Made by a program: the position numbers and the translations under genes. The notes beneath the pieces are model-generated. The model saw only the letters and a list, made by a program, of their open reading frames with translations. It had not been told where the DNA came from and did no database searches. This document shows positions 1-62,366 of a DNA stretch of 62,366 nucleotides, piece after piece (position 1 is the stretch's first letter; each line of letters begins with the position of its first letter). The DNA comes from Pseudomonadota bacterium (GTDB taxonomy: Bacteria; Pseudomonadota; Gammaproteobacteria; Steroidobacterales; Woeseiaceae): contig JAQCAD010000016.1 of assembly GCA_027621915.1 (NCBI GenBank), forward strand, positions 1-62,366. The letters run 5' to 3'.

Positions 1-574
1 GGCCCCGCTGCATGTCCACACGCGTCTCGAAGCGCATTCCGTTGAGAGATATATCCTCGGTTCGACCAACGAACCCGGTCGCTTGTGGCCAACGCGTGTA
101 GAAAATAATGTCCTGGCGCTTATCAATTCTCGCGACTGCGCGTTGACCTTTCATTTCCAGCTTGTGATTACCGGCCAGGAAGAGTGGACTTCTGCAGGTA
201 CTGCATGCCGTGGCCTCGGCGATGGACTTACCATGCTCGTGTTCTGCCCTGCAGAACATGCAGGCGCGATGTGGATCTATTTTCTCGGGGGCCGAACGTT
301 CTGTGCCGTTTCGCGTGGATTCGAAGTCGACTCCACTGCCGGCCAATTGCGCGGCCACGAGGAAAGCGTCGTATTTGGCACGTCGCTCAGCATCGCACAG
401 TACCGCGTAGGCCTCATTGATCAACGCAGCAGTAGCCACGTCACCACCGAGATCCGGGTGGTGCTTGAGCTTTTGCATTAATGTTCGATAGCTCGCCCGG
501 ATGACCTCAACAGGTGCCTTGCGGCTCACGAGCAGCAATTCGTAATAATCGATGTCTATTCTGGGCAGAGTCAT
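1..574 (-). CDS. J-domain / zinc-ribbon / PilZ fusion protein (partial)
   Basis: The frame stays open to the left edge, so only the first 191 residues are visible. Residues 8-70 form a DnaJ J-domain with the HPD signature at 39-41, the tripeptide that stimulates Hsp70 (DnaK). Two CxxC pairs follow (Cys105/108 and Cys124/127), probably a small zinc ribbon. From about residue 140 a PilZ-like domain starts, with an RxxxR motif (145-149) and a DxSxxG motif (174-179), the two elements that bind cyclic di-GMP in PilZ proteins. There is no signal peptide or membrane segment, so it is probably cytoplasmic. The start is the ATG just before the J-domain; no good Shine-Dalgarno is seen. Domain identities come from motifs read directly. 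The coupling of chaperone recruitment to c-di-GMP is inference. Confidence 0.8.
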   Translation of the reverse strand, partial: MTLPRIDIDYYELLLVSRKAPVEVIRASYRTLMQKLKHHPDLGGDVATAALINEAYAVLCDAERRAKYDAFLVAAQLAGSGVDFESTRNGTERSAPEKIDPHRACMFCRAEHEHGKSIAEATACSTCRSPLFLAGNHKLEMKGQRAVARIDKRQDIIFYTRWPQATGFVGRTEDISLNGMRFETRVDMQRG

Positions 575-770
575 ACCTGTGTATCGGCAATTTACGCCTA
601 TATCTTAAGAACCAGCGCCCGTCTCCCGAAAGTGATGCCGGGTATCGGCTGGATGTCGCCTTTGGGTAGACTACCAGCTGTTTCAAATAGTCCGGCATGA
701 CACATGCCAGTGAAATCCCGATATTTTCTAAACTGATCAATTACGAATTCGGTCCATCCAGGAGAATGAA

Positions 771-1226
771 ATGCACATTCGCTACCGCTTCGCCATAGTT
801 TCTCTCTGCATCGCGCTGGTCTCATTGGCAGCAGCAGAGGGCTCGAGGACCGAGCGCCAGACCTTCCGGCTTCCCGAACTGGCGGCCCTGAATCTGCCTT
901 TTAGCGATGCAGTACTTGTCGGCGACACGCTGTACCTGTCGGGAAATGGTGGCATTGACCTGTCGACTATGTCCGCACCGGAAGACCCGAAAGATGAGGC
1001 GAAACTGCTCATGGAGAATTTCAAGAAAACGCTCGCGATGGCAAATATGACGCTTGACGATCTTGTATCCGTAACCGTGTACTGCCCCGATCTCTCTCTC
1101 TATGCCGACTTCAACGAAGTTTACAGAAGCTATTTCGCGGGCGAATTTCCCGCTCGGGCATTTATCGGGTCAGGCCCACTTCTGTTCGGAATGCGCTTTG
1201 AAATGCAGGCAATTGCGGTGCGATAG
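771..1226 (+). CDS. Secreted RidA/YjgF-family protein
   Basis: This 151-residue protein has an N-terminal signal peptide of about 22 residues (hydrophobic core, AAA-E end) followed by a complete RidA (YjgF/YER057c/UK114) domain. Cytoplasmic RidA hydrolyses reactive enamine/imine intermediates from PLP enzymes. The conserved Arg is seen in the FPARAF segment and the Glu near the C-terminus in FEMQAIAV. An AGGAGA ribosome site 7 nt upstream supports the start. Export is odd for an enzyme of cytoplasmic 2-aminoacrylate, so the exported form probably has another imine or ligand-binding role. It is a single gene, convergent with the SDR gene 57 bp downstream. Confidence 0.85.
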   Translation: MHIRYRFAIVSLCIALVSLAAAEGSRTERQTFRLPELAALNLPFSDAVLVGDTLYLSGNGGIDLSTMSAPEDPKDEAKLLMENFKKTLAMANMTLDDLVSVTVYCPDLSLYADFNEVYRSYFAGEFPARAFIGSGPLLFGMRFEMQAIAVR

Positions 1227-1283
1227 GCGCGCAGAGTGGGCGACTGTTCTGGTGCGCCAACGGTGGTTTGTACCAGTGGTTCC

Positions 1284-1988
1284 CTAAACAGAGCGGGTAA
1301 TTCCCCCATCGACTCTGAGATTCTGACCCGTGATGTATCCGGCACCATCAGATGCCAGGAATGCAATCACATCGGCAATCTCTTCCGTTCTTCCGTAACG
1401 CTGCATCGGGATGCGGTCACGAAATTCTTTCTTTTCCGGCAGACTGTCAATGAAGCCAGGCAGTACGTTATTCATACGGATATTCTCGGCCGCATACTGG
1501 TCTGAAAAAAGTTTTGCGTATGCCGCGAGTCCCGCACGAAATACGCCCGAGGTTGGAAAAACGGAATCCGGTTCGAACGCGGCGAAAGTAGAAATATTGA
1601 TAATCACACCCGATTGTTGCTGTTGCATGATTGGCGTCACGAGTCGTGTCGGGCGGACAGCGCTCAGAAAATAGACCTCCATGCCTGTGTGCCAGTCATC
1701 GTCCGACAACTCGAGTATCGGTCCTCGTGGCCCATGTCCCGCGCTGTTCACAAGCACGTCGATTCGACCCCATTTTTTCATAGTCAGATCGGTCAATCGC
1801 TTGAGATCTTCACTCGACTGATTTGATCCCGTTACACCGATGCCATTCAATTCTTCTGCGAGCGCTTCGCCTTTGCCAGACGAGGACAGGATCGAGACGT
1901 GATATCCATCAGACGCGAGCTTTCGTGCCGCCCCCGCTCCCATACCACTTCCGCCGGCTGTAATGATCGCTACTTTTTCTGTTGACAT
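1284..1988 (-). CDS. Atypical SDR-family protein lacking the Tyr-x-x-x-Lys motif
   Basis: A short-chain dehydrogenase/reductase fold of 234 residues. The N-terminal glycine-rich nucleotide loop (TAGGSGMG) and the NSAG element are present, and the C-terminal ITGQNLRVDGG segment is typical of FabG-like SDRs. Where the catalytic YxxxK should lie, the sequence reads TSGVFRAGL, so both Tyr and Lys are missing; the upstream Ser (NIST) remains. A known subgroup of FabG-like SDRs has the same RAGL replacement, and its reaction is unclear. It could be an oxidoreductase with a different mechanism or a non-catalytic binding protein. It stands alone and is convergent with the RidA-like gene. Confidence 0.85.
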   Translation of the reverse strand: MSTEKVAIITAGGSGMGAGAARKLASDGYHVSILSSSGKGEALAEELNGIGVTGSNQSSEDLKRLTDLTMKKWGRIDVLVNSAGHGPRGPILELSDDDWHTGMEVYFLSAVRPTRLVTPIMQQQQSGVIINISTFAAFEPDSVFPTSGVFRAGLAAYAKLFSDQYAAENIRMNNVLPGFIDSLPEKKEFRDRIPMQRYGRTEEIADVIAFLASDGAGYITGQNLRVDGGITRSV

Positions 1989-2104
1989 CGTTTTTGCCCA
2001 CTTATATTGAATGACACCTGCAGATCATACGCGACTTTGTTTGCCATTCCGCGGAACGGTTCGATTAGACTAACCCCTGTGCGATCTAACTCAGGGGAAT
2101 GAAT

Positions 2105-3649
2105 ATGGCGAGAATAATTCGGGGACTGACGATCGTCCTGTGGCTCGCTGTTGCAGGTGGGCCGACGTTTGCACAGACTGACGTAAATGGCGTTGTTAGC
2201 GCGATCAATGTTTATCGAAGCGCTCATGAAAAAGCCATCGTCTCGGATTTCGTCGACCTGCTGTCGATGCCAAACGTTGCGACAAGTATTGCCGATATGG
2301 ATCGCAATGCCGATTTCATTACGGACCTGCTGGTCGCCAGAGGGTTTAAGACCCAACGCCTCAGGGCGGGCGGTGCGCCGTATATCTATGCCGAATTGAT
2401 GAGTCCCGGTGCTGCAGAAACGATAATGATCTATGCACATTTTGACGGGCAACCGGTGCAGGAAGAGAACTGGACGCACCCGCCGTTTTCACCAACGCTG
2501 CTCGACGCATCGCTGCAGGAGAATGGGAAAGTTGTCGACATTGACGCCATCGACGGTGCCTTTGGTCCTGAGTGGCGGCTGTACGGCCGTTCCACCGGCG
2601 ATGACAAGTTGCCGATCATCGCACTGGTACACGCGCTTGATGCAATGAAAGAAAACGGCATCGGGCTTTCCGTTAATCTCAAGCTCTTGCTGGACGGAGA
2701 AGAGGAGCGAGGCTCGCCCACCGTCGGGCGAATACTTGACGAAAACCGTGACCTGTTCGATGCGGATCTCTTGCTGTTCTGCGACGGGCCGATGCACCAG
2801 TCTCGACAGGCGCAACTCGTGTTCGGCGTGCGTGGCTCCACGACGCTGGATATTACGACGTACGGACCGACCAGGCCTTTACATTCCGGCCACTATGGCA
2901 ACTGGGCGCCTAACCCGATCATGCGGATGGCTTACCTGCTGACCAGCATGCGTGACGAGTCCGGCCGGATATTGATCGACGGCTATTACGATGATGTCCT
3001 GCCGCTGAGCGAACTGGAACGCGACGCGATTGCGTCGATGCCGGACACGACCGAGCAAATGAAAGATGAACTGTCCATCCACACACCCGAAGGTGATGGC
3101 GCCCGGCTGGAGGAGTTGATTACGTTGCCCGCGCTGAACGCGCGAGGAATGGTGGCGGGTGGCGTCGGCGTCAATGGGCGCAACATTATCCTGTCGACCG
3201 CAACAGTTTCGCTGAACCTCAGGCTTGTGCCGGGACAGACGCCCGAAAAAGTGCGTAAACTTTTCGAAGTTCACATTGCCGGGGAGGGTTATCACATCGT
3301 GCATGAAGAGCCGTCCCACGACACGCTTCGCAACCACGCGAAAGTCGCCAGGCTGGATTGGCGCGGTTCAGGTTATACCGGGTTGAAAACAGAACTGGAT
3401 CTTCCGACCTCGCTACGACTAACCAGATTGCTGCGCACAATTTACCCGGACCTGATCGTCACGCCATCAATGGGCGGCAGCCTGCCGCTGGTTGAGTTCG
3501 GAAATCGTTTGTCAGCACCCATCATTATTTTGCCGCTCGCCAACCATGACAATAACCAGCACGCGGAAAACGAGAATGTTCGACTGCAGAATCTGTGGGA
3601 TGCGATAGCTACGATTGGCGGTGTGTTAGCGACGTTTGGTGAAATCTAG
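2105..3649 (+). CDS. Secreted M20-family metallopeptidase
   Basis: A zinc dipeptidase/amidohydrolase-type protein of about 514 residues with a signal peptide ending near TFAQ, so it is probably periplasmic. M20 motifs are in order: a metal-binding HFD in YAHFDGQ, the TGDDK metal Asp, the DGEEERGSP pair of acidic residues including the general base, and a late His in the QHAENE segment. An inserted dimerisation (lid) domain with HSGHYGNW lies in the middle. Two in-frame ATGs are 6 nt apart; the second is chosen because the AGGGG ribosome site abuts the first too closely. The likely role is trimming di- or oligopeptides; the substrate cannot be read from sequence. Confidence 0.88.
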   Translation: MARIIRGLTIVLWLAVAGGPTFAQTDVNGVVSAINVYRSAHEKAIVSDFVDLLSMPNVATSIADMDRNADFITDLLVARGFKTQRLRAGGAPYIYAELMSPGAAETIMIYAHFDGQPVQEENWTHPPFSPTLLDASLQENGKVVDIDAIDGAFGPEWRLYGRSTGDDKLPIIALVHALDAMKENGIGLSVNLKLLLDGEEERGSPTVGRILDENRDLFDADLLLFCDGPMHQSRQAQLVFGVRGSTTLDITTYGPTRPLHSGHYGNWAPNPIMRMAYLLTSMRDESGRILIDGYYDDVLPLSELERDAIASMPDTTEQMKDELSIHTPEGDGARLEELITLPALNARGMVAGGVGVNGRNIILSTATVSLNLRLVPGQTPEKVRKLFEVHIAGEGYHIVHEEPSHDTLRNHAKVARLDWRGSGYTGLKTELDLPTSLRLTRLLRTIYPDLIVTPSMGGSLPLVEFGNRLSAPIIILPLANHDNNQHAENENVRLQNLWDAIATIGGVLATFGEI

Positions 3650-3664
3650 CATCGGTGGGTTCTG

Positions 3665-3693
3665 TCGACGAATGCTCGAGCATTGCTTAGTAT
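3665..3693 (+). promoter_or_regulatory. Putative promoter with a 14-bp palindromic operator
   Basis: A perfect 14-bp palindrome, AATGCTCGAGCATT (3671-3684), sits between a possible -35 (TCGACG, 3665-3670) and a possible -10 (TAGTAT, 3688-3693) with 17-bp spacing. It ends 42 bp before the aldehyde dehydrogenase start. A dimeric regulator bound here would block or control the promoter. The regulator is unknown. The promoter elements are weak matches, whereas the palindrome is exact. Confidence 0.4.
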
Positions 3694-3726
3694 AGGCGGC
3701 TGGACCTACAACAAGGTCGTCAAACC

Positions 3727-5295
3727 ATGACTTTTCGCCTGACCTATTCAACGATGTTCAATCCGCCGCCGGAACTGCATCAGCGTTTCGATGCCGCGCT
3801 CGCCAATGTTCGAAATACCCTGGGAAAAAATCACGACCACTTCATCGATGGCGCAGATGTTGCGGCGAGTATGCGCATTGACGACACCAGTCCAATCAAT
3901 ACCGATTGGGTGCTTGGAAAATTTCCGGTCGCCGGCCAGGCTGAGGTCGACGCTGCCGTCGCCGCGGCACGTGCCGCTTTACCCGGCTGGCGCGCGACAC
4001 CCATGAAAGAACGAAACCGGATACTGCGGCGCGTCGGCGAACTCATCGAAGAACGGGTTTACGAGATCAGCGCGGCAGTGGCACTCGAGGTCGGCAAAAA
4101 TCGGATGGAAGCACTCGGTGAAGTCCAGGAAACGGCGGACTTCTTTTACTGCTACTGCGATGATTTTGAAAAGCACCAGGGTTTTGACCATGTACTACCG
4201 GATGATCCCTTGCCGGATTTCGCGAGTCATAATCGTTCCATCATGAAGCCGTACGGCGTCTGGGCCGTCATTGCACCTTTCAATTTCCCATTTGCACTCG
4301 CCGGCGGGCCCGTCGCCGCCGCATTGGTTACAGGGAACACGGTCGTAGTCAAAGGGGCGCCGGACACGCCGTGGGCGGTGCGCCTGTTGGCGGAGTGCTT
4401 GCGCGATGCCGGCATCCCGGCTGGCGTTTTCAACTATCTGGCAGATCCCGAAGATTCAGCCGGGCCATTGCTTGTCGATCACCCGGGCGTCAATGGCATA
4501 ACGTTTACGGGCTCATACGACGTGGGCATGCAGATTTGCCGAAAATCTGCGGAAGGTGCGTTTCCGCGACCGGTAATTGCGGAGATGGGCGGGAAGAACG
4601 CCTGCATCGTAACGGCGAATGGTGATCTCGATCGTGCTGCGCTGGGCATCATGCGATCGGCCTTTGGCCTTAGTGGCCAGAAATGCTCGGCGCTGTCGCG
4701 TGTGTACGTTGACGAGTCCGTTGCCGACGAGTTCATTGCCAGGTTGAAGCCGGTCGTTGATGCAATTCGAATTGGTGATCCGACCAAGCCGGAAAATTAC
4801 ATCGGCCCGGTTGGAAATGCAGAAGGCTATGCAAACTACAAAACGTTTGTTGGCCAGCTGAGTGACGGGAAAACGACAGTTATCTCGGGTGCCGATGTGC
4901 TCGCTGACGGCGAACTGAAGAAAGGTTACTTCTGCATACCTACCGTTGCGGAGGCACCGCTCGATCATCCGTTATGGAACAAAGAAATGTTCGTGCCGAT
5001 CGTGATGCTGGCGCGTGTACCGAACAAAGAAACCGCAATGGCGCTGGCAAACGACACGCAACTCGGATTGACGGCTGGTTTTTACGGCGACGCCGATGAA
5101 ACCCAGTGGTTCTTCGACAATATCGAGGCCGGTGTCACTTATGCGAATCGCCCGCAAGGCGCGACGACAGGCGCCTGGCCCGGATACCAGCCTTTCGGTG
5201 GCTGGAAAGGATCGGGCAACACCGGCAAGGGAATTGCATCGTTTTACTATCTCGCCCAGTACATGCGCGAGCAATCACAAACATCCGTAGAATAA
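3727..5295 (+). CDS. Aldehyde dehydrogenase, L-glutamate gamma-semialdehyde (P5C) dehydrogenase-like
   Basis: A full-length NAD(P)-dependent aldehyde dehydrogenase of 522 residues. Catalytic Glu286 lies in EMGGKN and nucleophile Cys320 in SGQKCSA, the latter wording typical of the P5C dehydrogenase (RocA/PruA-like) branch. The N-terminal PFNFPFAL segment and the C-terminal PFGGWKGSG segment fit the family. That branch oxidises glutamate gamma-semialdehyde to glutamate in proline or arginine breakdown. No PutA proline dehydrogenase domain is fused or adjacent, so the exact aldehyde is uncertain. It has its own promoter with a palindrome. Its stop directly abuts that of the convergent peptidase gene. 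Confidence 0.85.
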   Translation: MTFRLTYSTMFNPPPELHQRFDAALANVRNTLGKNHDHFIDGADVAASMRIDDTSPINTDWVLGKFPVAGQAEVDAAVAAARAALPGWRATPMKERNRILRRVGELIEERVYEISAAVALEVGKNRMEALGEVQETADFFYCYCDDFEKHQGFDHVLPDDPLPDFASHNRSIMKPYGVWAVIAPFNFPFALAGGPVAAALVTGNTVVVKGAPDTPWAVRLLAECLRDAGIPAGVFNYLADPEDSAGPLLVDHPGVNGITFTGSYDVGMQICRKSAEGAFPRPVIAEMGGKNACIVTANGDLDRAALGIMRSAFGLSGQKCSALSRVYVDESVADEFIARLKPVVDAIRIGDPTKPENYIGPVGNAEGYANYKTFVGQLSDGKTTVISGADVLADGELKKGYFCIPTVAEAPLDHPLWNKEMFVPIVMLARVPNKETAMALANDTQLGLTAGFYGDADETQWFFDNIEAGVTYANRPQGATTGAWPGYQPFGGWKGSGNTGKGIASFYYLAQYMREQSQTSVE

Positions 5296-6588
5296 TTATT
5301 CGCAGCGGTGCAAAACTCTCAGGCAGTCTCGCGCTGCCGGCTGTGCGTCGAAGCACATGACGTTTTCACTTCGCATCACCGCCCGATAATCGGAGGCTAC
5401 TCGCACCTGCGGGTACTCGTCGGAAGTAATGTTTGTCAGTACCAGCGTGCCATCGTCTTCCGTTTCGATATTGAAAAGTGCAGGGACGGGATCCAGGTCG
5501 TCGTCCGAATAAAAGGACTCAAGGACCAGTACGCCCGTGTTTTCTCGCAAATGAAATCTCACCGGATCCGCGCATTGATCTTCCAGACTCAACCAGTCCC
5601 ATTGTCCGGGCAAGTGCGATAGCGGACTGACAGGAACATTCCTGCCATGTCGAAGGTCTGCATTGTCTTTCAGAAATTTTAGTATGGGGTGAAACTCGTC
5701 TTCGATAGCAACGGATGACTGAAAGTCCGGGTCTATTAACGTCGGGTCAAAAACATATTCCTGGTTCCGAATTTGCTTGAGATAAGGCTGTAGGTGGCTC
5801 TGCCAGAAATCAGCCGCTGTTTTCCCGAACGCCTGCATAAAGGCGGCATTGGCGGGTATCCCATTGTTCAGGTTCGAGAAATAGAGATTCAGTTCGGACG
5901 CATAGTCAGGGGATTTATTCAGCGTCAGGTAATGAACCAGGAGCCAATCCTGCGCGTAAGCGCTTGCTGTCCGATTGGGGTCGCCAAGTGAATGTGCATT
6001 GAATTCACTTTGTACCAGGTCGTTCCAGTCGACAGTCGGTTTCCTTACTTTCTCAATAAGATCCGGCCTGGTGCCGATCGTGAAAGTGCTGTTCTTATGA
6101 TCAATCGTGATAGACGAGGCGATTTCCGCGAATCCCTCGGCGTACCAGGATGGATAAGTAAAATACTCATTGAGCAACAAGGTGTGCGCGAATTCGTGAC
6201 CGACTATTACCTGGATATTGAGGTCGTGATCGCTCGCCGGCAAAACGATTGTTGGTTGCCCGTCGAGTACGGCCGCAAAGCCCGCAATAGTCTCGTAATA
6301 GGCAAATGCAAGGAATTCCTTGTGCGTAGCGGGAAGAATGACCAGCGTTTTTGGCCGCCCTTCTGGAACAACGAAGGTCGGAACCAAAGACGCGGCCGCC
6401 CGAAACTGTTCCAGCGATTCGAGAATGTTCTCAACATTTTTCTGTGAGGCGTTGCTGTATGCGATGAAGTGAGAGTTTTCGTAGCGATGCCAGATCGGTT
6501 CTGCCGCAGTGGTTGCAACAAAAACAATATTGCACAGCAGTGCCAGGGAGTGCGCAACTTTTCTGGTTATCGGTTGCACCGGCCGCAT
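5296..6588 (-). CDS. Secreted HExxH (gluzincin-type) peptidase, DUF1570-like
   Basis: A 430-residue protein with a signal peptide (hydrophobic stretch about 12-28, TTAAE end). The zinc motif HEFAH is at 131-135, followed by WYAEGFAE, where Glu151 is the likely third ligand as in gluzincins. The first 120 residues resemble the N-terminal part of DUF1570/peptidase-MA-like proteins, with H(F)xAYS and LVILP segments. The last 130 residues match no domain I recognise and may be a binding module. It lies where dacA usually follows rlpA in gammaproteobacteria but is not a penicillin-binding protein. Secretion and the metal site are seen directly; the substrate is unknown. Confidence 0.75.
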   Translation of the reverse strand: MRPVQPITRKVAHSLALLCNIVFVATTAAEPIWHRYENSHFIAYSNASQKNVENILESLEQFRAAASLVPTFVVPEGRPKTLVILPATHKEFLAFAYYETIAGFAAVLDGQPTIVLPASDHDLNIQVIVGHEFAHTLLLNEYFTYPSWYAEGFAEIASSITIDHKNSTFTIGTRPDLIEKVRKPTVDWNDLVQSEFNAHSLGDPNRTASAYAQDWLLVHYLTLNKSPDYASELNLYFSNLNNGIPANAAFMQAFGKTAADFWQSHLQPYLKQIRNQEYVFDPTLIDPDFQSSVAIEDEFHPILKFLKDNADLRHGRNVPVSPLSHLPGQWDWLSLEDQCADPVRFHLRENTGVLVLESFYSDDDLDPVPALFNIETEDDGTLVLTNITSDEYPQVRVASDYRAVMRSENVMCFDAQPAARDCLRVLHRCE

Positions 6589-6651
6589 TTATGACTGACG
6601 GGGCTCGAAGCAGGGCCTTTTTCAAGGGCCGCGCCGGTTGGCGCTGCGTGC

Positions 6652-7470
6652 TTACTCGGCGACCAGGTGTGTTTCTTTAATCCCGAGTCGATGCAGTTCT
6701 TCAATAATTGAGTCATATTCAGTCACATCACCAATCGGCCCAATTCGTACGCGATACAGGGTAGGTGAGACGCTACTGTCCTTGTGAACAAATGCCGACT
6801 TAACTCCCCCGTCGCGCAAGGCTGTAAAGCGGCGCCGCGCGTTTTCAATCTCACCGAACGCTCCAACTTGGACAAAGATCTTTTCACCTTGTTCCGTGTT
6901 AGGTCGGACAGCGCTGGCCGTAATAACAGGTGGTGATCCCGATTCACCAAAGTTGATTGCGGTCACCTCGACGAGACCCGTCCCTGCTTTCACCAGGTCC
7001 AGTTTTGTCGCTGCAGCATAAGACAGGTCTATCAGGCGATTATCCACGAACGGTCCCCTGTCATTAACGCGAACGATGACAGTCCGGTTATTCCTGAGAT
7101 TTCTCACGCGAACGTATGTCGGGAGCGGCAGTGTCTTGTGTGCCGCCGTCATGGCGTACATGTCGTACGGTTCCTGGTTAGAAGTCATCCTGCCGTGAAA
7201 TTTCTTGCCGTACCACGACGCTACCCCCCGCTCCTGGTAGCCACTACTGGAATTCAGTACTTTGTATGTTTGACCCAGAACCTTGTAATAGGGACCATTG
7301 CCGTACCGGCTCCGTGGCTCTTCGCGGGGAATCGCGTCGCCCGGCAACTGACTTGGAATGCTGCTAGCTGCCCGAGGCGGCCCGTCGGAAGGCGGTCTGG
7401 AAGCGCAAGCTGCGATCAGTGATGTTGCGATTAGAAATGCGATGAGCGGCAGTCGCTCATGATTCAGCAT
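6652..7470 (-). CDS. rlpA: RlpA-family lytic transglycosylase lipoprotein with SPOR domain
   Basis: An outer-membrane lipoprotein of 272 residues: the lipobox LIAAC has the lipidated Cys at 22. A double-psi beta-barrel RlpA domain (about 82-170, GVASWYG to VNDRGPF) is followed by a C-terminal SPOR domain (about 200-270, FVQVGAF). RlpA cleaves glycan strands stripped of peptides at division sites, and SPOR binds such denuded glycan. The ATG at 7470 is chosen over an upstream in-frame one because it gives a proper lipoprotein signal, follows a GAGGT ribosome site and overlaps the mltB end by 14 bp. It is last in the shape operon; dacA, the usual next gene, is absent. Confidence 0.92.
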   Translation of the reverse strand: MLNHERLPLIAFLIATSLIAACASRPPSDGPPRAASSIPSQLPGDAIPREEPRSRYGNGPYYKVLGQTYKVLNSSSGYQERGVASWYGKKFHGRMTSNQEPYDMYAMTAAHKTLPLPTYVRVRNLRNNRTVIVRVNDRGPFVDNRLIDLSYAAATKLDLVKAGTGLVEVTAINFGESGSPPVITASAVRPNTEQGEKIFVQVGAFGEIENARRRFTALRDGGVKSAFVHKDSSVSPTLYRVRIGPIGDVTEYDSIIEELHRLGIKETHLVAE

Positions 7471-8488
7471 GTTTGACCTCGGCTGATGCGTCCGTTTTTT
7501 GCTGATGAACCGCAAGAGAAATTTCCTGGCCAAGTTGATGCGCTGCGAGCGCATACATGACGCTTCGGTTGTAACGGGTAATCACGAAGAAATTGTGAAA
7601 TCCCACCCAGAACTCTTCGCCGTCTTCGCCGATCAGGGTTAACAGCTGGCTTTTCTGATCACCTGGCAACTTCGTCATGAACATCACGCCCTGATGGCTG
7701 AGCGACGTAACGGATTCCTGTGGAGTAAGTGTATTTTCCGGCGTATTGCCTTTCCACTGATCTCCAAGTGTTGCCGGGGATACGACTTCCTCACCACGTT
7801 TCCATCCGTGCCGAACGAAATAGTTTGCAACGCTGCCGATCACGTCGCTCCAGTTGGTCCAGATATCACGTTTGCCATCATCGGTGGAGTCGACGGCGTA
7901 GGCTCGATAACTGGACGGCATAAACTGTGGCCGTCCCATTGCGCCTGCATATGATCCGGTCGCATCAGTTGCTTCCATTCCTTCCTCACGGATCAGCAGC
8001 AGGAACTGCTCAAGTTCGCCGCGGAAAAATTTCGACCGCGGGGGGTAATCAAAGGCAAGCGTCGACAACGCATCGAGCACGCGGAAGTTGCCGGTAATCC
8101 TGCCGTAGTAGGTTTCGACGCCGATGATGCCGACCATCATTTCGATGGATACGCCGGTCTCATCGCTAATACGTTGCAACTCATCCTGATTTTCCTTCCA
8201 GAATTCCATTCCTGCCTCAATTCGGGCGCGCGTAATGAATATCTTCCGATAGTCTTCCCACTCGAGCGTTCTCTCCGCAGGTTTTGCGATTGCTTCAAGA
8301 ATGTTTTCCTTGGATTCGGCCTGCAACAACATCGATTCGAGTTTTGCGCGATCGTAGGAGTGTTTCTCGACCATCGTATCAATGAAGCTTCTGATATCGG
8401 GACGGTCGATATCGATGGCCATCCCAGGATGGCAGGCAAAGAACAGAAAGAGAGCGGGCAACATCCTGTTTTTATTTGATGGTTTCAT
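7457..8488 (-). CDS. mltB: Membrane-bound lytic murein transglycosylase B
   Basis: A family-3 lytic transglycosylase of 343 residues that cuts the MurNAc-GlcNAc bond of peptidoglycan to leave 1,6-anhydro ends. Catalytic Glu125 lies in GVETYYG, and the family signature GAMGRPQFMPSSYR follows. The N-terminus is a signal peptide (ALFLFFACHPGMA). A Cys is present, but not in a convincing lipobox, so the protein may be soluble in the periplasm. The start codon shares one base with the rodA stop (TAATG), and the end overlaps rlpA by 14 bp, so translation is probably coupled through the operon. Confidence 0.93.
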   Translation of the reverse strand: MKPSNKNRMLPALFLFFACHPGMAIDIDRPDIRSFIDTMVEKHSYDRAKLESMLLQAESKENILEAIAKPAERTLEWEDYRKIFITRARIEAGMEFWKENQDELQRISDETGVSIEMMVGIIGVETYYGRITGNFRVLDALSTLAFDYPPRSKFFRGELEQFLLLIREEGMEATDATGSYAGAMGRPQFMPSSYRAYAVDSTDDGKRDIWTNWSDVIGSVANYFVRHGWKRGEEVVSPATLGDQWKGNTPENTLTPQESVTSLSHQGVMFMTKLPGDQKSQLLTLIGEDGEEFWVGFHNFFVITRYNRSVMYALAAHQLGQEISLAVHQQKTDASAEVKHAES

Positions 8489-9627
8489 TAGTGAGGCAAT
8501 AATTTCCGATGGCGGTGAATCGACATAAGAATACCGAAACCGGCCATAAGGGTCACCATCGACGTGCCACCGTAGCTGACCAGCGGCAACGGGACGCCGA
8601 CGACAGGGACAAGTCCTGTAACCATCGCAGTATTCACAAAGACACAGACAAAAAAAGTAAGGCTGATGCTCCCGGCGAGAAGTCTGGAGTAGGTATCGCG
8701 CGCCTGGATCGAAATGTAAAGGCCACGTCCGATGACAAACAGGTACAACCCGATCAGACTAAGTACACCCAGGAGGCCAAGTTCCTCGCCCATGACCGCG
8801 AATATAAAATCCGTGTCGCGCTCCGGCAGGAACTCCAGCGGAGCCTGGCTGCCATTAGTCCAGCCCTTGCCAAAGAGACCCCCCGATCCAATTGCGATCT
8901 TAGATTGAATGATGTTGTAACCAGCGCCGAGCGGGTCCGAGTCCGGGTTGAGCAATGTCAGTACTCGTTGCTTCTGGTAGTCCTGCATGAATTGCCATAG
9001 GACGTATCCGCCCGGGATGGACGCAAGTCCCAGCAATATCATCACGCGAATCGACAGCCCGGCGAGAACGATGACGAGCACACCGGCCGTCGCGACCAGT
9101 ATTGAGGTGCCAAGGTCTGGTTGCATGGCGATCAGAACGGTCGGCACAGTAATCACGATGCCAATAACAAGGAGATTCAGAAATTTCGGCGGCAACTGCC
9201 GCTCGTGCAAATACCACGCTGCCATCATCGGCACGGCAAGTTTCATGATCTCGGACGGTTGAAAACGAATTCCGATATCCAACCAGCGGCGTGCTCCCTG
9301 TCCAATATCACCTTTAAAAAGGACCAGTCCCAACAGACACAGGCCGGCGAGAAATCCCCATGGCGTCCAGCGTCGCAGCAGGTCAGGCGGGAGCTGCGCG
9401 ACAATCAACATCGCTACAACCGCGATGAAAAGTCGAATGCATTGCTGGATCCAGAGATCCATGTTTTGCGCCACGGCGGAGTATAGGACGACCAGGCCAA
9501 GTGCCGAGATGAGGCCAATGCCTCCGAGTAGCGGCCCGTCAAGATGGAGGCGCTGCAAAGTATTGCCGACGTTGCTGTACGGTTCCGACCTGCCGGAAAA
9601 CAGTTGCGGCGTGTCGCTAAAACGCAT
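8488..9627 (-). CDS. rodA: Rod shape-determining glycosyltransferase RodA
   Basis: A SEDS-family polytopic membrane protein of 379 residues (about ten hydrophobic segments) that polymerises lipid II into glycan strands during elongation, together with PBP2. SEDS features seen include the conserved RW(L)DIG loop, the large periplasmic loop with KGWTNGSQAPLEFLPERDTDFIF, and the C-terminal PLVSYGG motif. It overlaps the mrdA end by 11 bp and hands over to mltB by a 1-bp overlap, matching the usual mrdA-rodA order. Length fits the family. Confidence 0.96.
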   Translation of the reverse strand: MRFSDTPQLFSGRSEPYSNVGNTLQRLHLDGPLLGGIGLISALGLVVLYSAVAQNMDLWIQQCIRLFIAVVAMLIVAQLPPDLLRRWTPWGFLAGLCLLGLVLFKGDIGQGARRWLDIGIRFQPSEIMKLAVPMMAAWYLHERQLPPKFLNLLVIGIVITVPTVLIAMQPDLGTSILVATAGVLVIVLAGLSIRVMILLGLASIPGGYVLWQFMQDYQKQRVLTLLNPDSDPLGAGYNIIQSKIAIGSGGLFGKGWTNGSQAPLEFLPERDTDFIFAVMGEELGLLGVLSLIGLYLFVIGRGLYISIQARDTYSRLLAGSISLTFFVCVFVNTAMVTGLVPVVGVPLPLVSYGGTSMVTLMAGFGILMSIHRHRKLLPH

Positions 9628-11548
9628 CGACGCTTCCTTTCAGATATTGATCCATGATCGTTCGTGCGACAGGTGCAGCGATACGGCTGCCACTCGAGCC
9701 ATTCTCGATAATGACAGCGACAGCGATTCGTGGATTCTCCAGCGGTGCGAATGAAATAAATAGCGCGTGATCGCGCAGTCGTTCGTCTATTTCCTCTTCT
9801 TCGTACTTTTCCTCCTGGGCGATCGAAAACACCTGTGCAGTGCCACTCTTGCCGGCCATTTGGTAACTGGCTTTCGCCCCGGCCGAGCGAGCGGTGCCGG
9901 TCGGACTCTGCATAACGTCGTGCATGGCTGCGATGACGTTTTCCCAGTAGAAATCATTGTCGATTGACACGCGAGGCAGGCGTTCCGGCACGACAATCGT
10001 CCGCTGACCAGAGATCGGGTCCTCGAACGCGGCTACAAGGTGTGGTTTGAACCGTTCCCCACGGGCTGCCAACGTAGCTACGGCATTGGCGAGCTGCAGC
10101 GGAGTGACCAGTAAGTACCCCTGGCCGATAGAAGCGATAATCGTTTCGCCAGGGAACCAGACCTGATCTGCACGCTCTCGAAACGCATTGCGTTTCCATT
10201 CGCGCGATGGATTGAGTCCATCTGACTCGCCGGCCATGTCCAGCCCGCTTTTCCTGCCGAGGCCGAACTCGTCGAGGTACATGTTCATGTTGTCGATGCC
10301 AATATCGCGACTGATCTCATAAAAATACACATCGCAAGACTGCGAAATCGCATCGTGAAGGTCTACTTCGCCATGACCTTCGGGTCGCCAGTCGCGATAG
10401 CGGTGCGAGCTACCCGGCAGGCTGTACCAACCTCTGCAGACCGACCGTCGTGTGAGATTCGTAGCGCCGATTTGCAACGCGGCAAGAGCCAACATCGGTT
10501 TAATGGTAGATCCGGGCGGGTAAGTACCACGAACAGCGCGATTAAACAGCGGCCGGCCCTCATCGTTTTGCAGCGCGTTGTATTCGCTTGGGCTCATGCC
10601 GGTTGCGAATGCGTTGGGGTCGAAAGTCGGTGCGCTGACAAGCGCCAGGATCTCACCGTTTGCCGGATCAATAGCGACAATAGAGCCGCGGCGCCCTTCC
10701 AGTGCATTGGTTGCTATGCGCTGCAGATCAAGATCCAGGCTGAGGTAAATATTGGAACCAGGTACGGGCCCTTCACTTTCCGGCAACGCATCGGAAAAAT
10801 CTCTCGTCTCTGCCGGGACCTGTCGGCCAAGCGCATTTGTGACGACCTGCTGAAATCCGACGTCACCGTGCAGCGTTTCTTCATTGAAATTCTCAACGCC
10901 TGTCTTTCCAGTGTGAGATGTCGCCGCGTAATCCGCGCCATTCAGTCTTCCGAGGTCAGCTGTACTCAATGCACCAACATAGCCGACTGCATGTGCAACG
11001 AGTTCACCGTCCGGATAATGTCGAACCAGGCGTGGCTGCAGGTCGACGCCGGGAAAACGAGGACGTTGTACAGCGAATCTCGCGATCTCATCTTCAGTCA
11101 GGCGGAAACGAAGCGTGATCGGCTTGAATCTTGGACCAGTACGACTAAGCCCATTAAACCGCGGAATATCTTCTTCTTTTATCAGTCCTATCCGCGCCAA
11201 TTGCGCCAGCGTGTCCTCCAGGTCCGTCACCTGTTCAGGAATCAACTCGAGCTGATAGGCCGGCAGGTTTTCTGCCAATATGCGGCCGCGACGATCGAAT
11301 ATTAATCCCCGGGTGGGCGGCACAGCCTCCGTTCGAATGCGATTTCCGAGAGATTTCTCAGCGAATATCGCGTGATCATAAATTTGCAATTGCACGAGCC
11401 GGGCAATGACAGTGCCCAGCAAAATGATCGCGATGACTGACGAAAGAATAATGCGCCCGACAAACATGTGTCTTTCAGAGTGATGGTCCTTGATCGATGC
11501 GATCAGGCTCAAAGAATCATCCTCGGGCTCGCTGGCGGATGCCGACAA
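9617..11548 (-). CDS. mrdA: Penicillin-binding protein 2 (elongation transpeptidase)
   Basis: A class B PBP of 643 residues that cross-links peptidoglycan as RodA's partner. There is a short cytoplasmic N-terminus, one membrane anchor (about 30-52), a pedestal domain starting around RGLIFDRRGRILAEN, and a C-terminal transpeptidase domain. The serine motif is YPPGSTIK (Ser347, Lys350); the SxN-type SQSCD and the KSGTAQ motifs follow. It overlaps the upstream mreD gene by 32 bp and rodA by 11 bp. Some of the 32-bp overlap could vanish if a later start is used, but no better start with a ribosome site is obvious. Confidence 0.96.
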   Translation of the reverse strand: MSASASEPEDDSLSLIASIKDHHSERHMFVGRIILSSVIAIILLGTVIARLVQLQIYDHAIFAEKSLGNRIRTEAVPPTRGLIFDRRGRILAENLPAYQLELIPEQVTDLEDTLAQLARIGLIKEEDIPRFNGLSRTGPRFKPITLRFRLTEDEIARFAVQRPRFPGVDLQPRLVRHYPDGELVAHAVGYVGALSTADLGRLNGADYAATSHTGKTGVENFNEETLHGDVGFQQVVTNALGRQVPAETRDFSDALPESEGPVPGSNIYLSLDLDLQRIATNALEGRRGSIVAIDPANGEILALVSAPTFDPNAFATGMSPSEYNALQNDEGRPLFNRAVRGTYPPGSTIKPMLALAALQIGATNLTRRSVCRGWYSLPGSSHRYRDWRPEGHGEVDLHDAISQSCDVYFYEISRDIGIDNMNMYLDEFGLGRKSGLDMAGESDGLNPSREWKRNAFRERADQVWFPGETIIASIGQGYLLVTPLQLANAVATLAARGERFKPHLVAAFEDPISGQRTIVVPERLPRVSIDNDFYWENVIAAMHDVMQSPTGTARSAGAKASYQMAGKSGTAQVFSIAQEEKYEEEEIDERLRDHALFISFAPLENPRIAVAVIIENGSSGSRIAAPVARTIMDQYLKGSVDAF

Positions 11549-12002
11549 ATACGATATTCAGTAGCGGCCAGATTAAGGTGCCCGTCAAAACAGGACCCCA
11601 ATAAATGACAGATTCGGAATTGACACCAGCTACGCCGTTGATCCAGAAAAGAATGAACTGATAGAGCGCGAGCAGGGCGAAGACGGTAATCGAAAGCTGC
11701 ATCATGGGAAACTGCCGCAGCTGTAAATGAAACTTTACCGTGACATAGATGACAAGACTGAGCCCGATTGCGTGTTGTCCAAGCAAAGTACCCTGGGCAA
11801 CGTCGAGAATCAGACCGGCTATCCAGGCGCTGCCCACACTGTAGTTGTCCGGCAATGTCATAGCCCAGTATATAAGTGTCAGCAATACCCAGGTTGGGCG
11901 AAAAGGTTCAGCCGAGTCGGGTATCGGAGCGATCGAGAGCAGCAATGCAACAGCGATACTGAAGATGATGGGCAAATGCGACGATATGCGGGCGTCACTC
12001 AT
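11517..12002 (-). CDS. mreD: Rod shape-determining protein MreD
   Basis: A small polytopic inner-membrane protein of 161 residues with about five hydrophobic segments and the MreD features ILDVAQGTLLGQHA and RQFPMMQ. It works with MreC and MreB in the elongation complex. The ATG at 12002 is preferred to one 24 bp upstream because it forms an ATGAGTGA overlap (8 bp) with the mreC stop, typical of coupled translation. Its end overlaps mrdA by 32 bp. Confidence 0.93.
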   Translation of the reverse strand: MSDARISSHLPIIFSIAVALLLSIAPIPDSAEPFRPTWVLLTLIYWAMTLPDNYSVGSAWIAGLILDVAQGTLLGQHAIGLSLVIYVTVKFHLQLRQFPMMQLSITVFALLALYQFILFWINGVAGVNSESVIYWGPVLTGTLIWPLLNIVFVGIRQRARG

Positions 12003-12939
12003 TTTCGTCACCCTCGTTATCAACAATTACCGGATCAGCGGCGATAGGATCCATCGTCTCTTCCGCTCGATCGAGCACTTCGTCATCAGAAAGCTCACTT
12101 TCAGATGACCAGATCAGCATGACCTCACGAACCTGATTGAGTGCAGCGGCCGGCGTGGCAGTTACGGCCGCGAATGGTTCCTGCGGGATTCGGGTAACTG
12201 ACTCTACTATGGCGACAGGGTACCCAGCAGGAAAAGCACCACCGCGGCCAGAGGTTACGAGCAGGTCGCCAGGCTCTATATCGGCGTTGTTGGGCAGGAA
12301 CGGCAGATCAAGACGGTCATACTCACCGGTACCCCTGGCAATCGTTCGCAAACCGTTGCGGTTGACCTCTATCGGGAGATCGTGCCCGGGATCGCTGATG
12401 AGCATGGCTTGTGATGACAATAAACCGGCTTCTATGATCTGGCCGACGATTCCTTCGGCATCAATAACCGCTTGTCCGTCGAACACGTTGTCACGCGTCC
12501 CCTTGTCGACAACCAGGACGTGCCGAAACGGGTCGGAGCTGACAGACATTATTTCCGCAACGCGAACCCGCTCGTGAACCTGTGACCTGGCCTCGAGCAT
12601 CGCACGAAGCCTGGCATTTTCCGCTTCGAGCGACGAATACCGCTGCAGCCTGGCTCGCGTGATAAGACGTTCAGTATTCAGCCTGCTGTTTTCGAGTTGC
12701 AATTCATTGCGAGTCGCTGCTGCGTCAATGACCCATCGCCACGCAGATACCGGCGTGTCGACAACCACGCGCAGCGGATAAACGGTGGCGCCAATAGCTT
12801 TACGAACAGTATCGAGATGGTTGTCCCTGTGATCCACCACCATCAGGAGGATGCTCAGCCCGGCGAGCAGCAGGAAGCGCAGGCCAAGCGCAGGCGAGAA
12901 AGGGGTTCCGAACCGATTGTTAGACTTTGAGGAGGCCAT
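11995..12939 (-). CDS. mreC: Rod shape-determining protein MreC
   Basis: A bitopic periplasmic scaffold protein of 314 residues. It has a membrane anchor at about 22-37, a coiled-coil region (about 65-110, with NELQLENSRL and SSLEAENARL), then the beta-barrel domain with GIVGQIIEAG and GDLLVTSGRGGAFPAGYPVA, which are typical of MreC. It links cytoplasmic MreB to PBP2 and RodA. A final acidic tail (about 275-314) is longer than in many homologues. It lies 57 bp after mreB in the operon. Confidence 0.94.
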   Translation of the reverse strand: MASSKSNNRFGTPFSPALGLRFLLLAGLSILLMVVDHRDNHLDTVRKAIGATVYPLRVVVDTPVSAWRWVIDAAATRNELQLENSRLNTERLITRARLQRYSSLEAENARLRAMLEARSQVHERVRVAEIMSVSSDPFRHVLVVDKGTRDNVFDGQAVIDAEGIVGQIIEAGLLSSQAMLISDPGHDLPIEVNRNGLRTIARGTGEYDRLDLPFLPNNADIEPGDLLVTSGRGGAFPAGYPVAIVESVTRIPQEPFAAVTATPAAALNQVREVMLIWSSESELSDDEVLDRAEETMDPIAADPVIVDNEGDENE

Positions 12940-12996
12940 TAGCGCTGTATGTTCGCATAACGGGGCCCGATTCTCTTGTAACGAATTCTCGTATGG

Positions 12997-14154
<1,158 letters not shown>

Positions 14155-14174
14155 TTAGAAAAGCTGGAAATTCG

Positions 14175-14462
14175 GTGCCACTAACGAAACTTGAGGTTCA
14201 GCACGTCGCAATGCTCGCGCGCCTCCAACTGGAGGATCGAGATGTCGATGATGTAGTCGCCAAGCTGTCCAGAATTGTCGAATTTGTCGATCAGTTGCAG
14301 GCAGTAGCGACGGATAACGTGCTGCCGATGGCGCACCCGCTCAACATGTCCCAGCGATTGCGTGCGGATGACGTAACTGAGCCGAACCAACGCGATTTCG
14401 TACAGCAAAACGCCCCTTCCACAAAGGAGGGTTACTACCTGGTTCCAAAGGTGCTTGAATGA
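14175..14462 (+). CDS. gatC: Asp-tRNA(Asn)/Glu-tRNA(Gln) amidotransferase subunit C
   Basis: The small subunit of GatCAB, which converts misacylated Glu-tRNA(Gln) or Asp-tRNA(Asn) to the correct amide form. The GTG at 14175 gives a 95-residue protein, the normal GatC length, beginning with the typical [17 protein letters not shown] helix; a farther upstream ATG would add 34 residues unlike GatC. The C-terminal [11 protein letters not shown] is the family ending. The last bases overlap the gatA start (ATGA). The Shine-Dalgarno is weak (TGGAAA). Confidence 0.92.
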
Positions 14463-15937
14463 CGGCGGACCCGGCAGGCCTTGCACTGCACCAACGCACG
14501 CTAAGCGAGCTCGCATGGGGCCTCACGAAAGGCGACTTCACATCGCGTGAATTGACCGAGTTGCTTCTTGGACGGGTGGCACAACACGAGTCTCTGAACG
14601 CATTCATTACCGTGACGGCTGACGTTGCGCTGGAGCAGGCGGATCGTGCCGATCGTGCGCGAACGCGCGGCGTTGCCGGGCCATTGAATGGCCTGCCGAT
14701 CGTGCACAAGGATCTGTTCTGCACGAAGGGTGTTTTGACAACCTGTGGGTCGAACATCCTCAGTCACTTCGTGTCTCCGTATGACGCGACGGTCGTCGAA
14801 CGAATGGCGGAAGCTGGCGCCGTAATGCTTGGCAAGACCAACATGGATGAATTCGCCATGGGATCTTCCAATGAAACCAGTTTCTACGGGCCAGTGATGA
14901 ACCCGTGGGATACGAAATTGTCTCCTGGCGGATCGTCGGGTGGCTCGGCCGCGGCTGTTGCCGCACGCCTGGTGCCTGCGGCTACCGGCACCGATACCGG
15001 TGGCTCGATTCGTCAACCCGCCGCATTAACCGGGACGGTGGGACTGAAACCGACCTATGGTCGCGTTTCTCGTTACGGCATGGTCGCGTTCGCGTCCAGT
15101 CTAGACCAGGCTGGCGTAATCACCCGGTCGGCTGAAGATGCCGCTTTATTGCTTCGGGTAATCGCAGGCATTGATCGTCGCGATTCGACGTCTGTCGATC
15201 ATCCGGTGCCGGACTATGTCGCAGGAATTTCAAAACCGGTTAAAGGCCTCAGGATTGGCGTCGTTCGTCAGCACTTTGATGAGGGACTCGATCCCCTTTG
15301 CGCCGAGCGCGTCAAAACGTCCCTCGATGCGCTCAATGAGGCGGGTGCAAGCCTCATTGAAATCGATTTGCCAAGTATCGGTTTGTCGGTGCCCACCTAT
15401 TATGTCGTCGCGCCTGCCGAGTGCTCATCGAATCTTTCGCGATTCGACGGCGTGCGTTTTGGTCATCGAAGCGCAGATCCTGAGGATCTGCTCGACCTGT
15501 ACTGTCGGAGTCGCGGAGAAGGTTTTGGTGCAGAAGTGAAACGTCGCATCATGACCGGCACCTACGTATTGTCCGCCGGCTATTACGATGCGTATTACCT
15601 CAAGGCGCAGAAAGTTCGGCAACTGATCAGTCAGGATTTCAAAAACGCATTTGAGCGCGTAGACGTAATCGCGGGGCCGACTGCGCCTACAACCGCGTTT
15701 GCCATCGGCGAAAAAACCGATGATCCGATTACGATGTACCTCAACGATATCTATACGATCGGTGCGAACCTGGCGGGCTTGCCCGGCATATCTGTCCCCT
15801 GCGGATTTGCAACAGGTTTGCCGGTTGGCCTTCAGCTGGTAGGGCCGCACTTCGCAGAAGAGCGCATCCTGGCGTGTGCGCACCAGTATCAGCAGTTGAC
15901 TGACTGGCACAAGATGGCACCGGAGGACTTCGCGTGA
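14459..15937 (+). CDS. gatA: Asp-tRNA(Asn)/Glu-tRNA(Gln) amidotransferase subunit A
   Basis: The amidase subunit, 492 residues, that releases ammonia from glutamine for the GatB kinase/transferase site. The amidase-signature Ser-cisSer-Lys triad is visible as Lys84 (VHKD), Ser159 (GGSSGGS) and Ser183 (DTGGSIR). It overlaps gatC by 4 bp upstream and gatB by 4 bp downstream, as expected for an equimolar complex. Full length and intact. Confidence 0.97.
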
Positions 15938-17373
15938 ACGGCAAGTGGGAAGTCGTTATTGGTCTCGAGGTGCACACGCAGCTTGCGACAAATAGCAAGA
16001 TTTTCTCAGGCGCATCAACAGCTTATGGCGCAGCGCCGAACACCCAGGCGTGCCTCGTGGATCTCGGTTACCCGGGTGTGTTGCCGGTCCTCAATGCAGA
16101 AGTCGTGCGCATGGCCGTCAAATTCGGGTTGGCCGTGAACGCAAAGGTTGCGTCGCGATCGATTTTTGCCCGCAAGAATTATTTTTATCCTGATTTGCCG
16201 AAGGGTTACCAGATCAGCCAGTACGAACTGCCGATCGTAGGCCATGGCGAGTTGTTCATTCTGGATGACAACGGCAATGAAAAGCGAATCGGCATTACTC
16301 GAGCCCACCTGGAAGAGGATGCGGGCAAGTCCGTACATGAGGGATTTGGCGAACATTCCGGCATTGACTTGAACCGCGCCGGAACGCCGTTGCTCGAGAT
16401 TGTGTCTGAACCGGATATGAGGTCGGCCAGGGAGGCGGTGGCCTACATGCGAAAAATTCATACGATCGTACGGTATCTGGAGGTCTCGGATGGGAATATG
16501 CAGGAAGGATCGTTTCGCTGTGATGCAAACGTTTCAGTAAGGCCACGCGGACAGAAAGAACTCGGTACTCGCGCTGAACTGAAGAATCTAAACTCCTTTC
16601 GCTTTGTCGAGAAGGCGATCAATTTCGAGATCGACAGGCAGATTGCGCTCATTGAAGACGGCGGTGAGGTAGTTCAGGAAACGCGCCTGTACGATTCCGA
16701 TAAAGACGAGACGCGGCCCATGCGTTCCAAGGAGGAGGCGAATGACTATCGATATTTTCCTGATCCGGACCTGTTGCCAGTCGAGATCGACGACTCCTTT
16801 ATAGAGGCCGTCCGGAAAACGCTCCCGGAGCTGCCGGACGCCAAGCAGCAGCGCTTCACGAATCAATATGGGCTGAAGACCGCCGATGCGGAGATTCTGA
16901 CCGCCAGTCGGGCGGTGTCTGATTATTTCGAGCAAGTGGCCGAAGCGACCACTGCTGGTCCGCAGGTCGCAGCCAATTGGGTTATTGGTGATTTATCGGC
17001 ATTGCTCAACAAGGAAGGTATCGAGATTAAGTCCAGCAAGATCGGAGCGGGCGCTTTGGCCGGTCTGCTTGATCGAATCGCTGACACCACGATTTCCGGA
17101 AAGATCGCGAAAGACGTCTTCGAATCGATGTGGACCGGTGAGGGCAGTGCCGACGAAATAATTGCGGCAAAAGGTCTGACACAGATTACCGACACATCCG
17201 CGCTGGAAAGCGTCGTTGATGCGGTTATCGCGGCGAATCCGGAGCAGGTTGCCGAATTCCGTGCAGGAAAAGGCAAATTGCTCGGTTTCTTTGTGGGGCA
17301 GGTCATGAAGGAGACCGGCGGCAAGGCGAATCCCGGCCAGGTGAACCGGATCATCAAACAAAAACTCGGATAA
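15934..17373 (+). CDS. gatB: Asp-tRNA(Asn)/Glu-tRNA(Gln) amidotransferase subunit B
   Basis: The subunit that phosphorylates and transamidates the misacylated tRNA, 479 residues. It starts with a GTG inside the gatA stop (GTGA) and with the typical [13 protein letters not shown]. The family signature region [17 protein letters not shown] is seen, as is the tRNA-binding YqeY-like C-terminal part ending [14 protein letters not shown] complete gatCAB implies that Gln-tRNA or Asn-tRNA, or both, is made by the indirect route. No GlnRS or AsnRS gene is in view to decide which. Confidence 0.97.
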
Positions 17374-17383
17374 TTCTGCGCCC

Positions 17384-18250
17384 GTGAACGACTCTGTCCT
17401 TCCATTCATTTTCGAATCGTTCCCGGTTCGTGGTGCGTTGGTACAGCTTGAGAATACATGGCAGCGAATGCAGCAGGACCACTCATACGCCAGTCCGGTG
17501 TCTGAAGTCCTGGGTCACGCGGCTGCCGCGACGTCGCTCATTGCCCGGAGTCTGAAATTTGAAGGCTCTGTAACACTGCAAATATCGAGCAACGGGCCTC
17601 TTGGAACGCTGGTCATGCAAAGTACCGACGGTCTCAGTCTGCGCGGCATGTCGACCGCGGCTGACGTTGCAGATGGCATATCGTTCGCAGATTTGGTAAC
17701 CGGTGCCCGGTGCGCTGTCACTATCGATACGGGGTCGACGGAGCGGCCCTACCAGGGCATCGTAGAAATCCGCCCGGAGTCGCTGGCCGCCAGTCTGGAA
17801 AACTATTTCGCAAAGTCAGTACAGGTATTGAGCCACCTGGCTCTGATTTCCTGCGATGCTTTCTGCGGCGGCATTTTGCTGCAGCAAATGCCGGGCGACC
17901 TACCGATTTCAAAAGACGACTGGTCACGACTCGGCTACCTTGCCGCGACGCTTCGCCTGGTAGACATTGACAATGGCGCGACGCCCGGACTTTTGCACAG
18001 GCTTTTTCCAGAAGACGATATCCGCGTTTTTGAACCCGCCACTGCCCGTTTCCAGTGCCGCTGCTCGCAGGCAAAGGTGGAAGATGTATTGCGATTTCTC
18101 GGTGAATCGGAGACGCGCGCTGCGCTGGTGGAAACAGGCCAGGTCGATGTGACCTGTGAGTATTGCGGCAAAGTTCGCTCTTTTGATGCCGTCGATGTGA
18201 GCCGGGTCTTCTCGGATCTGGTTATTAAAGGATCCAGCGCGCTCCACTGA
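17384..18250 (+). CDS. hslO: Redox-regulated chaperone Hsp33
   Basis: A 288-residue cytoplasmic holdase activated by oxidation and unfolding. The four zinc-binding cysteines of the redox switch are present as CRC (225, 227) and CEYC (258, 261). The central part with SLENYFAKSVQ matches the Hsp33 core. The start is a GTG 10 bp after gatB, so it is probably cotranscribed with gatCAB. Two further Cys (157 and 161) lie in the core and are not part of the known switch. Confidence 0.95.
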   Translation: MNDSVLPFIFESFPVRGALVQLENTWQRMQQDHSYASPVSEVLGHAAAATSLIARSLKFEGSVTLQISSNGPLGTLVMQSTDGLSLRGMSTAADVADGISFADLVTGARCAVTIDTGSTERPYQGIVEIRPESLAASLENYFAKSVQVLSHLALISCDAFCGGILLQQMPGDLPISKDDWSRLGYLAATLRLVDIDNGATPGLLHRLFPEDDIRVFEPATARFQCRCSQAKVEDVLRFLGESETRAALVETGQVDVTCEYCGKVRSFDAVDVSRVFSDLVIKGSSALH

Positions 18251-18292
18251 ATTCATCCCCGCCCGGGAAAAATCGTGGGCAATGCAACGATG

Positions 18293-18319
18293 TAGCGCCA
18301 ATGACCGCGATTGGTGCTA
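18293..18319. promoter_or_regulatory. Inverted repeat upstream of the ArsR-methyltransferase gene (candidate operator)
   Basis: TAGCGCCAAT (18293-18302) and ATTGGTGCTA (18310-18319) match as an inverted repeat at 9 of 10 positions with a 7-base spacer. It ends 39 bp before the regulator start, a normal place for autoregulation by a dimeric ArsR-type protein. A possible start at 18311 would lie inside it, which argues for the later ATG. Binding by the neighbouring regulator is inference. Confidence 0.5.
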
Positions 18320-18358
18320 GAATCTACGCCAATCACATTAAATAATCTTTATATATTT

Positions 18359-20139
<1,781 letters not shown>

Positions 20140-20150
20140 AAGGTATTGCC

Positions 20151-23100
20151 ATGGAAAGACAACGAAGAATAGCAGCGCTGCACCAGGCACTGGGCGACAG
20201 GATCCTTTTGCTGGATGGTGCAATGGGCACAATGATCCAGGGCTACGGACTTCGCGAGGAGGATTACCGCGGTGTTCGATTCAAGGACTGGCAGTCCGAT
20301 CTGAAAGGGAATAATGACCTGCTGTCAATTACGCGCCCACAGGTGATTCGGGATATCCACCGCCAGTTTCTGGAGGCGGGCGCCGACATTATCGAGACCA
20401 ATACGTTCAATTCCAACGCTCCGTCGATGGGCGACTATGGACTTGAATCACTGGTCACCGAGTTGAATGCTGCCGCTGCGAAAATCGCGCGCGAGGAAGC
20501 AGATTCATTCGCGGCCCATATCGGGGAACCCAGGTTTGTGGCCGGCGTGCTCGGCCCTGCGAATCGCACAGCATCACTGTCTCCGGATGTGAATGATCCC
20601 GGGTACCGGAATATTACGTTCACAGAACTGGCTGAGACCTACCAGCAGGCGGCAATTGCACTGATAGAGGGCGGCGTCGATTTCCTGATGGTTGAGACGG
20701 TATTCGACACGCTCAATGCCAAGGCAGCGATTTTCGCCATCAAACGCGCATTCGATGCGACCGGTGTGACCTTACCGATCATGATCTCCGGAACCATCAC
20801 CGATGCGTCGGGAAGGACGTTGTCTGGTCAGACGACGGAAGCATTCTGGAACTCGGTGCGCCATGCGGATCCGTTCATGATCGGTCTGAACTGCGCACTT
20901 GGCGCGGAAGACCTTCGTCCCTATATTGCCGAATTGTCCCGAATTGCCGATACGAATGTCAGCGCTCATCCCAACGCAGGCTTGCCAAACGAGTTCGGCG
21001 AATATGATGAGACACCTGAACACATGGCAAGTGTTGTGGGCGAGTTTGCGAGCAGCGGACTTGTTAACCTGGTCGGTGGTTGCTGCGGCACAACGCCGGA
21101 TCACATTCGTGCCCTGCGCTCGGTTATTGAAGGGCGAAAACCTCGGGCTCATCCAGTCGTTGAAGTTCGTTGCCGGTTGTCCGGGCTGGAGCCTGTCAAC
21201 CTCGGGCCGGACGATCTGTTCGTCAACGTCGGCGAGCGAAGTAACGTCACCGGGTCCGCTGCTTTTCGCAAACTGATCGAAGCGGACAACTATACAGACG
21301 CAGTCCAGGTCGCGCGTCAGCAGGTTGAAAACGGCGCTCAGATTATCGATGTGAACATGGACGAGGGCATGCTCGATTCCGAGAAAGCGATGGTGACCTA
21401 CCTCAATCTCATCGCATCGGAACCCGACGTAGCACGAGTACCGGTGATGATCGATTCATCAAAATGGTCGGTGATCGAAGCAGGACTTCGTTGCGTACAG
21501 GGTAAGGGTGTTGTCAACTCCATCAGCCTTAAAGAAGGTGAGGAACAGTTCGTCCGTCAAGCTCAATTGGTTCGTGATTATGGCGCAGCGGTTGTCGTTA
21601 TGGCATTTGACGAGGATGGGCAGGCCGACAGTGTCGACCGGAAAATTGCGATCTGCAAACGCTCATACAAAATTCTGACAGAGACCGTAGGATTTGATCC
21701 GGCCGATATTATTTTTGATCCGAATATTTTTGCCATAGCGACCGGCATCGATGAACACAATCGGTACGGGCTGGATTTCATCGAGGCTACTCGTGGCATC
21801 AAGGCGTCATTGCCGCATGCGCTTGTCAGCGGCGGTGTGAGCAATGTGTCTTTCTCATTTCGCGGCAACAACATTGTCCGGGAAGCAATTCACTCGGTGT
21901 TTCTGTACCACGCTATCAAGGCCGGCATGGATATGGGAATTGTGAATGCCGGTCAGCTCGCGATCTACGAAGACCTGCCATTAAAACTGAGAGACGCGGT
22001 CGAAGACGTCGTCTTGAATCGGCGCGATGATGCGACAGAGCGTTTACTCGAAGCTGCGGAGGAGTACCGAGGCCAGGCGGGCGGACAGAAAGGCAAGGTG
22101 AAGGATTTGAGCTGGCGCGAAAATTCTGTCAACAAGCGACTCGAGCATGCGCTGGTGAACGGGATCGACGAGTTCATCATTGATGATACGGAGGAAGCGC
22201 GAATTGCCGCCAAACGCCCTCTCGATGTAATCGAAGGCCCATTGATGTCAGGGATGAACGTTGTCGGTGATTTGTTCGGCGAAGGTAAGATGTTTCTGCC
22301 ACAAGTAGTCAAGTCCGCTCGCGTGATGAAGAAAGCGGTGGGGCACCTGGTGCCATTCATCGAAGAGGAAAAAGGCGGTGTTATTGAAACAAATGGCAAG
22401 ATCGTAATGGCCACCGTCAAAGGCGACGTTCATGACATCGGCAAAAACATCGTCGGTGTTGTACTTCAGTGCAACAATTTTGAAGTTATTGATCTTGGGG
22501 TCATGGTCTCGTGCGAAAAAATTCTTGAAGCTGCCAGGCGAGAAAAAGCACAAATGATTGGCCTGTCGGGTCTTATCACACCATCTCTGGACGAAATGGT
22601 TTACGTCGCCAGTGAAATGCAGCGGCTGAATTTTGACTTACCACTACTCATTGGCGGTGCAACGACATCACCGGCACATACGGCAGTCAAGATTGAGCCG
22701 AACTACGACGGCCCGGTAATCTATGTCAAGGACGCCTCCCGGTCCGTCGGTGTTGCCCAGGCGCTGACCGAACCCGATACGCGCCTGTCGCTGATAAACC
22801 AGACGCGTGAAGAAAACGCGAAGCGCCGTGAGCGACATGCGGGAAAGTCACGTCTTACGCCACAGCTTTCGTTGAGTGAAGCACGGAGCAATCGATTTGC
22901 CGGACAGTGGGATGTTTATGTCCCGCCGACGCCGACCTTTACCGGAGCCCGCACATTCGACGACATCGATCTGTCGATACTGAAGCCCTACATCGATTGG
23001 ATGCCATTTTTCAATGCGTGGGAATTTCACGGGAAATTTCCGGCAATCCTGAGTGACCAGGTCGTTGGTGATGCGGCTCGGTCGTTGTTCAGCGATGCGT

Positions 23101-23864
23101 CGGTTATGCTCGACAAGATCATTGCCGAGAAATGGTTGCAGGCACGAGCCGTGCTCGGCTTTTTCCCGGCAAATGCTGTTGATTCGGATGACATTCGTGT
23201 TTTCACTGATGATTCGAGAAAAACGGAACTCTTGCGGTTTTGCCATCTGCGGCAACAGCGCAGTAAACCAGCCGGACAATCTCAACACTGCCTGGCAGAC
23301 TATGTAGCGCCGGTCGAAAGTGGCGTCGCGGATTACATTGGCGGATTCGCTGTGACAGCTGGGGTTGGGATTGATGAGCACGTTGCGCGGTTTGAGGCAG
23401 ACCACGACGACTACAGCAGCATTCTCCTTAAGGCACTTGCGGACCGATTGGCCGAAGCGCTGACTGAGTACATGCACTTGCGCGTGCGGAAAGAATTCTG
23501 GGCATACGATGCTAAAGAAAATCTGCAGAACAAGGATCTCATCGCCGAGAAATATCGTGGTATTCGTCCCGCGCCAGGCTATCCGGCGTGTCCGGATCAT
23601 ACCGAGAAGGGCCGGTTGTGGCAGTTGCTCGACGTGACATCCGCGATCGATCTGCGTCTCACCGAGTCTTATGCGATGTTTCCGACAGCATCTGTCAGCG
23701 GATTTTATTACTCGCATCCCGAGTCACGATATTTCTCGGTAGGCATGGTCGGTCGGGATCAGGTGGCGTCTTACGCGGAACGCAAGGGCGTCAGTGTTGC
23801 CGATGCGGAGCGCTGGTTGTCACCGAACCTGGGTTATGACCCGAGCAAGGCCGACGCTGCGTGA
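20151..23864 (+). CDS. metH: Cobalamin-dependent methionine synthase
   Basis: A four-domain cytoplasmic enzyme of 1237 residues that transfers a methyl group from 5-methyl-THF to homocysteine via cobalamin. The homocysteine domain (about 1-330) has zinc ligands Cys248, Cys311 and Cys312. The pterin domain covers about 350-620. The cobalamin domain (about 650-895) carries DVHDIGKN with axial His761. The C-terminal activation domain (about 900-1237) binds SAM for reductive repair ([12 protein letters not shown]). The ATG at 20151 follows an AAGG site; an in-frame ATG 15 bp upstream overlaps metF. The last base pairs run into a terminator. No cobalamin riboswitch is seen upstream. Confidence 0.97.
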
Positions 23865-23890
23865 ATCAGGCCGTTTCTGATTCCATTTTT
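23864..23890 (+). terminator. Intrinsic terminator after metH
   Basis: AATCAG (23864-23869) pairs with CTGATT (23877-23882) across a 7-base loop, followed by CCATTTTT. The stem begins at the last base of the metH stop codon. It is a short stem but with a clear U-tract, and closes the arsR-metF-metH unit. Confidence 0.55.
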
Positions 23891-24090
23891 CGATTACGAC
23901 GACCATTCCCTGCGCATGGCATCCTAATTACCTGATCGGCACGATTCACCTGCAGGGAACTTTAAAACCTGAAGTTCGAAACCAGGGACCTCACTTTCGA
24001 TTCCGAATAGCTATATGTCGGCAGTTTCGATTATTCAATTATCGCCCGGTGTTGCGACGGCTGATATGATCGCCGATCCGATCGATCCAA

Positions 24091-25797
24091 GTGGTGAGTG
24101 AATTGAAAAGCAAGACTTCTAATTGGCCGGCCGCAGTACTGGTACTCGTTATTGCCGGATGCGGCCAGCAGCCGCCTGAAAGTATCAAGCCACCAACGCC
24201 TGCTAATAGTAACGCACCTTCGGGCGGCCTCGAGCAGGGACTCTCGCAGATCGGTCGCGACCGAATCGAATCGCATCTCAGATTTCTTGCCGACGATGCA
24301 TTATTGGGTCGAATGACGGGTACACCTGCATACGACGAAGCAGCAGCTTACGTTGCAAAACATTTCGATGAGATCGGGCTGGAAGCGGGCGGCGAGGATG
24401 GCAGCTGGTTCCAGGCTGTGCCGTTGCTGGCAAGACGTATTGATGTTGATTCCGCATTAGTCGTGTTTCACCAGGACGGAGAAGAAAAGTCGCAGCGTTG
24501 GAAGGACGACTTCGTAATGGGCGGCGACGTCGTTAGAGACGCCACCGCGATTACTGCCGAAGTTGTGTTCGTCGGATTCGGTATTCACGCACCGGACATG
24601 GATTACACTGATTACGATGACATTGACGTTAAAGGCAAGATTGTTGCGATGTTTGGTGGCGCGCCATCCACGTTTTCACACAACGAGCGTGCATTCTATT
24701 CGTCGGGCCTGACAAAAGCGGAAGAAGCGGTCGCGCGGGGCGCCGTCGGGACAATCGGACTGCGATCCAGGACTGACCAAAAACGTGTGACCTGGAAACG
24801 GATTTCCGAGAATGCAGGCGTTCGTCCAGGAATGTCGTGGATCAATTTATCGGGCGATGCGGCGAACTATTTTCCAGAGCTGCAGGGTTCGGCAGTCATC
24901 AACGTGCCCCCGGCGGAACAGCTGTTCAGTCGTGCACCGATCAGTTTCGAGGACGCACTGGACGCCGCCGACGCGGGAAAGCCGCTTTCAACGCCGCTTG
25001 GCACGGAAGTCACTCTTGCCAGCACGACGAAACATGAAACCATTGCCAGCCCAAACGTAATCGGAATTCTCCGTGGCAGTGATCCCGAGCTGGCGAAAGA
25101 ATACGTGATATTCACCGCCCATCTCGACCATGTTGGAACCGGCGTAGCAGTTGATGGTGATGAGATCTATAACGGTATGTATGACAACGCCATGGGCTCG
25201 GCAATATTGATTGAAACCGCGCGTGCGTTTGCCGCCATGCCGGAGAGGCCAAAACGCTCAATCATTTTCATCGCGTTGACTGGCGAGGAACGGGGCCTCG
25301 TCGGATCCGATTACTTTGCTCACTATCCGACAGTGCCAGGTGATTCAATCGTTGCGAACATCAATCTTGACATGCCGCTCCTTCTTTATCCGGTCGCCGA
25401 TATTATTGCATTCGGCGCAGAACATTCGTCGTTGCAGAGCGTAATCGACACGGCGATTGACGCGGAGGATTTTGATCTTTCGCCCGACCCCATGCCCGAG
25501 GAGGTTATTTTTATTCGCAGTGATCAGTACTCATTCGTCAAGCAGGGCATCCCTTCAGTATTCCTGGTGCCTGGTTTTACCTCTTCTGATCCGGCAATCG
25601 ACGGTGAGCCGATCTGGCGCGGTTTTCTGCAAACCTATTATCACCAGCCAAGCGATGACCTGACACGACCGATCGACTGGCCGTCCGCTATTCGTTTTGC
25701 CCGCGCCAACGTCCGGATCGGATATGCAGTCGCCGACGACGATGCACGGCCGACCTGGAACAAAGGCGATTTCTTTGGCGAGAAGTTCAGCCACTGA
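24091..25797 (+). CDS. Lipoprotein M28-family zinc peptidase with PA domain
   Basis: An exported aminopeptidase-type protein of about 568 residues. A lipobox LVIAGC puts a lipidated Cys near residue 24, so it is membrane anchored, probably in the outer membrane. A protease-associated (PA) domain (about 120-260) precedes the M28 catalytic domain, which shows HLDHVG (His344, Asp346), YDNAMGSA, TGEERGLVGS (general base and metal Glu) and HQPSDD with the last His ligand. The start is uncertain: tandem GTG codons lead the frame and no ATG is available nearby. Likely role: amino-terminal trimming of peptides outside the cytoplasm. Confidence 0.85.
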   Translation: MVSELKSKTSNWPAAVLVLVIAGCGQQPPESIKPPTPANSNAPSGGLEQGLSQIGRDRIESHLRFLADDALLGRMTGTPAYDEAAAYVAKHFDEIGLEAGGEDGSWFQAVPLLARRIDVDSALVVFHQDGEEKSQRWKDDFVMGGDVVRDATAITAEVVFVGFGIHAPDMDYTDYDDIDVKGKIVAMFGGAPSTFSHNERAFYSSGLTKAEEAVARGAVGTIGLRSRTDQKRVTWKRISENAGVRPGMSWINLSGDAANYFPELQGSAVINVPPAEQLFSRAPISFEDALDAADAGKPLSTPLGTEVTLASTTKHETIASPNVIGILRGSDPELAKEYVIFTAHLDHVGTGVAVDGDEIYNGMYDNAMGSAILIETARAFAAMPERPKRSIIFIALTGEERGLVGSDYFAHYPTVPGDSIVANINLDMPLLLYPVADIIAFGAEHSSLQSVIDTAIDAEDFDLSPDPMPEEVIFIRSDQYSFVKQGIPSVFLVPGFTSSDPAIDGEPIWRGFLQTYYHQPSDDLTRPIDWPSAIRFARANVRIGYAVADDDARPTWNKGDFFGEKFSH

Positions 25798-25805
25798 TTT
25801 CGTTA

Positions 25806-25823
25806 TGTAAAGTGTGTTTTACA
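25806..25823. promoter_or_regulatory. Inverted repeat downstream of the M28 gene
   Basis: TGTAAA (25806-25811) and TTTACA (25818-25823) are perfect complements with a 6-base spacer. It lies 9 bp after the M28 stop and could be a hairpin at the transcript end or a protein site. There is no U-tract, so a terminator is not favoured. Confidence 0.25.
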
Positions 25824-25861
25824 ATTTGTGAACCGGCGCAAGGATCCCGGTGACGGATTCT

Positions 25862-25874
25862 GTCACTTTGTGAC
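25862..25874. promoter_or_regulatory. GTCAC-TTT-GTGAC dyad upstream of the pilin promoter
   Basis: A perfect 5-bp inverted repeat with a 3-base spacer, about 110 bp upstream of the sigma-54-type -24 element. That is the distance at which a bacterial enhancer-binding protein such as PilR would act. The match to a PilR site is not established; only the symmetry and position are seen. Confidence 0.3.
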
Positions 25875-25982
25875 CTGTAGTCGCCGATAGGCAACGCATC
25901 GGTCGCAGAAAGCAATAGTTTGGCAAAGCTGGTATGAGTTTATTTCTTTTGTTTTCAAAGGTTTGACAGTACCGGAGCCAAA

Positions 25983-25999
25983 TTGGCACGGGAATCGCT
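25983..25999 (+). promoter_or_regulatory. Sigma-54-type promoter of the pilin gene
   Basis: TTGGCACG (25983-25990), four bases, then TCGCT (25995-25999). The GG at -24 and GC at -12 are exactly 12 bases apart as RpoN requires. Only one base of the -12 box departs from the consensus TTGCW. It lies 46 bp before the pilin ATG, matching the known use of RpoN with PilR at type IV major pilin genes. Confidence 0.7.
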
Positions 26000-26045
26000 T
26001 TAGTTCTGGGTAATGCAATGGATTTGAGCGCTTGAGGGCTGACCA

Positions 26046-26477
26046 ATGAGAAGGAAACAACACGGATTCACGCTGATCGAATTGATGATCGTGGTCGCGA
26101 TCATCGGAATTCTGGCGGCCGTCGCTGTTCCGATGTATCTCGACTATGCGGTACGGTCGCAGGTTGGCGAGGGTCTCAACCTGACCTCGGGCGCCAAGGT
26201 GTCCGTGTCCGAGTATTACCAGGACAAGGGGATTTTTCCGAGCAACAACACCATGGCGGGGCTGGACCAGCCGGCCAATATTGTGGGCAGCTACGTTTCC
26301 CAGGTCGAGGTAACCGGTGCCGGCCTGATTCAGGTGACGTTCGGCGGCGATGCAAACAATAAGATCGCCGGCGCTGTCCTGACCTTGCAACCAATCGACG
26401 CCGTTGGAAGTGTTACCTGGCTATGTACAGGCGACGCACAGCTTCTCCCCAAGTGGCGGCCGCAAGCCTGTCGTTAA
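26046..26477 (+). CDS. pilA: Type IV major pilin
   Basis: A 143-residue prepilin. The short basic leader ends in Gly7, then Phe8 begins the mature FTLIELMIVVAIIGILAAVAVP helix, with Glu at mature position 5 needed for assembly. Two C-terminal Cys (127 and 142) form the disulphide-bonded D-region. PilD would cleave and methylate the leader, and pili serve attachment, twitching and DNA uptake. It stands alone with a sigma-54-type promoter; no other pil gene is in view. Its stop overlaps the convergent aguA stop by 4 bp. Confidence 0.92.
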   Translation: MRRKQHGFTLIELMIVVAIIGILAAVAVPMYLDYAVRSQVGEGLNLTSGAKVSVSEYYQDKGIFPSNNTMAGLDQPANIVGSYVSQVEVTGAGLIQVTFGGDANNKIAGAVLTLQPIDAVGSVTWLCTGDAQLLPKWRPQACR

Positions 26478-27502
26478 ACCTTCGGTTGTTGTTGCGTGAT
26501 GCAGTGAATACTGCCGCCTCCTAATGCGATATCCGAAATATTGATCTGTACGATCTCCCTGTCCGGAAAAAGGCTGGCCAGGTTTGCACAGGCGTCCTGA
26601 TCACGATCGATGCCGAATCCCGGCATGATGATCGCGCCATTCGCAATGTAGAAGTTGATATACGAGCTGGCAAAAATCTCGCTCTGGCGCTCAGCTTCGT
26701 AAGCTTCTTCGATCGTTACAACTTCGATTTGGCGACCGGCCACATCGGTCTTACCCATTATTGCTTCGAGATTTGCCTGCGTGTTGTCGTGCCGCTCTGT
26801 TCCTTTTGCCGGGCAAATTTCGACCAGTACTTTTCCCGGCTCGACGAAACAGGCAATACCGTCGATATGTCCGTCAGTTTCGATGTCTTCGGGATCGCCG
26901 GGCAACCACAGCACTTTTTCCGTGCCGAGCGCATCGCATAGAACTCGTTCTGCCTCGTCCTCCGTCAGGTCTGGATTGCGATTTTCGTTCTGGACATTCT
27001 GCAACGTTGCAAGGACGGTTCCTTCACCATCGACATTAATTCCGCCACCTTCCATGTAGATTGTCGAAGAAAACGTTGGAATCTCCAGGTATTCGGCAAT
27101 GCGATGTCCAATTGCAGCATCTTTGCCCCAGGGTGCGTGTTTCTTTCCCCAGGAGTTGAAATGAAAGATCGACGCAGCCAACCGCCCGGACTCGTTGACC
27201 ACAAAATTGGGTCCGATGTCACGCATCCACGAATCATCGAGCTCGACTGGCAATACCTCGACTTTTTCGCCGCATTGCCTGCGCGCGTTATCGAAATCGC
27301 GAGGTGGGCAAAGCATGATGACCGGCTCGAACTCACTGATGGTATTGGCGATCCGCGCAAACGCGCGCCGTGAGGAATCCAGGTTGTCTCCCCAGAAATC
27401 GATTCGGCATGGCCACGCCATCCAGCAGCGTTCATGCGGCGCCCACTCCGGCGGCATATGGAAGCCCGCTGCGCGCGCGGTTGGAAACGCTTCCTTGACC
27501 AC
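26474..27502 (-). CDS. aguA: Agmatine deiminase
   Basis: A 342-residue member of the guanidino-group-modifying fold that converts agmatine to N-carbamoylputrescine and ammonia. Catalytic Cys334 is in GGGSIHCITQQQP and His212 in DGHIDG; the WMRDIGP and EGGGINVDGEG segments are typical. It is full length and is transcribed with aguB, which lies 2 bp upstream. The two steps give putrescine from agmatine. No speA arginine decarboxylase gene is in the window, so agmatine may come from elsewhere in the genome or be taken up. Confidence 0.95.
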   Translation of the reverse strand: MVKEAFPTARAAGFHMPPEWAPHERCWMAWPCRIDFWGDNLDSSRRAFARIANTISEFEPVIMLCPPRDFDNARRQCGEKVEVLPVELDDSWMRDIGPNFVVNESGRLAASIFHFNSWGKKHAPWGKDAAIGHRIAEYLEIPTFSSTIYMEGGGINVDGEGTVLATLQNVQNENRNPDLTEDEAERVLCDALGTEKVLWLPGDPEDIETDGHIDGIACFVEPGKVLVEICPAKGTERHDNTQANLEAIMGKTDVAGRQIEVVTIEEAYEAERQSEIFASSYINFYIANGAIIMPGFGIDRDQDACANLASLFPDREIVQINISDIALGGGSIHCITQQQPKV

Positions 27503-27504
27503 GA

Positions 27505-28377
27505 TCAGCTTCTCCCACCGTCGAGACTTAGTATGTCGCCGTACAGATCAGGACGTCTGTCGCGAAATAGTCCCCAGGTCGCGCGTTCAATGCGCATTCG
27601 ATCGAGATCCAGTTCTGCAGTGATGATGTCCTGGGTATCGCGATCCGATTCAACGACTATCGCGCCGGTATGATCCGTGATGAACGAGGAGCCATAGAAA
27701 GTGACGTCGCAGCTTGCGCCGGTCTCGAGGCCAATCCTGTTGGATGCGATGACGGGCATGCAATTTGACGCCGCGTGTCCCTGCATGGCACGTTGCCAGT
27801 GGCCGCTTGAGTTGATGTCGGGATAGCCGGGTTCCGAACCGATCGCAGTGGGATAAAGCAGTACCTCGGCACCCTGTAACGCCATGCAACGCGCAGCTTC
27901 CGGAAACCACTGGTCCCAGCAGATCGCTACTCCAATCTTCGCAAAGCGTGTTTGCCAGACGTGAAAGCCCGTGTCGCCTGGACTGAAATAGAATTTTTCC
28001 TGATAGCCAGGACTGTCCGGAATGTGCGACTTGCGATAAATCCCGAGTAATTCACCGTCCGCATCAATAACGGCAATGGAATTGAAAAACGCATTGTTCG
28101 CGCGCTCGAAAAAGCTGATCGGCAGAACGACTGACAGTTCTCTTGCGATTTTCTGAAACTTCCTGACGAGTTTGTTCGCCGATCCCTCATGTGCGAGCTC
28201 GAGATAACTATTGTCGAGATCCTTGCAAAAGTAAGGGGTCTCGAACAACTCCTGCAGAAGAATAACCTGGGCGCCGCGGGCCGCCGCTGCCCGAACCTGT
28301 TGCTCAGCGAGTGCGACATTTATATCGCTGTTTTCAACACAGGCCATTTGCGTCGCAGCGAAGGTTACTTTACTCAT
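27505..28377 (-). CDS. aguB: N-carbamoylputrescine amidase
   Basis: A nitrilase-superfamily enzyme of 290 residues that hydrolyses N-carbamoylputrescine to putrescine, CO2 and ammonia. The Glu-Lys-Cys triad is Glu43 (LLQELF), Lys116 (YRKSHIP) and Cys153 (AICWDQW). The sequence SHIPDSPGYQEKFYF is characteristic of AguB. It is the first gene of the aguB-aguA pair, divergent from the MFS transporter 77 bp away. Confidence 0.95.
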   Translation of the reverse strand: MSKVTFAATQMACVENSDINVALAEQQVRAAAARGAQVILLQELFETPYFCKDLDNSYLELAHEGSANKLVRKFQKIARELSVVLPISFFERANNAFFNSIAVIDADGELLGIYRKSHIPDSPGYQEKFYFSPGDTGFHVWQTRFAKIGVAICWDQWFPEAARCMALQGAEVLLYPTAIGSEPGYPDINSSGHWQRAMQGHAASNCMPVIASNRIGLETGASCDVTFYGSSFITDHTGAIVVESDRDTQDIITAELDLDRMRIERATWGLFRDRRPDLYGDILSLDGGRS

Positions 28378-28454
28378 CGTTTCACCGACAAAATTAGTAC
28401 GCCGTCATTATGCGCGGTAGCATGCACAGCTTGTCAACAAGGATGAGAATAAGA

Positions 28455-29597
28455 ATGAGCAGCGTAGCCATACGCCATATTCGCCTGTCGATCCTTGGTT
28501 CAGTCGCGATATTGCCAATTCTGATATTGCCGACGATGGTTGGCGCGCTGATCGACTACAGCGGATTTACCGAAGCGGAAGCGGGATGGCTTGCGGCAGC
28601 GGGATTCACCGGTAGTGCACTCGGCGCGATCGCAGCGGGTTTTCGAATTCGTCATCTCGATCCTCAAAAACTTGCCCTGTTCGGAATGCTTGTCCTCGGT
28701 ACCTGTGATGCGGCATCAGCGCTCGTGGGTCACTTGCCAGTGTGGTCGTTCGTTGTGTTGCGCCTGGTTTCCGGTCTCGGTGGAGCTGTGGCCTACGCGG
28801 CTGTCGTCGCGTCATTTGCGGCCGCTGCGAATCCGGAGCGGGGTTATGGTGTTTTCATGGTTTTTCAATTCGGTCTGAGCGCGGTGGGCTTGTATATTCT
28901 GCCGTATCTGCTGCCGGCGATCGGCGTGATCGGCATGTACCTGATGTTGGCCGCAGCAGCAGGTCTGTCACTCACGCTCAGAAATTCTGTGGTTCACAGG
29001 GAAACGGAGCGCGAGGAACCGGTAGTAGAGCTGCAGATGTTACTGCGGCCCGCAGCGATACTGATCATGCTGGGTATTGGTCTTTACGAAACCGCGAATT
29101 TCATGCAATACACCTATTCCGAAAGAATTGGCATTGGATTCGGATTGTCAAACTTTCGTATCGGGGAGGCATTGGGTATATCGTCACTCCTCGGCGTGCC
29201 TTCTGCGCTTCTCGTTGTATTGATCGGCGATCGGTTTGGGCAGATTCGCCCGCTGCTCGCCGCAGTAATCCTGTCAATCGTGGCCCACGTGCTGTTGCTT
29301 TTTCCAAGTGGCGCAGTTTCCTACTATCTCGCGGTCGGCTCACTCGGTGTAGCGTGGGCGTTTGGCCTGTCGTTCTTTTACGCGATAGAAGCTCGTCTGG
29401 ATCCTGGTGGCAGCGTAGTGGTCGTGGGGGGCTTTTTTACGTCATGCGGCAGCGTTGCCGGACCAGCCCTTGCCGCGTCACTCGTTCGGCCTGACGAATT
29501 CGCCGGCGTGATCGCCACCGCTATAGGGGTCTATTTGCTGGCAGCCATCCTGGCCACGATGTCCGTCTATTACTATTCCAGAAGAATTAGTAGTTAG
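28455..29597 (+). CDS. MFS-type transporter
   Basis: A polytopic membrane protein of about 380 residues with roughly twelve hydrophobic segments. The loop between segments 2 and 3 ([11 protein letters not shown]) takes the place of the usual MFS GxxxDRxGRR signature, and a related [11 protein letters not shown] loop is between segments 8 and 9, so the fold call is reasonable but the family is divergent. The ATG at 28455 is chosen after an AAGGA site; two earlier in-frame ATGs lack spacing. Divergent placement next to aguB hints at a polyamine or related substrate, but this is only context. Its stop overlaps the ppiB stop by 4 bp. Confidence 0.75.
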
Positions 29598-30079
29598 TCG
29601 TCAATACGGACTGAGACGATTTTGACAGGATCGACGGGGACATCCTGATGACCTCCCTTGTTGCCAGTGGGCACGGCAGCGATCGCTTCAACGACGTCCA
29701 TGCCGCCGCTGACCTTGCCGAATACCGCATAGCCGAAATCACGACCACCGTGATTGAGAAAGTCGTTATCTTTCAGGTTGATAAAGAATTGTGAAGTTGC
29801 ACTGTCGGCTACGGCAGTTCTGGCCATCGCCAGCGAACCTCGAACATTCATCTCGCCGTTATCGGCCTCGTTCTTGATTTGTGGGCGGGTTGCTTTCTGC
29901 GACATGTCCTCGTTGAATCCTCCGCACTGAATCATGAAATTCGGAATGACGCGATGGAATATGGTGTTGTCATAGTGTCCATCAGCAGCGTACTGCCGAA
30001 AGTTCTCACAGGAAATCGGAGCATTTTCTTCGAAAAGGTCGACGACGATATCGCCGTAATTGGTTTCTATAGTAATCAC
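29594..30079 (-). CDS. ppiB: Cytoplasmic peptidyl-prolyl cis-trans isomerase (cyclophilin)
   Basis: A cyclophilin of 161 residues without signal peptide, so cytoplasmic (PpiB type). The active-site sequence [14 protein letters not shown] is present; further residues [10 protein letters not shown] and [15 protein letters not shown] fit the fold. It speeds proline isomerisation during folding. It is a single gene, convergent with the MFS gene and 107 bp downstream of the VanX-like gene on the same strand. Confidence 0.95.
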
Positions 30080-30186
30080 GTAAGGTTCCCGTCGCTGATT
30101 AAATGCGAAAGTATAAGGAAACCGAGCGGACTTTCAATTTTCATTGAATTTTTGCTCTCAACTGGTAGTTAGGGGGCAACTGGCTG

Positions 30187-30882
30187 TTATTGACCGCCTT
30201 CTACGTTGATATCGAAATAAATGTCCGGATAAGGCTCATTCTCAAGCGTGTAATGCCACCATTCGGTGACGGCAGCCCGAAAACCGTTTTTTCGCATTTC
30301 TTCTCGAAGCATATTCCTGTTCGCGGCCGCCGTTTCACTCACCAGGGGCGAGTCATGGTGGGATATTTCACCGAAGAAGTCCCAATGACTACCCATGTCC
30401 AGTTCCATCCCCGACTCGAGATCCACGATCGTAAGATCCAGCGTGCTGCCACGGGTGTGCCCCGACTTTTCGGAGATGTAGCCAAGATCAAAGAGCCGGT
30501 CCTTGGGAAGATCCGGATAATATTTTTGCTTCGTCAGAATATCCGTTGGATCCGCGGCCCACCGTACAAAATGATCCACCGCCTTCTGCGGTCTGTAGGC
30601 ATCGAAGATCTTCAGGCCGAGCCCTTGCTTTTCCAGCGCGAGTTGCACGTTGGACAGTGCGTTGGCAGCCGGTCGGGTAAGCAGAATAATTGGGTCGTTG
30701 TAGCCATCGACCCTGGTTCCCATGAAATTATCTTCCGAGAAATACCTGACATCGACCAATACGCCCGGAATCGCATCAAGAATATTGACAAAATGATGTT
30801 CCCGGTATTCCTGTCCATCTGCCTTTTGGCTGAGGCTCTGGACCAGGAATATGAATGCAAATAGTGGGGAAATTTTCTTCAC
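30187..30882 (-). CDS. Secreted D-Ala-D-Ala dipeptidase, VanX/DdpX-like (M15D)
   Basis: A zinc peptidase of 231 residues with a signal peptide of about 23 residues. VanX-family ligands are seen in SGHTRGSTLD (His142, Asp149) and TEWWHY (Glu207 catalytic, His210); Arg97 in DAYRP is the conserved substrate Arg. Such enzymes split D-Ala-D-Ala. A periplasmic, chromosomal copy without vanH/vanA suggests recycling or use of cell-wall dipeptides rather than vancomycin resistance. Its start overlaps the prmC stop by 4 bp (ATGA), so the two are cotranscribed. Confidence 0.88.
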   Translation of the reverse strand: MKKISPLFAFIFLVQSLSQKADGQEYREHHFVNILDAIPGVLVDVRYFSEDNFMGTRVDGYNDPIILLTRPAANALSNVQLALEKQGLGLKIFDAYRPQKAVDHFVRWAADPTDILTKQKYYPDLPKDRLFDLGYISEKSGHTRGSTLDLTIVDLESGMELDMGSHWDFFGEISHHDSPLVSETAAANRNMLREEMRKNGFRAAVTEWWHYTLENEPYPDIYFDINVEGGQ

Positions 30883-31742
30883 CGGCTTGATATCGTGACT
30901 CTGGGGAGTCCACCCAGATCATTCGCCAACATTATGTTGGCCCAGCCGTTGGCGCTGAGGATTTTCGCGATCTCCCCGGATTGCATGGCGCCGTGTTCCA
31001 GTAAAAGATAGCCTCCGTTCACAATGACGTTTTTGGTTTCGGCGGCAATTACGCGAATATCATCCAGTCCGTCGTCACCAGACACGAGGGCCACGCGCGG
31101 TTCGTGCTGCAATGTTGCCAGTGCGCTATCGCCGCTGGCCACGTAAGGGGGATTGCTGACGATGATGTCGAAAATCTGCCCGGCCACCGGATCAGCCCAA
31201 CTGCCCTGAATGAATTCAATGTTGGGAATGCCGAGTTCCCGCGAATTCAGTCGTGCGATAGCCAGGGCGTCTTCGCTGACATCCGTTGCAACAACTTCGC
31301 ATAGCGGCCGTTCTCTGGCGATGGCCAAACCAATTGCGCCGCTCCCCGTGCCAAGATCCAGCACACGCATGGCCTTGTCTTTCGGAATTTTCATCAGCGC
31401 CCGATCCACGAGAATCTCGGTGTCCGGACGTGGTACCAGTGTGGCAGGGCTGACTGTCAACACCATAGACCAGAATTCTTTTTCACCAGTAATATAAGCA
31501 AGTGGAACACCGCCAGCACGCTGGTCGATGGCGTTCTGAAATCGTTCGGCCGCTGCCACGTCCATTTCTTCGTCGGAATGTGCAAATAAATAACTACGTG
31601 GTACGTCGAGCGCCCGTGCGAGCAGAAGTTCTGCATCCAGGCGCGGACTTTCACTGCCCGATTGCAGGGTTACCGCCGCTATTGAAAGCGCACTATCGAT
31701 TCTCAAAAAGCCATTCAAAGGAGTCCATCCATCGCGTACCAT
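30879..31742 (-). CDS. prmC: Release factor glutamine methyltransferase
   Basis: A 287-residue (from this start) SAM-dependent enzyme that N5-methylates the GGQ glutamine of release factors. The SAM loop LDLGTGSGAIG and the catalytic NPPY (about 197-200) are present, with an N-terminal substrate-binding helical domain. The start is uncertain: the ATG at 31742 avoids overlapping the divergent cystathionine beta-synthase start; an ATG at 31778 would overlap it by 6 bp. In most gammaproteobacteria prmC directly follows prfA, but here a gene in reverse separates them. Confidence 0.93.
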   Translation of the reverse strand: MVRDGWTPLNGFLRIDSALSIAAVTLQSGSESPRLDAELLLARALDVPRSYLFAHSDEEMDVAAAERFQNAIDQRAGGVPLAYITGEKEFWSMVLTVSPATLVPRPDTEILVDRALMKIPKDKAMRVLDLGTGSGAIGLAIARERPLCEVVATDVSEDALAIARLNSRELGIPNIEFIQGSWADPVAGQIFDIIVSNPPYVASGDSALATLQHEPRVALVSGDDGLDDIRVIAAETKNVIVNGGYLLLEHGAMQSGEIAKILSANGWANIMLANDLGGLPRVTISSR

Positions 31743-31772
31743 TGCCGCACTTTCCCCTGCTGTGGTCTCGAT

Positions 31773-33134
31773 ATGCAAGTTTACTCAAATGTGCTCGACA
31801 TGGTTGGCCGAACTCCGATGCTTGAGCTTTCGAAAATGGATACGGGGCCATGCAGGTTGTTTTTGAAGCTTGAACTCATGAATCCCGGCGGTTCGATCAA
31901 GGACCGAATCGGTATTTCGATGATCGAAGAAGCCGAAAAGCGCGGCGATATCAAGCCGGGCGACACGCTGGTTGAAGCGACTGCCGGCAATACAGGCCTG
32001 GGCCTGGCGTTGGTTGCCGCACAAAAGGGCTATCAGCTGATCCTTGTGCTACCTGACAAAATGAGCCAGGAAAAGATTTTCAATCTACGCGCAATGGGTG
32101 CAGAGGTCGTGTTGACCCGCTCTGACGTCGGCCGCGGACATCCTGAGTACTACCAGGACCTCGGGAGAAATATTGCGGAGGAAAAGGGCGCGTACTTCAT
32201 TAACCAGTTCGGCAATGCCGACAATCCGCTGGCGCACGAGTCCACAACCGCCCCCGAGATTTTTGAGCAGCTCGAGGGCGATGTCGACGCGATCATTGTA
32301 GGAGTCGGTTCCAGCGGTACCGTAAGCGGCATCAACAGATATTTGCAGAAGAACTCCCCACATACGGAGCTGGTCATCGCCGATCCGGTTGGTTCCGTTG
32401 TTGCGGACTACGTTCATACGGGCGAATTCGGTGCCAGTTCGTCGTGGCTCGTAGAGGGGATCGGTGAAGACTTCATTCCGTCGATTGCAGAATTCGCAGG
32501 CGTCAAAAAGGCTTACAGCATTTCCGATGCCGAATCGTTCAGCACGGCAAGAGAACTGTTACGCAAGGAAGGGATGTTGACAGGCTCATCGACCGGCACG
32601 TTGGTAAGTGCTGCACTTCAGTACTGTCGCGAGCAGACCGAACCCAAGCGTGTGGTCACGCTGGCATGTGACACAGGCAACAAGTACCTGTCAAAACTTT
32701 TCAACGACTTCTGGATGGAGGACCAGGGATTCATTACGCGGCAGACATTCGGTGACCTTCGCGATCTGATTGGTCGATTGCACGATGAGAGGGCGACGAT
32801 CACGGTCGGCCCCACCGATGTACTTACGACAGCGCACAACCGATTGCGAAACGCCGGTTTCTCGCAACTGCCTGTAATGGATGCGGGTGTGTTGGTAGGC
32901 GTAGTGACTGAAGATGCCATAATTCAATTCGTTTTTGGAAAACCTGAGTTGATGAAGTCAATGGTCGAAGATGCAATGCAGACAGCTTTCATTCGACTCG
33001 AGAAGGACGCGAGTATCAACAATCTTGTAGCCATGTTATCTGTTCAGCCTTATGCGGCTGTCATGGACGGTCCTAAATTCCTCGGACTTATTACCCGTTC
33101 TGACGTTCTGAATTACCTTCGCAAGCAAATGTAG
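31773..33134 (+). CDS. cbs: Cystathionine beta-synthase with C-terminal CBS domains
   Basis: A 453-residue PLP enzyme. The fold-type II beta-synthase domain (about 1-320) has Lys43 (GGSIKDR) for PLP and the phosphate-loop GSSGT; the substrate loop is EATAGNTGLGLA. A pair of CBS domains (about 330-453) follows. The enzyme condenses homocysteine and serine, or related substrates, to cystathionine in transsulfuration. No cystathionine gamma-lyase gene is adjacent. With metH/metF in this window it offers the alternative fate of homocysteine. It is reversed relative to its prfA and prmC neighbours. Confidence 0.9.
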   Translation: MQVYSNVLDMVGRTPMLELSKMDTGPCRLFLKLELMNPGGSIKDRIGISMIEEAEKRGDIKPGDTLVEATAGNTGLGLALVAAQKGYQLILVLPDKMSQEKIFNLRAMGAEVVLTRSDVGRGHPEYYQDLGRNIAEEKGAYFINQFGNADNPLAHESTTAPEIFEQLEGDVDAIIVGVGSSGTVSGINRYLQKNSPHTELVIADPVGSVVADYVHTGEFGASSSWLVEGIGEDFIPSIAEFAGVKKAYSISDAESFSTARELLRKEGMLTGSSTGTLVSAALQYCREQTEPKRVVTLACDTGNKYLSKLFNDFWMEDQGFITRQTFGDLRDLIGRLHDERATITVGPTDVLTTAHNRLRNAGFSQLPVMDAGVLVGVVTEDAIIQFVFGKPELMKSMVEDAMQTAFIRLEKDASINNLVAMLSVQPYAAVMDGPKFLGLITRSDVLNYLRKQM

Positions 33135-33141
33135 ATGCAAG

Positions 33142-33167
33142 CCCGGCGCGGAGAATCCGGCGCCGGG
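33142..33167. terminator. GC-rich hairpin between convergent cbs and prfA
   Basis: CCCGGCGC (33142-33149) and GCGCCGGG (33160-33167) form an 8-bp perfect stem with a 10-base loop, placed between two convergent stop codons. Neither side has a U-tract, so it may stabilise both 3' ends or act with Rho rather than as a classic terminator. Confidence 0.4.
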
Positions 33168-33174
33168 TGAATAA

Positions 33175-34257
33175 TCATTCAACCAGTGCGGCGAGTTGGT
33201 CGGCCTGGTATTCCCTGATCAGCGGGTCAACTACCTGCTCCAGATCGCCCTCGAGTATCTCTGCCAGTTTATAGATTGTAAGGTTGATGCGGTGATCGGT
33301 CACACGCCCCTGTGGGTAATTGTAGGTTCGAATTCTTTCGGACCGGTCTCCCGTGCCCACCTGCGACTTTCGGTTTTGCGCCTGCTCCTTCTCCTGCCTC
33401 GATATTTCTGCGTCCAGTAGTTTGGCCTGCAATAGCGACATCGCGCGGGCGCGATTCTTGTGTTGCGAACGTTCATCCTGGCACTCGACAACGATACCTG
33501 AGGGGATATGCGTCAGGCGAATGGCTGAATCGGTTTTGTTGACGTGCTGCCCGCCGGCGCCGGACGCGCGATAGGTGTCAACCCTGAGATCTCCCGCGCC
33601 GATATCTATTGCCTCTATTTCATCCGGTTCCGGAAGCACCGCAACCGTGCAGGCCGAGGTATGAATGCGGCCTTGCGATTCCGTTGCGGGTACTCGCTGT
33701 ACCCGGTGTGCGCCAGATTCGAATTTTAGTTTGCCGTAAATATTGTTGCCGGAGATTCGACTGACAATTTCTTTGTACCCGCCATGTTCCCCCTCACGTG
33801 CACTGACGATCTCGAGTGGCCACCGCATTTTTTCCGCGAACTTGGAATACATACGAAAGAGATCGCCGGCAAAAATTGCAGCTTCATCGCCACCGGTGCC
33901 GGCCCTGATCTCCAGGAAAATGTTACTGCCGTCATGCGGGTCTGGCGGCAATAGCGCCTGTTGCAATTCCGCTTCAAGGGATTCGAGGCGTTCGTTCAAG
34001 GACGTGAGTTCCTCCTGTCCCATTTGACGAATTTCCTTATCCGCGTCGTTTACCATTTCTTCCGCGGAAGAAGCATCCCCAGACAGTGACTCATATTGAC
34101 GAAAAAGTCGTACCACCTCCTCCAGCCGTGCGTATTCTTTCGACAGGTTACGGAACTGGTTCTGGTCATTGATCGTATCCGGTTCGGCTAACAAGCCGCT
34201 GATTTCCTCAAACCGCTCGCGGGTGGTTTCAAGCTTCCGTCGAATCGAATCTTTCAT
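33175..34257 (-). CDS. prfA: Peptide chain release factor 1
   Basis: A class I release factor of 360 residues that reads UAA and UAG. The codon-recognition tripeptide PAT (190-192) marks it as RF1 rather than RF2, and the catalytic GGQ is at 235-237. No programmed frameshift is present, as expected for RF1. The start overlaps the hemA stop by 4 bp (ATGA), giving the hemA-prfA operon common in gammaproteobacteria. Confidence 0.98.
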
Positions 34258-35516
34258 GTTTGATCATTCTCTTCCAAACCAAACAACTCGCGGATCGTAG
34301 CGACAAATTCCTGATCTGAATTCTCGCCAGCCTCGCGCAAGCGTACGCTCGGTTGGTGGAGAAGTTTTTTCAACAGTGCCGACGTCACATATTCGAGCAC
34401 CTCATCGCTATCCGCGCCCTTCGCCAGTCGTCGCCGCGCTTGCTCCAACACCTGCTCCCTTAACGCCTCACCGTGATCACGCAACGCGGTAATGACCGGA
34501 GCGACCGCCTTGCTCCGCTCGATGCTGAGATATCGCCCGATCTCGTCATCGAGGATTCGGTGTGCGTCGACAGCCGCCGCCTCTCGATTGCTCTGCCCTT
34601 CGATAATTACTTTATCGAGATCATCCACTGTGTACAGATAGACGTCATCCAGATTATGAATCGCCGGATCCAGATCCCTGGGAACAGCCAGATCAACTGC
34701 AAAGACAGGCTTGTGCTTCCTTGCCTTGATGGCCGCCTGCATTTGTTCAAGTGTCACGATCAAATCGGCGCTTGCAGTGGAGCTAATGAGGATATCTGCT
34801 TCCGGCAGCGTTCCGGGCAGTTCCGACAGCGGCAATGCGAATCCGTCAAACTGGGTCGCCAGTTTCTGAGCGCGGGAGAGGTCTCTGTTCGCGACAAACA
34901 GACGCCCAATGTCTTTGCTATACAGATGTTTTGCGACCAGTTCGATAGTGACGCCGGCGCCAATAAGCAATGCCGTGTGTTGGGAGAACCCTGCAAAAAA
35001 CTGGTTCGCAAGGTTTACGGCGGCGTAAGCGACGGATACCGGGCTTGAACCGATTTCGGTGTCGGTTCGGACTTTTTTGGCAACGGAGAACGTGTGATGA
35101 AAAAGTCTGTTCAACTGAGTGCCGACAGTTCCATGTTCTTCCGCGTGTCTAAAGGCGTCTTTCAACTGGCCAAGAATCTGCGGCTCACCGAGCACCATGG
35201 AGTCGAGGCCGCAAGCGACGCGGAACAGGTGTCGGATTGCCTCGTCTGAGTTCAGGAAAAAAAGCGCTGCGCACGCGGTCTCGTTCAGGGACTGTTTTTC
35301 GATAAGCCATGCGCGAAGGAGATGCTGGCCGGAATCCGTCGTTTCAACATAAAATTCGGTTCGGTTACAGGTAGACAATACAACGGCTTCAGACACACCA
35401 TCGAGAGAGAGAACCGCCGACAAAGTGTGGTCAATTGCATCACCAGTGAACACGACCTGTTCGCGTATTTCGACAGGCGCCGTGTTATGGTTCAGGCCGA
35501 GAATGTGAAGCGGCAT
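34254..35516 (-). CDS. hemA: Glutamyl-tRNA reductase
   Basis: A 420-residue enzyme for the first step of C5-pathway tetrapyrrole synthesis, reducing Glu-tRNA(Glu) to glutamate-1-semialdehyde. Catalytic Cys50 lies in [10 protein letters not shown]. The NADPH domain has [13 protein letters not shown], and a C-terminal dimerisation domain follows. It needs charged tRNA-Glu, linking haem to translation. It is first in the hemA-prfA pair and faces the TPR gene across 109 bp. Confidence 0.97.
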
Positions 35517-35625
35517 CTTGGGTTATCGGATCCAGGGGGACAATCAACGCGTATGATAAGCGAACTGATGGCGCAGTTCCTTGTCTGTCTTCACTACATA
35601 TGGCAAATATCCGACTAATTGAATA

Positions 35626-37323
35626 ATGAGTAACAGCACCTTGGCGAGAACGACAGCTTGCACCTTGCATACGATTATCCAGATTGGGTGTCTGGTAATC
35701 CTGGCCACGTCCGGAATATCACTGGCGGACGAGGAATCGGAGGAGGTAGCAACCCACGTGCTTGCTGCCGAGACAGCACTCAATCAGCACGAATATCAGA
35801 ACGCTTCAGCTGAATACCGCATGGCCTCGGAGCTTAGCGAGGACCCGGAAGTGGCCGGCCAGGCGACGCGAATCGCCTATACCTATGGCTTCAACGATGA
35901 TGCGATTCGCGCTGCGAGGCGCTGGGTGGAGTTGGACCCGGACGACGATGAAGCAATGCTTTACATGGCACAGCTCTATCTTCGCACCGGTGAAATTCGC
36001 GAATCACGCAGGGCTTTCGAAAAACTCCTCAAAAAAGATGATTCCCCGGTCGACGAGCGACTGATGGCGCTCATACCCATGCTTTCTCAGGAAGATCCGA
36101 CCAACGGCTATGAATTGATGCGGCAACTCGCGAGGCCTTTTCCTAAATCTGTATTTGCACGTTATTCAGTGGCCATAATGGCACTGCAAGCTGGCGACAC
36201 GGAAACGGCAGGCAAGGAGGCTAAACAGGCGATAGCCATCGACCCGGACTGGGTCAAACCGCACCTTTTGTATGCGCGCTCTCTGCTGTTATCGGGAGAC
36301 GAGGCCGGTGCGATCGACTATGCGTCCAGGCTGGTCGGTGATGACCCGGACCCCGATCCGGAGGCGCGACTTGAGCTCGCGATCATGCTTGTATCGGCGG
36401 GGCGCGATGACGACGCCCTGAGCCAGGTCAATCAAATCTTGCTCGAGCAGCCGTACCGCACTGACGCATTGCGACTCATGGCCATTATCAATTTCCGACT
36501 GGATCATATGGACGCCGCCAAGGCCGATTTTGAGGATCTCCTGGCGAGCGGCAACTTCCAGATGGACGCGCTCTACTACCTGGGCCGGATCGCGGACCGG
36601 CGAGACGAGTTCGAGGAGGCGATTCGAAACTATTCACAGGTAACCAGTGGCGATAACGCTGTGCTTTCGCAGAGCAGGGCAGCCGGCATTATGGCGCAAC
36701 AGGGAGAGCACGAAAAGGCGCTGAAACATTTGTCGAGCTTTGCAGAAATTAACCCTAATTTTGCAGTCGATATGCTGCGCGCCAAGGCTCAGCTGATGGT
36801 TAGCATCGATCGTAATGATGAGGCGCTGGAGCTGTTCGATCAGGTGGTAACTTACCGCCCGGACGATGAGGGCGTTCGACTCGGTCGTGCCGCACTGCTG
36901 CTGCGCATGGGGCGACTCGACGATGCGATCGGACAATACCGGCATGCGGTAGAGCGGTGGCCGGAAAGTTCGATGTCTCTGAATGCATTGGGTTACACGC
37001 TGGCTGATATGACCGATCAGTATGATGAGGCTGAAAAACTCATCAGGAAGGCACTGGATCTGGAACCGGACAGCGCTGCAATTATCGACAGCTGGGGATG
37101 GGTGTTGTACCGGCAGGGTCGAAGTGAGGAGGCTCTCGGCTTCCTGGAAAAGGCCTACGAGAAACTTCGCGATCCGGAGGTCGCCGGCCATATCGTCGAA
37201 GTACTTCTATCGCTCGATCGGGCTGATGATGCTGTCCGGGCATTGCAGCAAGCTGAAGTCCTGTTTCCGAAAAGCGAATTGCTAATGAAACTGCGCGAGC
37301 AGCATTTTCAGGAGACGCCCTGA
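35626..37323 (+). CDS. Exported tetratricopeptide repeat protein
   Basis: A 565-residue protein with a long N-terminal signal segment (about 1-34, ending in SLA) followed by about twelve TPR-like helical repeats over the rest of its length (such as GEIRESRRAFEKLL and GRLDDAIGQYRHAVE). A family of such TPR proteins lies next to lolB in many gammaproteobacteria, and its function is unclear; a role as scaffold in outer-membrane biogenesis is plausible. It is 10 bp upstream of lolB and shares its transcription. No catalytic domain is seen. Confidence 0.85.
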   Translation: MSNSTLARTTACTLHTIIQIGCLVILATSGISLADEESEEVATHVLAAETALNQHEYQNASAEYRMASELSEDPEVAGQATRIAYTYGFNDDAIRAARRWVELDPDDDEAMLYMAQLYLRTGEIRESRRAFEKLLKKDDSPVDERLMALIPMLSQEDPTNGYELMRQLARPFPKSVFARYSVAIMALQAGDTETAGKEAKQAIAIDPDWVKPHLLYARSLLLSGDEAGAIDYASRLVGDDPDPDPEARLELAIMLVSAGRDDDALSQVNQILLEQPYRTDALRLMAIINFRLDHMDAAKADFEDLLASGNFQMDALYYLGRIADRRDEFEEAIRNYSQVTSGDNAVLSQSRAAGIMAQQGEHEKALKHLSSFAEINPNFAVDMLRAKAQLMVSIDRNDEALELFDQVVTYRPDDEGVRLGRAALLLRMGRLDDAIGQYRHAVERWPESSMSLNALGYTLADMTDQYDEAEKLIRKALDLEPDSAAIIDSWGWVLYRQGRSEEALGFLEKAYEKLRDPEVAGHIVEVLLSLDRADDAVRALQQAEVLFPKSELLMKLREQHFQETP

Positions 37324-37333
37324 CGGCGAAGCA

Positions 37334-37936
37334 ATGTTGCGATCCCGGGCTCTAAATCTCGGTTACCTGGTTTTGCTGTTCTGGCTGACTGGTTGCACGT
37401 CCACCGGTGGAGTCCTGCTTCCCGACATCAAAGACTGGGAGTCTCGAAAGTCCATTCTCATTAATACTGACGAGTGGGAGTTTGCCGGGCGTATTGGTGT
37501 CAGCGCGGGCGACGAAGGTTTCAATGGCAAGTTGTGGTGGCGCCAGGATGGCACAGTGTTTCGTGCCCGAATCAGCGGCCCACTCGGTGTCGGTACCATT
37601 TTTATAAATGGTGACCGGCACGAACTGACGCTCACCGATCAGGATGGTGTGGTAACCGAACTCGTTGATGCAGAAATCGAATTGCGCGAACGCTTCGGCT
37701 GGACCATACCGGTAACAAGCCTGCGTTACTGGGCGCTGGGCATTCCCGATCCGTCGTCGGACTCCAAGGCACGTTTCAACGATGCTGGTCTTCTTAGCGA
37801 GCTTGCCCAGCGCAACTGGCAAGTGGCAATCGCGGAATACACAGATGGCGGCGGGCAATCGATGCCGCGGCGGCTCACAGCATTGAACGAAGAGATAAAA
37901 TTGCGACTTGTCATCGATAGCTGGACATTCAGATAG
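37334..37936 (+). CDS. lolB: Outer-membrane lipoprotein insertion protein LolB
   Basis: A lipoprotein of 200 residues that receives lipoproteins from LolA and places them in the outer membrane. The lipobox LTGC gives lipidated Cys21. The core has WEFAGRIGVSAGDEGFNGKLWWRQ and the RYWALGIPDP loop typical of LolB. It is cotranscribed with the TPR gene. In most relatives ispE follows lolB; here a tRNA gene comes next and ispE is absent from this site. Confidence 0.92.
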   Translation: MLRSRALNLGYLVLLFWLTGCTSTGGVLLPDIKDWESRKSILINTDEWEFAGRIGVSAGDEGFNGKLWWRQDGTVFRARISGPLGVGTIFINGDRHELTLTDQDGVVTELVDAEIELRERFGWTIPVTSLRYWALGIPDPSSDSKARFNDAGLLSELAQRNWQVAIAEYTDGGGQSMPRRLTALNEEIKLRLVIDSWTFR

Positions 37937-37952
37937 CGTTGAATTGCGCTGT

Positions 37953-37981
37953 TTGACACACCAGATTGCGCAGCCCACAAT
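37953..37981 (+). promoter_or_regulatory. Sigma-70 promoter of tRNA-Gln
   Basis: A perfect TTGACA (37953-37958), a 17-base spacer, and CACAAT (37976-37981) place a start about 17 bases before the tRNA gene. Confidence 0.6.
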
Positions 37982-38004
37982 TGCGCCCGTGATGCCAGGC
38001 CAGA

Positions 38005-38079
38005 TGGGGTGTAGCCAAGCGGTAAGGCAACGGGTTTTGATCCCGTCATGCGCAGGTTCGAATCCTGCCACCCCAGCCA
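38005..38079 (+). tRNA. tRNA-Gln (anticodon TTG)
   Basis: A 75-base cloverleaf: 7-bp acceptor stem TGGGGTG/CACCCCA, discriminator G, and encoded CCA. The anticodon loop reads TTTTGAT with TTG. The T-loop GGTTCGAATCC is canonical. It is read by tRNA-modifying and charging enzymes as Gln (CAA/CAG). The genome also encodes GatCAB, so this tRNA might be charged first with Glu if no GlnRS exists. It is placed before prs as in many gammaproteobacteria. Confidence 0.96.
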
Positions 38080-38142
38080 TTGCTGTCCATTGGGGCGGAA
38101 ATTAATAAGAAAAACAGCTGGAATACATTGGGGAGATAGGCA

Positions 38143-39096
38143 ATGGTACCGTCAACAATGGCGATATTTTCGGGTAACGCACATCCGGATCTTGCTCAGG
38201 ATATTTCCCGGGTCCTTCATATACCGCTTGCGAAGGCCCAGGTCGGACGCTTCAGTGACGGCGAAATTAACGTCGAAATTCTTGAAAACATTCGCGGTCG
38301 GGAAACATTCATCATTCAACCGACTTGTCCGCCGACAGCAGAGAACCTGATGGAGCTGTTGGTGATGGTGGACGCGGCGAGACGGGCGTCGGCCGCGAGG
38401 ATAACCGCCGTAATTCCATATTTCGGCTTCGCACGACAGGATCGGCGTCCGCGGTCCGCGCGCGTGCCAATTACGGCCAAACTGGTTGCAAAAATGATCG
38501 GTGTAGCTGGTGTCGACCGCGTACTGACAGTTGACCTTCACGCGGATCAGATTCAGGGTTTTTTTGATATTGCGGTAGATAATGTCTACGCGTCGCCCTT
38601 GCTGCTTGGTGATGTCTGGAAACAGAAATACCAAGACATGGTGGTTGTGTCGCCGGACGTCGGAGGCGTCGTTCGCGCCCGGGCCCTGGCCAAGCGTCTC
38701 GGTGATTCTGATCTGGCCATCATCGACAAACGGCGCTCGAGAGCGAACCAGTCCGAGGTAATGAATATCATTGGCGATGTCGAGGGCAAGAACTGCGTAT
38801 TAATCGACGACATGGTCGATACCGCTGGCACCTTGTGCCATGCGGCCGCCGCGCTGAAGGCACAGGGTGCGGCCACAGTTGACGCCTATATCACTCATCC
38901 GGTCCTGTCCGGCCCGGCGGTATCTCGAATTACGGATTCGGAACTTGATCACATGGTCGTGACTGACACGATACCTTTGGCCGATCAGGCGAAGGCCTGC
39001 GACAAGATTCGCCAACTTTCGACTGCCGAGTTACTTGCCGAAACGATGCGGCGCATATCTGACGAAGAATCAGTCAGTTCGCTTTACGTTGATTGA
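38143..39096 (+). CDS. prs: Ribose-phosphate pyrophosphokinase
   Basis: A 317-residue PRPP synthetase making phosphoribosyl pyrophosphate from ribose 5-phosphate and ATP for purines, pyrimidines, His, Trp and NAD. The flexible ATP-binding [11 protein letters not shown] and the PRPP loop [13 protein letters not shown] are intact, and [10 protein letters not shown] gives the catalytic loop. The start ATG follows GGGAG. It is 63 bp downstream of tRNA-Gln. Confidence 0.97.
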
Positions 39097-39236
39097 AGCA
39101 CTGCTTTGAAAGCAGGAACAGTTTATCCTGGTCAAGAACTCTTATCGTCCGCCTGCCGTTGAGGGCCGATTGGCTCGCGCTTTCGATCGTCGTCAGAGCT
39201 GTGTAATACTCGCCACCGGCTCTAAGCATTGGGAAT

Positions 39237-40931
39237 ATGTCGGTGAAAAAAAGATTCTTCATTAATCTCGTAACCATCGTCTCCTTTTTGACCGCCTGCA
39301 GTGAACCGGGTGACAAGAGCGCACCGATTGAGACATCTGAGATGGCGGAAACGTCAGTCGAAATGGCGTCGGGAACAGCGTCACCGCGGCCCGAAATCTA
39401 CGCCGAGTTGCCATTAATCGCAGACCTCGGCGGACTGAGTAAGCGTCAGCGAAGCATGCTCGTCTTACTCATCGAAGCGGCGCAGATCATGGACGATCTG
39501 TTCTGGCGCCAGGCCTATGGCAATGACTATCAGCAATGGCTCGCGTCAATCGGTGTGGACGACGTAAGGCGCTTTGCGGAAATGAACTACGGCCCGTGGG
39601 ACAGGCTGGCTGACGATAACCCTTTCATGCCAGGTGTGGGCGAGAAACCCCTGGGGGCGCAGTTTTATCCGGGCGACATGACCAAAGAGGAATTCGAAGC
39701 GGCGGATTTACCTGGCAAGTCCGGCCTCTATTCGTTTATCAGAAGGAATTCGGACGGAGAACTGATGGTCGTGCCTTATCACGTTGAGTTTGCGACGGAG
39801 CTCAATCAGGCTGCAAACCTGCTCATGGAAGCTGCCAATCTCGCGGATCACGACGGGTTTGCCGATTACCTGCGCCTGCGTGCTGATGCGCTGGTGACAG
39901 ATGAATACCAGGCGAGCGATTTCGCCTGGATGGATGTCAAATCGAATCCGGTTGATCTCGTTATTGGAGCAATTGAAACCTACGAAGATCGACTTTTCGG
40001 ATATCGCGCCGCCTACGAGGCATACGTACTGATCAAAGATCAGGATTGGAGCGAACAGCTTGAAAAATTTGCGACATTCCTGCCGGAATTACAGAAGGGG
40101 TTGCCGGTTGATGAAATCTATAAGTCCGAAATGCCCGGCACCGATTCCGACCTGAATGCTTATGATGTCATTTACTATGCCGGCCACAGTAATGCAGGGG
40201 CCAAAACAATCGCTATCAATTTGCCAAATGATGAAGAGGTCCAGTTAGGAAAGGGCACTCGCCGGCTACAGCTAAAGAATGCGATGCAGGCGAAGTTTGA
40301 AAAAATCATGGATCCGATATCGGCGTTACTCATCGATGAATCGCAAAGTAGACACGTGACATTTGAGGCATTTTTCGCGAACACCATGTTTCATGAAGTC
40401 GCCCACGGCTTGGGCGTCAAGAGCACCGTCAATGGCAAGGGTACTGTCCGGGAAGCACTTCGGGACGTTGCATCGAGCATGGAAGAAGGAAAGGCAGACG
40501 TTCTTGGGCTGTATATGATTACAAAGCTCAACGAGGCGGGCGAACTCGGTGAGGTCGACCTTCTCGACAACTACGTGACGTTCATGGCCGGAATTTTTCG
40601 ATCGATTCGTTTCGGCGCCAGTGATGCGCATGGGAAAGCGAATATGGTGCGATTTAATTATTTTGCGGAAAGAGGCGCGTTCGTACGAGACCCTGAAAGG
40701 GGTACTTATCGTGTCGATTTTGACAAGATGCAGGATGCGATGTCGTCGTTGTCCAATTTACTGCTGACGTTGCAGGGGGATGGCAATTATGAAGGTGCGT
40801 CTACACTGACCAATGAAAAGGGCGTAATCGATGATCAGCTGCAACGAGACCTGGACCGCCTGACGCAGGCAGACATACCGGTCGACATTCAATTCTCACA
40901 AGGCCTGACCGAACTCGGCCTGGTACCGTGA
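39237..40931 (+). CDS. Lipoprotein M49-type (dipeptidyl-peptidase III-like) zinc peptidase
   Basis: A 564-residue exported lipoprotein; the lipobox FLTAC gives Cys21. The catalytic part has HEVAH (His386, Glu387, His390) and EEGKAD (Glu416/417) 30 residues on, the spacing and second motif seen in M49 metallopeptidases, although DPP III itself has an HELLGH with one extra residue. Bacterial relatives with HExxH are found. The rest (WRQAYGND, GPWDRLAD) matches the M49 DPP III/Nudix-associated family. It probably cleaves di- or tripeptides from peptide N-termini in the periplasm. It is the first of three genes inserted between prs and rplY. Confidence 0.8.
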   Translation: MSVKKRFFINLVTIVSFLTACSEPGDKSAPIETSEMAETSVEMASGTASPRPEIYAELPLIADLGGLSKRQRSMLVLLIEAAQIMDDLFWRQAYGNDYQQWLASIGVDDVRRFAEMNYGPWDRLADDNPFMPGVGEKPLGAQFYPGDMTKEEFEAADLPGKSGLYSFIRRNSDGELMVVPYHVEFATELNQAANLLMEAANLADHDGFADYLRLRADALVTDEYQASDFAWMDVKSNPVDLVIGAIETYEDRLFGYRAAYEAYVLIKDQDWSEQLEKFATFLPELQKGLPVDEIYKSEMPGTDSDLNAYDVIYYAGHSNAGAKTIAINLPNDEEVQLGKGTRRLQLKNAMQAKFEKIMDPISALLIDESQSRHVTFEAFFANTMFHEVAHGLGVKSTVNGKGTVREALRDVASSMEEGKADVLGLYMITKLNEAGELGEVDLLDNYVTFMAGIFRSIRFGASDAHGKANMVRFNYFAERGAFVRDPERGTYRVDFDKMQDAMSSLSNLLLTLQGDGNYEGASTLTNEKGVIDDQLQRDLDRLTQADIPVDIQFSQGLTELGLVP

Positions 40932-40933
40932 AT

Positions 40934-40954
40934 CGGGGTCTGACCCCGGTTTTC
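40934..40954 (+). terminator. GGGGTCTGACCCC palindromic terminator/repeat
   Basis: CGGGGTC (40934-40940) and GACCCCG (40942-40948) form a 7-bp stem around a single T, followed by GTTTTC. It starts just after the M49 stop. The one-base centre makes it a tight hairpin; the same palindrome is met in many proteobacterial genomes as a dispersed element. I saw one copy here. Confidence 0.45.
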
Positions 40955-41004
40955 GGTTTCGGGTTATTCGCTGCCTCCCGGTCCATCAAGTATCTGACAA
41001 TTGG

Positions 41005-41610
41005 TTAATATTTTTTAAGTGTTATCGTCTTTGACCACCGGCCAAAGAGAGAAATATGCAGCCGCAACAATTCGTTTCTCGCGCCAATCTTTTCCTTGAA
41101 CCTGCGTGCGGCGGAATTGTAGTAAACGGTGACGCTATAGAATCTCGTGCGACCAAGCTTTCTCAAACTGTCGTAGCAACGTAAACGCAATTCAGGAGCA
41201 AGATTGCTTCCACGATAATCGGGATGCGTATGCGCTGCGTACAGGTAAACTTCATCGTCTTCCAACAATCGGTAATTGGGCCGAAAGTTGTATTCCCGGA
41301 AATCGCACCACATTTTGGCGGCGAGTCGCTGTCCGTCCCAGGCTGTATAGCATTTCTTGCCGTCGTCCCACGCGCTCTGCATTTTCTTGAGACCGCCATT
41401 TGGTGAAAAATTGACCAACAGCGGAATTTCGTCCCTCGTTATAAATCTGTATTCGAATTCGTATGCGGTTGACTTGCTGTCGCAAGCACTCTCGCCTTCA
41501 CTTACTGTTATAAACGGATCTATCGTAAATCCAATCCATTTCGCGCGGCGAAGTATCGCCGGCGCAATTCGGGCGCGCAATGGCAGGCGGATTGATTTTT
41601 TCTGATTCAT
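41005..41610 (-). CDS. GNAT-fold N-acetyltransferase-like protein
   Basis: A 201-residue protein with the acetyl-CoA motif of the GNAT fold, YLYAAHTHPDYRGSNLAPEL, where the RGxxLA matches R/Q-x-x-G-x-A/G. The N-terminal region (1-60) is basic and not typical of small GNATs. Its base composition looks more AT-rich than neighbouring genes. It is divergent from another GNAT, 49 bp away. The substrate is unknown. Related proteins occur in polysaccharide or capsule clusters, but no such genes are here. Confidence 0.65.
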   Translation of the reverse strand: MNQKKSIRLPLRARIAPAILRRAKWIGFTIDPFITVSEGESACDSKSTAYEFEYRFITRDEIPLLVNFSPNGGLKKMQSAWDDGKKCYTAWDGQRLAAKMWCDFREYNFRPNYRLLEDDEVYLYAAHTHPDYRGSNLAPELRLRCYDSLRKLGRTRFYSVTVYYNSAARRFKEKIGARNELLRLHISLFGRWSKTITLKKY

Positions 41611-41659
41611 GGTTGTAAAGTGGACCTCATACCTTTTCAGGCGTCGATAAACCGACGCG

Positions 41660-42247
41660 GTGAATGAATTCGGAAAGCACTATCGTATGCTCATATTTTG
41701 TCTTGGAATCGTTCGCCATCCAACTGAATTATGGCGGCGAATCCGGGAATTGGCTCGTATTGCATATGCACCATCCGAACTTTCTATAATCACATCTGAT
41801 AATTGGCCCGCAGTCGACCTTATCCCTGTGACGTCAGACAAGCTGCATCAAGAGAACCTGGTCGCCATTTATGCGGACAATCCGTCACCCTATGTGTCAG
41901 GTCCCAAATCGATTGAGCAACTGCGAACTAATTTTGCCCGTGGAATTCAGTATTACCTGGTTACAAATAGCGACGGAGATGTCGTAGGTTGCAGAGCATT
42001 CAACACTCGTAATAATACTCTTCAGAATACCGTTACGGCTTACCAATATAGAGGACATGGATATCAGTTGGCGGCTGGTCAGATATTGATGAAATTTCTG
42101 GCTGAAGACGGTTGCACGGAATTCCATTCTGCGGTGTTGCGGTCAAATAGCCGAATTCAGCGGGCAATGCGGGCTGCGGGCCGGAAATTGAAACCCGACC
42201 CGGATAATCCTGACCTTATGCGTGGTGTTCGTCGGTTGATCAAGTAA
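41660..42247 (+). CDS. Second GNAT-fold protein, divergent from the first
   Basis: A 195-residue protein whose last 90 residues include a GNAT acetyl-CoA site, TAYQYRGHGYQLAAGQ, and a following SNSRIQRAMRAAG segment typical of the fold's C-terminal part. The first 60 residues show a hydrophobic patch and no homology I recognise. Base composition again seems lower in GC than the flanks. Together with its divergent neighbour it looks like a small inserted pair in the otherwise conserved prs-rplY segment. Confidence 0.65.
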   Translation: MNEFGKHYRMLIFCLGIVRHPTELWRRIRELARIAYAPSELSIITSDNWPAVDLIPVTSDKLHQENLVAIYADNPSPYVSGPKSIEQLRTNFARGIQYYLVTNSDGDVVGCRAFNTRNNTLQNTVTAYQYRGHGYQLAAGQILMKFLAEDGCTEFHSAVLRSNSRIQRAMRAAGRKLKPDPDNPDLMRGVRRLIK

Positions 42248-42289
42248 ATTACCGTAGCTCAACGACTTCCGCAGCGCGATGGCGGCACA

Positions 42290-42318
42290 TTGCGGGATCA
42301 GGGCCTTTGGGCTACTAT
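42290..42318 (+). promoter_or_regulatory. Sigma-70 promoter of rplY
   Basis: TTGCGG (42290-42295), a 17-base spacer, and TACTAT (42313-42318). Downstream, CCCGAT (42331-42336) and ATCGGG (42345-42350) form a 6-bp hairpin in the rplY leader about 57 bases before the start codon; its role is unknown. Confidence 0.6.
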
Positions 42319-42406
42319 TCGCGCCCCAAACCCGATTGGTCGCGATCGGGATCATCAGTAGAAGCCATTAACAGCTTCAAAAACAATCAGTTATCGGAGA
42401 GATCCT

Positions 42407-43087
42407 ATGAAGCAAGATTTAAATCTGATTGCGGAACTTCGTGAAGACCAGGGGAAGGGTGCGAGCCGCCGCCTGCGTCGCGAAGGGAAAGTTCCTGCAA
42501 TTATTTACGGCGGTGGCCGTCCACCCAGAATGTTGGCGTTCGATCACAATCGCGTCATCCAGCAGCTCGAGCATGAATCGTTTTTTTCGAGCATTCTGAC
42601 AATTAAAGTCGGCGACAAAAACCAGGCCGCGATCGTGAAGGACATCCAGCGTCATCCGGCCAAGAACCGGATAATGCACATGGATTTCCAACGCATTGTC
42701 GACGATGAAAAGATCAGGATGAAAGTGCCGATTCACTATCTGAACGCGGATACATCGATTGGCGTCAAGAAGAACGGTGGTTCTGTTTCTCAGCTGATCA
42801 CCGATATCGAAGTGAGCTGTTTGCCAAAAGATCTGCCGGAGTACTTCGAGGTGGACATTGCTGAACTCGATCTCAACCAGATGCTGCACCTGTCGGACAT
42901 CAAGTTGCCTGCAGGCGTCGAAATTCCGGAGCTGGCACATGGGCCGGAGCACGATCATGCGATCGTTTCCATCCATGTCATCAAAGCCGTATCTGTCGAG
43001 GATGACGTTGAAGACGCAGCAGATGCAGAGAGTGCAGCTGCGGCTGTGCCAGTGGGCGATGCCGATGGTGACTCGGACAAAACGTAA
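42407..43087 (+). CDS. rplY: 50S ribosomal protein L25 (CTC/TL5 form)
   Basis: A 226-residue long-form L25 binding 5S rRNA. The N-terminal 5S-binding domain (about 1-95) has REDQGKGASRRLRREGKVPAI, and the C-terminal TL5 domain (about 100-190) has LSDIKLPAGVEIPEL. A low-complexity Ala/Asp tail (about 195-226) follows. The strong GGAGAG ribosome site supports the start. It has its own promoter and terminator, so it is expressed as a single unit upstream of pth. Confidence 0.96.
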   Translation: MKQDLNLIAELREDQGKGASRRLRREGKVPAIIYGGGRPPRMLAFDHNRVIQQLEHESFFSSILTIKVGDKNQAAIVKDIQRHPAKNRIMHMDFQRIVDDEKIRMKVPIHYLNADTSIGVKKNGGSVSQLITDIEVSCLPKDLPEYFEVDIAELDLNQMLHLSDIKLPAGVEIPELAHGPEHDHAIVSIHVIKAVSVEDDVEDAADAESAAAAVPVGDADGDSDKT

Positions 43088-43153
43088 TTCGCATCTGAAG
43101 CGCGCGAAATGGCCACCCTTCGAACAGTATGTCGGTGGCCAGCTCCGCAGAAG

Positions 43154-43184
43154 AATACCCGCGCATTATTGCGGGTATTTTTTT
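43154..43184 (+). terminator. Strong intrinsic terminator after rplY
   Basis: AATACCCGC (43154-43162) and GCGGGTATT (43171-43179) form a 9-bp perfect stem with an 8-base loop, followed by a T run to 43184. It is the best terminator in the window and separates rplY from pth. Confidence 0.9.
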
Positions 43185-43292
43185 GCTGAGGCGCCAAAGA
43201 TTTATCCGTCACATTTGGCAGTCAAATTTTACGATGAAAGGTACATTGGGCCTTTTCACTGATACCAACGAAAGAGCTACCATAGCCTTGCT

Positions 43293-43871
43293 ATGACAAC
43301 GCACCTTACGATGATTGCTGGTCTGGGTAACCCCGAAGACCGTTACGAAAGAACGCTGCACAACGCAGGGTTCTGGTTTGTTGACGCGCTAGCGCGGCGT
43401 TCCAGCGCGTCGTTCAAGTACGAAAGCCGTTTCGATGCTGACGCCTGTAAAATCGAAATTGACAAAAATGACGTGTGGCTTGTAAAGCCCCAGAGCTACA
43501 TGAATTTAAGCGGCGGCCCGGTTCGTGCGATGCTTGACTACTATCGGCTGTCTCCCGATCAACTGCTGGTTGCACATGACGAGATTGATCTGGAGCCAGG
43601 AACTGTGCGCCTGAAATTCGGCGGCGGACATGGTGGACACAACGGCATACGCAGCGTCATTCAGCATTGTGGGACCGATTTCATGCGCTTACGAATTGGA
43701 GTCGGACACCCGGGGCACAAGGACCAGGTGACTGGGTACGTTCTCAAGAAAGCATCAAGCGATGTTGAAGTCGAGATTTTGAAGAATGTCGATCAGGCCG
43801 CTGATGTCATGGTGGTTCTGGCCAGAAGCGGGCTCAACGCGGCGATGAAAAAACTACACACGAAAGAATAA
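43293..43871 (+). CDS. pth: Peptidyl-tRNA hydrolase
   Basis: A 192-residue enzyme that frees tRNA from peptidyl-tRNA dropped by ribosomes. Catalytic His23 is in TLHNAGFW, and the family's Asn and Asp are in [10 protein letters not shown] and [22 protein letters not shown] is the C-terminal signature. It is 4 bp before ychF and cotranscribed. Confidence 0.97.
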
Positions 43872-43875
43872 TCTT

Positions 43876-44967
43876 ATGGCAATCAAATGTGGCATCGTCG
43901 GGTTGCCGAACGTTGGCAAATCGACTTTATTCAATGCACTCACCGCTGCTGAAATTCCAGCGGAGAATTACCCTTTCTGTACGATTGAGCCGAACGTCGG
44001 CGTCGTAGCTGTTCCTGATCCGCGGCTTGGTGTGCTCTCAGGGATCGTCAAACCTCAGAAAACCATTCCGACAGCGATGGAGTTTGTTGATATCGCCGGC
44101 CTGGTCAAGGGAGCCTCAAAAGGGGAGGGTCTGGGCAATCAGTTTCTTGCAAATATTCGGGAAACTAACGCCATAGCCCATGTTGTGCGATGTTTTGAGG
44201 ACGATGACGTTACCCATGTAGCCGGAAAGATTGACCCGGTTGGCGATATCGAGACGATCAATACGGAGCTTGCTCTTGCTGATCTGGAGTCGGTCGAGAA
44301 ACAATTATATAAGGCGGAAAAAAATGCCAAGACCAACGAGAAAGATGCGATTGCACTACGCGATCTGTTGAAACGAATTAGTGCACATCTTGATCAGGGG
44401 ATGCCGGTGCGATCGTTGAATCTTGAAGAGAACGACCTGGCGCGGATTCGAGACCTGCACTTGATAACGTTGAAGCCGGTTATGTACGTTGCTAATGTCG
44501 ACGAAGGCGGTTTTAGAAATAACCCTTACCTTGATTCGGTTGTTGCGTTGGCTAAAGAAGACGGTGCGGAGGTCGTCGCGATCTGTGCGGCGATCGAGTC
44601 GGAAATTGCGCTGCTGGATGAAGCCGACAAAGCGGATTTCCTTGCAGATCTCGGTCTGGAAGAACCTGGTCTGGATCGCGTAATCCGGTGCGGATACAAG
44701 TTATTAGGACTGCAGACGTACTTCACCGCAGGTGTGAAAGAGGTCCGGGCGTGGACTACGAAAGTTGGTGCGACCGCGCCGAAAGCGGCGGCGGAAATTC
44801 ATACGGACTTTGAAAAGGGTTTTATCCGTGCCGAGGTGATCGCCTACGACGATTTCGTCAAGGGTAATGGCGAACATGGCGCCAAAGAAGCTGGCCGGCT
44901 GCGCCTCGAAGGAAAGGAATATATCGTCCAGGAAGGCGACGTCATGCACTTCAGGTTCAATGTCTGA
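43876..44967 (+). CDS. ychF: Redox-regulated ATPase YchF (OLA1 family)
   Basis: A 363-residue P-loop ATPase of the Obg family. G1 is GLPNVGKST, and G3 [21 protein letters not shown] coiled-coil insertion (about 130-190) and a C-terminal TGS domain (about 280-363, [13 protein letters not shown]) follow. YchF binds ribosomes and takes part in stress responses. The pth-ychF pair is conserved in gammaproteobacteria. The stop overlaps the convergent TRAP gene by 11 bp. Confidence 0.97.
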
Positions 44968-46972
44968 CAGAAGATGACGGTTCAGTCCGGTGTTGATACA
45001 CCACAACTCCGGCAAGAATAATTGCGCCGATTAGGTGAACGAAAACGCCGAATGGCATCCAGAGGAGGCAGAAGGCGCTGATCAGTAATATTGTGCCGGT
45101 GACAAGGTTCAATCTGGACTCGAGATGCCACTGCAAGACGCCAGCGAGCGCGTACAAACCGAAACCTGCAAATACAAACACCTGCAGCCGTTCAGCCCAG
45201 TTGCCGGTGATTATCGGCGTGAACGCAAATAACGCCGGAACCAGGTATAGCCCCTTCGCGATCTTCCAGGCCGTCAGTCCGGTTCGCATCGGAGGAGTAC
45301 CCGCTATCGCAGCAGCAGCGAACGCCACCAGGCACACGGGTGGTGTCACATTACTGTCCTGAGACAGCCAGAATATGATCAGGTGGGCGCTAAGCAGCAT
45401 ACCGGTGACTAATGCGGGATCCAGCAACTCGCCGCGGACGAGTTGTCGCATTTCAGGTGGCATCTCAACAAATGCCCGTGCCGGATCGCCGCCAAACAGG
45501 TCAATGACGGCCTGCACACTGGATGGCAGGTCAGTTGCGCTTAAGGCGTTCAGCATGGCGGACTGGCTCATCAGGTCATAAAGTGCAGGGGCAGCGAGTG
45601 TTGCCAACACAATATACGAGGCAGTTACCGGGAGACCCATTCCCAGGATCAGCGACGCCAGTGCGACGAGGACGAGTGTCAGCAACAGACTGCCATTGGC
45701 CCACTCGACGATCATGATGGAAAACGCGTTACCGAGCCCGGTTGTGGTGACGGCATTAACGACCAGCCCTACCGCTATCAGCAGGATTGCCGTCGGTACC
45801 ATGATGCGAACCGCATCAAGAATTGCGTCTACGCAGCGATTAATCGTCATCGGCGTTTCCGAAATCCACGATACGGCAACTACCGCAAAAATAGCAGCAA
45901 CTGAAGATCGCACCGGCGTATAGCCGATAATCAATGATCCGACAAGCACTGCAAGCGGAATGATAAAGTGCCAGCCCTTCCTGATCGTATCAATTGTCGA
46001 TGATTGATCTGGTTCGCTATCTGTCGAAACTCCGATTCGCCGCGCTTCGATACGTACAAAGAACGAGACGGTCAAGAAATAGAGCAATGCCGGAAGAACC
46101 GACACCGAGATGATTTGAAGATATGGAATCTGCGTGTAACTCGACATTACGAACGCACCAGCTCCCATTACCGGAGGCATCAACTGTCCGCCGGTCGATG
46201 CAGCAGCTTCGACGCCTGCCGCGAATCGCGGCGTAAATCCGGAGCGTGTCATCATCGGAATGGTGATGACCCCGGTAGACACCGTCGTTGCGACTGCTGA
46301 ACCTGATACCGATCCCATCAAACCGGATCCGATGACCGCGATGTGACCCGCACCGCCCTGGTAACGACCTGCGAAGCTTCGCGCGACGTTGACAATAAAA
46401 TCACCGGCCCCGGACTTCAGCAGGAAAGCACCGAAAAGAATGAACATGAAGACGAATGTGGACGAGATGTTGGCCACCATTCCAAACATGCCATCGCCAC
46501 TGAAGTAACTGCGATAAAGAACGGTCTCAATACTTAAACCTGGAAAGGAGAACAGGCCCGGTACGTAGCGACCGAGAAACAGAACATACGACATGCTGAC
46601 GGCGATCAGGAGCGGCATGAACCAGCCGCTCGTACGCCGGGTCAATTCCATCGCGAGGAGCACAGAGGCGCCTGCGAAAAAATAGTCTGCCGGGATGAAT
46701 TCGGATTCTCGTGCATAAAGCGCGTTTTCGAAAAGAATCAGGTAGACAGCGACGCTTATCGAAAGTAGCGCCAGGAAGACGTTGCCCACCGCCCGAAAGC
46801 TGACGCGACCCTGCGAAGATTTCGGTTGGTGAAAACTCAGTGCACAGAGTGCGCCGAAACCCCCGAAATGGATTGCAGCAAACCACAATTCCGAGACGGC
46901 ATTGAACAGATTATTGTAGACGTGGAACAGCGCGAACAGGACGGCTGCCCATCTTACGAGTGACCTGGTCAC
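44957..46972 (-). CDS. TRAP transporter permease, fused 4TM-12TM
   Basis: A 671-residue inner-membrane protein with some 18 hydrophobic segments. It joins the small (DctQ-like) and large (DctM-like) subunits, as usual in TAXI-type TRAP systems. DctM features are seen in [22 protein letters not shown] and [14 protein letters not shown]. It imports a dicarboxylate-like or related solute using a Na+ or proton gradient. It is coupled by a 4-bp overlap to the TAXI binding protein upstream. Confidence 0.93.
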
Positions 46973-47976
46973 GGTGGCAGCAGTTCGGGAGGTATCGTCA
47001 TTCCCCGTTCCCGGTAATAACGAATGGCACCCGGATGCAATGGTGCGCCGAGCCCCCGCAACGCCTTGTCAAGGGTTACCTCTACCGTTGCTTTATGAAT
47101 TTCGTGAAGTGCCGACAGGTTTTCCCACATTGTTTTTGTAACCAGGTAGACAACTTCGTCAGAAACATCGGCGCGAACGGCAAGAATATTCGGGTGTGCG
47201 ATCGACTGAACATCTACTGGTTGATTCGGATAGGTGTTTGCGCGAATCACGTAACGGCTCCAGAGAGGATAGGTCCGATTGATCGCTTCGATATCTCTGT
47301 CACTGAAACTGAGCAACGTCAGGTCTTCGCCAACCATTGCGAAAGCACGGGTAATGCCCGTTACCGGAGGACCGGCTGGAATGTTCATGCCGACAATCGT
47401 TCCGTCCTGGATGGCGTCGGCAGTTGCGCCGTAGCCCATGTACGCGAGATCCAGTTTACTTTCATAATCGATGCCCAGGCTCTTCAGAATGTGATCGCCG
47501 CTTTTCTCGGCGCCGGAATTTCTGGCACCTATAACGAAACGTTGGCCATCCAGTCTGTCCAGGTCCCAGATCGAGCCATCGACGGTCAAATCTGTGAGCA
47601 GGACGAAATGATCGGCGTTTTGCCACATCGCGCCAATGCTCCTTAACCAGGGCTGCGGCTTGCTGACCGGGCCGTCACCGTACCAGGCCCACGCCGCAAA
47701 TATTCCCTGAAGCATTGCAAACTGAGCCTGGTTGTCCCGCATCAATTTGATGTTCTCAAGCGATCCGGCCGAGCTGATGGCCGAAAGACTAATGCCCTTG
47801 GTTGAATACAATTGCGATTTGGTGATCGTCGCGATCGCGACACCGACCGGATAGTAGGTTCCGCCCGTTGTGGCCGTCGCCAGGATATAGGGCCGGCTGG
47901 TCGAAAGGTTCTCGGAACAGGCACCACTTACAAGAAACATCCCAAGACATATGAGATTTCGAATTGAACGTCTCAT
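46969..47976 (-). CDS. TAXI-family TRAP solute-binding lipoprotein
   Basis: A 335-residue binding protein with a lipoprotein signal (VSGAC). The TAXI fold shows ATATTGGTYYPVG and SAGSLENIKLMRDNQAQFAMLQ near the N-terminus and MWENLSALHEIHKA near the C-terminus. The ATG at 47976 gives the lipoprotein signal; a GTG 21 bp upstream is an alternative. It feeds the fused permease, and their stop and start overlap. Ligand is unknown, but TAXI proteins studied so far bind small dicarboxylates and glutamate-like acids. Confidence 0.92.
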   Translation of the reverse strand: MRRSIRNLICLGMFLVSGACSENLSTSRPYILATATTGGTYYPVGVAIATITKSQLYSTKGISLSAISSAGSLENIKLMRDNQAQFAMLQGIFAAWAWYGDGPVSKPQPWLRSIGAMWQNADHFVLLTDLTVDGSIWDLDRLDGQRFVIGARNSGAEKSGDHILKSLGIDYESKLDLAYMGYGATADAIQDGTIVGMNIPAGPPVTGITRAFAMVGEDLTLLSFSDRDIEAINRTYPLWSRYVIRANTYPNQPVDVQSIAHPNILAVRADVSDEVVYLVTKTMWENLSALHEIHKATVEVTLDKALRGLGAPLHPGAIRYYRERGMTIPPELLPP

Positions 47977-48192
47977 ATCGATGGCAAACCTCGCCACGCG
48001 GAAATTTTGGCGCCCGGCGCTTGATCGACGGTTATCTCAGGATGCTCAAACATAAAAAGGTCTGTTGTCTCGATCGGCTTATTATACGTATGCAGCGAAG
48101 GACAACCCGATTTGTGTGGGCATCTATCGGCATGCGCCATCGTTTGCTATGTTCCATTGTGCAAGTGCCACGCTGTTTAAGGGGTAATCGTC

Positions 48193-48984
48193 ATGAAGAA
48201 CGGCCCGAAATTCATCATGCCTGCGGCTTTTCTGCTTAGTCTTGCATTGCCCGTATGGGGCCAATTGCCACCTGACGAGCTTTCAGAGGCTGATCTCGCT
48301 GATGGTCAGCGGCTGTTTCGCGTGCATTGCGCACGCTGCCACGGCATCGACGGTGCGGGCGGTGAAGGATCCAACCTCGCGCGCGCCAGGCTGAAATATG
48401 CGACGGATGATGAAACTTTGATAGCGGTGATCGACGACGGCATTGCCGGTACCGGCATGCCGGCCATCTGGTCACTTGACGACGACCAGACCCGGAGAGT
48501 GGCTGGCTACGTGCGCACACTCGGGAAGCTTGCAATCGAGGAGATGCCCGGTGATCCGGGACGGGGGGAATCGATTTACCAGGCTGGAGGTGGTTGCCCG
48601 GCTTGTCACATCATTGCCGGTCACGGGAAGGGTATCGGGCCCGAGTTGACAGATGTCGGCGATCGTCGCGGACTGGCCTATCTCAGGACCTCGCTGGTTG
48701 AACCCGCAGACGCGCAGTCGCAAACGATGGGGTATCAGGATTTCCTGACTGTCCGGGTCAAATCTGCAGCGGAGAGCGTTGAAGGATTGCGTATCAATGA
48801 AGATGCTTTTTCCATCCAGGTACGCGACATCGGCGGCAATGTACATTCATTCCGAAAAGACGAATTCGTTGAGGTCGAAAAGATTTTCGCGCATAGCCTG
48901 ATGCCTGCGTACGGGGCCGCGTTATCGCAGCAGGACATGGACGACCTGGTTTCCTACCTGATGAGTCTGAGGGCCGAAAAATGA
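48193..48984 (+). CDS. Secreted dihaem cytochrome c
   Basis: A 263-residue exported protein (signal about 1-23, VWGQ). Two haem c sites are seen: CARCH (46-50) and CPACH (135-139); the first domain has GTGMP with axial Met. A domain between about 170 and 225 with a beta-rich region interrupts the second cytochrome fold, which ends at SLMPAYG. The stop overlaps the PQQ dehydrogenase start by 4 bp, so it is very likely its electron acceptor in the periplasm. Confidence 0.9.
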   Translation: MKNGPKFIMPAAFLLSLALPVWGQLPPDELSEADLADGQRLFRVHCARCHGIDGAGGEGSNLARARLKYATDDETLIAVIDDGIAGTGMPAIWSLDDDQTRRVAGYVRTLGKLAIEEMPGDPGRGESIYQAGGGCPACHIIAGHGKGIGPELTDVGDRRGLAYLRTSLVEPADAQSQTMGYQDFLTVRVKSAAESVEGLRINEDAFSIQVRDIGGNVHSFRKDEFVEVEKIFAHSLMPAYGAALSQQDMDDLVSYLMSLRAEK

Positions 48985-50582
48985 GAAAGCTGGTGGTACT
49001 GATCATGGTCCTTGCCGCGCATTCGGCGAATGCGGATGTGAGCTTTGGCAGACTTGTCGATGCGAAGAACGACAAGGACAACTGGCTAACGTATTCCGGA
49101 ACATATCGTTCGGAACGGTATTCACCATTGGCTGAAATCAATACGCGCAACGTCAAAAATCTCAAAGTGATTTGGGCATACCAGATGCAACCGTCCACAA
49201 TCACTGGTGCAGGGCTGGTCGAAACCACGCCGCTGGTCGCCGATGGCATCATGTACATTACGGAACCACCGAGCACAGTAACGGCACTCGATGCGCGAAC
49301 CGGCAAACGGCTATGGACCTGGTCTCCGGAACTGTCAGATGAAGTTCTGCATATTGGTTTTCCGAAAGTAAATCGCGGCGTCGCCCTCTTGGGTGACGCT
49401 GTCTATGTGGGGACTCTAAACGCACATCTTGTGTCGCTGGATGCGGCAACCGGCGCGCTGCGCTGGGACGTTGAGGTGGCCGACAACAAGGTCGGATTTT
49501 CGCTAACGCTTGCGCCACTTGCGCTCGAAAGGATGATTATCGTCGGCGTCAGTGGTGCGGAGGCGGGTGTGCGCGGTTTTGTCGATGCCTATGATTCCGC
49601 AACAGGTGAGCGTGTGTGGCGATTCAACACGATACCTGCACCTGGCGAACCGGGAAGTGAAACCTGGCAAGGCGACGCCTGGCAGACTGGTGGCGGTTCA
49701 ACCTGGTTGACCGGTTCGTATGATCCCGATCTCGATTTGCTCTACTGGACGGTCGGCAATCCTGCTCCGGACTGGAACGGCGATGTACGTCCAGGCAACA
49801 ACCTTTATTCCTGTTCCCTTATTGCGCTGGATCCCGACACCGGCGAGCTGAAATGGCATTTCCAGTTCACACCCCATGATACTCACGACTGGGACGCGAA
49901 CCAGATACCGGTTTTGTTCGACGCCGAATTCAATGGCGTGGATCGAAAGATCGTGGCGCTCGCCAATCGCAATGCATTTTTCTATCTGCTCGATCGCGAG
50001 ACCGGGGAGTTTTTGCACGGCAACGAATATTCAAAACAGACCTGGGCGGCGGGTCTCGACGAATCGGGCCGGCCGATCGTGTTGCCGGGCACGGATCCGA
50101 CCTACGAGGGCAACCTGATCTGGCCGAGCCTGCAGGGCGCCACGAACTGGTTCAGCCCGTCCTACAACCCACAGACAGAGCAGTTTTTTGTGTCGACTCG
50201 CCTGATGGGGTCCGTCTATTACAAAGCGGACGTCGAGTACGAGGAAGGTATGCCATTTCTTGGCGGGGGCGAGCAGGCCATGTCAGGCGATGACGCGGCA
50301 GGTGCGATTCGGGCATTGGATGTGCTAACGGGCAAGCAACAGTGGGAGTTCATGCTGCATTCGCCGCCGTGGGCCGGCGTCATGGCAACGGCGGGTGGCC
50401 TGGTTTTCGGGGGCAGCAACGAGGGTAATGTATTCGCACTGGATGGCCAGTCCGGTAAGCCCCTTTGGGACTTTCAGACAGGTGGTGCGGTCCGAACGAA
50501 CCCCATGTCATTTGCAGTGGACGGCAGGCAGCGTGTCGTATCGACAGGTGGCGGCACGCTTTTCGTGTTCGGCCTGGAATAG
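48981..50582 (+). CDS. PQQ-dependent dehydrogenase, alcohol type
   Basis: A periplasmic beta-propeller quinoprotein of 533 residues with a signal peptide (about 1-18). PQQ-propeller W-motif repeats such as ALDARTGKRLWTW and SLDAATGALRWDV recur. Active-site ligands: Glu194 (SGAEAG), Asn260 (VGNPAPDW), catalytic Asp303, with Asp305 two residues after it (HDWD). An extra Asp there is the mark of lanthanide-using XoxF/ExaF enzymes, but it also occurs in other branches. There is no adjacent Cys-Cys pair of methanol dehydrogenase, and no fused haem domain. Substrate unknown. It is cotranscribed with the dihaem cytochrome. Confidence 0.9.
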   Translation: MRKLVVLIMVLAAHSANADVSFGRLVDAKNDKDNWLTYSGTYRSERYSPLAEINTRNVKNLKVIWAYQMQPSTITGAGLVETTPLVADGIMYITEPPSTVTALDARTGKRLWTWSPELSDEVLHIGFPKVNRGVALLGDAVYVGTLNAHLVSLDAATGALRWDVEVADNKVGFSLTLAPLALERMIIVGVSGAEAGVRGFVDAYDSATGERVWRFNTIPAPGEPGSETWQGDAWQTGGGSTWLTGSYDPDLDLLYWTVGNPAPDWNGDVRPGNNLYSCSLIALDPDTGELKWHFQFTPHDTHDWDANQIPVLFDAEFNGVDRKIVALANRNAFFYLLDRETGEFLHGNEYSKQTWAAGLDESGRPIVLPGTDPTYEGNLIWPSLQGATNWFSPSYNPQTEQFFVSTRLMGSVYYKADVEYEEGMPFLGGGEQAMSGDDAAGAIRALDVLTGKQQWEFMLHSPPWAGVMATAGGLVFGGSNEGNVFALDGQSGKPLWDFQTGGAVRTNPMSFAVDGRQRVVSTGGGTLFVFGLE

Positions 50583-50595
50583 ACGCCATGGCGGG

Positions 50596-50624
50596 TTGAC
50601 AGGGCCGGGCGCCCACCGGACAAT
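50596..50624 (+). promoter_or_regulatory. Sigma-70 promoter of tRNA-Met
   Basis: A perfect TTGACA (50596-50601), a 17-base spacer, and GACAAT (50619-50624), about 42 bases before the tRNA gene and 14 bases after the PQQ gene's stop. Confidence 0.55.
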
Positions 50625-50665
50625 CTGGCGCCTCGCCGGCGGGCGAGAATCGATAGACAGATTTT

Positions 50666-50742
50666 GGTGATGTAGCTCAGATGGTTAGAGCGGTGGACTC
50701 ATAACCCGCAGGTCGGTGGTTCGATCCCACCCATCACCACCA
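50666..50742 (+). tRNA. tRNA-Met (anticodon CAT)
   Basis: A 77-base cloverleaf with acceptor GGTGATG/CATCACC, discriminator A and encoded CCA; D-stem GCTC/GAGC and T-stem GGTGG/CCACC. The anticodon loop is CTCATAA. The acceptor pairs at position 1-72, so it is not the initiator. The CAT anticodon fits elongator Met, but a lysidine-modified tRNA-Ile2 cannot be excluded by sequence alone. The anticodon stem has an A-C mismatch at its loop end. Confidence 0.92.
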
Positions 50743-50752
50743 GACAAAGATT

Positions 50753-50790
50753 AAGGTGTCAACCGGTCACATGGTTTACACCTTTATTTT
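50753..50790 (+). terminator. Terminator after tRNA-Met
   Basis: AAGGTGT (50753-50759) and ACACCTT (50778-50784) pair, and inside them AACC and GGTT extend the stem after one mismatch. TATTTT follows. It separates the tRNA from the HiPIP module. Confidence 0.7.
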
Positions 50791-51023
50791 GGAAATACGC
50801 CCATCGCTGGCTGGCGCGAAGCGCCTTCAGCACTACGCCCTGATCGGCAAGTGTACGAATTAAGTGAACCATAACTGGCGGACCGGGGTTTTGCTGCGGT
50901 TCTTGCGCAAGGTTGGAGAAGTGGCGGCAGACTATACGTCGATGTAAACCGCCGGACGCTCAAGCCGGGTTATATGCGAAGGAAACTTAGCCCCTGATTC
51001 GCTAGCAAGCAGGAACTAAGAAT

Positions 51024-51353
51024 ATGCTGGTCAAGAAAATTACTCGACGCGCTGTTTTGCGGCATGGCATGTACTTTTCAGCGGGAGGCGTGACGCTCCT
51101 TGGGCTCGGCGCATGTGGGGAATCGGATGATCAACAGCTCGTGTGCAATCAGCCGGGCCAGCTCAGCAACAGCGAAATAAGTATGAGGGCGTCGCTGGGC
51201 TACGCTGATGTATCGCCAAATCCCGGGCAAATATGTGGCGGATGCATGTACTTTACGGCCGAAGGATCCGGTGGGGGCTGTGGCTCTTGTACATTGCTGA
51301 AAGGGCGGGTAAGCAGCGAAGGGCTATGCAATTCCTGGGGTGCAAAATCCTAG
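51024..51353 (+). CDS. High-potential iron-sulfur protein (HiPIP), Tat-exported and lipoprotein-like
   Basis: A 109-residue electron carrier for the periplasm. A twin-arginine leader (TRRAVLRHG) fits export of a pre-folded [4Fe-4S] protein. Cluster ligands are Cys71, Cys74, Cys89 and Cys102 in the HiPIP pattern (CGGC, GSCTLLKG, GLCNSW). LGLGAC (Cys31) resembles a lipobox, so it may be lipid anchored. Cys86 is an extra cysteine one turn before the third ligand. AGGAA lies 8 bp before the ATG. The trihaem cytochrome gene follows 68 bp on. Confidence 0.9.
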   Translation: MLVKKITRRAVLRHGMYFSAGGVTLLGLGACGESDDQQLVCNQPGQLSNSEISMRASLGYADVSPNPGQICGGCMYFTAEGSGGGCGSCTLLKGRVSSEGLCNSWGAKS

Positions 51354-51421
51354 GTGTTATTTGCGGACCGGCGAAAAATTTCGGAAGTGCTTATCCACAC
51401 TTGCCCGTGCTTGCGCACTTC

Positions 51422-52690
51422 ATGAAATTGATTTGTCGGGCCTGCAGTGACCGCTGCACGATTCCAGCAGTAGTCCTTCTTCTGTTCCTGGCCATCAACG
51501 TTCCGGTTCCGACGGCTGCTGCTGCGACCCAGTCGGAGATCGAGTACGGCTTGTATCTGTCGAAGGCCGGCAATTGCATGAGTTGTCATACTCGTGCAAA
51601 CGGCGATCAGTTTGCCGGCGGTGTAGTGTTCGAGACCCCGTTCGGGACAATCTATTCGACAAACATTACTCCGGATGCAGAGACAGGCATCGGTGAATGG
51701 ACGCTGCAAGATTTTGCGATGGCACTTCGTGAAGGTGAGAGGCCTGACGGCCAGCACCTTTATCCGGTATTTCCATATACGTCGTATACGATGGCAAGTG
51801 ACGCAGAGATCGCTGCATTGTTTGCATACTTTCAAGCCTTGCCTGCTGTGAAATACAGGCCGCCGGAAAACGATCTGGGATTCCCATACGGTCAGCGGTG
51901 GACCTTGGGCATGTGGAAGTCCATTTATTTCGATGAGGGCCGTTATGTGCCCAACCCGGATCGGACCCCTGAATGGAATCGGGGTGCATACCTGGTCAAC
52001 GGCCTTACGCACTGTGGAATGTGTCATTCGCCAAGAAATTTTCTCGGGGCAACAGACGAAGATCTGGCACTGACGGGTAGCACTTATACGGAAAACGTCG
52101 ACGGGAAATCTTTGAGTTGGTCGTCGACGAATCTCACATCGTCAAATAACGGACTTGGCCTCTGGTCAGTGGAGGACATCGTTTCTTACCTCCAGTTAGG
52201 CGTAAGTTCCCGGGCGGGTGTTTTTGGCCCCATGAACGAGGTCATCGCAAGTGGCACCGCGCATCTGACACAGCAGGATCTGCGAGCAATGGCGGTTTAC
52301 CTGAAGAGCCTAGCTGCCAATGAACAGGAGAATGATTCGGAACCTGACGAGGATACGATGCGCCAAGGGTCGCTGTTGTACGATATCCACTGTGGAACCT
52401 GCCACTTGCCGACGGGTCTCGGTTCCGATACTACGGGTCCACCATTGCTTGGAAGTCCCGTTACGCTTGCAGCGGATCCCGCATCCCTGATCAATATCAC
52501 TCTTTATGGGCCCCGCTTGCCTAGAGTGGCACCGTCCGCGGAATGGGAGGCGCGAGCCTGGCAGCGCATGGACTCCTACGCGGCCATTTTGGATAACGAA
52601 GAAATGGCGGCACTGTCGAGCTTCATTCGAAACGCCTGGGGAAACTCGGCGGATGAGGTGACGCCGAAACAGGTAGCGAAGCAACGCTGA
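51422..52690 (+). CDS. Secreted trihaem cytochrome c
   Basis: A 423-residue exported protein resembling the cytochrome subunit of membrane alcohol/gluconate dehydrogenases. Three haem sites are CMSCH (52-56), CGMCH (198-202) and CGTCH (324-328). It begins with a hydrophobic signal (about 15-35). The ATG at 51422 is chosen because it gives that signal; the frame is open farther upstream into HiPIP but would lack one. This family usually passes electrons from a dehydrogenase to quinone or to a terminal oxidase. The adjacent HiPIP could accept or donate electrons. No flavin or molybdenum subunit is adjacent. Confidence 0.88.
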   Translation: MKLICRACSDRCTIPAVVLLLFLAINVPVPTAAAATQSEIEYGLYLSKAGNCMSCHTRANGDQFAGGVVFETPFGTIYSTNITPDAETGIGEWTLQDFAMALREGERPDGQHLYPVFPYTSYTMASDAEIAALFAYFQALPAVKYRPPENDLGFPYGQRWTLGMWKSIYFDEGRYVPNPDRTPEWNRGAYLVNGLTHCGMCHSPRNFLGATDEDLALTGSTYTENVDGKSLSWSSTNLTSSNNGLGLWSVEDIVSYLQLGVSSRAGVFGPMNEVIASGTAHLTQQDLRAMAVYLKSLAANEQENDSEPDEDTMRQGSLLYDIHCGTCHLPTGLGSDTTGPPLLGSPVTLAADPASLINITLYGPRLPRVAPSAEWEARAWQRMDSYAAILDNEEMAALSSFIRNAWGNSADEVTPKQVAKQR

Positions 52691-53184
52691 GATTAGCGCC
52701 GAGGGAGATGTCGGGCCTGGTAATACATAAGTCTGCCGAGGCCGTAGTACTCGCTACCCACGACAACCGCGTGCTCAACAAGGTGATGAGGCCGAGTCTC
52801 GACAGGCGCTTCGTGCCGTTACGGCCACGTTATCACTGGCCATCTCGTAAACCTAATATGGTAAATATCGCCCTAATAAGGTTCGGCAGCATGTAAGACC
52901 GACGGGTATGATCCAGAAGTCCGTTTCCACGTGCTTCGTTGCGCCTTTCAGCCGGGCATCATTCGGCGGTCGCTGCGGCGGTTTGATCCGGTTCCCCGGA
53001 ATTGCCCACACGACGTCGCGCGCAGCGATTTCACCCTGTGCAATAATCGACGGGCCCCGAGCAATCCTGATGTAATGTTGGTAGTCGCCGCCGATTACGC
53101 CGAGGCAATATGATTGCCGGCTATCAGTCGCGCTCGAATGGACCCGCACTGTAGCTAAGGACGCAGGTAAGTTGGCCGGTCGTG
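52691..53184. other. 494-bp stretch without a clear gene
   Basis: I see no convincing gene or RNA here. Short frames occur on both strands (a 62-codon frame at 52708-52896 plus, a 124-codon frame at 52853-53227 minus), but none has a ribosome site at a sensible distance or a protein pattern I recognise. The stretch could be a decayed gene or a long leader for the next operon. Confidence 0.4.
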
Positions 53185-54924
53185 ATGAAGTCACGGAGTT
53201 ATCGCCGCATGAGAAGTTTGCTCCCAAAAAATCAGCAGAATCCCGGCTACATTGTCCGCGGCGGCATGCTTGGTCTGTTGATTGTTATTCTTGTTGCCTG
53301 TTCGCCGCGCGAACCCGACAGTCATGGCACAGAGCCGCGCGTAAGGCTCGTTAGCACGGATCAGTACGTCAATTCGTTGCGCTACATATTCGGGGCCGGC
53401 ATCGAACTGCGGGTAGAGTTTCCGCCATTCGAACGAACAGAAGGATTACTCGGCAACAGCGCGGGAATAGCCGGAATCAGCAGTTCACAAATGGAGCAGT
53501 TCCAGACTGCGGCCATTAGCGTTGCCAGCCAGGTGGTAGACCCTGCGAACCGGGAATTTCTGATCCCATGCAAGCCGGCTGAGCAAGGCTCGGCGGACAC
53601 AGCTTGTGCAGCCGAGTTCTTCTCGAAAACCGGACGGCTGTTGTACCGGCGACCACTGACAGATACCGAGCTCGCGCTATTTGTCGACAGTGCAGTGTTG
53701 GGGACCAACAGCCTGCGTGACTTTTACGCCGGCCTTGAGATCGCACTGGAAGCAATGTTGCTCAGTCCCGACGTGCTGTTTGTCGTGGAGCGTGCCGAGC
53801 CGGACCCGGCGAACTCCGAGCGACTGCGTCTCGATGCGTACTCGCTCGCCTCGAGGTTGAGCTACTTGCTATGGAATGCCGCGCCGGATGCCAGGCTGCT
53901 TGACGTGGCCGCAAGCGGTGAGCTGCAGACCGACGACGGGCGAGCCCGAGCCGTCGAGCGGATGCTGGCAAGCCCGCGGCTCGTGGATGGTATGCGTGCA
54001 TTCTTCGACGACATGTTCCATTTCAACGAATTCAGGACCGTCACGAAGGACCCCTCAATCTACCCGCAGTTCCAGAACGCGACTGCAGAGGCTGCGCGGG
54101 AGCAGACGCTGCGCACCGTGATCAATCACCTGATCACGGAAAAGCTGGATTATCGTGACCTGTTCACAACGCGGTCCACCTTCATGTCGCCAGCCCTGGC
54201 AATCTTGTTCGACATCCCGACACCGCCTGGATGGGTGCCTTACACGCTCCCGCCCGACAGTCATCGGGCTGGAATTTTGACGCAGGTCAGCTTTCTCTCT
54301 TTACATGCACATCCCGGGCGCAGTTCCGCGACACTGCGGGGCATGGCATTGCGCGAAACGCTGTTATGTCAGAAGGTGCCTCCACCGCCGCCAAGCGTAG
54401 ACTTCTCTATCCTCAATAATCCCGATGCGAATTACCCAACACAGCGCGACCGCGTAAGGGCGCACGTTGAGAATCCTTCCTGCGCCGGCTGCCACAAGAT
54501 TATGGATCCGATCGGCCTGGGGCTCGAAAACTTTGATGGAGCGGGTAGTTTTCGCCTGCAGGAGAATGGGGCGATGATTGACGCGAGCGGCAGTCTCGAC
54601 GGTGTGGAATTCGAAGACGCCGTTGGTCTGACGCAGGCCCTGCACGACAATCCGGCATTGCCAAAATGTCTTGTACGGCGCGTCTTTGACTACAGCGTTG
54701 GCGGACCACCAGGCGCCGAAGGCCAGCACCGAGCTTTCCTCGATCACGTGAATGAAGCCTTCGCCGCCGAAGATTTCCGGCTGCACAACTTGCTGCGGAC
54801 GATTGCGCTAAGCGATGCCTTTTCACGCATCCAGCAGCCGCGGACTTCAGTCCCGGATGGCGACGAGCGGCAGACTACGCTGAAGCCGGAAGTCGAGGCG
54901 CAAAAAGTTGAGATCGAGGGCTGA
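53185..54924 (+). CDS. DUF1592/DUF1588/DUF1585 lipoprotein with a haem-binding motif
   Basis: A lipoprotein of about 579 residues (lipobox ILVAC). The order of segments matches the DUF1587-1595-1592-1588-1585 family common in Planctomycetes, Verrucomicrobia and Myxobacteria: DUF1587-like near 55-80, DUF1595-like (about 145-205), DUF1592 (about 215-345), DUF1588 (about 360-455) and DUF1585 (about 465-545). A CAGCH haem c site (434-438) followed by MDPIGLGLENFD lies in DUF1588. Tandem GTG-ATG starts; a later start at 53209 is possible. It precedes its usual partner, a DUF1552 protein, by 53 bp. The function of the pair is not known. Confidence 0.85.
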   Translation: MKSRSYRRMRSLLPKNQQNPGYIVRGGMLGLLIVILVACSPREPDSHGTEPRVRLVSTDQYVNSLRYIFGAGIELRVEFPPFERTEGLLGNSAGIAGISSSQMEQFQTAAISVASQVVDPANREFLIPCKPAEQGSADTACAAEFFSKTGRLLYRRPLTDTELALFVDSAVLGTNSLRDFYAGLEIALEAMLLSPDVLFVVERAEPDPANSERLRLDAYSLASRLSYLLWNAAPDARLLDVAASGELQTDDGRARAVERMLASPRLVDGMRAFFDDMFHFNEFRTVTKDPSIYPQFQNATAEAAREQTLRTVINHLITEKLDYRDLFTTRSTFMSPALAILFDIPTPPGWVPYTLPPDSHRAGILTQVSFLSLHAHPGRSSATLRGMALRETLLCQKVPPPPPSVDFSILNNPDANYPTQRDRVRAHVENPSCAGCHKIMDPIGLGLENFDGAGSFRLQENGAMIDASGSLDGVEFEDAVGLTQALHDNPALPKCLVRRVFDYSVGGPPGAEGQHRAFLDHVNEAFAAEDFRLHNLLRTIALSDAFSRIQQPRTSVPDGDERQTTLKPEVEAQKVEIEG

Positions 54925-54977
54925 GACTGGTGCAGTAAGCAGGAAGAAATCATGGAATTGCTTAAAGGTGAAATGAT

Positions 54978-56309
54978 ATGCAAACGTTAAACAGGCGCCG
55001 TGTCCTGAAGGGCATGCTGAGCGGAAGTGCGGTGACAGTTGCGCTTCCCTTCCTCGATTGCTTCCTGAACGAAAACGGCACCGCCCTCGCGTCGGGACTC
55101 GAGATGCCGGTACGGTTTGGTACCTGGGGCTATGGACTCGGAGGGACATCGAACGTATTCGTGCCGAACAAGTTTGGTTCCGACTACGACTTGCCGCCTG
55201 AGATTGGCTCGTGGGCACGGGTGCGTGAGCACATCAATCTGTTTAGCAATTCGAAAGGCTATCTGGACGGCACCTCGAACAGGTGTCATTACTCGGGTTG
55301 GGTGATCACGAGATGCGGCACTGCTCCGTCCGATCGCATCCCCGGCGAGACCATCGATGCCACCTTAGCCAAACAGCTCGGGAATACCACGCGCTACCAC
55401 TCGCTTACGGCGACCGCGACCGGCGACGTGACCACGACGTATAGCTACATCAATGCGGGTACGCCCAATCCTGCGGAATGGTCACCGTTGAAGTTTTACA
55501 CGCGGCTATTCGGGCCGGATTTTCAGGATCCAAATGCATCGGAGTTTACCCCCGACCCGAGGATCATGGTTCGCAAAAGTGTGCTGTCCGGCATCATGGA
55601 GCAGACCCACGAGTTGAATAAGACCGTTGGTGCGGCGGACCGGGCCCGTATTGACCAGTATTTTACGGGCTTGCGCCAGTTGGAGAGGCAGTTTGAACAC
55701 CGTCTCACCAAGCCGCAGCCGATTACGGGCTGTCAGCCACACGACCAGCCGCCTGTCGAACCATCAATGAATAGCGAGGCGGCAACGGTGCAGTTGCGTC
55801 ATCGTATGATGACCGAGCTGATGGTCATGGCCCTGGCCTGCGATCAGACACGTATCTTCAACATGGCGTACTCGGCCGCCAACTCCGGACTTATCAAACC
55901 GGGCTATGAAAAGCCGCACCACACCTGTACGCACGAAGAGCCTGTAGACAAGGAATTGGGCTATCAGCCGAACGCTTCCTGGTTCACGCGGCGCTCCATG
56001 GAAGCTTGGGCCGACTTTGTTGAGGCGTTTACGAAAGTCAGGGAAGGCAACGGTACGCTCCTGGATAACGTACTGATCTATGCCACTACGGACGTTGGCT
56101 ACGCACGGACGCACACCCTGGATGACATGGTGGTATTTACCGCTGGCCGGGCAGGAGGCAAAGTCAAATCCGGATTGCACGTCGACCTGAAGAAAAAGTC
56201 GCCTACCGCTGTTGCGTACACTGCCATACAAGTGTTGGGCGTGGACCTTCCTTCGTGGGGCACCTTGAACAACAAGTCCTCCGAGGTCCTCCACGAAATT
56301 CTCGTGTGA
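54978..56309 (+). CDS. Tat-exported DUF1552 protein
   Basis: A 443-residue protein with a Tat leader (NRRRVLKGMLSGSAVTVALPFLD) and the DUF1552 body, an alkaline-phosphatase/sulfatase-like fold. Segments MVMALACDQTRIFNMAYS and DNVLIYATTDVGYARTH match the family. DUF1552 genes nearly always neighbour DUF1592 genes, as here, and their products are thought to work together outside the cytoplasm. Tat export suggests a cofactor or folding before export. No catalytic residues can be assigned with confidence. Confidence 0.85.
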   Translation: MQTLNRRRVLKGMLSGSAVTVALPFLDCFLNENGTALASGLEMPVRFGTWGYGLGGTSNVFVPNKFGSDYDLPPEIGSWARVREHINLFSNSKGYLDGTSNRCHYSGWVITRCGTAPSDRIPGETIDATLAKQLGNTTRYHSLTATATGDVTTTYSYINAGTPNPAEWSPLKFYTRLFGPDFQDPNASEFTPDPRIMVRKSVLSGIMEQTHELNKTVGAADRARIDQYFTGLRQLERQFEHRLTKPQPITGCQPHDQPPVEPSMNSEAATVQLRHRMMTELMVMALACDQTRIFNMAYSAANSGLIKPGYEKPHHTCTHEEPVDKELGYQPNASWFTRRSMEAWADFVEAFTKVREGNGTLLDNVLIYATTDVGYARTHTLDDMVVFTAGRAGGKVKSGLHVDLKKKSPTAVAYTAIQVLGVDLPSWGTLNNKSSEVLHEILV

Positions 56310-56371
56310 GATTGGGCGTTGCCAGCTCACGCGGGGAAAAATATTCGCGGCCTCACGGTAAAGGACTGTTT

Positions 56372-57811
56372 ATGCGGCGACTGTTGAACCTGGTTCGGAT
56401 TCCGCTACTGATCGTGGTCATTACTGGCGGGCAGCCAGTAATCGATATTGATGCTGCCGCCGCTGATGCGGCTACGACAGGCGTTGCCCGGAAAGCTTTG
56501 CAGTACTGGCAGCCGCCCGGCAGACCTGAGCAGGAAGCCTATATCGAGGAACCGCTGCCACCCGGATTCCAAGTGATTGTTTCGCCACTCGAAGGTCCCG
56601 TGTTCGCAGATTCCAGCGGGCGAACACTGTATACGTGGCCGCTAAGGGTGCAACGCAATGGACAGGCTGGCGATCGGCCGGGACGACCTTCGAGTTGTAC
56701 GGATGAGGTTCTGCAGGTTTCGGCCGGTCTCATGAGCCCGTATCCGGCAGGACTGCTGCTGCCGGATCTCGACAGGCGCGTGAGCTGCATCGACGTGTGG
56801 CCGCCGGTCATTGCACTGGAAGACGCAGAACCCCTGGGCAAATGGTCAATCATCGAGCGAATGGATAGCGCCAGGCAGTGGGCCTATGACGGTCAACCTC
56901 TTTATACATCGATTCTGGATCAACAAGCGGGGGACGTGCGGGGAGGCACAAAAATGCTGAGTGGTGGCGACGCGGGCGTGCTACGCAAACCGGCGGCTCC
57001 CACGTCGCTGATTCCACCGGCGTTTGGTGTAGCTCAGTCCTCGACCGGACGATTGATCGTCAATAAGAATGGGTATTCCGTTTACAGTTGGGACGGTGAT
57101 GAGCCAAACCAATCGAATTGCCATGGCGACTGCCTGACCTACTGGACTCCGGTGCCGGCGCCGGAGAATGTGACGGAAAAGGGCGGGTGGACCACCTTTG
57201 AGCGCTCGCCCGGAACCAAGCAGTGGGCCCTCCGCGGCAAACCGCTCTATACCTTCAATTACGACCCCGACGAGCGCAGCTTCATGGGCGCCGATGTGCC
57301 AGGCTGGCATAACGTGTATACGCAGCGTGCACCTGCCCCTCCCGAAGAATTCACTGTGCAGGATGGCGACTTCGGCGGACAGGTGTTGGCGGATTCTCGT
57401 GGCAGGACAATCTATTTGTACAACTGTATTGAAGACACCTTCGCTCAACTGGCCTGTAACAATCCTGGCACAACGCAGGCGTATCGCCTGGCGATTTGCG
57501 GCGACGGGGACGCGGAGCGTTGCGGCGAGACCTTTCCTTACGTCATTGCACCAACCGGTGCCAGCGCTGCAAGCCCGCTTTGGAGCGTCATGGCCATCGA
57601 TCCGGACACGGGGCGCAGCGCCGGCCCGGGACAAACGGATGCACTGCATGTCTGGGCCTACCGGGGCGAGCCGGTCTACACCTACGCCGGCGATCCAGGG
57701 CCCGGGACTCTCAATGGTCAGGGGCTTGGTGAATTTGCAGGAACGCGCAACGGCTTTCGGGCTTTCTTTTTGCGTGACATCTTTCAGGACAGTGAGTTTC
57801 GGCGGCCTTGA
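56372..57811 (+). CDS. Secreted triple-repeat protein of PF03640 (lipoprotein_15) type
   Basis: A 479-residue exported protein. The body has three long repeats (about 64-195, 217-315 and 337-465), each with a first half ending in a GRTLYTW or GYSVYSWDGD motif and a second half with QPLYTS, KPLYTFNYDPD or EPVYTYAGDPGPG. These Y-x-[FWY]-x-x-D motifs define PF03640/COG4315, secreted repeats of unknown function. Repeat 2 has the CHGDC cysteine pair of the family; repeats 1 and 3 carry other Cys. The ATG at 56372 follows AAGGA and gives a signal peptide. It is 62 bp after DUF1552, so probably in the same operon. Confidence 0.8.
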   Translation: MRRLLNLVRIPLLIVVITGGQPVIDIDAAAADAATTGVARKALQYWQPPGRPEQEAYIEEPLPPGFQVIVSPLEGPVFADSSGRTLYTWPLRVQRNGQAGDRPGRPSSCTDEVLQVSAGLMSPYPAGLLLPDLDRRVSCIDVWPPVIALEDAEPLGKWSIIERMDSARQWAYDGQPLYTSILDQQAGDVRGGTKMLSGGDAGVLRKPAAPTSLIPPAFGVAQSSTGRLIVNKNGYSVYSWDGDEPNQSNCHGDCLTYWTPVPAPENVTEKGGWTTFERSPGTKQWALRGKPLYTFNYDPDERSFMGADVPGWHNVYTQRAPAPPEEFTVQDGDFGGQVLADSRGRTIYLYNCIEDTFAQLACNNPGTTQAYRLAICGDGDAERCGETFPYVIAPTGASAASPLWSVMAIDPDTGRSAGPGQTDALHVWAYRGEPVYTYAGDPGPGTLNGQGLGEFAGTRNGFRAFFLRDIFQDSEFRRP

Positions 57812-57850
57812 ACAGCGCGGCAAACCGTATTGAAGAACATGAGGTGACGT

Positions 57851-58939
57851 ATGACACGTAAACGAGCAGACACATTGACGCCGCCGCTACAGCGTTTGTT
57901 GTTTGGCACAGTGGCGCTGTTTGTGACAGGCATGGCAGTAGCAGAAGCCCCGAGGGACGGTCGTATCGGCTATGTCATGGTAGAACGGCGATGGGCTGTA
58001 TACAGCGAAGACGATCTTGATACGGCGTGCCCTGATGGATTCAATGGTGGGCCTCGCGACCAGTTTTCGGAGTTATTCCCCACTGACAACGGTCAGCAAT
58101 ACACCGAGCTGGAGTCACGGCTCATGCGCGAGGGGCGCCAGGCGCATCCGACCACTTCCAAAGATCCATTCCCGTATTACGACGCACAAGGGTTGATTTC
58201 GTACGGCTTGAATCTTGATAACAGGATTGGTCCCAACGATCTGCAAAGCCCAGCGGGAATAGAGGGGATCGACAATCAGGTATACCGTGCGGTCGGTTGC
58301 ATTGATGGTTACCGCTACAAAGGGGCTGTCTGGCAGTTCGATACCAGCGACATGTTAGAGAACCTGGCCAACCGCTTCGTGATTGAATTAGCGGGCGTGG
58401 ATGATTTTCACAATGATGACGAAGTGACGGTAACTACCTATCGTGGTCTTGACGGACTGCACAAGGATGCGACGGGCACCTTGTCCGCTGGTGGAGTGCA
58501 ACGAGTTGATATGCGCTGGGGCCAGCCGTTTATCTATCAGATTCAAGGCAAGATCGTGGACGGTGTGCTGATTACAGAGCCTGTCGATGAGTTCAAATTG
58601 ATCTGGTCGATGGCGCAGAATATTGGGAGCTATCAGCTGTTTCAGGGCTTTCGCATGCAGATCGAGTTGAACCCGAAATCAGCGAAAGGATTGTTCGCAG
58701 GCTACGTCGACATAGACCAATGGGATCTTAACCTCAACACCAACTGGACGACGCACTTCCAGTCATACGGCCACGTCTCACAACCATCTTTGTATCGCGC
58801 GATGCATCGCCTGGCAGACGGGTATCCTGACCCGGTTACAGGTGAGAACACGGCGGTTTCCTCGGCAGTGGAGGTGTCGTTCATTCAGGTTCACGTCATG
58901 CGTCCTCCGGAAGATGTCAAAGTGGCTCGTACTGATTGA
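57851..58939 (+). CDS. Secreted protein of unknown family
   Basis: I do not recognise this 362-residue protein. It has a long signal peptide (about 1-32, AVAEA), then no membrane segment. It is rich in Asp, Gly, Tyr and Gln and appears mostly beta (YRGLDGLHKDATGTL). Two Cys in the mature part (in TACPDGFN and VGCIDGYR) could pair. It is 39 bp after the PF03640-type gene and on the same strand, so it is probably cotranscribed and secreted to the same compartment. No catalytic motif is evident. A binding or structural partner of the DUF1592/DUF1552 pair is a guess. Confidence 0.75.
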   Translation: MTRKRADTLTPPLQRLLFGTVALFVTGMAVAEAPRDGRIGYVMVERRWAVYSEDDLDTACPDGFNGGPRDQFSELFPTDNGQQYTELESRLMREGRQAHPTTSKDPFPYYDAQGLISYGLNLDNRIGPNDLQSPAGIEGIDNQVYRAVGCIDGYRYKGAVWQFDTSDMLENLANRFVIELAGVDDFHNDDEVTVTTYRGLDGLHKDATGTLSAGGVQRVDMRWGQPFIYQIQGKIVDGVLITEPVDEFKLIWSMAQNIGSYQLFQGFRMQIELNPKSAKGLFAGYVDIDQWDLNLNTNWTTHFQSYGHVSQPSLYRAMHRLADGYPDPVTGENTAVSSAVEVSFIQVHVMRPPEDVKVARTD

Positions 58940-58969
58940 TTGCGTCACCTGACCACCAAATTAAGAAGC

Positions 58970-58985
58970 GGGCCTTTGGGGGCCC
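58970..58985. terminator. Weak hairpin between convergent genes
   Basis: GGGCC (58970-58974) and GGCCC (58981-58985) form a 5-bp stem around TTTGGG. It is followed by ATTTAAG rather than a long T run. It could end the 53-59 kb unit. Confidence 0.25.
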
Positions 58986-59081
58986 ATTTAAGTGTACAAG
59001 GTGAAGAAACGCTGGTGCAGGGCCAAGTATGTGCTTTTGACATGGTGCTGAAGATCAATCGGCGCTCGTTACTCCCTTCAA

Positions 59082-59696
59082 TTACCGATCCATTAGTGCG
59101 ACTCGAACCCCAAGTGCAATAAGCAAGGCACCAAAGATTCTGTTCGTGACCTGCTGGAATCGCTCGATGAATTTCCTGACTGCCGGATGGTCGAGTGTGG
59201 CAACAAAAAACAACCAAAACGATGTGCTAACGGCAACCATGCAGGCAATCAGAATTAGTGTGGCGCCGACAGTGGTTTCAGGCGTTATGACCATCGTGAA
59301 TATACCCAGGTAGAAAAGCGTCCCCTTGGGGTTCAGTATATTGTTGATAAACCCCTGCAAAAACCACGTTCGGTCAGGTCGGTCAGGTAACGCTTTGGGA
59401 ATATCCAGCCGGGTTCTGTCCGCGCGAAAGCTCATTACGCCGAGGTAAACCAGGTATGCAGCACCGGCGTATTTAAGAATTGCGAACGCAAGAATACTTT
59501 GCGAAATCAGCAATCCAATGCCGACCACGCAGTAGCCGATATGGATCATATTTCCGGTGAGTATGCCTAGCGATGTCTTGATTCCGGCAGACCGGCCTCC
59601 GGCGATCGTGTTGCGCATGACGATGATCATGTCGGGCCCAGGGCTGATCATCACGAGAAAAGTGACGCCGACAATGACAATAATCTGATCGAACAT
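59082..59696 (-). CDS. LysE/RhtB-family amino-acid exporter
   Basis: A 204-residue inner-membrane protein with about six hydrophobic segments. The family signature SPGPDMIIVMRNTIAGGRSAGIKTSLG is at the N-terminus (residues 18-46), and NILNPKG in the middle. LysE-type carriers export amino acids or their analogues. It is 19 bp downstream of the lrp-type gene, which often controls such exporters. Confidence 0.9.
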   Translation of the reverse strand: MFDQIIVIVGVTFLVMISPGPDMIIVMRNTIAGGRSAGIKTSLGILTGNMIHIGYCVVGIGLLISQSILAFAILKYAGAAYLVYLGVMSFRADRTRLDIPKALPDRPDRTWFLQGFINNILNPKGTLFYLGIFTMVITPETTVGATLILIACMVAVSTSFWLFFVATLDHPAVRKFIERFQQVTNRIFGALLIALGVRVALMDR

Positions 59697-59715
59697 TTCC
59701 GGTATTTCCGCTCTC

Positions 59716-60168
59716 TTAAGTGATCATTGTACGTTTCGGTTTTACGAGCTTCAGCACAATGGATGAGGATGCATCCTTCACGGCTGGCATCCTCAGCAGT
59801 TCACCATCGATAAAATTGCCGAAGTCATCGAGGTCCTTTGCAACGACCTCAAGCATGAAATCGATTGTGCCCGAAATCATATGACAAGCCTGCACCTGCG
59901 GATGCTCTTTCACGCGACGTCGGAAGTCTTCCGCAAGGCTGGTATTCTGCCGATCGATGTTAACCGCCACGAATGCCTTGACGTGATGACCGAGCTTTTC
60001 TTCGTTCAGGTTGACCGTGAAGTTTTCGATGATGCCCCTGTCGACCAACGCCTCCACGCGACGCTGACAGGCACTCGCCGACAGGTTGATCTCACCGGCC
60101 AGTTGCGACCAGGTAATGCGGCCATCTTTTTGAAGTCGGGACAGGATACGTGCGTCGTAACGATCCAT
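59716..60168 (-). CDS. Lrp/AsnC-family transcriptional regulator
   Basis: A 150-residue protein with an N-terminal winged helix-turn-helix (about 5-55, ITWSQLAGEINLSASACQRRVEAL) and a C-terminal RAM ligand-binding domain (about 68-140). Such regulators sense amino acids. It is upstream of, and probably controls, the LysE exporter, and is divergent from the HPPD-like gene, which it may also control. The palindrome near 60254 lies in the space between them. Confidence 0.92.
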   Translation of the reverse strand: MDRYDARILSRLQKDGRITWSQLAGEINLSASACQRRVEALVDRGIIENFTVNLNEEKLGHHVKAFVAVNIDRQNTSLAEDFRRRVKEHPQVQACHMISGTIDFMLEVVAKDLDDFGNFIDGELLRMPAVKDASSSIVLKLVKPKRTMIT

Positions 60169-60253
60169 AACAATGTAATCCTGCGCGAAAAATTAGAAAA
60201 AGCAGAAAATCCTGTGCGAAGATATCAAATTGGCTGGTGAAACGCCAGAAGCC

Positions 60254-60263
60254 TGCTCGAGCA
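60254..60263. promoter_or_regulatory. TGCTCGAGCA palindrome between the lrp-type and HPPD-like genes
   Basis: A 10-bp exact palindrome in a 150-bp divergent intergenic space. The same ten bases form the core of the 14-bp palindrome before the aldehyde dehydrogenase (3673-3682). A shared regulator is possible but not shown. Confidence 0.35.
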
Positions 60264-60318
60264 AGTGTCTAAACTAGTGCACTGCAGGTACGTCATTTGA
60301 ACCCGGCCGGAGGCCCAC

Positions 60319-60978
60319 ATGTCACATCTCAGGAAAATAGATCACGTTGCATACGCAGTTGAAGCGGGCAGCATTGAAAAATGGGCATGGTTTCACATAG
60401 AAGTTGAGGGTGGCACACTGATCAAACGAATCGATGATGCGCGCCCCGGCGATCCGAACAGCAGTATGAAAATCTGGTGCATCGATTATGGCGATTTTGG
60501 CATTGCATTGATCGAAGGCATTGACCGTGCTGAAAAATCCCAGGTCAGCATTTTCGCTGAAAAGCATGGCGATCATTCGTGCCAGCATGTCGCTTACGAC
60601 TGCCATAACCTCGACAAATTCATCTCTCACATGAAATCACTCGGTGGTCATCCACGTGGGGGTGTTCTTGTGCAGGACGATGGGTTCGGAATATTGAAGC
60701 AGATGTTCGCCAAAGGTTATACGTCCGGACACGCCGGCGAGGCGACATTTCCGGAATATTGTGAGCGACCGCGAAATCTTGACGAAGCGAAGTCCGTGGA
60801 AATTACGTTCTCCGACAAGGCGGGTGGTGAATTTTACAAGCAAGTGCAGGACGCGATCGACGAGGGCGATACTGAGCCATTTTTCGATTTCAGCCACATG
60901 CCGGCGGACTGGCAAGTGCCGGTGGAGAGTGCCAAGAAAACCGCAAGTGATTCAAAGGCGAAACTTGTTGCGGTTTGA
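60319..60978 (+). CDS. VOC-fold dioxygenase, HPPD-like
   Basis: A 219-residue vicinal-oxygen-chelate protein. Metal ligands His9 (KIDHVAY), His90 (QHVAYDC) and Glu146 (FPEYCER) copy the His-His-Glu facial triad of 4-hydroxyphenylpyruvate dioxygenase, with the FxExxxR pattern. It is shorter than HPPD (about 350), having apparently one VOC repeat pair plus an acidic C-terminal tail. It may be an Fe(II) or other metal dioxygenase acting on an aromatic keto acid or related compound. The divergent lrp-type regulator suggests a role in amino-acid breakdown. Confidence 0.75.
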   Translation: MSHLRKIDHVAYAVEAGSIEKWAWFHIEVEGGTLIKRIDDARPGDPNSSMKIWCIDYGDFGIALIEGIDRAEKSQVSIFAEKHGDHSCQHVAYDCHNLDKFISHMKSLGGHPRGGVLVQDDGFGILKQMFAKGYTSGHAGEATFPEYCERPRNLDEAKSVEITFSDKAGGEFYKQVQDAIDEGDTEPFFDFSHMPADWQVPVESAKKTASDSKAKLVAV

Positions 60979-61052
60979 TCTCTCTCGGTCTTGAGGTCGT
61001 CGACGAACCCTCCGCTCTTGGAGGAGACCTTAGCCTACCAGAGTCTCAAGGC

Positions 61053-61071
61053 ATTTGTCTGGCGGACAAAT
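61053..61071. promoter_or_regulatory. ATTTGTC-TGGCG-GACAAAT inverted repeat
   Basis: A perfect 7-bp inverted repeat with a 5-base spacer in the 259-bp gap after the HPPD-like gene, 167 bp before the next start. Another short repeat, CCTCC/GGAGG (61009-61024), lies just upstream. Neither has a T run. The first could be an operator for the secreted protein/DUF6152 pair or a transcript-end hairpin. I see no gene in the rest of this gap. Confidence 0.35.
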
Positions 61072-61237
61072 CCCTGGGATAAGATCACGATATCCGACAG
61101 CGGCCGAGACCACGGAGCCTTGTCAGAGCAGAATTAGCGTTCGTTTCGTCAATCTGACATCGCCGCCTTGCATCAAGCGCAACAGACCGTAGTATTTCGT
61201 TTCCGACCCGGACCAACGGTCTCTATAATCGGCCGCT

Positions 61238-61936
61238 ATGAAGACACTCCAAACATTGCCACTGGTCGTGTTGTTGATCCTAATCAGCCCCTGTGCCTTT
61301 GCCGAACCCGATCTGTCAGGAATCTGGATGCTGAGTGGTCGTGCAATCGAAGGTGAATTGCTGATGACCGAGCGCGCTTTGGCGCTGCAGGCAGAGTACG
61401 ACCTGCTTGTTGATGATCCCAGTCTCTATTGCGAACCGGCAAGCGCATCACGTGTCTGGGCCAATCCGAACGTTCGCATAGCCTTCGATCAAACCGACGA
61501 GCACGTACTGATCAGCTATGAATTTTATGATCTTCGCCGGGAAATCCCGCTCGGGAACGCTTCGTCACTGTCGGATCAGCCTAGTACGAAGAACGTCGAT
61601 GGTACGTATTTCGACAAGATGGGTTCTTCATTTGCCAGATATGAAGGCGATCGGTTGATCATTGAATCCCGAAATCATTCGCCTGGATACATCCGGACGT
61701 CTCGCGGCGTGCCGCAGTCCGCTAACACCGTTGCAATTGAAGAGTTGTGGATTGACGAAGAAACACTTCGGCTGACGCATACGTATATTGACGATTCCCT
61801 TTTTGAAAAGCCCTTTGTGGTCGACTATTCCTTCAGAAGGACCGGCGAAGCTGAAATGCCCTTGTACGAGTGCACGGATGCTAATTACGACTGGTTCGAG
61901 CAATTGAACGCGCCCAAGGAAGAAGAGAAAAAATGA
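61238..61936 (+). CDS. Secreted protein of unknown function, paired with DUF6152
   Basis: A 232-residue protein with a signal peptide (CAFAE) and the start DLSGIWML (25-32), an opening seen in a group of secreted beta-rich proteins of unknown function in marine gammaproteobacteria. RYEGDRLIIESRNHSPGY and DEETLRLTHTYID suggest a single beta-barrel or sheet domain. No catalytic residues are evident. The stop overlaps the DUF6152 start by 4 bp, so the two are translated together. Confidence 0.75.
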   Translation: MKTLQTLPLVVLLILISPCAFAEPDLSGIWMLSGRAIEGELLMTERALALQAEYDLLVDDPSLYCEPASASRVWANPNVRIAFDQTDEHVLISYEFYDLRREIPLGNASSLSDQPSTKNVDGTYFDKMGSSFARYEGDRLIIESRNHSPGYIRTSRGVPQSANTVAIEELWIDEETLRLTHTYIDDSLFEKPFVVDYSFRRTGEAEMPLYECTDANYDWFEQLNAPKEEEKK

Positions 61937-62304
61937 AAAAAATGGCGCTTGCTGTATACCTGATGCTCATATCTCTGGTCGCTGTTGCACACCATTCAAC
62001 GGTAGTGAATTTTACGGACGAAATTATCAGTGTGGAGGGCGTAATCGAAAAAGTACGCTATCAGAATCCGCACGCCTCTGTGCTTATTAAAACCATGGAT
62101 GTACATGGCAACGAGACTTACTGGCTGATTGAAACCGGGGCCAGAACCACGCTCGAACGGCGAGGGGTCACGCTGGAGCGATTGCAGGTTGGATCCAGGA
62201 TTCAGGCGACCGGTCAAAAGGGTCGACGGCAATACACGATGTATTTGCAGGAAATAACTTTCGAAGATGGCACGAAATTTCGGGCTGAACCCGAGCCTAA
62301 CTAG
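61933..62304 (+). CDS. Secreted DUF6152-family protein
   Basis: A 123-residue exported protein. The mature N-terminus HHS(T) directly follows the signal peptide (VAVAHHS), and the following VEGVIEKVRYQNPHASVLI matches the DUF6152 pattern of a beta-barrel with a conserved NPHA segment. The His pair at the mature N-terminus could bind a metal. The function is unknown. It is translationally coupled to the upstream secreted protein, and no gene follows in the last 62 bp of the window. Confidence 0.8.
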   Translation: MKKMALAVYLMLISLVAVAHHSTVVNFTDEIISVEGVIEKVRYQNPHASVLIKTMDVHGNETYWLIETGARTTLERRGVTLERLQVGSRIQATGQKGRRQYTMYLQEITFEDGTKFRAEPEPN

Positions 62305-62366
62305 TACCTGTCCAGAATACCGTGAAATTGTCGGTGTTGCGGCATGATTGCGCTGCGAGGTTGGTG

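Follow-up and report, generated by a model that had tools for sequence, protein, structure and literature searches.

The locus analyzed here raises the question of what six adjacent genes for exported proteins, the last of them an orphan encoded at 57851 to 58939 (UNK), do together in the cell envelope. The window, i.e., the whole stretch of DNA that was analyzed, comprises 62,366 nucleotides. The initial annotation had suggested an undescribed redox system at this place. The cluster proved to be a real, exported, haem-containing module, and a description of it was not found in the literature searched.

Organization of the gene cluster

The genes and reading frames of the whole cluster, from the HiPIP gene to UNK, were confirmed from the DNA. 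A tRNA-Met gene (50666 to 50742) precedes the cluster and is followed, in the same direction, by the genes for a HiPIP-type iron-sulphur protein, a trihaem cytochrome c, a DUF1592 lipoprotein, a Tat-exported DUF1552 protein, a PF03640 protein, and UNK. All six are encoded on the + strand with intergenic gaps of 68, 491, 53, 62, and 39 bp. Position 50666, previously given as the start of the cluster, is the start of the tRNA gene, and the cluster itself begins at 51024. The prediction of exported proteins encoded in one direction was correct, as export-signal patterns are present in all products and a lipobox in one. The start of the trihaem cytochrome gene is most likely the ATG at 51422 rather than the overlapping start at 51233.

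A gap of 491 bp (52691 to 53181, no strand) separates the trihaem cytochrome gene from that of DUF1592 and may interrupt the transcript. It exceeds the gap in all 36 relatives measured (45 to 419 bp between profile matches); a further value of 941 in locus L100 reflects a second match within the same locus. No convincing relic gene for this gap was found among the open reading frames of the fetched loci. Neither promoter-like sites (3 versus 6.1 expected) nor terminator-like sites (9 versus 10.3 expected) were in excess.

A genomic island after the tRNA gene was rejected, since the tRNA 3' end does not recur elsewhere in the window (at least 18 bases, at most 3 mismatches). The PQQ dehydrogenase/cytochrome pair ahead of the tRNA gene was also rejected as a member, having weak relatives in 3 loci only.

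Conservation of the module

With UNK as the sole query, 85 loci with 99 UNK genes were obtained, and partners were counted for those UNK genes with enough contig present. The PF03640 gene was directly upstream of UNK in 77 of 92 cases and absent there in 15. Upstream of UNK, DUF1552 was present in 60 of 77 cases (missing in 17), DUF1592 in 52 of 69 (missing in 17), and the trihaem cytochrome in 33 of 57 (not in 24); in L018, L043, and L108, the trihaem gene is located elsewhere in the locus. A tblastn search detected HiPIP in 6 of the 86 other loci (L018, L033, L037, L043, L053, and L108). The expected co-occurrence of six genes held for UNK with the PF03640, DUF1552, DUF1592, and trihaem proteins but not for HiPIP, which is inconstant. 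Five or six genes usually occur together, and some UNK copies are solitary.

Among 107 genomes of the family, 15 places with a module-type DUF1552 gene were found. UNK adjoins 14 of them, and at the fifteenth the contig stops 23 bases past the PF03640 gene. In 12 loci (15 DUF1552 genes) from the other 22 places, UNK, PF03640, and the trihaem gene were all absent from the fetched stretch. Because the same order returns in tens of other contigs, it is more than chance. Many of the compared loci are close relatives of one another. The order is held across Alpha- and Gammaproteobacteria at 41 to 56% UNK identity. In L067, a single open frame spans UNK and PF03640, and in G196 a distant UNK occurs in the different order UNK-DUF1592-DUF1552. 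The downstream gene in G196 reads as a TonB receptor, judged from its first residues only. These results support the conclusion that the genes form a conserved module that includes UNK.

The distribution of UNK is sporadic, with 11 of 107 genomes in the family, 2 of 398 in the phylum, and 1 of 369 in the class (own genome included in each), and one complete genome has four copies. The hosts are scattered marine and soil bacteria, including Kordiimonas aquimaris, Steroidobacter agaridevorans, Peristeroidobacter agariperforans, Parvularcula mediterranea, and Bradyrhizobium iriomotense.

Trihaem cytochrome and HiPIP

The trihaem cytochrome (51422 to 52690, +; Cytochrom_C) has three CxxCH motifs in 29 of 29 aligned rows. 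Its profile matches PDB 8gy2 (1.1e-104) and also 8hdd and 7w2j; the homology covers the haem region and stops about 50 residues short of the C terminus of these solved dehydrogenase cytochrome chains. By homology, the protein is a member of the fructose/alcohol dehydrogenase trihaem family, to which the cytochrome subunits of the alcohol, glucose, and fructose enzymes belong. Cytochromes of this family are the electron outlet of dehydrogenases and take electrons from the catalytic subunit. Sugar-oxidation GMC genes were rejected as partners; they occur in 7 closely related loci, 11 to 14 kb from the trihaem gene and on the opposite strand. Another flavin-type oxidoreductase is encoded near the module in L087 and is a candidate alternative catalytic partner. 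In L055, a MauG/CCP-type peroxidase gene lies two genes ahead of the trihaem gene.

The HiPIP-type protein (51024 to 51353, +), an occasional member of the module, matches PF01355 with 25.8 bits (cut-off, 22). By eye, its leader is twin-arginine and lipobox-like.

DUF1592 and DUF1552 proteins

The short DUF1592-type monohaem c lipoprotein (53182 to 54924, +) has the domain order PSD3-PSD5-PSD4-PSCyt3-PSD2, i.e., DUF1587/1595/1592/1588/1585. All five Pfam scores exceed the cut-off (PSD4, 106.5 bits; PSCyt3, 100.8; PSD5, 52.9; PSD2, 38.2; PSD3, 23.6). The CxxCH motif is located inside DUF1588, where a haem site had been predicted. It is single in 48 of 48 module rows, and His and Tyr are invariant outside the haem motif. 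PSCyt1 or CBB3 traces, some below the cut-off, were present in all four classical DUF1592 proteins scanned and in none of four module proteins. A fold search with DUF1592 gave no clear match, and a missing match shows little. Kinship with DUF1800 was rejected: there was a weak Pfam hint, and hhalign gave 23.6% over 80 N-terminal columns (0.3% for the classical form).

The DUF1552 protein (54978 to 56309, +) matches PF07586 with 138.6 bits (cut-off, 30), and its predicted export via Tat was borne out. All 50 module rows have HxxTHE, not HxxSHH; in the classical rows, the third-to-last residue of the motif is S in 10 of 15 and T in 5 of 15, and the last H is found in 14 of 15. His and Asp are conserved at several positions, and the protein is probably a metal protein with an altered motif. 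Module DUF1552 forms a clade separate from the DUF1552 of the classical DUF1592-DUF1552 pair. In hhalign, classical DUF1552 matches DUF1501 with 81% (E, 1.2e-5) over 198 columns, among them those of the Tat leader, whereas the match of module DUF1552 to DUF1501 is weak (14.7%) and lies in the leader region. DUF1501 is a member of the alkaline-phosphatase clan.

PF03640 protein and UNK

The secreted PF03640 repeat protein (56372 to 57811, +) had been described with three repeats, but four stretches pass Pfam. NCBIfam SCO0930_lipo scores 94.5 bits, under the model cut-off of 275. PF03640 repeats are common to this protein and the SCO0930-type lipoproteins, from which it differs in its 479 residues, its four repeat stretches, its coupling to UNK, and its score below the cut-off.

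For UNK (57851 to 58939, +), Pfam and NCBIfam give no family, the initial annotation having likewise recognized none, and no meaningful match to PDB sequences was found. The AF2 model is good (pLDDT, 88.5), but no clear fold match emerged. Foldseek against the PDB returned nothing at an E value of ≤0.001, an absence that shows nothing. The best VIA Z was 6.4 (rmsd, 3.7; 106 aligned), with avidin-like barrels, which is not a clear match.

Neighboring genes and candidate substrate

Accessory genes were counted in 86 loci. A creatininase-like gene occurs in 28 of them, each time at most about 0.9 kb from a module gene; a TonB receptor occurs in 14 (8 within 0.5 kb), an HpcH-type aldolase in 7 (within 0.7 kb), and an amidase in 5 (2 within 0.3 kb). 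The presence of the creatininase-like hydrolase, TonB receptor, and aldolase nearby points to a small imported compound. No evidence was obtained for a polymer or lipid, which had been suggested as the target. Among the 107 family genomes, 16 have a strong creatininase-like gene, including all 11 UNK genomes, an association confounded by kinship. In the window, no creatininase-like or aldolase match was found in a search partly without positive control.

Solitary UNK copies adjoin Paa genes in L056, L057, L078, and L094, as does the PF03640-UNK pair in L041. These calls rest on PaaA, PaaK, and PaaZ models for L057 proteins, PaaC for an L041 protein, and clustering for the other loci. Phenylacetate was rejected as a general substrate: the link is not a general rule because PaaA is absent from the own genome, while control genomes gave a signal.

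Proposed function and alternatives

We propose, with about even confidence, that the module is an envelope oxidoreductase system, periplasmic and partly lipid anchored, which serves the catabolism of a small organic substrate and passes electrons to respiration. DUF1592 and DUF1552, aided by PF03640 and UNK, would replace the catalytic subunit of a dehydrogenase. The DUF1592 haem would hand its electrons to the trihaem cytochrome, in some cases to HiPIP, and these would continue to the respiratory chain, a direction that we assume. In some genomes, a TonB receptor may import the substrate, and hydrolases or aldolases from adjoining genes may then open or cleave the oxidized product. In line with this proposal, the classical DUF1592 protein has a cytochrome-like N terminus; the module form lacks this region but has a separate cytochrome. 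More tentatively, and rather doubtfully, the module may be a periplasmic dehydrogenase of a new, respiratory class, in which DUF1592, DUF1552 with its rebuilt HxxTHE center, PF03640, and UNK form the catalytic unit and the fructose/alcohol dehydrogenase trihaem cytochrome is used with this unit instead of a flavin or PQQ subunit. Through duplication and transfer, such a class would have diversified to different substrates, partnered by creatininase-like proteins or aldolases.

Electrons may instead flow in the reducing direction, from the trihaem cytochrome or HiPIP into a peroxidase- or oxygenase-like DUF1592 that serves detoxification or an oxidative attack. The single c-haem with invariant His and Tyr beyond its motif and the peroxidase gene in L055 are consistent with this, but no sequence or fold link between DUF1592 and peroxidases was found (the missing fold match shows little), and the trihaem family is known from dehydrogenases; we consider this explanation unlikely. 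Slightly less likely still is the earlier idea that the module serves to build or modify a structure of the envelope, whether by polymer or lipid modification or protein maturation, rather than using a substrate. The sporadic distribution, the four copies in one genome, and the degradative neighbors look catabolic, against the export signals on all products, the lipobox, and the DUF1501-DUF1800 pair, a possible analogue that, in the portion of PMC5122149 consulted, is reported to adjoin chitin synthase genes of bacteria.

DUF1552 could also be the main enzyme, an alkaline-phosphatase-like hydrolase, with the haem proteins as mere sensors or side partners. This is improbable: the alignment of classical DUF1552 with DUF1501 and the conserved His and Asp would fit a hydrolase, yet the module form aligns weakly and the cytochromes are conserved alongside it. 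That the genes adjoin through shared ancestry or transfer without a joint function is very improbable, despite the variable positions of HiPIP and the trihaem gene and the solitary UNK copies, given the order kept between the two proteobacterial classes, the UNK-PF03640 fusion, and the rearranged yet linked genes of G196. The oxidoreductase system is our preferred reading.

Comparison with known systems

In the consulted part of PMC5615132, PSCyt3-encoding genes usually have a neighbor of unknown family and their function is given as unknown; DUF1552 is not named in that portion of its main text. The portions consulted of three other papers list DUF1592/DUF1552-type domains (PMC7789669), mention them in stress expression (PMC2754498), and include a CBM2-DUF1592 protein in a lignocellulose table (PMC6004670). 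For planctomycete-type DUF1592/DUF1552, no function is on record in the literature searched, and the module supplies a likely electron outlet and fixed partners. Because it occurs in named strains with such an outlet, the oxidized substrate of DUF1592/DUF1552 becomes testable.

The DUF1501-DUF1800 pair has a parallel layout of adjacent genes, is found in the same genomes as well, and has one Tat-exported partner (PMC5122149, consulted in part). DUF1501 is weakly related to classical DUF1552, whereas DUF1592 shows no convincing relationship to DUF1800. Fructose, alcohol, and glucose dehydrogenase complexes share with the module the trihaem cytochrome family and the envelope redox setting, but the module has no adjoining GMC or PQQ catalytic gene (the two types covered by the search). 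In the classical DUF1592-DUF1552 pair, both proteins are homologous to those of the module (hhalign, 100% each), adjoin in the same order, and likewise combine one Tat-exported protein with one c-haem protein. The N-terminal cytochrome region is missing from module DUF1592, as are about 180 to 200 residues between PSD3 and PSD5, and module DUF1592 has one CxxCH, whereas classical rows have two (14 of 15) or three (1 of 15), a count that omits L126, a fragment cut by the contig end. Module DUF1552 has HxxTHE in place of the classical HxxSHH and belongs to its own clade, and the module adds PF03640, UNK, and the trihaem cytochrome. As judged from sequence, it is a compact proteobacterial variant of the known DUF1592-DUF1552 pair, with UNK as a new family.

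Gene organization of the window

The window spans a complete contig (C2); the draft genome it comes from totals 3.56 Mb. A tRNA-Met gene (50666-50742) is followed by six genes in the same direction, encoding a HiPIP (51024-51353), a trihaem cytochrome (51422-52690), DUF1592 (53182-54924), DUF1552 (54978-56309), a PF03640 protein (56372-57811) and an exported orphan protein, UNK (57851-58939). UNK had no Pfam or NCBIfam match and no meaningful PDB match, in line with the initial annotation, which recognised no family for the last protein. The second module copy of this genome is apparently split across two contigs (L032 on C30 and L023 on C14).

Before the tRNA gene, a cytochrome gene and a PQQ-type dehydrogenase gene overlap by 4 bases (48193-50582). 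The dehydrogenase passes the PQQ methanol/ethanol model and has a slightly higher, yet sub-cut-off, score on the 'acido-empty-quinoprotein' model. The reverse-strand stretch at 44957-47997, adjoining YchF, presumably encodes a TRAP-type membrane protein and a TAXI-like solute-binding protein, judging from a look at the sequence. At the contig end (61238-62304), a gene for an exported protein of unknown family, without a Pfam match, overlaps a DUF6152 gene; weak relatives of the exported protein were found in two fetched loci (L055 and L066).

Conservation and distribution of the module

The module genes form a conserved unit. UNK was found in 11 of 107 family genomes, with four copies in the complete genome G105 and two in the window's own genome. 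The order DUF1592-DUF1552-PF03640-UNK recurred in 14 other family places, as far as the contigs extend; the trihaem gene was 5' of DUF1592 in 7 of these, and in 3 the contig ends before it could show. In the four G105 copies the trihaem gene is not upstream, and one copy has trihaem and HiPIP genes on its far side.

A scan of a species-genome collection gave 114 UNK-encoding stretches, the best 80 of which were kept, for 85 loci with 99 UNK genes in all. The loci were picked by UNK alone, so the co-localization counts are not circular, and the denominators are the UNK genes whose contig extends far enough; many of the 85 loci are close relatives. In this set, with its scan part limited to the best 80 of 114, PF03640 was directly 5' of UNK in 77/92 (median gap, 57 bp), and DUF1552 (60/77), DUF1592 (52/69) and the trihaem cytochrome (33/57) were upstream; a trihaem gene at any position was present in 40 of the 85 loci. 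Many exceptions to the module order are extra copies within multi-copy genomes. At L067:9938-12475, one open frame encodes both UNK and PF03640, a natural fusion. In G196, a distant relative from another class, UNK precedes DUF1592 and DUF1552, and PF03640 is absent from the fetched stretch.

The distribution of the module is sporadic. UNK occurred in 2 of 398 phylum-wide genomes and 1 of 369 class-wide genomes, own genome included in both. The only strong match of the module DUF1552 profile among these 369 class-wide genomes was in the window's own genome; three others gave weak matches (E 6e-28 or worse). Named carriers among the best 80 of 114 stretches are Alpha- and Gammaproteobacteria, together with records titled 'Candidatus Marinimicrobia'.

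Protein features and proposed electron transfer

Export through Tat, as initially suggested for DUF1552, agrees with the Tat pattern in 50/50 module sequences, and 43/48 module DUF1592 sequences have a lipobox-like pattern. Two cysteines and many charged residues are invariant across the 84 UNK sequences. No CxxCH was found in them, indicating that UNK does not bind c-haem by the usual motif. The predicted UNK structure was confident (pLDDT, 88.5; pTM, 0.86), with no Foldseek match at E<=0.001; its best Z score, 6.4, was to avidin-like barrels, a level that is common according to the tool. The DUF1592 model (pLDDT, 85.5) gave no clear match (best Z, 5.9 across 111 residues).

In alcohol, glucose and fructose dehydrogenase complexes, the trihaem subunit receives electrons from the catalytic subunit and hands them on to the respiratory chain. 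The module trihaem protein belongs to this cytochrome family, matching PDB cytochrome subunits of these dehydrogenases at 1e-104 to 1e-100. The role of cytochrome subunits in general is described in a review (PMC6472588). Across the loci, no PQQ or GMC gene, the two types sought, was found adjoining the module cytochrome. GMC genes lie 11-14 kb away in seven related loci, and L059 has a single weak match; PQQ relatives, all weak, are present in three loci. In locus L087, another flavin-type oxidoreductase gene is on the opposite strand, two genes ahead of the cytochrome. A MauG/CCP-type dihaem peroxidase gene (L055:1789-2928) is two genes before the trihaem cytochrome of its locus.

For this conserved unit with export patterns, haem motifs and a cytochrome of that family, DUF1592 and DUF1552 would together be the oxidizing enzyme, PF03640 and UNK may assist or bind the substrate, and the trihaem cytochrome would be the electron exit. 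Reversed electron flow, with the haem protein working in the reducing direction, is unlikely, though it is the likeliest of the alternatives. A function in envelope building appears somewhat less probable, and a hydrolase centered on DUF1552 is more doubtful still. Searches of open-licence literature by domain names turned up few papers relevant to the module, and the UNK-PF03640-trihaem combination was not mentioned in what they returned.

The module neighbours, surveyed in 86 loci, point to degradation of small molecules rather than to any one substrate. Of these loci, 28 have a creatininase-like gene (PF02633 in one representative). It is at most about 0.9 kb from a module gene; it has several placements and occurs in either orientation. 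Strong copies (E < 1e-45) occurred in 16 of 107 family genomes, including all 11 UNK genomes, an overlap inflated by kinship; in three genomes (G029, G024 and G031) such a gene is also found some 2-2.5 kb from classical DUF1592-DUF1552 pairs. TonB receptor genes were present in 14 loci (within 0.5 kb in 8, farther away in 6), amidases in 5 (2 of them within 0.3 kb) and HpcH/HpaI-type aldolases in 7. Five aldolases from these loci were scanned: three score above or close to the cut-off, and one, a fragment, has no Pfam match. In G105, a gene between a TonB receptor gene and the HiPIP gene (L018:1991-3721) encodes a fusion of a metallo-beta-lactamase domain with an HpcH-type aldolase (24.0 bits; cut-off, 25). 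An acetamidase/formamidase gene is 3' of UNK in locus L037, and solitary UNK copies in four alphaproteobacterial-type loci of draft genomes (L056, L057, L078 and L094) adjoin phenylacetate degradation genes.

Comparison with classical DUF1592-DUF1552 pairs

Classical pairs, of the 'planctomycete-specific' PSCyt3/PSD kind, also occur in the family genomes, where their DUF1592 frame is mostly about 800 residues long. PF07586 also occurs at 22 places that are not of the module type; the 12 loci fetched from these contain 15 DUF1552 genes, and UNK, PF03640 and trihaem genes were absent throughout the fetched stretches. In the tree of 79 DUF1552 sequences, the split between the 15 classical and the 64 module sequences is fully supported. 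Because rooting was at the midpoint and the program flagged long branches (among them L119 and L190), the tree does not date the join of the groups. The module sequences form two groups; the window copy is in the one containing all HiPIP carriers, and the second copy of its genome falls in the other.

The two forms also differ in their motifs. Module DUF1552 has HxxTHE (50/50), whereas the classical rows mostly have HxxSHH. Module DUF1592 has a single CxxCH (48/48), in contrast to two or, once, three in the 15 classical rows. The PSD3-PSD5 stretch of classical DUF1592 is about 180-200 residues longer, and only the classical form has a weakly scoring N-terminal cytochrome domain. Module DUF1592 lacks this domain and therefore has no built-in second cytochrome; it is often accompanied by a separate one.
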